DNA of 34,986 nucleotides from positions 1 to 34,986 of the forward strand of contig JAEEZV010000022.1 of NCBI GenBank assembly GCA_016291995.1. The letters run 5' to 3'. Positions 1 to 34,986 of the stretch are shown in pieces. This stretch comes from Caryophanales bacterium (GTDB lineage: Bacteria; Bacillota_I; Bacilli_A; RF39; UBA660). Under the pieces are notes generated by a model, which was not told where the DNA came from, did not search any database, and was given only the letters and a program-made list of their open reading frames with translations. Within the stretch, counting starts at the first letter, position 1; every line of letters begins with the position of its first letter. A program made the position numbers and the translations under genes.

Positions 1-906
1 TACAATTTGTGATGTATCTCCATTCTTGATTGGTGTTGCACTCCAATTACCAAATGAACAACTTGGTGCTGATGTATCTACGCTATCAACTGTCACACTC
101 TTAGATACTGTATTTCCTTCACTATCTTTAAACCATACATAATATGTTCCAGATGTTGATGCTGTATATGTTAAATTATATATTCTTCCAGGTTCAGTTA
201 TTGTTTGCCAACTAGATGGTGTTCCAGTTGTTGCTGTTACTGCATAGTTTGTTATATCGTTTCTATTATTGACAACTGTTGCTGTAATTGTTTGATAGTA
301 AGCATTGATTTGTGTAATTTCAAATACATCTTCGATTCCTTCAGGTTGTGTAATTTCTGTCCATACTGTCGTATCTAATGTTTCACCTGATAATGCATCG
401 CTAGGATTTTCTGCTCTATCTAACCAAATCCATATCGTAAATTCTTTAACTGTTGTTAATACTTCGATATTCTGAAGTAACGTCAATGTATCACCAGCAT
501 TAGCTCCGATAAAGTTACCATTTGATAGTACCTGTCCTGGATTATCACTATTACCGCTAGTAACTACCCACTTAAGTGCTCTACTGTTTCTCATATTTGA
601 ACCAATTTGATTGACATCCATAAATATTGTGGCATATAAATCGATATTTGCTACATCGCTAGTTTTCTTAATTGAAATAGTTGAGTGTATTCCATCTGTA
701 TAAGTATCACCGATTTGGAAATCTCCAGAGAATACAGAATCTCCGTCATCATATTCGATATATTCAGATAAATCAGTTGCCGTATTAAAGACAATCCTTT
801 TCGGAGTCTCACTAGCCCATGACCAATATGCATAAGATCCAACTGCTGTTAAGATACCTAAAAATAAGACAATTATTGATAAATATATTGCTTTATTCTT
901 ACTCAT
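1..906 (-). CDS. Secreted TasA/camelysin-like protein with Ig-like C-terminal part (3' end outside window)
   Basis: The frame opens at ATG 906 and stays open to base 1, giving 302 residues; the C-terminus lies beyond the left edge. A Shine-Dalgarno GAGGTGA sits at 912-918, five bases before the ATG, which supports this start. Residues 6-25 are hydrophobic and run into SYAYWSW. This resembles the SipW-dependent-type signal of the TasA/camelysin family, in which the hydrophobic stretch ends in an aromatic-rich A-[YF]-[FW] motif. Residues about 35-170 look like the beta-rich TasA-type core. Residues about 200-302 look like Ig-like repeats, with the linker motif DTSAPSC at 277-283. The protein is probably exported and surface-displayed. 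Substrate or partner is unknown. It shares its N-terminal architecture with the gene at 10552-11808. I infer the family from the signal region and overall layout, not from a full-length match. Confidence 0.7.
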   Translation of the reverse strand, partial: MSKNKAIYLSIIVLFLGILTAVGSYAYWSWASETPKRIVFNTATDLSEYIEYDDGDSVFSGDFQIGDTYTDGIHSTISIKKTSDVANIDLYATIFMDVNQIGSNMRNSRALKWVVTSGNSDNPGQVLSNGNFIGANAGDTLTLLQNIEVLTTVKEFTIWIWLDRAENPSDALSGETLDTTVWTEITQPEGIEDVFEITQINAYYQTITATVVNNRNDITNYAVTATTGTPSSWQTITEPGRIYNLTYTASTSGTYYVWFKDSEGNTVSKSVTVDSVDTSAPSCSFGNWSATPIKNGDTSQIV

Positions 907-989
907 ATTAGTCACCTCACTTTATCTGTGGTCCCTCTCCCACGCTATATTTTATTATTTATATATTATATTATAATATATAAGCCATT

Positions 990-1028
990 AAAAAACAACA
1001 TCTTATTTAAGAAAAATGTTGTTTTTTT
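990..1028 (-). terminator. Rho-independent terminator behind lemA
   Basis: CAACAT at 996-1001 pairs with ATGTTG at 1016-1021, flanked by an A-run and a T-run, so the hairpin can work in either direction. On the minus strand it ends the DUF3137-lemA unit just after the lemA stop and separates it from the TasA-like gene. Confidence 0.75.
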
Positions 1029-1047
1029 ATATATTTTTTTATTTCAA

Positions 1048-1740
1048 TTATTCGTCTTTGTTTTCTAGTTTTGCTTCTTCTTCTTTTGCTTTAACTTCTG
1101 CTTCTCTTTCCATTTCTTTCATTTTAAGCTCTGAAGCTAACTTCTCTTCTTTAACAGAATTAAATGTTGGCCTTTCTTTTGCAGCCTCAGCAACTTTAAA
1201 TAATTCATATGGCTTTCCAAAGCCTAAAAGTCCAGCAAGAAGCATTGTTGGGAATGATGAAATAGCTCTATTAAAACTAGTAACGTTAGCATTGTATTGT
1301 TTTCTTGCTGCAGCTAATTCCTCTTCGCTAATTACTGTTTCTTTAGCAGTAAATACTGCCATTTCCTTTCCTAAATCCAATGTTGGATATGCTTCAGTTC
1401 TAAGTGATGGAGTTCTAACAATGAATGCATTAATATCATTTTCAGCAGCTACTTTAGAGTTAATAGTACCCTCTTCCATTGCTTTAGTAATACCGCTTCT
1501 TAATCTAGAAACTTCTTTGAATACATCACTTTCATGATCGTATGCTTGACTTACTTGTTCTAGTAAAGATTTCATCTTATCAAATCTTTTTTGCAAGTAA
1601 ACATCAATAGTACTGAACGACTTTTCAATTCTATGCTTTTTGCCATTTAAATTGTTATAAGTTAACATTACAAGTAGTAACACAATGACAATTATTACTA
1701 CTAGTGGATGACTTAGCATCCAATCAAATATTTTTTCCAT
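1048..1740 (-). CDS. lemA: LemA family membrane protein
   Basis: The 230-residue product has a single membrane segment at residues 12-28. An alpha-helical LemA domain follows at about 30-195, containing the region RLRSGITKAMEEGTINSK. The C-terminus (about 195-230) is a Lys/Glu-rich tail that probably forms a coiled coil. LemA proteins are small N-terminally anchored helical proteins, widespread in bacteria, with no settled biochemical role. The start is supported by the Shine-Dalgarno AGAGGA a few bases upstream. That site lies inside the end of the DUF3137 gene, and the two reading frames overlap by 17 bases, so translation is probably coupled. LemA and DUF3137 genes are often neighbours, and here they form a two-gene unit ended by the hairpin at 990-1028. 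Confidence 0.9.
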   Translation of the reverse strand: MEKIFDWMLSHPLVVIIVIVLLLVMLTYNNLNGKKHRIEKSFSTIDVYLQKRFDKMKSLLEQVSQAYDHESDVFKEVSRLRSGITKAMEEGTINSKVAAENDINAFIVRTPSLRTEAYPTLDLGKEMAVFTAKETVISEEELAAARKQYNANVTSFNRAISSFPTMLLAGLLGFGKPYELFKVAEAAKERPTFNSVKEEKLASELKMKEMEREAEVKAKEEEAKLENKDE

Positions 1741-3178
1741 AATATTCCTCTCTTCCTAAATTTATTTCAAAGCTTTTTGATTCTTCAAAAATAGCTTCGA
1801 TTTCTTCTTTATATTTCTTTTTAAATTCATCATAAAAAGACACTGATATCTCCAAATCTGTTGTTTGGAATGACTTCATAAGCTCAAAATTCTCTACTTT
1901 CATACTTTCTCTATGTAGATATGCTCTCATCAAATTATCAAAATATAAAATAAAGAATAATTTTTCAGCAGGTGGAAACATCTTATACAACATAAAATCA
2001 TTTGCTTTAGCACTTCCTGGTAATGGAAGTTTAAATAATTTTATATAGTCACGATATTTTGTTTTCCAAGAAAATTTATCTCCCGATTTCATCTTCTGAT
2101 AACTACTTTTAGACATATTAACATTAAAGTTTAACATCGTATCGGTTATAGTCATATTAAAAGTATTGTATCTCTTTCTTAAAAACAACAATTGTTCTTC
2201 AAACATAGGAGTAATAATCATTTGAATTCTTTGCATCAAATCATCGATATCACCAAATGAATTTGTGCCTTCAATAAAACAATCAAAAGCCTTGTTTAAT
2301 TCTTCACTATTAAACATGAATTCTTTATCACTTTGATGAATCGATTGAAGTGTATCTTCGGTAAATGCTGAAAAGGCACTTTCGTCGTCTCTTATCTTTA
2401 TAATTGCACCCTTCAAAAAGTCAAAACTTTGCCCATAATTAAGGGTAATACTAAATCCATCAAATACTTTTTTAGTGGTTGTTGTAACGTTACCATTCTT
2501 GTCTCTTGATTCGATATCTTTTTCCATTTCCATGTTATAAACATTACCACTCATTTTGTCATTTTGAAATGCTAAATGATTACTTGTCTTATACCTATCA
2601 AATCTAAATTTAACTAAATTTTGAACAATTTCTTTGGTTAAATCTATACTTGCTCCATTATATGTAACCGTATATCCAGGAAGTATACTAAAAATTAGAT
2701 CATACACTTTTTCTTTATAAAACTCTCCATAAGTTTGACCTTTCATAAGTATCTTGGAAACAACAAGCATTAAAACCATAAGAATAATAAATACAATTAC
2801 CGCTACAGGTATACTTTTCACAAGTAAATATAAAAGCGCAGTTATAAATAGTATTATTCCAAAAGCAATTTTAGAAAAATTATCAATTTTCTTTTGATAT
2901 TTTTTTGCTACGAATGCGTATTTAACAAATGTTTTATAATTAGCACTCATAAAAATATTATCGAAGTATTTAATTGGTTCATTAGCGATAATAAATTCAT
3001 TATTGACGTCTCCATCATTTGATACTTGAGGATTCATCCCATTAGAATTTAGCTTTATGTCATATGTTAATTTATCAAACCATTTATTAGCTTCAATTAT
3101 GGCTGCTTCTCTTTTTTTTCTTAAGGCGACGATAAACGGAAATGTTTTTTCTAAAAATTTGGTTAGTTTATCTCCCAT
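1724..3178 (-). CDS. DUF3137 membrane protein
   Basis: This 484-residue protein has a basic N-terminal part and two closely spaced membrane segments (about 103-121 and 123-142). A long soluble C-terminal domain follows. The layout and LemA neighbour match DUF3137 proteins, whose function is not known. The Shine-Dalgarno AGGAGGTGAG lies at 3194-3203, about 15 bases before ATG 3178, which is longer than usual. The frame is closed upstream by a TGA inside that same site and contains no alternative start, so the ATG is kept. A possible -10 (TATACT) lies near 3215-3222. The product probably sits in the cytoplasmic membrane and works with LemA; that is inference from gene order. Confidence 0.8.
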   Translation of the reverse strand: MGDKLTKFLEKTFPFIVALRKKREAAIIEANKWFDKLTYDIKLNSNGMNPQVSNDGDVNNEFIIANEPIKYFDNIFMSANYKTFVKYAFVAKKYQKKIDNFSKIAFGIILFITALLYLLVKSIPVAVIVFIILMVLMLVVSKILMKGQTYGEFYKEKVYDLIFSILPGYTVTYNGASIDLTKEIVQNLVKFRFDRYKTSNHLAFQNDKMSGNVYNMEMEKDIESRDKNGNVTTTTKKVFDGFSITLNYGQSFDFLKGAIIKIRDDESAFSAFTEDTLQSIHQSDKEFMFNSEELNKAFDCFIEGTNSFGDIDDLMQRIQMIITPMFEEQLLFLRKRYNTFNMTITDTMLNFNVNMSKSSYQKMKSGDKFSWKTKYRDYIKLFKLPLPGSAKANDFMLYKMFPPAEKLFFILYFDNLMRAYLHRESMKVENFELMKSFQTTDLEISVSFYDEFKKKYKEEIEAIFEESKSFEINLGREEYYGKNI

Positions 3179-3225
3179 ACTTTTACGATTATCTCACCTC
3201 CTAGCATATACATTTTAAGTATAGC

Positions 3226-3262
3226 AAAAAAAATAAAATAAATCTACAACATAGATTTATTT
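3226..3262 (-). terminator. Terminator of the tyrS-folD operon, overlapping the last stop codon
   Basis: TAAATCTA at 3239-3246 pairs with TAGATTTA at 3252-3259 around a five-base loop. On the minus strand the stem is followed by a T-rich tract (complement of 3226-3238). The right arm contains the stop codon of the CmpB-type gene. Confidence 0.85.
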
Positions 3263-3913
3263 TTTGCTTCTTTTTGAAATAATTGTTTTAAAGTCTGGAA
3301 AAGATTCAACCAGTCTCTTTGTAAGTAATGAATGACTATGCAAGTATTCTTTAATTTTCTTATTTATCTTTTCCGTATCATCCTTAAATTTAGTAATACT
3401 ATAGTCTTTTACCTTGAGAATGACAAATGTTGATATTATTAAATCTACCAAAAAGATTACCATTAAAATAATACCAATAACAGTGACATTGGGTCCTAAA
3501 AATGATAGTAACTTTTCAAGTGCTGGATTAAGAACATACATAATAAATATGCCGCCTAATCCAAATGGGATTGTTGTCTCAAGACAAATTCTACCATTGA
3601 TATTAAACTTCATATTACTGTAGTCCCACCATCTAGCATTAAAAAGTTTTTCCATTAAAAAACTAGTCAAATATTCAAGCACCATACATATAAAACTTGC
3701 CATTACAAAAACAGTTAGATAATCTTTACTATATTTATTTAGAAAATAGACAATAAGAAGTACCCCAACACCATATATTGGACAATATGGTCCAATTAAG
3801 AAACCTCTATTGATAAACTTCTTCTCTACGAATAATCCATATATAACTTCTAGTATCCAGCCTAAAAAAGCATAAATAATAAACAGTATAAATAATCTGC
3901 AAATATCTTGCAT
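3257..3913 (-). CDS. CmpB-type putative ABC-transporter-like membrane protein (PF06541 family)
   Basis: The 218-residue product is strongly hydrophobic with about five membrane segments. It carries the family hallmarks FLGWILEVIY near the N-terminus, NRGFLIGPYCPIYGVG soon after, WWDYSNMKFN in the middle and GRICLETTIPFG following it. This family is annotated as a putative ABC-transporter type IV membrane protein, but transport has not been demonstrated for most members. It is the last gene of the T-box operon and starts two bases after the folD stop. Its Shine-Dalgarno AAAGGAGAG is formed by the last folD codons (Lys-Gly-Glu-stop), suggesting coupled translation. There is no partner ATPase next to it, so a role as a classical importer is uncertain. 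Confidence 0.8.
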   Translation of the reverse strand: MQDICRLFILFIIYAFLGWILEVIYGLFVEKKFINRGFLIGPYCPIYGVGVLLIVYFLNKYSKDYLTVFVMASFICMVLEYLTSFLMEKLFNARWWDYSNMKFNINGRICLETTIPFGLGGIFIMYVLNPALEKLLSFLGPNVTVIGIILMVIFLVDLIISTFVILKVKDYSITKFKDDTEKINKKIKEYLHSHSLLTKRLVESFPDFKTIISKRSKK

Positions 3914-3915
3914 GT

Positions 3916-4752
3916 CTACTCTCCTTTTTGTAGATAATATGCCTTTAAAACATTTTTAGCTAGCATTGCAACCGTCATCGGTCCTACGCCACCAGGAACA
4001 GGTGTTATATATTTTGCTTTTTCTTTAACATTTTCAAAATCTACATCACCGCATAATCCTTCAGCCAGTCTACTTATCCCTACATCTATAACAATAGCAC
4101 CTTTTCTTACCATATCTTTAGTAACTAATTTAGGTTTTCCTACTGTTACAACTAGCAAGTCAGCTTTTAAAGTATGTTTCTTTAAATCCTTTGTTTTAGA
4201 GTGGCAGATAGTTACCGTAGCTCCTGCATTTGTAAGCATTGTTCCCATTGGTTTGCCTACAAGATTGCTTCTTCCTACCACTACAGCATTCATACCTTCT
4301 AGTTTTATGTTATATCTTCTTAATAGTTCCATGACCCCATATGGCGTACAAGAAAACAAAGCATCCTTATTATGGAATAATTTACCCGCATTAATATCGG
4401 ATAATCCATCGACATCTTTGTATTCAGATACTGCATTTTGTACTTTTGATGTATCTATATGATCTGGAACTGGCATTTGTACTAAAATGCCAGTTACAGA
4501 CTTATCTTTATTTAATTCATCAATTTTAGACAATAAACATTCTTCCGTAATATCTTCAGGAAATTTCAAATGCGTATAATCATACCCAATATATTCACAC
4601 ATTTTAGCTTTCTGTTTTATATAAACATTACTTGCTTCATTATTACCTACTTGGATAACTACAAGATGAGGTTTATTCTTAAGTTTGCTAACCTCTTCCT
4701 TTAACTCATCTAGAATCTCTTGTTTTATTTTTTTACCATCTAAAATCTTCAT
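3916..4752 (-). CDS. folD: Bifunctional methylene-tetrahydrofolate dehydrogenase/cyclohydrolase FolD
   Basis: FolD interconverts 5,10-methylene-THF, methenyl-THF and 10-formyl-THF in the cytoplasm, feeding purine and formyl-Met-tRNA synthesis. The 278-residue length is normal. The catalytic region SNVYIKQKAKMC (residues 41-52) carries the conserved Tyr44 and Lys48. The first FolD signature is followed by TGILVQMPVP and KDVDGLS. The NADP-binding half includes VVVGRSNLVGKP, and the C-terminal signature PGGVGPMTVA is intact. The gene starts seven bases after the acyltransferase-like gene and ends two bases before the CmpB-type gene, so it is an internal gene of the tyrosine T-box operon. All key residues that I can see are present. 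Its Shine-Dalgarno is weak (GAAAGTAG region), so it may rely on coupling. Confidence 0.96.
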   Translation of the reverse strand: MKILDGKKIKQEILDELKEEVSKLKNKPHLVVIQVGNNEASNVYIKQKAKMCEYIGYDYTHLKFPEDITEECLLSKIDELNKDKSVTGILVQMPVPDHIDTSKVQNAVSEYKDVDGLSDINAGKLFHNKDALFSCTPYGVMELLRRYNIKLEGMNAVVVGRSNLVGKPMGTMLTNAGATVTICHSKTKDLKKHTLKADLLVVTVGKPKLVTKDMVRKGAIVIDVGISRLAEGLCGDVDFENVKEKAKYITPVPGGVGPMTVAMLAKNVLKAYYLQKGE

Positions 4753-4759
4753 ATAAACA

Positions 4760-5611
4760 CTACTTTCTATTTTCAGGATATTTTACTTTTTCACCAGCCG
4801 GTTTCATCATTAATTCTGGTGTATCAAAAATATATTCAATTAATTTTAAAGCTTTACAGAAATAAAATCCATCGGCAATTCTCTCATCGATAGTAGCTCC
4901 CATTTCCATATAGTATCTACCATTCTCTTCTTGCTTTATTTCACCAAAAGTAATTAGTGAAGAAGAAGTACCAAAATTAGTTAAATTATGATAAATTGCT
5001 CCCACTTTAAAACTACCAATATTAGATAATATTGCTGTTGAATAATATAAATTATCTTCCGTAACACTCTTAGGAAGCCATCCATGCTTATCAAGCCATT
5101 TAAGTAGTCCTACGACAAACACTCTAAGTGGTTTAGGCAATTTTCCAATTACATCAGCTGCTCCATTAGCATTACCTTTACCATCTAGTTTCTTTTGTCT
5201 AATTGTATCAACTTTTTCTTTTGTTTTTCTTGAAATATCAACAAGTGTATCCTCAGGATCTATTTTAATATTCATAAGTGCTTCCATAGAATCGTCATCA
5301 AATTCTACCTTAATTGTCTGTGCTAATTCAACTGTATTATGCATATACATTGTTCTATTAGCAATAAATCTATTCATGTATGGTCTACTATAAACAGTTT
5401 TTCCCATTACACAAACAAGGCCATGATAATATGTTAATCCTTCTATCTCCTTTTTCTTTTTATCCATGAACTTAACAAAATTAGTCATATCAATTTTACT
5501 ATTCATATAAACTACTGAATCACATCTATTTGGTTTAAAATCAATTAAAATATTTTGTGTTCCATGAATATCCTTTACTCTTTTTCCGTCTCTTCTATCT
5601 CCCCAAGCCAT
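4760..5611 (-). CDS. E2/chloramphenicol-acetyltransferase-fold protein lacking the catalytic histidine
   Basis: The 283-residue protein resembles the catalytic domain of 2-oxoacid dehydrogenase E2 acyltransferases and CAT-like enzymes. The E2 active-site motif DHRxxDG appears near the C-terminus as DERIADG (residues 242-248), so the catalytic His is replaced by Glu243. Other fold features remain, such as the AILSNIGSFKVGAIYHNL strand region (193-210). There is no lipoyl or peripheral-subunit-binding domain and no E1/E3 gene nearby, so it is not part of a dehydrogenase complex. It may be a degenerate or repurposed acyltransferase; the substrate is unknown. Its strong Shine-Dalgarno AAGGAGGT is formed by the last codons of tyrS, and the gene starts five bases after tyrS ends, indicating coupled expression in the T-box operon. 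Confidence 0.75.
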   Translation of the reverse strand: MAWGDRRDGKRVKDIHGTQNILIDFKPNRCDSVVYMNSKIDMTNFVKFMDKKKKEIEGLTYYHGLVCVMGKTVYSRPYMNRFIANRTMYMHNTVELAQTIKVEFDDDSMEALMNIKIDPEDTLVDISRKTKEKVDTIRQKKLDGKGNANGAADVIGKLPKPLRVFVVGLLKWLDKHGWLPKSVTEDNLYYSTAILSNIGSFKVGAIYHNLTNFGTSSSLITFGEIKQEENGRYYMEMGATIDERIADGFYFCKALKLIEYIFDTPELMMKPAGEKVKYPENRK

Positions 5612-5616
5612 AATTA

Positions 5617-6846
5617 CTATACCTCCTTACATCCTACGTAATAATTTTTCTTACCACGTCTTACTATTAAGTAATTATCATTTAAAAAGTCTTTATCTAT
5701 TATTACATAATCCACATCAGTAATTTTATTACCACTAATACTAATTGCATTACCAGTAACAAATTCTCTAGCTTCTCTCTTGCTAGAACATACTCCCATA
5801 TCGATAAGAGTATCCAATATATTCTTTCCAGCCGTTACTTTTATTTTATTGTAACCGCGGAATAATTCCTCTAATTCTCTACTTCCTAAATTAGTAAATT
5901 TACCAGTAAACAATGCCTCGCTCATCATTACTGCTTTGTTGTATTCTTCTTCGCCATGTAAGTCAGTTATGATTTCTCTAGCCAAAGCTCTATGTGCTTC
6001 CCTTAATTCTGGATTAGCTGCATTCTTAGCCTCTAACTCTTCAATATCTTCTTTTGATAAGAAAGTTAATTGTTTTAAATAACTAATGATCATACTATCT
6101 TCAAGATTAATTAGATACTGATATAACTCATAACTACTAGTTTTATTCTTATCTAACCATAAAGCATTACCTTCAGTCTTACCAAATTTTACTCCATTAG
6201 AATCTGTCACAAGTGGCATAACCAATCCATAAGCCGTCTTATCTAGTTTCTTTCTAATAAGTTCAATTCCAGAAGTAATATTACCCCACTGGTCAGATCC
6301 TGCTACTTGAAGAGTACAATTCCTTGTCTCGTATAAATGCATGAAATCTAGTGCCTGTAATATCATATATGAAAATTCAGCAAATGTTATACCACTTTCT
6401 AACCTTGATTTTACTTTATCTTTAGCTAACATATAATTAATATTAAAATATTTCCCATAGTCTCTTAAAAAATCTACCACATTGATATCTTTAATCCAAT
6501 CATAGTTATTTACTACTTCAAAACCAAATATTTCTTTAGCTTGTCTAGCAAGTTCATGGTAATTATGCTCTACCTCTTCCTTACTAATCATTGGTCTTTC
6601 TGCCGTAGGTTTAGGATCCCCAATAAGACCTGTTGCTCCACCTACCAATAAAATTGGCTTATGGCCATATTTAGCAAGTCTCTTACTTATCAAAAATGAT
6701 GAATAATGGCCAATATGCATCGAATCAGCAGTTGGATCAGTTCCAATATAAAATGTTAGCTTATCATTATTTAATTTATCAATTAATGATTCATCACTAA
6801 TATCTTGTATTAAACCTCTCCATTTTAAATCTTCATAACAATTCAT
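5617..6846 (-). CDS. tyrS: Tyrosyl-tRNA synthetase
   Basis: This class I synthetase charges tRNA-Tyr in the cytoplasm. The 409 residues match the usual length. The HIGH motif is present as HIGH at residues 44-47, within TDPTADSMHIGHY. The tyrosine-binding region YMILQALDF and the QVAGSDQWGN segment are intact. The KMSKS loop appears as KFGKT at 220-224, the form usual for bacterial TyrRS. A C-terminal S4 RNA-binding domain spans about 345-405. It is the first gene of a four-gene operon (tyrS, acyltransferase-like, folD, CmpB-type). A tyrosine T-box in the 235-base leader should switch on transcription when uncharged tRNA-Tyr accumulates. The start follows the Shine-Dalgarno AGGGAGTGA just after the leader terminator. 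Confidence 0.97.
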   Translation of the reverse strand: MNCYEDLKWRGLIQDISDESLIDKLNNDKLTFYIGTDPTADSMHIGHYSSFLISKRLAKYGHKPILLVGGATGLIGDPKPTAERPMISKEEVEHNYHELARQAKEIFGFEVVNNYDWIKDINVVDFLRDYGKYFNINYMLAKDKVKSRLESGITFAEFSYMILQALDFMHLYETRNCTLQVAGSDQWGNITSGIELIRKKLDKTAYGLVMPLVTDSNGVKFGKTEGNALWLDKNKTSSYELYQYLINLEDSMIISYLKQLTFLSKEDIEELEAKNAANPELREAHRALAREIITDLHGEEEYNKAVMMSEALFTGKFTNLGSRELEELFRGYNKIKVTAGKNILDTLIDMGVCSSKREAREFVTGNAISISGNKITDVDYVIIDKDFLNDNYLIVRRGKKNYYVGCKEV

Positions 6847-6861
6847 AATATCACTCCCTAT

Positions 6862-7043
6862 AAAAAAAGATGGTATCCCTATATAAAAGGAGTCAATATG
6901 ACGGTACCATCCTTTAGTTTACTTAATTTAATAACGGTATTACCGATTAGCTATAAATGGGTAATTCATAATTAAAAGTATGCTAATTCTCACCAAACAT
7001 TAACTCTCTTAAAGTACTTATAACTACTACTCTTTCATTTAAA
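6862..7043 (-). promoter_or_regulatory. Tyrosine T-box riboswitch with terminator and antiterminator
   Basis: On the minus strand the T-box AGGATGGTACCGTC lies at 6913-6900. The antiterminator is clear: AAAGGA (6915-6910) pairs with TCCTTT (6891-6886) and GTCA (6902-6899) with TGAC (6895-6892), leaving the bulge TGGTACC. Its UGGU is complementary to the ACCA end of a tRNA with discriminator A, as in tRNA-Tyr. The competing terminator pairs GATGGTA (6911-6905) with TACCATC (6875-6869), followed by seven T (6868-6862). Upstream, AAGAGAGTT and TTTGGTGAGAA resemble conserved Stem I elements. A UAC tyrosine codon at 6963-6961, within GAATTACCCATT, is the likely specifier. It controls tyrS and the three genes behind it. 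Confidence 0.93.
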
Positions 7044-7049
7044 ATACTA

Positions 7050-7077
7050 ATTATATCAACATATCTAATTATATCAA
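7050..7077 (-). promoter_or_regulatory. Promoter of the tyrS T-box operon
   Basis: TTGATA (7077-7072) and TATAAT (7055-7050) are separated by 16 bases, placing transcription start near 7043 and giving a leader of about 195 bases. The 13-base word TTGATATAATTAG occurs twice here, so the upstream copy contributes the -35 and the downstream copy the -10. Confidence 0.75.
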
Positions 7078-7082
7078 AAAAA

Positions 7083-7649
7083 TTAATCTATGACAATATT
7101 TTTTAACTTTATCATCATTTCAGGCTTACCCATATTTAATTCTTCAGATACATCAAGTCCCATATTATCAATAAATTTTTGAATATCCATTTTTATATCT
7201 TTTACAGATACATCTAAATCTGTACAGTATTCTACTTCCATAAAGATACCTAAATCTTTAACATTTTCTAAAACAATCTCATAATCATTATATTTATATT
7301 TTTCTTTAGTATTATCTATTTCTAATAACTTTTTAAAACCTAAATGTTTAAAAATTTCACGAATAGCATCGATATCATCTATAAGTGATTCATATTCATT
7401 TGAATATAACCATTTATCATTCTCAAAAACATCATCTTTATAAGTAATATAATATTTACCACTACTATTTCTAATTCTTAAACATTCATTAATTTCACCT
7501 TTATTATTAGGTTTTAGATTATCTCTTTTTGGATCGTAATAGTATTCATCTATTACTCTAGATACCCCAAGATATTCAAACTCTTTAAACTTATCTTTAA
7601 TCTCATCTAAGTTTTCATTTACTCTAACTAGTATTTCTATCTCTTTCAT
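7083..7649 (-). CDS. CYTH domain protein (class IV adenylate cyclase CyaB/thiamine-triphosphatase-like)
   Basis: The 188-residue product has the CYTH layout. It starts with alternating Glu residues in the first strand (KEIEILVRV, residues 2-10). The strand containing DEYYYDP, the ECLRIRNSSGKYYITYK strands and the late strands with EIVLENVKDLG and FMEVEY follow. CYTH proteins bind triphosphates in a beta-tunnel using acidic and basic residues and act as adenylate cyclases, thiamine triphosphatases or tripolyphosphatases; which applies here is unknown. The first motif lacks the final Lys of the usual ExExK. The gene begins seven bases after whiA stops; the Shine-Dalgarno AATAGGTGAG overlaps the whiA stop codon. 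No clear terminator separates it from the tyrS promoter. Confidence 0.75.
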   Translation of the reverse strand: MKEIEILVRVNENLDEIKDKFKEFEYLGVSRVIDEYYYDPKRDNLKPNNKGEINECLRIRNSSGKYYITYKDDVFENDKWLYSNEYESLIDDIDAIREIFKHLGFKKLLEIDNTKEKYKYNDYEIVLENVKDLGIFMEVEYCTDLDVSVKDIKMDIQKFIDNMGLDVSEELNMGKPEMMIKLKNIVID

Positions 7650-7656
7650 AACTCAC

Positions 7657-8580
7657 CTATTTCTTATTCTCAATGTTATATATAATTTCTTTGATCTTTC
7701 TAAAACGATGATTTAATCCCGATTTAGTAATTTTATTACCAGTTTCATTAGTTATTATTTCACTTAATTCAGATAAACTAGCTTCTGGATATTTAAGTCT
7801 ATAATCGATTACTTCTTTTATCTTATCATCTAGTAAATCAATAATATCATATTCTTTCAACTTTTCAATATCTCTAACTTGATTAGCAGCTGTTATAAAT
7901 ATCTTATCCATATTTGCTTGTTCACAATTATTAAGCCTATTAGTCATATTTTTATGATCGCGATATATTCTTATATCTTCGTAGTACATTACACCATTAT
8001 ATGCTCTTATTATCCTTAAAAAGTCACTTATTTTCTCAGCTTCTTTAACATAGACCATATATTTCTTTTCTCTTTTAATAATCTTACTATTCAAATCATT
8101 TTGATTAAGTAAATTACTAATAAAGTTAGCATATGTTTCTGTATCTACCAAAAATTCTAAATGATATCTTGAAGTCTTGGGATCATTAATACTACCTGTT
8201 ACTAAGAATACACCTCTTAGATATGCTCTTATTAAATCTTCATCCCCATATATGAATTCTTTAGGAATATCAAGATATTTATCATTCTCCATAACAGACA
8301 AATCATCTAAGATTTCTTTTACTCTATTTTTAATAGTAAGAATATAACTAAGTCCATTACTAAAATATTTTTTTCTAACTGTAATATTCGGAGACACATC
8401 ATAAGCATTTTTAAATAATTTAAATATTCTTCTAGCAACAGCATTATTTTCGATAAAAATAGTTATTTTTTTATCAATAATTGCACTATTCCTAACAATA
8501 GCAGATAATTCTGAAATAAGTTCTTCTTTCGTTACATCTAATCTTGTAACTTCATTTTTAATATCAGAACCAAAACTCAT
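7657..8580 (-). CDS. whiA: DNA-binding regulator WhiA
   Basis: The 307-residue protein matches WhiA in length and order. An N-terminal homing-endonuclease-like (LAGLIDADG-type) domain begins with MSFGSDIKNEVTRLD and includes the RAYLRGVFLVTGSINDP segment. The C-terminal helix-turn-helix region contains RVRDIEKLKEYD-like and LSELSEIITNETGNKITKSG-like sequence. In Gram-positive bacteria WhiA affects cell division, and in Actinobacteria sporulation. The gene overlaps yvcK by one base (TAATG), and its Shine-Dalgarno AAGGAG is formed by codons near the end of yvcK. This keeps the conserved yvcK-whiA order. The usual preceding rapZ gene is absent from the window. Confidence 0.95.
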   Translation of the reverse strand: MSFGSDIKNEVTRLDVTKEELISELSAIVRNSAIIDKKITIFIENNAVARRIFKLFKNAYDVSPNITVRKKYFSNGLSYILTIKNRVKEILDDLSVMENDKYLDIPKEFIYGDEDLIRAYLRGVFLVTGSINDPKTSRYHLEFLVDTETYANFISNLLNQNDLNSKIIKREKKYMVYVKEAEKISDFLRIIRAYNGVMYYEDIRIYRDHKNMTNRLNNCEQANMDKIFITAANQVRDIEKLKEYDIIDLLDDKIKEVIDYRLKYPEASLSELSEIITNETGNKITKSGLNHRFRKIKEIIYNIENKK

Positions 8581-9530
8581 TATTTATGCTCCTTCATTAG
8601 ATAAGTAAATACTTCCGTTGCAGTTTTAATTGGATCGTGTCTTGCTTGATTATTCTCTGTAGATAAGAAATCAGCTGCAATTAATTTAACACCCATCTCT
8701 TTTATTTTATCAGCATCTAACATGATTTGCCCAGCCTTTTCTTCCTTATATAATTCCAAAATATTATCTGGTACTTTTTTCTTATTAGCTAAAACAACAT
8801 CAATAAAGTTTCTACCCACATATTTATTAACTTGCTTTACACAATCAGATGCAGAATAATTATCTGTTTCCCCATGCTGTGACATAATATTACAAATATA
8901 TAACTTCTTAGCTTTAGCTCTTTTTAAAGCATATTTCATTTCAATTGGTAACAAGTTAGGAATAATACTTGTATATAGACTGCCCATACTTAAAACAATT
9001 AAATCAGCTTCCTTAACAGCTTTTAATACTTCTTTAGTTACTTTAACTCTATTTTTATAATACACTTTCTTAATCTGCTTTCCAGCCTTTGTAATCTTAC
9101 TTTCACCAACAATAGTTTTGCCATCTTTAGTCTCAGCTACTAAAACAGCCTTATCTTCACTAAGTGGTAAAATCTTACCCTTAATATTAAATATTTTAGA
9201 AAGAGATTCAAGTGATTTAGTTAAACTACCCGTAATATTGTACATAGCTGTAACTACCAAATTACCTAAAGCATGCTTATCTAAGTCACTATAAGTATCG
9301 AATCTATATTGCAAAAGTTCACTAGTAAGCGTTTCATCTTCAGTTAAAACAGACATGACATGACGAAGATCACCAACTGCTGGCATATCAAATTCACGTC
9401 TAAGTCTTCCTGTTGAAGAACCATCATCAGCAACAGTTACAATAGCTGTTATATCAATTGGAAATAATTTTAAACCTCTAAGTAATGTTGATAATCCAGT
9501 TCCTCCACCAATAACAACAACTTTTTTCAT
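8580..9530 (-). CDS. yvcK: YvcK/CofD-like gluconeogenesis and cell-shape factor
   Basis: The 316 residues form a CofD-like Rossmann protein. The nucleotide-binding start VVVIGGGTGLSTLLRGLK (residues 4-21) is clear, followed by VTVADDGSSTGRLRREF and AVGDLRHVM, which are hallmark motifs. YvcK proteins bind UDP-sugars (UDP-GlcNAc). They are needed for normal cell shape and growth on gluconeogenic carbon sources in Bacillus. The start is supported by the Shine-Dalgarno AGAGGTGATAAT. The gene leads the yvcK-whiA-CYTH unit. A link to envelope synthesis fits the other genes in this window, but that is inference. No T-box or riboswitch is visible in the 73 bases upstream. Confidence 0.95.
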   Translation of the reverse strand: MKKVVVIGGGTGLSTLLRGLKLFPIDITAIVTVADDGSSTGRLRREFDMPAVGDLRHVMSVLTEDETLTSELLQYRFDTYSDLDKHALGNLVVTAMYNITGSLTKSLESLSKIFNIKGKILPLSEDKAVLVAETKDGKTIVGESKITKAGKQIKKVYYKNRVKVTKEVLKAVKEADLIVLSMGSLYTSIIPNLLPIEMKYALKRAKAKKLYICNIMSQHGETDNYSASDCVKQVNKYVGRNFIDVVLANKKKVPDNILELYKEEKAGQIMLDADKIKEMGVKLIAADFLSTENNQARHDPIKTATEVFTYLMKEHK

Positions 9531-9603
9531 ATTATCACCTCTATTTTTCCCCTTTAAAATATTTTAACATATTTTAAAAAATAAATAAAGATTTGCCTTT
9601 TGG

Positions 9604-10455
9604 TTAATTGTTTATCTCTTTATTATCTTCAAGATATTTATAATTTAAATTGTTTTTATTAGTTACTATCTCTTCTTTTAAAAGTTTTTCAATATCATTA
9701 CGGGTATTACTGGCTACTTTACCACCCAACTTAGCTACTTTTAAGTTTTCCCCAATGCCTTCAGGTTTTTGCTTTTTTACTAGATATCTTGCCGTAGTTT
9801 CACCAATATCTGTTAAAAGCACTTCTAAATCAGTCATATTATCTCTTAGGTTTTCTTTTCTAATGTTTTTATATTTCTTATATTCACTTGCAGTCATCCC
9901 TGACCATTCTTTATATATTTCATTAGTTAAAATAGCATATTCAATATTATCTTTTACCCCGGTCTCTTTCCATGTATTAGTTAATTTTTTCCTATCCAAA
10001 ATAGCTTTAAACCTTAAGGCTATCCAATCTAAGCTATAGCCATGTTTTAAGTAATAGTCTATCATTTTATCAATTCCTTTTGATGGATCAAATATATTAT
10101 CAATCTCTTCGCGTCCTAACTTGGCTAACCATAATTTAAATGGCTCTGCTTTGGGACTTGGAACTGATTCAATTAACCTTAATATACCTTCTGTATCTAA
10201 TGTATCTGTATCCCTATATTTTCCATCTTTAGCTTTAAATTTGAAAGTGTCACAATTTGTGACGGTTTGATTGCCTTCTTTAATCATTCTTGATTTTAAA
10301 GTTCTCCAATAATGAGCAGGATCAGAACTATCAGTTAAAACACCAATTACATCAACTACACTTAAATAATAATCTTCTTTATCACTATTCCAAACACTTC
10401 TTATCTCTTTGCCCTCAAACAAATTTGTAATTATCTCTAATTTCTTTCCCTTCAT
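9604..10455 (-). CDS. BRO-N family phage antirepressor-like protein
   Basis: The 283-residue product starts at ATG 10455, supported by the Shine-Dalgarno GGAGGG at 10464-10469. The longer frame starting at 10515 has no ribosome site. Residues about 10-110 form a BRO-N domain (SVVDVIGVLTDSSDPAHYW and YRDTDTLDTEGILRLI). The C-terminal half has the conserved segments SVPSPKAEPFKLWLAKLG, YAILTNEIYKEWSGMTASEY and KENLRDNMTDLE seen in bacterial and phage BRO/antirepressor proteins. BRO domains bind nucleic acid; the bacterial role is unknown. It stands alone between yvcK and a secreted-protein gene, with no integrase or other phage gene nearby, so it looks like a captured single phage-type gene. 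The C-terminal part is basic. Confidence 0.85.
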   Translation of the reverse strand: MKGKKLEIITNLFEGKEIRSVWNSDKEDYYLSVVDVIGVLTDSSDPAHYWRTLKSRMIKEGNQTVTNCDTFKFKAKDGKYRDTDTLDTEGILRLIESVPSPKAEPFKLWLAKLGREEIDNIFDPSKGIDKMIDYYLKHGYSLDWIALRFKAILDRKKLTNTWKETGVKDNIEYAILTNEIYKEWSGMTASEYKKYKNIRKENLRDNMTDLEVLLTDIGETTARYLVKKQKPEGIGENLKVAKLGGKVASNTRNDIEKLLKEEIVTNKNNLNYKYLEDNKEINN

Positions 10456-10515
10456 AAGTATATCCCTCCAATAGATATATACAAAGTTTTTAAGCGTTTT
10501 ACTTTTTTTAAGCAC

Positions 10516-10547
10516 AAAAAAAGAAGATTTTTTAAAATCTTCTTTTA
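10516..10547 (-). terminator. Bidirectional terminator between the LamG-like and BRO-N genes
   Basis: AAAAGAAGATTTT (10519-10531) and AAAATCTTCTTTT (10534-10546) are exact inverted repeats, followed on the minus strand by a T-run. It ends the LamG-like gene before the BRO-N promoter region. Confidence 0.8.
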
Positions 10548-10551
10548 TTTA

Positions 10552-11808
10552 TTAATAATTTACATTAGAGCCCTTAGTAAAATTGCCGGATCCTTTATTA
10601 GTTAAAAAAGTACCATTAACTATTTCATATAAACCGATAGCCTGAGACTCCTTATCATAACAAGGAACATAACTACGTATAAGATTATTATTACTGTATA
10701 GACTTAAACTATATATTCTACCAGTATAATAATAATTAGGCCCACCAGTACCATTATAGGCAAATAACATTAAATATCTTGATGATCCTCCCGGATAAAC
10801 ATAAGATGATGTATAATTAGTACCATTTATATTTAGCGTCGTTCCAGACGAAGTAGTCGTTGCTATATAGTGAACTTTTTGATTGTAAAGTGCCGTAGAG
10901 TTTTTAACTGCTCCTGCATTGGTCCAAACGCCAGGTTTACCAGTTGAATCAAAATAATATTGAATACTTTTAGTATCGCCAACTCCAGCAAATGTAGGTT
11001 GTGAACCAGCACCAGATGGAGTATATACATCTGCTTCTACTTTAAAGTTTGATGACGGTATAACATCAGTTATAATATATTGTGCACCACTTGATTGAAT
11101 ATACTCTACTTGCTGATATTCAGAAGGTAAATTGCCAGCTGTTTGTTTTGCATATGCATTGATATTACCACTAAATGGTACATTATTATATGTGTTATCG
11201 GAATTATATCCATCTAACCAAAGATATATATAAAATACTCTTTCTGTCTTTGTAACACTAAAACCAGTATGAACTGGTGTATTAGCTCCAATCATACTAC
11301 TTGTAACATAGCCAACACTAACAGGATCTCCTGTCGTATCATCTTCATATATTGCATATTTTAAAGCTGTCCCATTTGTTACCCATGAACCACTATGACT
11401 AGTACAATCGCTACTAGTCTTATAATCATTTAATGTTTCTAATGTAGTAGGATTCTCACAATGAGCAGCAACAGTTGTACCAAAAACGGCACCGGTTCCA
11501 CTATTGATTTGCATCTTTAGTGTACCTTCTCCACTAATTGTACAATTATTATTAATCTTCATTGATACTTTTCCACCAAGTGTCCCAGGTCTTAAAGGAC
11601 CAGATGATGGAAATAATGTTCCTGTGATATCTTGTGTATTATCATCATTATTAATATTATAATCGATTAAAAAACAATCCGTAACTCCACTATAATTACC
11701 ATCGGATACAACTACTTGTGAATTAAACCACGCAAATGTTCCTCCAGCAACAGCTACACCGATAAAAATTACTAACATTGATAAAAGAAGTGCCTTTTTC
11801 TTATCCAT
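10552..11808 (-). CDS. Secreted protein with TasA-like N-terminus and C-terminal LamG/concanavalin-A-like domain
   Basis: I place the start at ATG 11808 (418 residues) because the Shine-Dalgarno AGAGGT lies nine bases upstream at 11818-11823; a longer frame to 11883 lacks one. Residues 4-24 are hydrophobic and end in GGTFAWFNS, a SipW-dependent-type signal as in TasA/camelysin proteins. A beta-rich region with several Cys residues follows (about 40-220). From LPSEYQQVEYIQSSGAQYI (227-245) to the C-terminus lies a LamG/concanavalin-A-like module. It shows the typical ending with a VPCYDKE segment and TFLTNKGSGNFTKG. Such modules are common in gut Firmicutes surface and phage proteins and may bind glycans. 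No membrane anchor or sorting signal is visible at the C-terminus. Its own promoter lies at 11833-11861. Confidence 0.78.
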   Translation of the reverse strand: MDKKKALLLSMLVIFIGVAVAGGTFAWFNSQVVVSDGNYSGVTDCFLIDYNINNDDNTQDITGTLFPSSGPLRPGTLGGKVSMKINNNCTISGEGTLKMQINSGTGAVFGTTVAAHCENPTTLETLNDYKTSSDCTSHSGSWVTNGTALKYAIYEDDTTGDPVSVGYVTSSMIGANTPVHTGFSVTKTERVFYIYLWLDGYNSDNTYNNVPFSGNINAYAKQTAGNLPSEYQQVEYIQSSGAQYIITDVIPSSNFKVEADVYTPSGAGSQPTFAGVGDTKSIQYYFDSTGKPGVWTNAGAVKNSTALYNQKVHYIATTTSSGTTLNINGTNYTSSYVYPGGSSRYLMLFAYNGTGGPNYYYTGRIYSLSLYSNNNLIRSYVPCYDKESQAIGLYEIVNGTFLTNKGSGNFTKGSNVNY

Positions 11809-11832
11809 GTAATCACTACCTCTACTATATAA

Positions 11833-11861
11833 AGAATACCATATATAGGGTATATTTTCAA
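11833..11861 (-). promoter_or_regulatory. Promoter of the LamG-like gene
   Basis: TTGAAA (11861-11856) and TATTCT (11838-11833) are separated by 17 bases, with TGG directly before the -10 as an extended -10 element. It is divergent from the promoter at 11900-11928. Confidence 0.65.
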
Positions 11862-11899
11862 TAAGTTTTATTTTTTTTGACATTTTTTTAAAATTTATC

Positions 11900-11928
11900 T
11901 TGACAAATTAGATAAGTTCGGTTAGTAT
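11900..11928 (+). promoter_or_regulatory. Promoter of the structured leader and penicillin-binding protein gene
   Basis: A consensus TTGACA at 11900-11905 is followed 17 bases later by TAGTAT at 11923-11928. The predicted start lies at the foot of the first leader hairpin (about 11935). Confidence 0.65.
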
Positions 11929-11934
11929 ATTAAC

Positions 11935-12037
11935 TACCAATTCAAATTTCTTAGGCGAATTGGTGCTAGTATCACACTAGCCAACCCCTTTTTATTCTTT
12001 TTGGGAGGCTGTTCCTTAGGGGGTCAGCCTCTTTTTT
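11935..12037 (+). ncRNA. Structured attenuator-like leader RNA (unidentified)
   Basis: About 100 bases between a promoter and the penicillin-binding protein gene fold into three hairpins. The first is ACCAATTC/GAATTGGT (11936-11943 with 11957-11964). The second is GCTAGT/ACTAGC (11965-11970 with 11976-11981, loop ATCAC). The third is a terminator (12005-12031). The 3' arm of the second hairpin plus the next bases (TAGCC 11978-11982, CCC 11985-11987) can instead pair with GGCTG (12007-12011) and GGG (12003-12005). That alternative blocks the left arm of the terminator, so the layout fits a terminator/antiterminator switch. I do not recognise a known riboswitch class; it lacks a T-box. It could also be a stand-alone small RNA ending at 12037. 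Confidence 0.55.
12005..12037 (+). terminator. Leader terminator upstream of the penicillin-binding protein gene
   Basis: GAGGCTG (12005-12011) pairs with CAGCCTC (12025-12031), followed by six T (12032-12037). It lies 45 bases before the start codon of the next gene, so transcription of that gene must read through it or start after it. Confidence 0.85.
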
Positions 12038-12081
12038 GTGCTATTTTCTTAATTTATGCATAAAATTTCTTGAGGTGAACC

Positions 12082-13989
12082 ATGTTTACTAAGGGAATAA
12101 ATAAAAGAATTAAAATCATTTTACTAGTAATTATCTTTTTATTTTTAATAATTATTATAAGAGTATTTTATATTCAAGTTTTTGATTATAAAAAATTAAA
12201 TAACTTAGCTAGTAATCTTTGGAATAGAAATCTTATTATTGGTGCTAATAGAGGTCGAATACTAACTAGTGATAATATTGTCGTTGCAGATAATACAACA
12301 ACCGTTTCCTTAGTTGTAGTTCCAAATCAAATAAAAAATAAAGATGATGTTATAAGAGACTTAGCTAAAATTTTAGATGTTAATGAAAACAAAATAAGCG
12401 AACATGTAAATAAAAAATCATCCGTTGAAATAATTCATCCAGAAGGAAGAAAATTATCTTTTGCTATCGCTGACAAAATTAATAATTTAAACTATGATGG
12501 AGTATATCTTTTAAAAGAAGGTAAAAGATCATATCCTTATGATACACTTTTATCCCATAGTATTGGCTATGTTGGAATAGATAATCAAGGATTATCTGGA
12601 TTAGAACTAAAATATGATAAATATCTTACAGGTACCAATGGTGCAATTAAATACTATTCTGATGCCAAAGGAAATAAACTAAATAAAAGTAGTATATATG
12701 TTGAACCAACTGATGGCCTAGATTTATATTTAACAATCAACTATAACATTCAAAGTGCTGTCGAAAGAGAATTAAATAATGCTATATCTAAATATAATGC
12801 CGATGGTGCTTGGGCTATCGTTATGAATCCCCAAAATGGAGAAATATTAGCCATCTCTTCAAAGCCCGACTTTTCACCAAGCAATTATAAAAACTATGAT
12901 ATTGAAACAATAAATAGAAATCTTGCCATTTGGTCGACCTATGAACCGGGATCGACATTTAAAATAATTACTCTAGCCGCCTCTATTGAAGAAAAAACTG
13001 TTGACTTACTGAAAGATACTTTTTATGACGGAGGTAGTGTCAATGTTGAAGGAGCTAGAATAAGATGTTGGAAAGCAGGAGGACATGGTAGCCAAACATA
13101 CCTAGAAGTAGTTCAAAATAGCTGTAATCCCGGTTTTGTATCCTTAGGAAATAAACTAGGAAAAGAAAGACTATTTAAATATATTAAAGAATTTGGCTTT
13201 GGTAGTAAAACAGGAATCGATTTAAATGGCGAAAGTAATGGAATACTTTTTAATTTAGATAATGTTGGCCCTGTCGAATTAGCTACCACTTCTTTTGGTC
13301 AAGGAATAAGTGTTACTGCGATCCAGCAAATTACCGCTGTTTCTGCTGCAATCAATGGAGGCTTTTTATATAAACCATATATTGTAAAAAGAATTGTCGA
13401 ACCAAACACGGGTGAAATAATCTTGGAAAATAGTCCTAAATTAATGAGAAATGTCATAAGTAAAGAAACCAGTCAGACCGTAAGAATGGCTCTAGAAACA
13501 GTCGTAGCTTATGGAACTGGAAGAAATGCTTACATTGAAGGATACCGAATTGGTGGTAAGACTGGTACTGCTCAAAAAGTAAAAAATGGTGTTTATATGA
13601 CTGGTAACTATATTTTATCATTTGTAGGATTCTTACCTGCTGATAATCCTAAAGCCGTTATCTACGTTGCTATTGATAACCCAAAAGGAGTTGTCCAATA
13701 TGGGGGAACAGTTTCTGCACCAATAGCAAAAAATATCATGATAGATGTTATCGAAGAATTAAATATCAAAGGATCTGATTATACTCTAGAAAAAACATAT
13801 AATTGGTATGATACAAAATATGCCAAAATACCCAATATTATTGGTAGTAATATAGATGATGTCAAAAAAAATCTTAAAGACTTTACTATTGAATATGCTG
13901 GAAATGGTAAAATAATTAAAGAAATATCTCCTAGTGGTGGTACTTATATCCCTATTGGTAGTACCATAAAGATACTTTTAGGAAACTGA
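12082..13989 (+). CDS. Class B penicillin-binding protein (PBP2/SpoVD-type transpeptidase) with PASTA domain
   Basis: This 635-residue D,D-transpeptidase cross-links peptidoglycan outside the membrane. It has a short cytoplasmic N-terminus, a membrane anchor (about 10-30), a PBP dimerisation domain (about 50-215) and a transpeptidase domain (about 240-560). The active-site motifs are intact: STFK (291-294, with the nucleophile Ser291), SCN (347-349) and KTG (493-495). A single C-terminal PASTA domain (about 578-635) points to the SpoVD/PBP2x branch of division or sporulation enzymes. The Shine-Dalgarno AGGTGA at 12073-12078 supports the start. The stop is TGA. It is followed by mraY and ftsW, making a reduced division-and-wall cluster, and preceded by an attenuator-like leader. 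Confidence 0.95.
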   Translation: MFTKGINKRIKIILLVIIFLFLIIIIRVFYIQVFDYKKLNNLASNLWNRNLIIGANRGRILTSDNIVVADNTTTVSLVVVPNQIKNKDDVIRDLAKILDVNENKISEHVNKKSSVEIIHPEGRKLSFAIADKINNLNYDGVYLLKEGKRSYPYDTLLSHSIGYVGIDNQGLSGLELKYDKYLTGTNGAIKYYSDAKGNKLNKSSIYVEPTDGLDLYLTINYNIQSAVERELNNAISKYNADGAWAIVMNPQNGEILAISSKPDFSPSNYKNYDIETINRNLAIWSTYEPGSTFKIITLAASIEEKTVDLLKDTFYDGGSVNVEGARIRCWKAGGHGSQTYLEVVQNSCNPGFVSLGNKLGKERLFKYIKEFGFGSKTGIDLNGESNGILFNLDNVGPVELATTSFGQGISVTAIQQITAVSAAINGGFLYKPYIVKRIVEPNTGEIILENSPKLMRNVISKETSQTVRMALETVVAYGTGRNAYIEGYRIGGKTGTAQKVKNGVYMTGNYILSFVGFLPADNPKAVIYVAIDNPKGVVQYGGTVSAPIAKNIMIDVIEELNIKGSDYTLEKTYNWYDTKYAKIPNIIGSNIDDVKKNLKDFTIEYAGNGKIIKEISPSGGTYIPIGSTIKILLGN

Positions 13990-14037
13990 CAACAACATGT
14001 CAACCACTAATTTAAATATATATTATTGATACTTTTA

Positions 14038-14046
14038 TGGTATAAT
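14038..14046 (+). promoter_or_regulatory. Extended -10 promoter of mraY
   Basis: TGGTATAAT matches the extended -10 consensus exactly. No good -35 is visible. The predicted start falls just before the Shine-Dalgarno, giving a very short leader for mraY. Confidence 0.6.
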
Positions 14047-14066
14047 GTTGGTGAAGGAAGTGAAAT

Positions 14067-15059
14067 ATGCTAACTTTAACAAAATCGTTATTTGCTCTTA
14101 TGATTGGCTTCATTATTACTACCGCTTTTGGTCTAGTGGCTATTCCACTTTTAAGAAAGATCAAAGCGGGACAAAGAATAAATGTATATGTTGAAACTCA
14201 TCAAAGAAAATCTGGTACACCTACTATGGGTGGACTAATATTCATAATCCCAACTATTTTGGCGACGATAATGTTAATAATTACAAATAAAATTGAATTT
14301 TCAGTTAACTTATTAATTGTTTTATTTGTATTTATCTCTTATAGTATTATTGGTTTCTTAGATGATTATCTAAGTATTAGAAAAAATCAAAATGAAGGAC
14401 TTACACAAATAGAAAAATTATTACTACAATTTGTCGTAGCCTTAATATTCTATGTACTATATTGTAAATATACAACTGCTAATTCCATATTAGAAATTAC
14501 CGCTCTAGGTATTAAATGGAATTTAGGTTGGGGATATGGTTTATTTATTTTATTCTTATTGGTTGGTACAAGTAATGCTGTTAATCTAACAGATGGCTTA
14601 GATGGTTTAGCTGGTGGTTTATCCGCTATTGCCTTTGTTGCCTTTGGTCTAATATCTTGGGGAAGTTACTGGATACAAGGTTACCAAGATATGGGTATCT
14701 TCTGTTTCATTGTCGTAGGTAGTTTGATGGGATTCTTAGTATATAATACAAATCCTGCTAAAGTATTTATGGGAGATACTGGTTCCCTTACATTAGGAGC
14801 TACATTAGCTACAATTGCTATTCTTACTAACCATGAATTATCTCTTGCCGTTATCGGTGGTGTATTCGTAATAGAAACACTAAGTGTTATGATTCAAATA
14901 ACATCCGTTGTCCTATTTAAAAAGAAAGTATTCTTAATGACACCAATTCACCATCACTTTGAAAGACTTGGATGGCGTGAAGGAGATATCGTTAAAGTAT
15001 TTTGGATAGCAGGATTTATCTTATGTCTACTAGCCTTAATATATGGCGTATGGTTATAA
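14067..15059 (+). CDS. mraY: Phospho-N-acetylmuramoyl-pentapeptide transferase MraY
   Basis: MraY transfers phospho-MurNAc-pentapeptide from UDP to undecaprenyl phosphate, making lipid I at the inner face of the membrane. The 330-residue, roughly ten-helix protein carries the catalytic Asp pair in FLDDYLSI (Asp99, Asp100). It also carries the NAVNLTDGLDGLAGG motif (170-184), KVFMGDTGSL and the PIHHHFERLGW motif near the C-terminus. The Shine-Dalgarno AAGGAAG lies seven bases upstream. It has its own extended -10 promoter and is closed by a strong terminator before ftsW, so it may be largely monocistronic. The lipid carrier it uses would be recycled by a PopT-like protein such as the one at 21023-21814. 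Confidence 0.97.
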   Translation: MLTLTKSLFALMIGFIITTAFGLVAIPLLRKIKAGQRINVYVETHQRKSGTPTMGGLIFIIPTILATIMLIITNKIEFSVNLLIVLFVFISYSIIGFLDDYLSIRKNQNEGLTQIEKLLLQFVVALIFYVLYCKYTTANSILEITALGIKWNLGWGYGLFILFLLVGTSNAVNLTDGLDGLAGGLSAIAFVAFGLISWGSYWIQGYQDMGIFCFIVVGSLMGFLVYNTNPAKVFMGDTGSLTLGATLATIAILTNHELSLAVIGGVFVIETLSVMIQITSVVLFKKKVFLMTPIHHHFERLGWREGDIVKVFWIAGFILCLLALIYGVWL

Positions 15060-15082
15060 AAGCACAGAAATGTGCTTTTTTT
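15055..15082 (+). terminator. Terminator of mraY
   Basis: AGCACA (15061-15066) and TGTGCT (15071-15076) form a hairpin with a GAAA loop, followed by T-run 15077-15082. Confidence 0.9.
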
Positions 15083-15115
15083 ATGTATTAAACATATAAT
15101 TTAATGTGATTAAAT

Positions 15116-16198
15116 ATGAAAAAAATAGATAAAGTATTACTCTATTCCGTAATTATATTATCTTTATTTGGTCTATTAATGATTTATTCATCTTCATCTA
15201 TATGGGCAGAATATAAGTTTAATGATCCATATAAATATTTAAAAAGCCAAGGTATATTTCTTTTTTTAGGATATATCATCATGTTTTTTATCTCCAAAAT
15301 AGATTTTAAAATATATAAAAAATATAGTAATATCATCCTTATGATATGTCTTGGATTGCTTATCCTTGTTTTAATTCCTGGTATTGGTACAATTAGAAAT
15401 GGAAGTAGAAGTTGGTTTGGTATAGGGCCATTAGGTATTCAACCCAGTGAAGCCGCCAAAATAGGATTAATTATCTTTACTTCAAAATATTTAAGTAATA
15501 ATAAAATTAAAGATATTAAGCATTCTATATTGCCAATATTGATAATTCTTTTTCTAACATTTGCTCTTATCATGTTACAACCAGATTTAGGTACCGGTGT
15601 AATTATTGTCATGTCCGTTATCTCCCTCTTATTTATCTCGGGTGTAAATATGAGTTTCTTTATTAAAATGGGTATATTGGGACTAATCGGTATCATCGTT
15701 TTAATTATTATTGCTCCGTATCGTATTGCAAGAATTACTTCCTTTATAAATCCTTGGTCAGATCCATTAGGCAGTGGTTTTCAAATAATCCAAAGTTTGT
15801 ATGCCATAGGACCTGGTGGACTACTTGGTATGGGTATTGGCAATTCTATTCAAAAACACTTCTATTTACCAGAACCACAAACAGATTTTATCTTTTCCAT
15901 TATCAGTGAAGAATTAGGATTCGCTGGAATACTAATCGTATCCCTTCTCTTTATAACTATTATCTACCGAGGAATTAAAATATCTTTATCTATTGAAGAT
16001 AAATTTGCTAAATATTTATCCTTTGGCATAACCTTTAGTATTACCTTTCAATCTATCCTCAATTTAATGGTCGTAATAGGACTAATTCCTGTTACTGGTG
16101 TCACACTACCATTTCTATCTTATGGTGGCTCTAGCTTAATAATTTCCCTGTTAGAAATAGGAATTCTATTAAACATCTCTAAAAAAGAAGATCTATAA
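15116..16198 (+). CDS. ftsW: FtsW/RodA/SpoVE family lipid II glycan polymerase
   Basis: SEDS proteins polymerise lipid II into glycan strands with a partner class B PBP. The 360-residue protein has about ten membrane segments. The family motifs are all present: NGSRSWFGIGPLGIQPSEAAK (within 95-115), LQPDLGTG (154-161), LPEPQTDFIFSIISEELGF (251-269, with the conserved Asp257) and PVTGVTLPFLSYGGSS near the C-terminus. It resembles FtsW/SpoVE more than RodA, and its probable partner is the penicillin-binding protein at 12082. The Shine-Dalgarno is weak. A TATAAT at 15095-15100 would give a start only about nine bases before the ATG, so the message may be nearly leaderless. The stop overlaps the convergent gene by six bases inside a hairpin. 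Confidence 0.93.
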   Translation: MKKIDKVLLYSVIILSLFGLLMIYSSSSIWAEYKFNDPYKYLKSQGIFLFLGYIIMFFISKIDFKIYKKYSNIILMICLGLLILVLIPGIGTIRNGSRSWFGIGPLGIQPSEAAKIGLIIFTSKYLSNNKIKDIKHSILPILIILFLTFALIMLQPDLGTGVIIVMSVISLLFISGVNMSFFIKMGILGLIGIIVLIIIAPYRIARITSFINPWSDPLGSGFQIIQSLYAIGPGGLLGMGIGNSIQKHFYLPEPQTDFIFSIISEELGFAGILIVSLLFITIIYRGIKISLSIEDKFAKYLSFGITFSITFQSILNLMVVIGLIPVTGVTLPFLSYGGSSLIISLLEIGILLNISKKEDL

Positions 16199-16213
16199 CA
16201 GATCTTCTTCTTC
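16181..16213. terminator. Shared hairpin holding both stop codons of two convergent genes
   Basis: GAAGATCT (16187-16194) pairs with AGATCTTC (16200-16207). The ftsW stop (16196-16198) and the stop of the minus-strand gene (16193-16195) lie in or next to the five-base loop. An A-run at 16181-16186 gives a T-run for the minus strand; the plus-strand tract is T-rich but interrupted. Confidence 0.7.
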
Positions 16214-17584
16214 ATTTTCTTCTTCCACTACTTTCTTTTTTCTACTTCTTGGTTTAGTTGCTTTTGCTTCTTTAACTTCTTTTAATTCTCTACCCAATTT
16301 TCTTTTAGATGCTGCTAAAGCAATTATTAGAATTAATAAAGCAAAAATTATACCAAGAGCTATTAACAAATATTTATAGTATGTATTCATATTATTTTTA
16401 TATAAATCTAACACTTCTAGATTATATCTTTGTACTGTCTTTTCCTTAGCATCATATTGATATAAACTAGTCTTACCAGTCTCAACATTTTTGGCATAGA
16501 ATAAGTAAAATTGATTACCCGTAATTTCTTCATTATCAAGAGCATATGTATTCTTTAAAATATCTAACTTTACTTCTTGATAACTAGGGATACTCTCTTC
16601 TCCATAGATGAAATTTGTCTTTTTATAACCTTTAGGCATTTCATCATCCAAAAGTTGTAATGTTACATTACCAAAAGTATACTCTTTATATAATGTATAT
16701 TTATTATCTTTATAAATATAATAATCTACACTACCCTCATCATCTTTTAGACCAACTAAAGTATAATCTAGTTTTTCATTGTAGTATCCATCTACTTTTT
16801 CTTCGCCAATTTCTACTTCTTTTTCTTCATAATATTCACTTATTTCAGGTAACTCATCTTTCTTTCTAACAACCGTATATGATTCATTATCTACCTGAAC
16901 TTCAATTGGTTTTAATTCCTCAACCGTTGCTTTAATCACATATGTTCTTTTACTACCATTAGCAGCTGTTACAACAACATTTAATGTATTAGTACCTGTA
17001 ACCAAAGCTACTTCACCAGTTCCTGTTACTCTAGCATCAGAATCAGCTAATTGAGCATTAATTTTAACTTTATTTGTTTCAGCAGGAAGAGTTAAAGTAT
17101 ATTCTAAAACTTCTTTATCAAAACTCTCATTTAATTTGTAACCTTCAACTGTCAAACTACTTAAATAATTATTTGAAGATTTTGGTTTAACAGGTGTTGT
17201 TGTCGTATTTCCACCAGTTGATTTAGCTCTAACTGTTACGGTAACTGTCTTACTTCCTTTTATAGCATTTTCATTATAATCGCTTACATCTGTAGCTGTT
17301 ACCGTAATTTTAGCAGTTCCTGCCTTATTTGCTTTTAATGATATACTTTCAGTCTTACTGTCTACCCAAACAGAACCACTTGCTATACTTAAAACTGAAC
17401 TATCAGATGTTGTAACAGTAAATTGTCCAGCAGCCTCGCTTGCTGTAATATTTAAAGAAATACTATTACCTACCGTTACAGTACTACTAGTAACAGAAAT
17501 ACTAAATCCAGCTGCAAAAACATTTGCTATAAATAACATAAAACTAAAAATTGTTACTGTAAATAACTTAATAATCTTTTTCAT
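16193..17584 (-). CDS. Membrane-anchored surface protein with Ig-like and cadherin-like beta-sandwich domains
   Basis: The 463-residue product has a cleavable signal peptide (about 1-25, ending FAAG). A bacterial Ig-like domain follows (about 27-119, including NKAGTAKITVTATD), then a Thr/Pro linker (121-138). A cadherin-like beta-sandwich domain spans 140-225, starting LSSLTVEGYKLNESF and ending with NGSKRTYVIKAT. Next comes an acidic Tyr-rich region (230-400), one membrane segment (404-425) and a charged cytoplasmic tail rich in Lys, Arg and Glu. The same cadherin-like module occurs in the glucosaminidase 10 bases upstream, so the two are probably an operon. It contains no cohesin or dockerin that I can see. 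It may be a membrane partner or receptor for the hydrolase; that is inference. Confidence 0.75.
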   Translation of the reverse strand: MKKIIKLFTVTIFSFMLFIANVFAAGFSISVTSSTVTVGNSISLNITASEAAGQFTVTTSDSSVLSIASGSVWVDSKTESISLKANKAGTAKITVTATDVSDYNENAIKGSKTVTVTVRAKSTGGNTTTTPVKPKSSNNYLSSLTVEGYKLNESFDKEVLEYTLTLPAETNKVKINAQLADSDARVTGTGEVALVTGTNTLNVVVTAANGSKRTYVIKATVEELKPIEVQVDNESYTVVRKKDELPEISEYYEEKEVEIGEEKVDGYYNEKLDYTLVGLKDDEGSVDYYIYKDNKYTLYKEYTFGNVTLQLLDDEMPKGYKKTNFIYGEESIPSYQEVKLDILKNTYALDNEEITGNQFYLFYAKNVETGKTSLYQYDAKEKTVQRYNLEVLDLYKNNMNTYYKYLLIALGIIFALLILIIALAASKRKLGRELKEVKEAKATKPRSRKKKVVEEENEEEDLL

Positions 17585-17594
17585 GTCCTTCTCC

Positions 17595-19571
17595 TTACTG
17601 TACTATAAGTTTAGTACCCATTATATGATTCTTTATCGCTATATAATCAGCTGATGATATATCACCACTTTTATTTGCGTCAGCACTTTGTACGCTAACT
17701 CCGCTCAACTTTTTAGTACCCATTATATGATTCTTTATCGCTATATAATCAACAGAACTAATTAATCCGTCACCATTTACATCACCATAAATGATAAGTG
17801 TATATGTTTTTTCTTCTCTACTTGTTTTAATATTGATTACATCACCTGTTGCAATAATACCATTATTCTTAAGTTCCCCATCTTTATTCTTATATGTTAC
17901 TGTTGCCTTAGGTTCCTTATCCGTAATACTTTTAATAATTGCTGCGGCATCAGTACCGGTTTTATATCCATATACATATGTTCCGTCATTCTTTATTCCT
18001 AAGACTCTTAATATTTCCGCAATATCAAGTGCTTCTTCAACAGCATTCCTTTTAATAGTTAATACATATGTCCTTTTATCTCCATTTTCGGCAGTTACTA
18101 CAATACTTATTTCCTCTTGATCATTTTCAAGTGAAATACTTCCTGTACCACTAACTGTTGATCTATTACTTACTTTACTAGCTGCAATTTCTACTGTTTT
18201 AGTACTTGCATCTAAATTAAGATCATATTTTGTCTTAGAACTAGCCTTTTGGAATAAATAACTACCATTTACTGATAAACTACTCAAAAAGTTATTTGGG
18301 TTACCAATATTTGGTAAAGATACTTTCTCAGGCATATTTTTATATACTGGTATTGAAAATACAAAATCACTATTTAACATATTAACATTGCTATATGCCC
18401 TATATGTTTTAACTGATTCATTAGCTGGAGCCTCAATATTCTGCATATATTGGTGATTGACCAGAGAGTTTCCTACCATATCCCATTTTTGCAAGTATAA
18501 TGTATCTTGTCCCACAGATACATAATCATTAGCTAGGAAACTTGCTCCCCCAACAATAGCTTTATAATGAGTATTCCAGCCTTGTTCCTTCGCGTGCTTT
18601 AATCCGTTGGCAATCGTTTCAGCACTACCATTTCCAGAAGCTTTAATATTATAAAAGTTGTAATATCCTTCGTATCCAGCCACTGTACCAGATACAATTG
18701 TACTACCCTGAGCTCCCACTTCTTGTATTACTCTAGATATTAAAACATATGGACTAATATTATATTCCGTCGCTGCGTCTAAGAAAGCATCGACATATGT
18801 TTTTTTATTATCAGAATCAGCATATCCTTGCATAAAAGTGCCATTTAACATCTTTGTAACGCCTTCAGCAGTATGATAATTACTATTATAAGATAATGCT
18901 TCATACATAAATACTTGTCTTTCATTTAAAAAGTTACGTGGATCCATATAATAAGCAATTGTTGCTTTATTCGCTGCAAACCAATATGTTCCTCCACCTC
19001 TAAAATCATTTGAAAACGTATCAGTTAAATAATTATATGACCAAGAAGCAGTTGATTTATATCCATCACGACTTCTATTGGTATCTTCAATTAAACTCCA
19101 TCCTTGAGAATATCCATCATATTCTTTCGTTACCATACTATTAAAATCTTGTTTTATGTCATATACTTTGAATGACCAAGTCGGATATTTAACATGTAAT
19201 GTAACTAAATATGGAATATAACTATCCGGAAATCCTAAAGCTTTTAAATAATCACTATATTCTTCATAATCAGCCATATTTATTTCAGGTATTTCTTCTA
19301 TTTTAGTAAATTCACTACATATATAACCTACTGTCCCATTATTACTAGCTTTATACCATAATGTACATCCATTACCGGTACCAGCATTATCAGATATTAA
19401 TGATAATTGCTGTCCACTATTAAACATTGTAATAACAGAGCTTCCTGTCGTAGGTGCACTTCTAAAATTAACATAATCTTCTGTAACAACAATTATTTTT
19501 TCGGCAGATACAGAAAATGAAAAAATAACAAATGAAAAAACAAAGAAAACAAAATATGATATTTTTCTCAT
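17595..19571 (-). CDS. Secreted SH3-type N-acetylglucosaminidase (LytG-like) with C-terminal dockerin
   Basis: The 658-residue exported enzyme should cut the glycan strands of peptidoglycan. Its modules in order begin with a signal peptide (1-23) and a bacterial SH3 domain (24-92). A glucosaminidase domain (about 180-380) has the probable catalytic Glu284 in SRVIQEVGAQGS, followed by YYNFYNIKASGNGSAE. Then come a cadherin-like beta-sandwich (428-508), a short alpha/beta module (about 515-595) and a type I dockerin-like pair of calcium loops (596-656). The first loop is DVNGDGLISSVD (597-608), the second DANKSGDISSAD (631-642); both keep the Asp/Asn calcium ligands. A dockerin on a wall hydrolase suggests docking to the cohesin-like proteins encoded at 21860-25260. 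It has its own extended -10 promoter and is followed by the Ig/cadherin-like gene. Confidence 0.85.
   Translation of the reverse strand: MRKISYFVFFVFSFVIFSFSVSAEKIIVVTEDYVNFRSAPTTGSSVITMFNSGQQLSLISDNAGTGNGCTLWYKASNNGTVGYICSEFTKIEEIPEINMADYEEYSDYLKALGFPDSYIPYLVTLHVKYPTWSFKVYDIKQDFNSMVTKEYDGYSQGWSLIEDTNRSRDGYKSTASWSYNYLTDTFSNDFRGGGTYWFAANKATIAYYMDPRNFLNERQVFMYEALSYNSNYHTAEGVTKMLNGTFMQGYADSDNKKTYVDAFLDAATEYNISPYVLISRVIQEVGAQGSTIVSGTVAGYEGYYNFYNIKASGNGSAETIANGLKHAKEQGWNTHYKAIVGGASFLANDYVSVGQDTLYLQKWDMVGNSLVNHQYMQNIEAPANESVKTYRAYSNVNMLNSDFVFSIPVYKNMPEKVSLPNIGNPNNFLSSLSVNGSYLFQKASSKTKYDLNLDASTKTVEIAASKVSNRSTVSGTGSISLENDQEEISIVVTAENGDKRTYVLTIKRNAVEEALDIAEILRVLGIKNDGTYVYGYKTGTDAAAIIKSITDKEPKATVTYKNKDGELKNNGIIATGDVINIKTSREEKTYTLIIYGDVNGDGLISSVDYIAIKNHIMGTKKLSGVSVQSADANKSGDISSADYIAIKNHIMGTKLIVQ
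17611..17751. repeat. Two identical 39-base repeats encoding the dockerin helices
   Basis: Bases 17611-17649 and 17713-17751 are identical (39 of 39), spaced by 102 bases. They encode the helix of each dockerin half, ending DYIAIKNHIMGTK. Identity at third codon positions points to recent duplication or gene conversion. Confidence 0.9.
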
Positions 19572-19594
19572 TTTGATACACCTACCTTTAGTTA

Positions 19595-19603
19595 ATTATA
19601 TCA
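19595..19603 (-). promoter_or_regulatory. Extended -10 promoter of the dockerin glucosaminidase
   Basis: TGATATAAT reads on the minus strand, followed within a few bases by the Shine-Dalgarno AGGTAGGTG near 19579-19587, giving a very short leader. No strong -35 is visible. Confidence 0.55.
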
Positions 19604-19660
19604 AATGTATATGTTTTTGACTATGAACTAACTAGCACTTTACAAAAATTACTCTCCTAC

Positions 19661-19689
19661 TTGTCATTAATATTATTTTTATATATAAT
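19661..19689 (+). promoter_or_regulatory. Promoter of yigZ
   Basis: TTGTCA (19661-19666) and TATAAT (19684-19689) are separated by exactly 17 bases. Predicted transcription start is only about nine bases before the ATG. Confidence 0.7.
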
Positions 19690-19704
19690 TAAGTTGGTGG
19701 TTAT

Positions 19705-20286
19705 ATGTACACAATTAGTATTGACAACAAAAATGAAATTATCATTAAAAATTCCAAATTTATTGGTCTTATATATAAACTAGATAATGCTGACATAAAT
19801 ACTATATTAGACCATATTAGAAAAGAATATCCGGATGCAACACATTATTGTTATGCCTACATATATGAAAATAGTCAAAAATCAAATGATGATGGTGAAC
19901 CTAGTGGTACTGCAGGAATACCTATTTTAAAAGTATTAGAGGCCAACAATTTAACCAATACTCTAGTTGTTGTAGTTAGATATTTTGGTGGTATTAAACT
20001 AGGTGCCAATGGCCTAATAAGAGCCTATACAAAAGTTACCTCAAATTTAATAAAAGAAACACCTTTAGTTGAATTAATAGATGGCTTTAATTTAGATATC
20101 ACATTTGATTATTCCAAAATTAAAGAAATAGATTATCTCTTAAAAAATGAAAAAATAAATAATAAAACATTTGATAATACCATTACATATAACATATCCA
20201 TAAATAAAGATTTCTTAGACATTATTAAATCAAATAATATTACTTATAAAAATATTAAAGAAATAAAAATAGAAAGAACTATATGA
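19705..20286 (+). CDS. yigZ: YigZ/IMPACT family protein (UPF0029)
   Basis: The 193-residue protein has the N-terminal UPF0029/IMPACT domain with the hallmark motifs ATHYCYAYIY, DDGEPSGTAGIPIL (66-79) and VVVRYFGGIKLGANGLIRAY (88-107). A smaller C-terminal ferredoxin-like domain (about 135-190) follows. IMPACT-family proteins have been linked to translation control in eukaryotes; the bacterial role is unclear. The Shine-Dalgarno is weak (GGTGG). The gene is convergent with tmk, the two frames overlap by eight bases, and a hairpin covers both ends. It stops with TGA. Confidence 0.9.
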   Translation: MYTISIDNKNEIIIKNSKFIGLIYKLDNADINTILDHIRKEYPDATHYCYAYIYENSQKSNDDGEPSGTAGIPILKVLEANNLTNTLVVVVRYFGGIKLGANGLIRAYTKVTSNLIKETPLVELIDGFNLDITFDYSKIKEIDYLLKNEKINNKTFDNTITYNISINKDFLDIIKSNNITYKNIKEIKIERTI

Positions 20287-20314
20287 TTTTTCTTACTTTA
20301 ACATATAGTTCTTT
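20273..20314. terminator. Hairpin covering the overlapping ends of yigZ and tmk
   Basis: AAAGAACTATAT (20273-20284) is an exact inverted repeat of ATATAGTTCTTT (20303-20314). It lies across the eight-base overlap of the two convergent genes. The flanking tracts are AT-rich with broken T-runs, so efficiency is uncertain. Confidence 0.6.
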
Positions 20315-20977
20315 ATTTATATCTTCAATTGTTCTAATTTGTTTATCTTTAACGCAATCGATAACATCATAATCATATATTGCCGATAATTCTAAATAAG
20401 CTTTCTCTCCAAGTTTTAAATATTTTTCATTACGTTCAGTTTCATCTGCTACTTCTTTTCTGTCTTTCTTTAAAATACAAGCATATTCATATGGTAAGTA
20501 TAATAAAATAGTCAAATCTGGACGTGGTAATTCAAGTATATCATATTCCAAAGTTTCAATCTTTTTATAGATATCAAGTCTATCTTGTCTCTTTTCAAGT
20601 AATCCTCCTCTATGAGCCATATTGGAAGTAACATACCTATCGATAATTAAAATATATCCTTCATCAATTAATTGATTCAATTCAGAAAGATGATATCTAC
20701 GATCGGCCGCATAATAAAGTAATGCTGTTAAAGAATCGACATTTCCTCCACCTTCAGGAAAGAAACTATGATCTTCCTTTAATACTTCTTCACACATTGC
20801 CGGTTTTCCTAACAAACATGCCCCAACTATTTTACCCGTTGGACTATCATACCAAGGAAATGATAGTCTTTTTACTTTATATCCTTCCTTTTCTAATTTA
20901 GAAACCAACAAAGTTGTTTGTGTTTCTTTACCAGAGCAATCCGTTCCTTCGATAACTATTATCTTACCTTTTTTCAT
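20279..20977 (-). CDS. tmk: Thymidylate kinase
   Basis: This 232-residue cytoplasmic enzyme phosphorylates dTMP to dTDP. The P-loop is EGTDCSGKET (residues 10-19), and the DRYVTSN motif of the dTMP site follows in the middle. The residue after the P-loop Lys is Glu rather than the usual Thr/Ser. From memory, the GTDCSGKE form is recurrent in a subgroup of Firmicutes enzymes, so I do not treat it as damage. The length is slightly above the usual 205-215, with insertions around residues 60-85. The promoter lies in the gap after the DUF368/PopT gene. It could belong to the deoxynucleoside-kinase branch, but thymidylate kinase fits best. Confidence 0.85.
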   Translation of the reverse strand: MKKGKIIVIEGTDCSGKETQTTLLVSKLEKEGYKVKRLSFPWYDSPTGKIVGACLLGKPAMCEEVLKEDHSFFPEGGGNVDSLTALLYYAADRRYHLSELNQLIDEGYILIIDRYVTSNMAHRGGLLEKRQDRLDIYKKIETLEYDILELPRPDLTILLYLPYEYACILKKDRKEVADETERNEKYLKLGEKAYLELSAIYDYDVIDCVKDKQIRTIEDINKELYVKVRKII

Positions 20978-20992
20978 TCTATCACCATAATA

Positions 20993-21022
20993 AATATATC
21001 ATATTCATAAATGTTTTGACAA
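20993..21022 (-). promoter_or_regulatory. Promoter of tmk
   Basis: TTGTCA (21022-21017) and TATATT (20998-20993) are separated by 18 bases, with TGA directly before the -10. The -35 abuts the stop codon of the upstream gene. Confidence 0.55.
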
Positions 21023-21814
21023 CTATTTATCTAAAATATATGATATAAAAATACCTAAAAAGAAAAACACAATCCCAAATATATTAAATTTAATATGTAT
21101 CGTCATAACCATTAAAGTAACTATACTGGCAATTGCTAAACCAAGAATAATTAAATACATTATATTTCTATGTTTTTTTAACAAATAATTAATCAAATAT
21201 ATATTTATAATAAAAGATACTATCATTCCTAATCCATATGAAAAATATATCTTAAAATTACTTATAACATAATTAATATCAAAAACATTAGCTATTATCC
21301 TAAGTACATCATTATAAATACCCATAATCATTAAAAGAGATGATCCACTAATCCCCGGTAAGATCGAAGCAAATATATCAGTATATCCACCAATAAAGAA
21401 AACTATATTGTTATCATTTTTAATATAAGCTGTATGATTAGATACACTAAATGTTAAAAATAAAAACATGAATAAAACAAACAAAATAATGATTATATTT
21501 TTTAAATTATAATTAATTTTCTTACCAAAATTATATGTTCCTCCTAATATTAAACCAATAAAAAATAGCATTGTAACAAATTTAAAATTATTTAAAAAAT
21601 ATAAAAGTATATTACTACATAATACTATAGATAATAATACTCCCCCAAAAAAGATAACAATCGTTTTCAAATTATTTTTCCAATCAGAAAGAAAATCAGT
21701 TAGTGCATCTAATATTCTTTCATAGATATTAAAATTAATAGCTAACAGTGCTCCAGATACTCCAGGCATTATTTTGCCGATACCAACGATAAAACTTTTT
21801 ATAAATAAAAGCAT
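21023..21814 (-). CDS. popT: DUF368/PopT undecaprenyl-phosphate translocase
   Basis: The 263-residue polytopic membrane protein has the two inverted-repeat signatures of DUF368: MPGVSGA (16-22) and LPGISGSS (152-159). About seven to eight membrane segments are visible. DUF368 members (PopT) return undecaprenyl phosphate, the C55 lipid carrier, from the outer to the inner face of the membrane so that it can be reused by enzymes such as MraY. The Shine-Dalgarno GGTGATA lies just before the ATG. The gene lies after the terminator of the cohesin-like operon and just upstream of tmk. The symbol is given by family; substrate specificity is inferred. Confidence 0.85.
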   Translation of the reverse strand: MLLFIKSFIVGIGKIMPGVSGALLAINFNIYERILDALTDFLSDWKNNLKTIVIFFGGVLLSIVLCSNILLYFLNNFKFVTMLFFIGLILGGTYNFGKKINYNLKNIIIILFVLFMFLFLTFSVSNHTAYIKNDNNIVFFIGGYTDIFASILPGISGSSLLMIMGIYNDVLRIIANVFDINYVISNFKIYFSYGLGMIVSFIINIYLINYLLKKHRNIMYLIILGLAIASIVTLMVMTIHIKFNIFGIVFFFLGIFISYILDK

Positions 21815-21836
21815 TATATCACCAATAAATAATATG

Positions 21837-21861
21837 AAAAAAAGAGCAATTAATGCTCTTT
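21837..21861 (-). terminator. Terminator of the cohesin-like operon
   Basis: AAAGAGCA (21841-21848) pairs with TGCTCTTT (21854-21861) around ATTAA; a short T-run follows on the minus strand. It overlaps the stop codon of the gene at 21860-23056. Confidence 0.8.
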
Positions 21862-23056
21862 ATTCAAAACTTTGCATATTCTTTTTATAATAGTACATTG
21901 CAACTCCAAGTGAAGCTATTAAAACTATCGCCATAATAAATGCACTCGTTCCACCAGTACTAGGATTAACTGGTGGCTTTTGACTAGGCGTAGCAGATGA
22001 ACCAGCTTTCTTAACAGTAATCGTATAAGAAACTTGTTCGACTAAATTCTCTTTATGATTTATAGTTATTAATACTTGTCCTTCACCTGATAATACTTTA
22101 GGTGGAACAAAGAATGAAGAAAATTCATAGTTTTCACTATCTTTAAGTGTTGCATCAACTGTATATGAAGAAACATCATCAAGTGTTACTTCATATTCAT
22201 ATTTAGAACTAGATAAAGTAACATTCTTACCACCAACAGTCAAAGTTGCAAGTTCTCCACCTTCTACTTCTTGTGGAACAGGTCTGGCAACATTAAGTGT
22301 ATATATTACTTGGTTATCTCCTTCACCAACATATATCTTAACTTGCATATTTGTTTGACCACTAGGTGGATTAAATTCAATACTACTTGCATTAAGAGTT
22401 GCATCCGTATGACCATTCTTAATAACAATTGTATCATTAGCATTTTTACTAGTAGCAGAAATACCAAATGTAGTCGTAGTTTCACTATCTAGAAGAACAG
22501 CATATCCTGTATCATTATCTAATGATGAGAAAGGCCTACCCAAAGTACCATTAGTAATAGATAAATTCTTAAGACCTTTTTCCGTTTCTACCGGTTCTGA
22601 TCCAGAACCAACTGTAACTGATACTGTTGCATCGCTAACAGAATAATTATCATCCAAATCATAGAATTTAACATCCGTAAGTTTGATAGTTTTACTTCCC
22701 TCACTTATTGAATCAGAAAGTTTAAATTTTATTGATCCAATTTGAAATGATCCATTGGCTGGATTTCCCATATATGGAGCAATTTTATTACCATTAATTG
22801 TCTTACCTTCCCAATTGTCATCAGCAAAAGTAATATTTTGAGAATTAATTTCTATTCCATCAGGTAAATCAAACGTACCAGTTACACCATATATATCAGT
22901 ATCGGTCGTTCCGCTTAAAGAACACGTAATTATATCTCCTGCTTTAGCTTCTGATGGTGAACAACTCATAGATAAAGTACCAGATAATGCATTTACCGTA
23001 ATTGGGAAAAACAACATCAATGAAATTGTCAACAATAACTTTAGTTTATTTCTCAT
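21860..23056 (-). CDS. Anchored surface protein with N-terminal cohesin-like domain and cadherin-like repeats
   Basis: The 398-residue protein begins with a signal peptide (1-23). Residues 27-150 look like a cohesin domain, with a Cys pair (Cys32, Cys45), the strand GVTGTFDLPDG, the strand IGSIKFKLSDS and the late strand IKLTDVKFYDLDD. Two cadherin-like beta-sandwich domains follow (about 160-258 and 267-350). The C-terminus has a Pro/Ser linker, NPSTG (364-368), one hydrophobic segment (371-390) and KKN. This is either a sortase-type sorting signal with a non-canonical motif or a simple membrane anchor. The start overlaps the stop of the upstream adaptor gene by four bases (ATGA). It could receive the dockerins encoded at 17595 and 23053; direct binding is inference. 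Confidence 0.8.
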   Translation of the reverse strand: MRNKLKLLLTISLMLFFPITVNALSGTLSMSCSPSEAKAGDIITCSLSGTTDTDIYGVTGTFDLPDGIEINSQNITFADDNWEGKTINGNKIAPYMGNPANGSFQIGSIKFKLSDSISEGSKTIKLTDVKFYDLDDNYSVSDATVSVTVGSGSEPVETEKGLKNLSITNGTLGRPFSSLDNDTGYAVLLDSETTTTFGISATSKNANDTIVIKNGHTDATLNASSIEFNPPSGQTNMQVKIYVGEGDNQVIYTLNVARPVPQEVEGGELATLTVGGKNVTLSSSKYEYEVTLDDVSSYTVDATLKDSENYEFSSFFVPPKVLSGEGQVLITINHKENLVEQVSYTITVKKAGSSATPSQKPPVNPSTGGTSAFIMAIVLIASLGVAMYYYKKNMQSFE

Positions 23057-24402
23057 TTTTGCACCTCCAAAGTACTTATCTTTCCAAGTATGAATTGATG
23101 TAATTTAATAACATCACTTAAATCGACATTTCCGTTACCGTTGACTTCACCGGCCGTTAAATAAGCACCAGTAAGATGACTTATATCGATATTGTGTTGA
23201 TGTAATTTAATAACATCACTTAGGTCTACTGTACCACTACCATTTACATCTCCTAGTACAGATAACGTATATTCCAAAGTCTCATCACTAAATGCTATTT
23301 TTAAAACATCGCCTGTCCTAATTTTATCAGAATCGGTAACACTTTGACCTTTTGAATTAGTAATACTAATAGTACCTGATGTATCAAAATAATTTTTAAG
23401 ATTTGCATAACTTGTATTAGCTTTCAATCTTTCAATTGTCATCGTTGTATCATTAACTTTTAAACTCTCATCAATAACAAGTTTTTTACGTTTAAAACTA
23501 TATCTATCAATTTCATTATTATTATACATAATTAATAATTTACAATCATCATTTATTATTGTGTTAGCATCAGTAATTGCCGTACCATTCTTATTTATAA
23601 CCTTAATAGTAACTGTACTACTTGTAATATTTTGACTGATCTCACTATAATACGTATTATCAACATCATTAAGATATATTACTTTATCCATAATTTGATA
23701 ATCGGAATGGAATCTTATAATGTTTATTTCCTTAATTACTGTTCCACTACGCTTAAGTATTAATTTACCATCGCTAATACTATAAGCTATATTAGAATCA
23801 TTCGAACCAAGATTACTTATAATTACAGCATCTTCATCTGATCTAGTATAGATATAATTAGCATCTGCATTATATTCATAAACATCCGTACTAAATTCAT
23901 GCTCTGCCTCAACAGTAACCGTTGCTTCGACATCAGCCAATTCAATCATATTATATTCGTCATCGCATAGTTCAATATTAGTTAATTTAATTTTATAAGT
24001 CTTACCTGCTTCGGCATCATCTGCTATTTTTAGTTTTATTTGACCAACTGTTGTATTTGATGTTACACCAGTAGTTTTAACAATTGCAAATCCTTTAGCT
24101 GAACTAGCATACGTTTCAAAATCACCTTTAGCAGTAAATGACGTATATGTCAACTTTGAATCCAAAGTATAGTTTGCATTTACTGATAAAACTTTAACAT
24201 TTGATATCTTCAAATTAACATCGCATGTAATTATTGCTCCAGGCTCTGCTTCACTAGGTGAACAAGTAAGCGCTACACTACTTGTTGTATCTACACTATA
24301 TGTCCCTTTATTTATCCAAAATACAGACATCAGTATAAATAAACTAGCCACCGAAGCCAAACAAATACTAATTCCTAAATTCTTTCTTATAAAACTTCCC
24401 AT
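23053..24402 (-). CDS. Adaptor-like surface protein with N-terminal cohesin-like domain and C-terminal dockerin
   Basis: The 449-residue protein has an N-terminal hydrophobic segment (about 11-31) that may be a signal or an anchor. A cohesin-like domain lies at 43-165, with the Cys pair Cys47/Cys60 and the strand VGQIKLKIADDAEAG. A beta-rich middle (170-310) follows, then a small module (about 310-384) like the one before the dockerin of the glucosaminidase. A dockerin fills 383-443. Its first calcium loop DVNGSGTVDLSD (385-396) is good; in the second, EVNGNGNVDLSD (419-430), the first Asp is Glu. Carrying both a receptor and a ligand module, it has the layout of an adaptor scaffoldin. It is the middle gene of a three-gene operon. 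Confidence 0.8.
   Translation of the reverse strand: MGSFIRKNLGISICLASVASLFILMSVFWINKGTYSVDTTSSVALTCSPSEAEPGAIITCDVNLKISNVKVLSVNANYTLDSKLTYTSFTAKGDFETYASSAKGFAIVKTTGVTSNTTVGQIKLKIADDAEAGKTYKIKLTNIELCDDEYNMIELADVEATVTVEAEHEFSTDVYEYNADANYIYTRSDEDAVIISNLGSNDSNIAYSISDGKLILKRSGTVIKEINIIRFHSDYQIMDKVIYLNDVDNTYYSEISQNITSSTVTIKVINKNGTAITDANTIINDDCKLLIMYNNNEIDRYSFKRKKLVIDESLKVNDTTMTIERLKANTSYANLKNYFDTSGTISITNSKGQSVTDSDKIRTGDVLKIAFSDETLEYTLSVLGDVNGSGTVDLSDVIKLHQHNIDISHLTGAYLTAGEVNGNGNVDLSDVIKLHQFILGKISTLEVQK
23095..23222. repeat. Two 26-base repeats encoding the dockerin helices of the adaptor
   Basis: Bases 23095-23120 and 23197-23222 are identical and encode SDVIKLHQ in each dockerin half. The spacing is 102 bases, the same as in the dockerin of the glucosaminidase, although the sequences differ. 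Confidence 0.85.
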
Positions 24403-24417
24403 ATTCCCTCCATAATG

Positions 24418-25260
24418 TTATTTTTTCTTCATAATCATCCTTAAAACATTAAATATAACTAAGAACACAATAATAGATATTAGAATTTTTTTCATATCAA
24501 TTACATTCTTTTTTTCTACCGTAACTGCCTCTTTTTTAATATTGATAGTATACGTTACCTCATAATCATCTTTACTTACAACAATACTGATAACACTACC
24601 ATCTTTTAAGTTTTTATTACCTTCTATTTTATATGTCGATAAAGCATTACTTAAAATAGGAGTAATAGCAAGTTCATCTTCATTATCTATAGTAAGATCA
24701 TAATTATATACATCTTTATCAAATGCTAAATAATAATTATCGATAATTATATCTTCTAAATATATATCTTCAGTAGCAGCAGGAGTTTCTACCGCAGGCT
24801 GCTCCTTCGTATTACTGCTCACAGTACCATTATTTGATACGCTAGTCTCTTTCATATTAACCGTAACAGATACTGAATCAATCGCTGTATTATCATCAGC
24901 AGTATAAAAAGCAACATCTTTTAGTTCTATTAATCCTGGATTACTACCACTTTTTTTAAATTTAGCAGTTCCAATTTTAAAAGTATTCTTAATTTCATCT
25001 GCCGTATATATTGATACCTTACCATTAGAGCCATATCCATTCCATATTGCATTATGTACGAATGAGACAAACAACAAGCCATCATTTGTAACTATATTAG
25101 TCTCGACACCAGAAATTGCAGAATCAGTACTACCACTGATTTCACAAGTAAATTCTTCCCCATCAAAAGCCTCTTTTGGGCAACTAATAGTAATGCTATC
25201 AGCATACACATGTAATGGGCATAACAATAAAATAAATAATGTCAATATTTTTTTCTTCAT
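24418..25260 (-). CDS. Membrane-anchored cohesin-like protein
   Basis: The 280-residue protein has a signal peptide (1-20). A cohesin-like domain follows (about 22-136) with a Cys pair (Cys27, Cys39), GVETNIVTNDGLLF, IGTAKFKKSG and IELKDVAFYTADDN. Then come a Thr/Glu-rich linker (138-165), a cadherin-like domain (166-243) and a C-terminal membrane segment (about 256-276) with a short basic tail (MKKK). It is the first gene of the operon, with the promoter at 25316-25344 and a Shine-Dalgarno AAGGGG. The layout is that of an anchoring scaffoldin with one cohesin. What it binds is unknown; the dockerins encoded in this window are the obvious candidates. Confidence 0.8.
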   Translation of the reverse strand: MKKKILTLFILLLCPLHVYADSITISCPKEAFDGEEFTCEISGSTDSAISGVETNIVTNDGLLFVSFVHNAIWNGYGSNGKVSIYTADEIKNTFKIGTAKFKKSGSNPGLIELKDVAFYTADDNTAIDSVSVTVNMKETSVSNNGTVSSNTKEQPAVETPAATEDIYLEDIIIDNYYLAFDKDVYNYDLTIDNEDELAITPILSNALSTYKIEGNKNLKDGSVISIVVSKDDYEVTYTINIKKEAVTVEKKNVIDMKKILISIIVFLVIFNVLRMIMKKK

Positions 25261-25315
25261 ATATACCCCTTACTTTTATTCACAGTGCTTATAGCACACT
25301 CCTACTCTCTATAAA

Positions 25316-25344
25316 AGTGTACCATATATTAAAACTTTTTACAA
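25316..25344 (-). promoter_or_regulatory. Promoter of the cohesin-like operon
   Basis: TTGTAA (25344-25339) and TACACT (25321-25316) are separated by 17 bases, with TGG before the -10. The leader contains a small GTGCT/AGCAC hairpin. Confidence 0.6.
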
Positions 25345-25352
25345 GTATAAAA

Positions 25353-25383
25353 ACAAAAAAAATACACTTGAAGTGTATTTTAA
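25353..25383 (-). terminator. Terminator of lon
   Basis: AATACAC (25361-25367) pairs with GTGTATT (25373-25379) around TTGAA, extended by A/T pairs. A T-run follows on the minus strand. The right arm reaches the lon stop codon. Confidence 0.85.
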
Positions 25384-27656
25384 AATAAATCATTATATAA
25401 CTCTAAATAGTTATTAATATATTTTACTTTTATTCCTTTCAATAACTCTATTGGCAATTCTCTAACATCTTCCTTATTATCAATTGGAACATAAATAGTT
25501 TTAACATTATTATTGATGGCTGCTAATATCTTTTCTTTAATGCCACCTACCGGTAACACTTTACCTCTTAAAGTAATCTCCCCTGTCATACTGACAGTCG
25601 TATCAATTTCCTTATTTTTAAGTAAACTAATTAAACCAGTAAGAATAGCTAGTCCTGCCGAAGGACCATCTTTTAATGTATCAGCTCCTTCAAAATGAAT
25701 ATGAAAATCTTTGTTATCGAATAAACTACTATCAATATCCATTATTTCACTATTACCTTTAATATAACTAATTGCTACATAGACACTCTCTTTGATAACA
25801 TCACCCAGCATTCCAGTAAGATGAATTTCACCCTTTCCTGGATAACTTAATGCTGTTGTCTTCTGAATGCATCCACCATATGGTGTATATCCTAGAGCAT
25901 TAATAACGCCGACATAACTATCTTTTTCATTCTTTAAGAAACGATATTTATAATCACCCAAATATGATACAACATCTATTTTATTAGGATTACCACCATC
26001 GATAAGTATTCTTCTAAATATCTTATCTAGTGATCTTTCTAACTGCCTTACTCCAGACTCTCTCGTATAATGTGTTATTATTTCTTTAATATCCTTATTC
26101 GTTAGATTAATTTTAATGCTATAGTAATCAGACAATTTAGGAATTAAATAATTCTTAGCAATATCTTCTTTTTCATTTATCGTATAACTAGATAAATTAA
26201 TTATCTCTAGTCTATCTTTTAAAGCATCCGGAATCTTATCTTCATCATTACCAGTAAGAATAAACAAAACATTTGATAAATCAAATTCCTCTTCGATATA
26301 ATTATCGACAAATGATGAATTCTGTTCTTTATCCAAAACATCTAATAAAGCTGATGCTGGATCGCCTTTATAATCCTTAGTAAGTTTATCTATTTCATCA
26401 ATTAAGAATACTGGATTATTAACTCCAACTCTCTTTAATCCTTGAATTATTCTACCAGGATTAGAACCAATATAAGTCTTACGATGTCCAACAATTTCTC
26501 CCTCATCATGAACTCCACCAACACTAATCTTAACAAATTTCTTATTTAACGCATTAGCAATTGATTTAGCCATCGTTGTTTTACCAACACCCGGAGGACC
26601 AATCAAACATAGTATTGGACTCTTATTTTTCTTTTTAATCTTACTAACTGCTATATATTCGACAATTCTATCTTTGACACTTTCAAGTCCAAAATGAGTA
26701 CTATCTAATTTCTTTCTAATATCAGCTATATCTTTATTATCTTTTGTATATTTATTCCAAGGTAAACTTGCTAACCAATCAAGATAATTTCTAATAACAC
26801 CCATTTCTGGTGAAGATGGACTAGTAAGTTCATATCTATTTAATTCTTCATTAATTCTATTTTGAATATATTCAGGATAATCGCCATCATTAATCTTCTT
26901 ATTAAGCTTTAAAATATCATTATCTTTAATATCTATTTCATTTATTTCTTCCTTAATAAGTTTTATTTTCTCTTTTAATATATAATTCTTTTGTTCTTCA
27001 TCTAATCTTTCTTTTAAATGTTCATCGATACTATTTTCAAGTTTAACCGTTTCCATTTCCCTATTTAAATCTTGAATTAAAGTTTTAATTCTATTCATCG
27101 GATTAGATAATTCAACATAATTTACTTTTGTTGTATATTCAAATGGCATTTCAAAAGCAATAATATCTGTTAGTCTTGAAATACTAGAAATACCACTTAT
27201 TCTACCTAATACATTATTAGATACATTAGGTGATAATTCAATATAATCATTTAAATCTTTTAAAAGAATTCTTTTTAAAGCAATTGCTTCAAGTTCATTA
27301 AAATCATATTCCTTGGTAGGAATAGCAAACGCTTCATAAGTATCATCATCATTTTCAAGATAATTAATTACTTCAACTCTATCGATACCTACGATAACTA
27401 ATCTAATTACTCCATTAGGAAGTGCTAACTTTGTCTTAATCTTACCTAAAATACCAATCTTCGGTAATTTTCTTACATTAGGTTTATCTTCAGCTATATT
27501 AGGAATATTAATAAATAAAATATGACCATCATGATTCTTTTCACTAATATTGATAATTCTCTTTTCAAGTTCTGAAGATACTTCTATCCTAAGTTCATTA
27601 TAAGGCAAAATAACAGTATCTCTTAAAAATAAAACCGGCAAATTTGTCTCAACCAT
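25380..27656 (-). CDS. lon: ATP-dependent protease Lon
   Basis: Lon unfolds and degrades damaged and regulatory proteins in the cytoplasm as a hexamer. The 758 residues comprise an N-terminal substrate-binding domain (1 to about 195), a helical coiled region (about 200-290), an AAA+ domain and a C-terminal Ser-Lys protease domain. The AAA+ domain has Walker A GPPGVGKT at 353-360 and Walker B VFLIDEIDKL further on. The protease domain has catalytic Ser666 in KDGPSAGLA and Lys709 in GGIKEKILAA. All catalytic elements are intact. The Shine-Dalgarno AGGTGA precedes the ATG. I looked for CIRCE or CtsR operators upstream and saw none. It is flanked by a terminator and a separate promoter, so it is monocistronic. 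Confidence 0.97.
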   Translation of the reverse strand: MVETNLPVLFLRDTVILPYNELRIEVSSELEKRIINISEKNHDGHILFINIPNIAEDKPNVRKLPKIGILGKIKTKLALPNGVIRLVIVGIDRVEVINYLENDDDTYEAFAIPTKEYDFNELEAIALKRILLKDLNDYIELSPNVSNNVLGRISGISSISRLTDIIAFEMPFEYTTKVNYVELSNPMNRIKTLIQDLNREMETVKLENSIDEHLKERLDEEQKNYILKEKIKLIKEEINEIDIKDNDILKLNKKINDGDYPEYIQNRINEELNRYELTSPSSPEMGVIRNYLDWLASLPWNKYTKDNKDIADIRKKLDSTHFGLESVKDRIVEYIAVSKIKKKNKSPILCLIGPPGVGKTTMAKSIANALNKKFVKISVGGVHDEGEIVGHRKTYIGSNPGRIIQGLKRVGVNNPVFLIDEIDKLTKDYKGDPASALLDVLDKEQNSSFVDNYIEEEFDLSNVLFILTGNDEDKIPDALKDRLEIINLSSYTINEKEDIAKNYLIPKLSDYYSIKINLTNKDIKEIITHYTRESGVRQLERSLDKIFRRILIDGGNPNKIDVVSYLGDYKYRFLKNEKDSYVGVINALGYTPYGGCIQKTTALSYPGKGEIHLTGMLGDVIKESVYVAISYIKGNSEIMDIDSSLFDNKDFHIHFEGADTLKDGPSAGLAILTGLISLLKNKEIDTTVSMTGEITLRGKVLPVGGIKEKILAAINNNVKTIYVPIDNKEDVRELPIELLKGIKVKYINNYLELYNDLF

Positions 27657-27742
27657 ACTGTCACCTACCTATTTAAAAAAAGCGCATTTATTATCAAAAT
27701 AATATTTAAATAATAAATGTCACTTCCTCTTCATGAGTTAAT

Positions 27743-27770
27743 ATTTTAATCATATTTATTTATATATCAA
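27743..27770 (-). promoter_or_regulatory. Possible promoter of lon
   Basis: TTGATA (27770-27765) and TAAAAT (27748-27743) are separated by 16 bases. The leader would be about 80 bases. Other AT-rich candidates exist in this stretch, so the call is tentative. Confidence 0.4.
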
Positions 27771-27840
27771 TAGATTTGACACATTTTTTACATAAGATTT
27801 TTTATACCTTTTTTTGCCATAAAAATTAGCTTATTTTCTA

Positions 27841-27869
27841 TTGACAAGGTATATGTTTTTACATATAAT
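27841..27869 (+). promoter_or_regulatory. Perfect consensus promoter of the small Pro/Tyr-rich protein
   Basis: TTGACA (27841-27846), a 17-base spacer and TATAAT (27864-27869) match the housekeeping sigma consensus at every position. This is the strongest-looking promoter in the window, and it drives the 62-residue gene at 27944. Confidence 0.85.
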
Positions 27870-27943
27870 AAATGCCAAGACAATATCGCTGCATTAACAT
27901 TTTTCGCATTACTTAATATAATACTATGAAAGGATGTGAAAAA

Positions 27944-28132
27944 ATGTATCAAAGTAATTTTAAAAGACCTCCATATAACAATAGATTTGGTGGCAGTGGC
28001 TTTATTGCTCCGTTTATTTTAGGCGGTATTACCGGAGGACTATTGGCCCCTGCTTTTTATCCAAGACCAGTATATTATCCACCAGTACCAGTAAGTCCAT
28101 ATTACCCTGGAGGTTATCCAATATATTATTAA
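27944..28132 (+). CDS. Small Pro/Tyr/Gly-rich protein of unknown function
   Basis: I choose ATG 27944 (62 residues) because the Shine-Dalgarno AAAGGATG lies seven to ten bases upstream; an earlier in-frame ATG at 27926 has none. The product starts MYQSNFKRPPYNNRFGG. It has a Gly-rich hydrophobic stretch (FIAPFILGGITGGLLAPA, about 21-38), then a C-terminal tail dominated by Pro, Tyr and Val and ending in Tyr-Tyr. I do not recognise a family. The composition resembles small coat or surface-associated proteins, and the hydrophobic segment could insert in a membrane. It has a perfect consensus promoter, so expression should be high. No terminator is obvious before the next gene. Confidence 0.65.
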   Translation: MYQSNFKRPPYNNRFGGSGFIAPFILGGITGGLLAPAFYPRPVYYPPVPVSPYYPGGYPIYY

Positions 28133-28158
28133 TTTCTTATACACATTTTCATAATTCG

Positions 28159-28167
28159 TGTTATAAT
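28159..28167 (+). promoter_or_regulatory. Extended -10 promoter
   Basis: TGTTATAAT lies 17 bases before ATG 28184, so the start of transcription would fall at the Shine-Dalgarno AGGTGGT. Confidence 0.55.
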
Positions 28168-28183
28168 TATACTAGGTGGTAAT

Positions 28184-28708
28184 ATGAAGAATAACTACAT
28201 AATAGATTACGTCAATGAAAATGAATTCAGAAAAAAAGAAAGAGCTATCAAAAAGTATAACATGTTAGCCTACAAAAAACTTTTATTTGATTATTATCCA
28301 AGTTTAAGAGAAGGTAATTTTTTAGGAGTTCTAGTTTCATCAGATGAAAATGATAAAATCGATAAATATGAACTTACTCTTCCAACGGATAGAACATTCA
28401 CAATGGTTCATGGTAATATTACCCTTCACTATTCAGTATATAGAGATAATAAAACAGTCATTTTAGAAACATTGACTCCAGAAGATATCTTAACTGAAGG
28501 TCATCAAAAAGAACTAACTACATATAAAGGTGTTATGGTATCTAAATCACATAAAGACCTAGATATGTTTAAAATTAATCTTCTTAGTAGTATGAATAAG
28601 GATGGATTCTTCAAACTAGATACAATGCCTGTATGGTTACTTACAACTATTATTGGTATATTTAGTTTTATTACCGCATTCATTGTTGCTAAACTAATAA
28701 TAAAGTAA
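28184..28708 (+). CDS. Tail-anchored protein of unknown function
   Basis: The 174-residue product has no signal peptide. Residues 1-147 form a soluble, presumably cytoplasmic domain with charged N-terminal helices (12-35) and beta-rich middle segments (TLPTDRTFTMVHGNITLHYS, 65-84). One membrane segment at 149-173 is followed by a single Lys, the layout of a tail-anchored protein. I recognise no family. The Shine-Dalgarno AGGTGGT supports the start, and the strong hairpin at 28696-28729 ends the transcript. With neighbours that are also small and unassigned, no function can be read from context. Confidence 0.65.
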   Translation: MKNNYIIDYVNENEFRKKERAIKKYNMLAYKKLLFDYYPSLREGNFLGVLVSSDENDKIDKYELTLPTDRTFTMVHGNITLHYSVYRDNKTVILETLTPEDILTEGHQKELTTYKGVMVSKSHKDLDMFKINLLSSMNKDGFFKLDTMPVWLLTTIIGIFSFITAFIVAKLIIK

Positions 28709-28729
28709 ACTTTACTTTATTATTTTTTT
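28696..28729 (+). terminator. Terminator of the tail-anchored protein gene
   Basis: AATAATAAAGTAAA (28696-28709) is an exact inverted repeat of TTTACTTTATTATT (28711-28724), running into a T-run. It includes the end of the coding region. Confidence 0.8.
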
Positions 28730-28730
28730 A

Positions 28731-28739
28731 TGCTATAAT
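28731..28739 (+). promoter_or_regulatory. Extended -10 promoter of the CFI-box gene
   Basis: TGCTATAAT matches the extended -10 consensus, directly behind the previous terminator. The Shine-Dalgarno AGGAGAA (28755-28761) follows. Confidence 0.6.
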
Positions 28740-28766
28740 AATCAGCCGTAAAAAAGGAGAAATATT

Positions 28767-29345
28767 ATGTACGAAGCTTATTGTGCATCATGCACTTATG
28801 TAAATGAGAATCTTTTCTGCGAAAAAAAAGGTGAATACATTAGTGGTAACGATCCAAAATGCTATAACTATTGTGAAGCATATTCAAGAAGCAATTCCGC
28901 AAGAGAAAACCTATATGGAAGAAGTGGTTCTAGTGGATGTTATATTACTACGATGATGTGTAATTTATTAGGATATCCTGATAACAATTATTATCTAAAT
29001 ACTTTAAGAAACTTTAGAGATAATGTTATGAAAAAAAATCCAAATTATATTCCATTATTAATTAAATATGATGTTATTGGACCACAAATTGCCTACTCTT
29101 TAGCTAAAGATAAACAAGGTAAAGAAATTGCTACCGCTATGTTTACTCGTTTTATCACACAAGCCGTATCAGCAATTGAAGCAGAAAAAAATGATATGGC
29201 TATCAATACATATATGGCTATGACAAACGCTTTGGCTGAAACTTATGGTATTGAAGTTATTCAAGCAGATCTTGATAACTATCAAGTAGATATGGAAACC
29301 CTTGGTAAGGCTAGAAGAAGAGTACCAAACGAAAATAATATATAA
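28767..29345 (+). CDS. Cys-rich protein with CFI-box-type motif
   Basis: The 192-residue product has a Cys-rich N-terminus (Cys6, Cys9, Cys18, Cys32, Cys36) that could bind a metal. Next comes GCYITTMMC (57-65) and, a short distance on, LRNFRD (80-85). The pattern C-[FY]-I-T-T followed by L-R-x-F-R-D is that of the CFI-box family, found at the C-terminus of diverse bacterial proteins with unknown role. Here it is followed by a further helical region (about 90-185) without membrane segments or signal peptide. The protein is probably cytoplasmic. It has its own promoter and terminator. Function is not known; the metal-binding idea rests only on Cys spacing. Confidence 0.65.
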   Translation: MYEAYCASCTYVNENLFCEKKGEYISGNDPKCYNYCEAYSRSNSARENLYGRSGSSGCYITTMMCNLLGYPDNNYYLNTLRNFRDNVMKKNPNYIPLLIKYDVIGPQIAYSLAKDKQGKEIATAMFTRFITQAVSAIEAEKNDMAINTYMAMTNALAETYGIEVIQADLDNYQVDMETLGKARRRVPNENNI

Positions 29346-29370
29346 AAAAAGAGCATAAGCTCTTTTTTTT
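29344..29370. terminator. Bidirectional terminator between the CFI-box gene and the ABC transporter genes
   Basis: GAGC (29351-29354) pairs with GCTC (29359-29362), flanked by seven A and eight T, so it works on both strands. It overlaps the stop of the minus-strand ABC gene. Confidence 0.85.
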
Positions 29371-31792
29371 AATCTAAATCATGTCTTGCAAGAATCTGTG
29401 CTGGTGTCTTTCTAATTGTATTAAATACTGGTATTAAGCCAATAACAATGTTGAATAAATATAATAGTACAATACAAAGTACCATAACATAGATATTCAT
29501 AACATAATTTCTACCGACGTAATCAATATCTGATAAAACACTAATACAATATGACATAAATAATACTCCTGGTACTGAAGCTAATGTTGTAATAGCAAAA
29601 GCTTCACCCATAAACATCTTATATATATCACTCTTTTTAACACCAATAGCACGGTATATACCAACCTCTTTAATTCTTGATAAGAATGAACTACGCGTCA
29701 TCAAAATTATTTCGATTAATGAAATTGCTAACATAACTGCTGCCACGATAATACTTGAATTGATACTATCTTGATTTTCACTTACATATGCTTTTCTATC
29801 AACTTCATAAACATCGATTAATTTTCTATCCATATCTTCAAATTCTTGAATAGCTTTTTTCTTATCTTTAGCATATACAATTAGATTCTTCTTAGATTCA
29901 ATTAATTCATATTTATTAGTATTTGAATTAACAAAATAACTATTAATATCTGTACTAGATGTATAGTAACCAACGACATATAACTTTTCACCATTAATCT
30001 TAACTGAATCCATATACTTATTTAACTTAAAATCATATTTAAGATTATCATTGACAATTACCTCATAATCATTGCTTGGTGCTCTACCCTTTGTAATAGA
30101 TATCTTATCCTTATATAAATTGTAATCATATACCTTGCCTTCATTACTATCTTCAGCAGAAAACCAATCTACATTACTTGTGTTATCGATAATATTAATA
30201 AATTCATCCTCTGCAACATAGAATGATGGACTCTTAAGATCAGTAATACCTACAATAGTATATTCAAGTAATCCCTTCTTAATATTGATTTTAGAATCAA
30301 GCATTTTCTCTACTTTATAAAAGCCTAACATATTAAGTGCTTCAGCCTTATCATACATCATTTTATCGATAACTATCTCTTTATTATTTTCTGGCATTCT
30401 ACCGTAGATGATATCACTTTCTTTTAGCATATTAACACTCGCTATTGATCCTTTAATATTTACATCCGCATTTGCTGTTTGATAATATAAATTAGTATTT
30501 AATGGTAAATTAACTTGACTATCACCAGGTATTACATAATAAACATCTTCCATATCATTAAATTCTTTATATTCTTTTACTGTAACTTTACTACCATTTA
30601 AAATCAAATAATTAGCATTTGTTGAAACAAAATCAACATCTCTAATATTGGTAACTCCAAGTAAATTACTAATTGAATAAGTAACAAATAATGCTGATAA
30701 GAAGAAACCAACTAATAATAACTTTTTAATAAATGAATATGATTTTACTTTTTTAAATCCATTACTAAATATCGTAAATATATTAAATATTGATGTATAT
30801 CTTAATTTAAAATTATTATTGATAATTTTATCAAAATCAAAAGAATATTTTTCATAGACACTTTTATCTAATTCTTTATAATGATCATTAACTAATTCAA
30901 TATTAGAACTACTGTCGATAACCTCTATCTTATCATTATCTTTATTCTTAATATATAAATTTCCATTCTTAAGAATAATTACTAAATTTAATTCATCTTC
31001 TCCATCACTATACATTTCGATATTTATATTGTTATCATGATTCTTATTATGATATTTAAAATCTTTTAAATAAAACTTATTATCGATACGATAATCCAAA
31101 TTACCCGTATTTTTATTCTTATAATCCTTTGTAACAGTTCCGTCCAATACTTCAATAATTCTTGTTGCATAGAATTTAGCTAACTCTACTTCATGTGTTA
31201 CTAGTATTACTAATTTATCTTTTGAAATAGATTTAATAATATTCATTATTTCAATTGTATTCTTACTATCAAGATTACCTGTTGGTTCATCAGCTAATAT
31301 AATATCTGGATTTTTAACTAATGCTCTAGCAATACCAACTCTTTGTCTCTCTCCACCACTTAGCATTCCACAAGGACGATGTCTATAACGATATATTCCT
31401 AATCTCTCAAGAATATATTCTACTCTCTTCTTAACTTCTTCCTTATCTTTAATACCAATCATTCTCAAGACCATTGAAACATTTTCATAGACTGTTTTAT
31501 TATCAATTAATTTATAATCTTGGAAAATATATCCAACTTTTAAATTTCTTAATTTATCTTTTTTACCAGTAAAAATTGTAGTAATCTTATTATCATTAAT
31601 ATATATATTACCATTATTAACTTTATCTAATCCACCAATTGCATTAAGAAGCGTTGTCTTACCACAACCACTAGGCCCTAAAAGTGCAATAAGACCAGTA
31701 TCTGGAAGTGTTAAATTAGTATCATTAATAACATGAATTTGATTTTTTCTACCTTTGTTGTAATACTTATTTAATTTCTCAATCCTAATCAT
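29369..31792 (-). CDS. MacB-like ABC transporter, ATPase fused to FtsX-type permease (second of pair)
   Basis: The 807-residue fusion has an ATPase domain (1 to about 220). It carries Walker A GPSGCGKTT (39-47), signature LSGGE (144-148), Walker B IILADEP (164-170) and the switch His200. A beta-rich linker of about 120 residues follows (225-345), then membrane segment 1 (355-376) and a large external domain (about 380-680). The last three membrane segments have FtsX hallmarks (EVGIYRAIGVKKSDIYKMF) and end with RKTPAQILARHDLD. This is the layout of MacB-type mechanotransmission transporters, which act on lipoproteins, peptides or antibiotics. The unusual linker is absent from its neighbour. 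It starts two bases after the upstream ABC gene ends, so the two are co-translated and may form a heterodimer. Confidence 0.85.
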   Translation of the reverse strand: MIRIEKLNKYYNKGRKNQIHVINDTNLTLPDTGLIALLGPSGCGKTTLLNAIGGLDKVNNGNIYINDNKITTIFTGKKDKLRNLKVGYIFQDYKLIDNKTVYENVSMVLRMIGIKDKEEVKKRVEYILERLGIYRYRHRPCGMLSGGERQRVGIARALVKNPDIILADEPTGNLDSKNTIEIMNIIKSISKDKLVILVTHEVELAKFYATRIIEVLDGTVTKDYKNKNTGNLDYRIDNKFYLKDFKYHNKNHDNNINIEMYSDGEDELNLVIILKNGNLYIKNKDNDKIEVIDSSSNIELVNDHYKELDKSVYEKYSFDFDKIINNNFKLRYTSIFNIFTIFSNGFKKVKSYSFIKKLLLVGFFLSALFVTYSISNLLGVTNIRDVDFVSTNANYLILNGSKVTVKEYKEFNDMEDVYYVIPGDSQVNLPLNTNLYYQTANADVNIKGSIASVNMLKESDIIYGRMPENNKEIVIDKMMYDKAEALNMLGFYKVEKMLDSKINIKKGLLEYTIVGITDLKSPSFYVAEDEFINIIDNTSNVDWFSAEDSNEGKVYDYNLYKDKISITKGRAPSNDYEVIVNDNLKYDFKLNKYMDSVKINGEKLYVVGYYTSSTDINSYFVNSNTNKYELIESKKNLIVYAKDKKKAIQEFEDMDRKLIDVYEVDRKAYVSENQDSINSSIIVAAVMLAISLIEIILMTRSSFLSRIKEVGIYRAIGVKKSDIYKMFMGEAFAITTLASVPGVLFMSYCISVLSDIDYVGRNYVMNIYVMVLCIVLLYLFNIVIGLIPVFNTIRKTPAQILARHDLD

Positions 31793-31794
31793 AT

Positions 31795-34035
31795 TTACAC
31801 TTCCTCTCTATAAGATGTCATTGCACTATTTTTAAATATCTTATTTGAAAATCTTTGTGATATTAAATATGACATTAGAACTAAAATAATATACATTAAA
31901 ACATAATCTCTTAATTTTAAATATTCATAAATATTAGCAATAAATTTAATATATATAACATTGAATTTAACTAATAAAGTTAATCCTATATATACCAAAT
32001 ATGCAATTGTTGCATCAGTAAATATTTCAATATCTAATATTCTCTTTAAATGAATAAAATTAGCTCCTAATATTCTCAATGTTGAGAAATAAACATTACG
32101 TGATTTTAATATTAGTTTTATAACAAAATATGAAATAAAGAATAATGTAACTACCAATATAATTGTTACAACTAGTTTTAAAATCTTTAGAATCTTTAAC
32201 GCCTCAGCTCCGAAATTCTCTAATGTATGCCTAATTTGTAATGTCGTATAACCAAGTTCCTCTAAATCTTCGCATAATTTATCAACATTTTCTGGATGAT
32301 CTGCCATGACACTAGCTTGATAACTTTCTTTATTAAATAATTTATTATAATCAGAATTACTTATAAATATTGAACCATTTATTGGATTAGTTTTATTTAA
32401 CCATAATAATTCACCAACCGTTTTATCGGTATATACTCTACTTATATTTAAACTTAATTCATCTTCATAATATAAATTCTTAACATTTATCTTAAGATTC
32501 TTATTTCTACAATAATAGTCTTTACATGCATAACTAATTGCTTCAGAAACATATGCCTCTCCAGAAGAAACTCTATCTGTAGGTCTTATATCGAAATTAT
32601 ATCCTGGAGCAACATAACTTTCATAGCTCTTATTATTGATAATTACATTAACATTACTACGTTCATGATTAATTCTCTTCATGTAACTATCTAGAATATT
32701 TCCACTAACATATATCATATTTTGTTGATTAGAAACGACTCCAACTATTGTTGCTCTATCTTGAATGTATTTAACACCTACAACATTAATTTTAAATGTT
32801 TCTGTATCACCTTCTAAATAGTAATCCTTAGTAATTGCTTCTTCTAGTTTATCAACGAAATAATAATCATATGATGTTGTAAGATATATTACTTCATTAT
32901 CATTTTCAGGCATTCTACCATAATCTAGTTTACCTTCAAAACTATCTAGATCATTAAGATTACCTGATAAATTAAAGTAACTTCCATCATTACTCTCAAA
33001 CCACATAGTATTATCTAATATTAAATCGTTCTCTACAACTTTAGATACACCATCTAATTCTTTAATTTTATTAAAATCATCATTACTTATTGAAGAACCA
33101 TCTGTCTTTTTAATGACAATTCTCGTATCACTTAAATCATTAAAATAATAGTTATATCCTATCTTACTTTCCTCATATTCATTCTTTCTAAAAGAACCAT
33201 ACACACTAAGTAAACTGATAGTAACAAAGAAAAATACAATAAACATTAAAATAAATTTAGGAATTATATTAAATGTATTACGAAGTCCCAATCTAATCTT
33301 ATTAAACCATCCAATATTCTTAAATTCTCTTACTTCTAAATTCTTAACTTTCTCAGTTTTAACTACTTCCTTATCAGAAACAATTTTACCATCATGCATT
33401 TTTACAACACGTGTTGCCAAGTCTTCAATTTCCTTAAAGTTGTGTGTAACAACAATAACCAATTTATCCTTTGATATTTCTTTTAATAGTTTAATAACAT
33501 CTTTAGCAGATCTACTATCAAGATTACCTGTCGGTTCATCACAGACGATAATTGGTGTTTCTTTAGCCAATGCTCTTGCAATAGCTACTCTTTGTTTTTG
33601 TCCACCAGATAATTTAGATACTTTTGTTTTCTTATACTTCTTAAGTCCTACCTTATCGATTAACTCTAATACTTTTTCTTTAACTTCTTTTCTTTTATAC
33701 CCATTTAAAAGCATTACTAGTTCGATATTTTGATATACTGTATAACTATTAACTAAATTAAAATTCTGAAAAATGTTAGAAACATATTTCTTACGATATT
33801 CTTCAAAATCTTCTTCACGATAATGGCTTGTTTCTTCTCCATTAATATACATTTCTCCTTCTTCATAACTATCGAGTCCAGAGATAACATTTAAAAGAGT
33901 ACTCTTACCACTACCAGATTCACCAATAATAGCTACGAATTCACCTAAATGAAATTCGATATTTATTTTAGTAAAACCTGAAGCAATAACACCTTTACTA
34001 TAATAGAATTTTGATACGTTTTTTAACTTTAACAT
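31795..34035 (-). CDS. MacB-like ABC transporter, ATPase fused to FtsX-type permease (first of pair)
   Basis: The 746-residue fusion has an ATPase domain (1 to about 225). It carries Walker A GESGSGKST (38-46), signature LSGGQ (142-146), Walker B IIVCDEP (162-168) and the switch His198. Membrane segment 1 lies at 260-281, a large external domain at about 282-615, and three C-terminal membrane segments with FtsX-like sequence (STLRILGANFIHLKRI) follow. The external domain has two closely spaced Cys residues (ACKDYYC), which could form a disulphide. The Shine-Dalgarno AGAGGGTG (34041-34048) supports the start. An extended -10 promoter sits just upstream. Substrate unknown; the paired neighbour suggests a two-protein transporter. 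Confidence 0.85.
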   Translation of the reverse strand: MLKLKNVSKFYYSKGVIASGFTKINIEFHLGEFVAIIGESGSGKSTLLNVISGLDSYEEGEMYINGEETSHYREEDFEEYRKKYVSNIFQNFNLVNSYTVYQNIELVMLLNGYKRKEVKEKVLELIDKVGLKKYKKTKVSKLSGGQKQRVAIARALAKETPIIVCDEPTGNLDSRSAKDVIKLLKEISKDKLVIVVTHNFKEIEDLATRVVKMHDGKIVSDKEVVKTEKVKNLEVREFKNIGWFNKIRLGLRNTFNIIPKFILMFIVFFFVTISLLSVYGSFRKNEYEESKIGYNYYFNDLSDTRIVIKKTDGSSISNDDFNKIKELDGVSKVVENDLILDNTMWFESNDGSYFNLSGNLNDLDSFEGKLDYGRMPENDNEVIYLTTSYDYYFVDKLEEAITKDYYLEGDTETFKINVVGVKYIQDRATIVGVVSNQQNMIYVSGNILDSYMKRINHERSNVNVIINNKSYESYVAPGYNFDIRPTDRVSSGEAYVSEAISYACKDYYCRNKNLKINVKNLYYEDELSLNISRVYTDKTVGELLWLNKTNPINGSIFISNSDYNKLFNKESYQASVMADHPENVDKLCEDLEELGYTTLQIRHTLENFGAEALKILKILKLVVTIILVVTLFFISYFVIKLILKSRNVYFSTLRILGANFIHLKRILDIEIFTDATIAYLVYIGLTLLVKFNVIYIKFIANIYEYLKLRDYVLMYIILVLMSYLISQRFSNKIFKNSAMTSYREEV

Positions 34036-34055
34036 TTAATCACCCTCTAAAAATT

Positions 34056-34064
34056 ATTATATCA
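34056..34064 (-). promoter_or_regulatory. Extended -10 promoter of the ABC transporter pair
   Basis: TGATATAAT reads on the minus strand in the 48-base gap after the upstream gene; transcription would start at the Shine-Dalgarno of the first ABC gene. Confidence 0.55.
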
Positions 34065-34083
34065 CTATTAAAAATATACTTCA

Positions 34084-34986
34084 CTACTCATCATAATAAT
34101 TTACATAATTATCTTTTAACTTTGTCAAATTATCGCGAGATATATAAACTTTTTCAATATCATATCCATAATTATATTCTTTAAGTTCTTTTTTCTTTAA
34201 CGAATTAATTACATCTTTAAAAATTGTAAATCCATCATAGTCATCGAAAAACATCGTCATTGAATATACTTTGTTATGATTATAAACCTCATATGTATGC
34301 GTATATATTTTAGATTCCGCACATGTGCTTAAATCAAATTTAATTATATCTAAATCATTATCAATAACAATTTGATCATCTTTTAAATCGATAATGCTAG
34401 GAAGAACTAAATCATCCTTCATCTCAATAGTAATTGTCTTATTTGCTTTTTCACAAAAATTTTCTATTATTGTAAATGATTGCATATCATAAAAAGCAAG
34501 TCCTATACCTATTCCAAAGCATAGTATACTAAGAATAAATAACATAAATATCTTTTTATAATCTTGCTTTCTATCAAATATTAAATTAAAGATAAACCAT
34601 ACAAGTATAAATAAGAATAAACATGCCCCGATAGTCCCTAAAGAAATTCCGGCAAAAAACATTCCGTATATTACAAATAAAAGACTAACTGTTGCTACAG
34701 CTACTAAAGAAATAAATGCAATAACTAAAGGTATTGCCACAAAAAGCACTATGGCTTTAAATAAAAAGATAAATATTTTCCAAACTGTTTTAAGAAAATT
34801 AAAACTACTATGTTTTGGATCACGAATAACTACTTTGTATTCTTCCTTTTCTTTAAGTTCTTGAATTGGTTCTTCTACTCTTGTTTTATCGATGTTTTTA
34901 TCAGTAATAACAACATAATAATCTAAGTATCTTGTCCTAAACACTTTAATGACAATCATTATTCCTAAAATAATCCATGCTATATA
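34084..34986 (-). CDS. Polytopic membrane protein of unknown function (5' end outside window)
   Basis: The frame is open to the right edge. The first internal ATG (34959) has no well-spaced ribosome site, and the codons before it encode more hydrophobic residues (AWIILGIMIVIKV), so the true start is probably outside. About 301 residues are visible. They comprise a membrane segment at the edge, a basic-acidic loop, a hydrophobic block of four to five segments (about residues 65-170 of the visible part) and a soluble C-terminal domain of about 120 residues ending NYVNYYDE. I recognise no family. It lies upstream of the ABC pair on the same strand, separated by 48 bases that include a promoter, so a functional link is possible but unproven. 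Confidence 0.6.
   Translation of the reverse strand, partial: YIAWIILGIMIVIKVFRTRYLDYYVVITDKNIDKTRVEEPIQELKEKEEYKVVIRDPKHSSFNFLKTVWKIFIFLFKAIVLFVAIPLVIAFISLVAVATVSLLFVIYGMFFAGISLGTIGACLFLFILVWFIFNLIFDRKQDYKKIFMLFILSILCFGIGIGLAFYDMQSFTIIENFCEKANKTITIEMKDDLVLPSIIDLKDDQIVIDNDLDIIKFDLSTCAESKIYTHTYEVYNHNKVYSMTMFFDDYDGFTIFKDVINSLKKKELKEYNYGYDIEKVYISRDNLTKLKDNYVNYYDE

Follow-up and report, generated by a model that had tools for sequence, protein, structure and literature searches.

A cohesin–dockerin protein, probably a surface adaptor, encoded between two anchored-cohesin genes in a small-genome gut bacterium

The window analyzed here, a stretch of 34,986 nucleotides from a Caryophanales bacterium of the RF39 lineage (contig JAEEZV010000022.1, assembly GCA_016291995.1), contains a closed unit of three genes, the middle one of which encodes a 449-residue protein with both a cohesin-fold domain and a dockerin (a Coh-Doc adaptor; Table 1). 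The reading frame of the adaptor begins with ATG, is preceded by GGAGG, and overlaps the following gene by 4 bases, while a gap of 15 bases separates it from the 280-residue protein gene. The products of both flanking genes are cohesin proteins with anchors, and a sortase gene is present in the same genome. Ribosome-binding sites were found in the unit, a terminator lies directly behind it, and the three cohesin genes are probably expressed from a shared transcript. The cohesins of the two neighbors share 34% identity with each other, and 19% and 25% with that of the adaptor.

Table 1. Features of the window, with positions counted from its first nucleotide.
Feature	Position	Strand	Description and basis
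Coh-Doc adaptor gene	23053..24402	(-)	449 aa; ORF, Pfam dockerin, AlphaFold2 model, fold match
N-terminal hydrophobic helix	24313..24393	(-)	residues 4-30; AlphaFold2 model, orthologue alignment; signal anchor or long signal peptide
K-G-T-Y-S motif after helix	24295..24309	(-)	residues 32-36; pattern comparison across protein classes
Divergent cohesin	23908..24276	(-)	residues 43-165; C47/C60 pair; profile, AlphaFold2, fold matches
Stalk, three similar beta-rich repeats	23257..23883	(-)	residues 174-382; model, alignment with LRR-dockerin proteins
Type I dockerin	23083..23256	(-)	residues 383-440; Pfam, phmmer, repeat alignment
280-aa anchor, first gene	24418..25260	(-)	signal peptide, cohesin ~23-137, cadherin-like domain, C-terminal membrane helix; candidate docking anchor
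398-aa anchor, third gene	21860..23056	(-)	signal peptide, cohesin 28-150, cadherin-like domain, NPSTG + membrane helix + short basic tail (sortase-type signal); candidate docking anchor
NPSTG motif of 398-aa protein	21953..21967	(-)	sequence; NPxTG-like motifs at the same place in genus orthologues
Intrinsic terminator	21841..21861	(-)	directly after third gene
Gap to upstream lon gene	25261..25379	(-)	begins with AT-rich hairpin + T-run, probable lon terminator, by eye
Glucosaminidase-dockerin, the window's other dockerin protein	17595..19571	(-)	SH3, SagB-like glucosaminidase, cadherin-like, dockerin
Membrane-anchored neighbor of the glucosaminidase	16193..17584	(-)	cohesin-related N-domain, cadherin-like, C-terminal membrane helix

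The preliminary description had placed a cohesin-like domain and a dockerin in this one chain, and both were confirmed. From the N- to the C-terminus, the protein consists of the hydrophobic helix, a divergent cohesin, a stalk of three repeats, and the dockerin. In a Pfam sequence search, the adaptor did not reach the gathering cutoff of the cohesin family PF00963 (17.6-18.7 bits versus 24.1), so that the cohesin could not be called by Pfam alone, and a structural test was run. The AlphaFold2 model has pLDDT values of at least 90 across most of residues 41-160, and shows a confident beta-sandwich at residues 41-164. The top fold match was a Clostridium perfringens cohesin (2jh2_B; Z 15.8, with 125 residues superposed at an rmsd of 2.1 Å), cohesins filled all of the best 28 rows of the fold-match list, and the best Foldseek value was 2.3e-8. 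By its predicted fold, the region of residues ~38-167 is a divergent cohesin. The limits proposed earlier, 43-165, were returned by a cohesin profile whose seed includes the 449-residue protein itself. All of the orthologues found in the genus retain this domain. Its cysteines C47 and C60 form a pair that occurs in most of the relatives compared, making a disulfide possible. At the start of the cohesin, this pair is invariant in eight aligned cohesins, and is absent at this place from the two anchors of the genus genome G061.

The dockerin passed the Dockerin_1 (PF00404) cutoff (25.1 bits versus 22.9) at residues 383-439, and its phmmer matches were dockerin chains in the PDB. Its two repeats are nearly identical, with VDLSDVIKLHQ in each, and 16 of 22 positions equal. 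Loop 1 reads D-V-N-G-S-G, with serine at position 5, and loop 2 reads E-V-N-G-N-G, with glutamate at the first position; these two residues may reduce the calcium affinity of the dockerin, and calcium binding by loop 2 would be non-canonical, yet plausible. Leave-one-out dockerin profiles assigned the correct class to 35 of 36 glucosaminidase-type and 30 of 37 other dockerins. With these, the adaptor dockerin scored 73.2 bits as "other" (adhesin-type) versus 53.2 bits as glucosaminidase-type, suggesting that its partner would be found among the adhesin-type anchors rather than in the anchor of the glucosaminidase.

The stalk, predicted alone (five sequences, pTM 0.65), gave no clear match in the PDB, with a best VIA Z of 4.9, and no clear fold match in Foldseek, where the best value of 1.3e-3 was to S-layer and Ig-like proteins. 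The same stalk region precedes the dockerin in LRR-dockerin proteins of the same family (L037, L038, L040, and L041), which also belong to the non-glucosaminidase dockerin class, but carry an LRR domain where the adaptor has its cohesin. Given this common region, the C-terminal halves of the adaptor and of the LRR proteins may be related through fusion or domain exchange.

The N-terminus was previously described as a hydrophobic segment without an obvious cleavage site. The segment is real: residues 4-30 form a helix, and a hydrophobic stretch of ~22 residues lacking an A-x-A motif recurs in the genus orthologues. The second part of that statement must be qualified, however, as a conserved K-G-T-[FY]-S that would fit the -3/-1 rule comes after the helix. 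The broader pattern K/N-x-[GSA]-T-[FYW]-[SAN] was found near the N-terminus of 7 of 11 Coh-Doc proteins. It did not occur in any protein of the other classes compared (36 glucosaminidase-dockerin, 37 other dockerin, and 92 anchor-type), and among these classes is restricted to Coh-Doc adaptors. It is possible that the helix tethers the adaptor in the membrane. The long hydrophobic stretch would favor an anchor, whereas the T-x-S within the motif would permit cleavage by signal peptidase. Elsewhere in the window, a 443-residue protein (10552-11883) combines a weak LamG-like domain with an N-terminus (GGTFAWF) that appears SipW-like by eye. The locus L041:292-7795 encodes nine tandem paralogous proteins of 238-247 residues with alike N-termini (GVIGVATLIVAIIGATFAYF), which appear camelysin/TasA-like by eye.

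The Coh-Doc adaptor was found in five of the seven genomes of the genus: G000 (the genome of the window), G061, G145, G148, and G149. G148 and G149 keep the order [COH-TM]-[COH-...-DOC]-[COH-NPxTG], as does one of the two loci of G145. The adaptor of G061, like that of the more distant G140, adjoins anchored proteins of the kind seen in the trio and has an LRR-dockerin gene beside it; no such gene is present in the G000 operon, and none was found in the G000 genome, which is 79% complete. In G147, a 94%-complete genome of the same genus, the two anchors are present, but the adaptor is missing from between them.

In a cohesin tree containing many weak forks, the adaptors of G000, G145 (two), G148, and G149 form one group (fork 85/64), and a 100/99 branch separates the adaptors of this lineage from 19 rows that include all of the anchors except the two of G061. 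The latter (G061_TM and G061_LP, a membrane and an NPxTG anchor) lie on long branches, apart from the other anchors. The Coh-Doc cohesins of G123, and the second one of G148, were placed among the anchor cohesins. Judging from this placement, Coh-Doc proteins probably have more than one origin, the adaptor lineage has a cohesin type of its own, and a difference in specificity between the two modules would not be a rule for all Coh-Doc proteins. Besides that of the window, Coh-Doc proteins are encoded at L049:7982-8914, L125:7368-8942, and L121:2063-2941; the cohesins of the L049 and L125 proteins group with the anchors, which suggests separate origins.

A dockerin match was obtained in 109 of the 145 genomes of the family, and the commonest carrier of the module is a peptidoglycan glucosaminidase. 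At a threshold of 1e-20, 90 of the 145 genomes match the glucosaminidase-dockerin protein of the window, in some cases along no more than a part of the protein. Among the fetched loci, the nearest neighbor of each of the 36 glucosaminidase-dockerin genes is a cadherin-like and/or cohesin gene, and 35 of these partners have a C-terminal membrane helix by rule, the remaining one (L099:1-1182) reaching the contig end. By the same rule, such a neighbor accompanies 23 of 37 other dockerin genes, a count biased by loci that were picked for their cohesin matches. Across the family, dockerin genes appear to adjoin, as a tendency, genes for membrane-anchored cohesin or cadherin-like proteins. The N-domain of the glucosaminidase's neighbor was recognized as a cohesin in eight relatives (profile versus PDB, best 4e-7). 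For the corresponding N-domain in the window, no direct cohesin match was obtained; profile comparison showed it to be homologous to the cohesin N-domains of the relatives (97.9%). The recurrence of this pair suggests that cohesin–dockerin binding may tether the SagB-like wall enzyme to its membrane-anchored neighbor.

Three dockerin proteins were found in the 79%-complete genome: the glucosaminidase, the Coh-Doc adaptor, and a 738-residue DOC-COH-cadherin-like protein. Dockerins on plant-polysaccharide enzymes mark a cellulosome, and there is no such enzyme among these three. The 738-residue protein (L036:5337-7553; G000 contig 49) contains a dockerin, a cohesin, a cadherin-like region, and a C-terminal membrane helix, with the order of dockerin and cohesin reversed. 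It has relatives in L140, L141, L142, and L144, and proteins of a similar build (dockerin, cadherin-like, membrane helix) are encoded in G061, G145, G147, and G149, with the cohesin called in G000 only.

Cohesin–dockerin pairs have mostly been studied as the glue of cellulosomes, and Coh-Doc adaptors are known from bacteria that digest plant fiber. Among the folds closest to residues 38-167 of the adaptor are the non-cellulosomal C. perfringens cohesins 2jh2, 2vo8, and 2w1n, together with 2xdh of Archaeoglobus. The 2vo8 and 2w1n modules of C. perfringens are parts of glycoside hydrolases, whereas the adaptor cohesin sits with a dockerin and has the C47/C60 pair. Adaptor scaffoldins are defined in passages of PMC4959524, PMC2930009, and PMC5301203, the last two of which describe ScaC of Ruminococcus flavefaciens as an adaptor scaffoldin serving a cellulosome. 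Like ScaC, the 449-residue protein joins a single cohesin, divergent and here predicted by fold, to a dockerin at the C-terminus, and occurs alongside other scaffoldins. It differs in its long hydrophobic N-terminus, in its three-repeat stalk, in the position of its gene between two anchored-cohesin genes, and in that the dockerin proteins found with it include no plant-polysaccharide enzyme. ScaH of R. flavefaciens also combines a single cohesin with a dockerin, which binds the cohesin of its own protein (PMC5301203), but it is cellulosomal.

The logic of an adaptor scaffoldin, put forward in the preliminary description, is supported by the architecture of the protein, by the operon in which its gene lies, by its occurrence in the genus, and by the split of its cohesin from nearly all of the anchors. 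The explanation that we favor, and consider on balance probable, is that the protein is a monovalent, ScaC-type surface adaptor operating outside a cellulosome, which docks on the neighboring anchors and recruits another dockerin protein. Its role would probably be to link other proteins to the bacterial membrane and wall. In this mechanism, the adaptor dockerin would bind the cohesin of one or both of the anchored neighbors made from the same transcript, the 280-residue membrane protein and the 398-residue protein with the sortase-type signal, and the differently specialized cohesin of the adaptor would be left to recruit a further dockerin protein. In the relatives, the LRR-dockerin proteins would be the natural candidates for this ligand. 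As none was found in the present genome, the candidates here are the 738-residue DOC-COH protein, the glucosaminidase, or a gene absent from the incomplete assembly. Several observations weigh against the favored explanation: the possibly lowered calcium affinity of the dockerin, the lack of an LRR-dockerin match in this genome, the missing adaptor of G147, the weak forks of the tree with its outlying G061 anchors, and the anchor-like cohesins of the G123 and second G148 Coh-Doc proteins.

Three other explanations were weighed against this one. The protein might be dockerin cargo only, docking on the anchors while its N-terminal cohesin-fold domain is structural or binds a ligand other than a dockerin. 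Cohesin-like folds are known outside dockerin binding, and the CLIPPER adhesin domain (9ifr) and pilin domains do appear in lower rows of the fold list; the three dockerins found in the genome would also leave few ligands. We nevertheless regard this as unlikely, given that cohesins fill the top of that list, and that the domain is retained in all of the genus orthologues found, its relatives being anchor domains that often adjoin dockerin genes. Head-to-tail self-assembly, also raised in the preliminary description, would have the dockerin bind the cohesin of another copy, forming surface chains or rings. A single chain holds both modules, separated by a stalk, the near-identity of the dockerin repeats would allow two binding modes, and ScaH offers a precedent, as its dockerin binds its own cohesin (PMC5301203). 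This variant gained no support here, and we judge it rather improbable. Two anchored-cohesin genes directly adjoin the adaptor gene, and the adaptor cohesins are a lineage apart from nearly all of the anchor cohesins that adjoin dockerin genes. An adaptor with two specificities fits the 100/99 branch better than a head-to-tail homopolymer, and a difference in specificity between adaptor and anchor cohesins would fit the same division. In comparisons of distance matrices, with too few taxa to decide, the dockerin gave no clear signal with the anchor cohesins, and the dockerin and cohesin of the adaptor itself showed no covariation, a weak point against self-assembly.

Finally, the helix might stay in the membrane while the dockerin grips the cohesin carried by the wall-anchored NPxTG neighbor, so that the protein would serve mainly as a link between membrane and wall. 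This is consistent with the recurring hydrophobic stretch that lacks A-x-A, with the sortase-type signal encoded by the next gene, and with the sortase of the genome. It is the least probable of the alternatives, and a quite doubtful one, as the K-G-T-[FY]-S motif would allow signal peptidase cleavage, the gene for the membrane-anchored cohesin is equally close, and the cohesin of the adaptor would be unnecessary for such a link.

The surface adaptor proposed above belongs to a wider setting: cohesins and dockerins turn up again in many genera of gut bacteria with small genomes, and the commonest dockerin carrier is an envelope enzyme. In one genus, a dedicated adaptor accompanies receptors anchored in the wall and the membrane, and no attached fiber-digesting enzyme was found. 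No description of cohesin–dockerin pairing in RF39-type bacteria was found in the literature searched by title and abstract, which covers few subscription journals. We tentatively suggest, as a possibility rather than an expectation, that small-genome gut Bacilli use cohesin and dockerin for their own envelope and not for plant fiber: throughout the family, a membrane-anchored cohesin would hold a peptidoglycan glucosaminidase. This genus would, in addition, have a tethered Coh-Doc adaptor that connects cohesins anchored in the membrane and the wall with other surface proteins. If the binding holds true, this would be an envelope use of the receptor-plug system, offering new small cohesin–dockerin pairs and a handle on the surface architecture of uncultured gut Bacilli.
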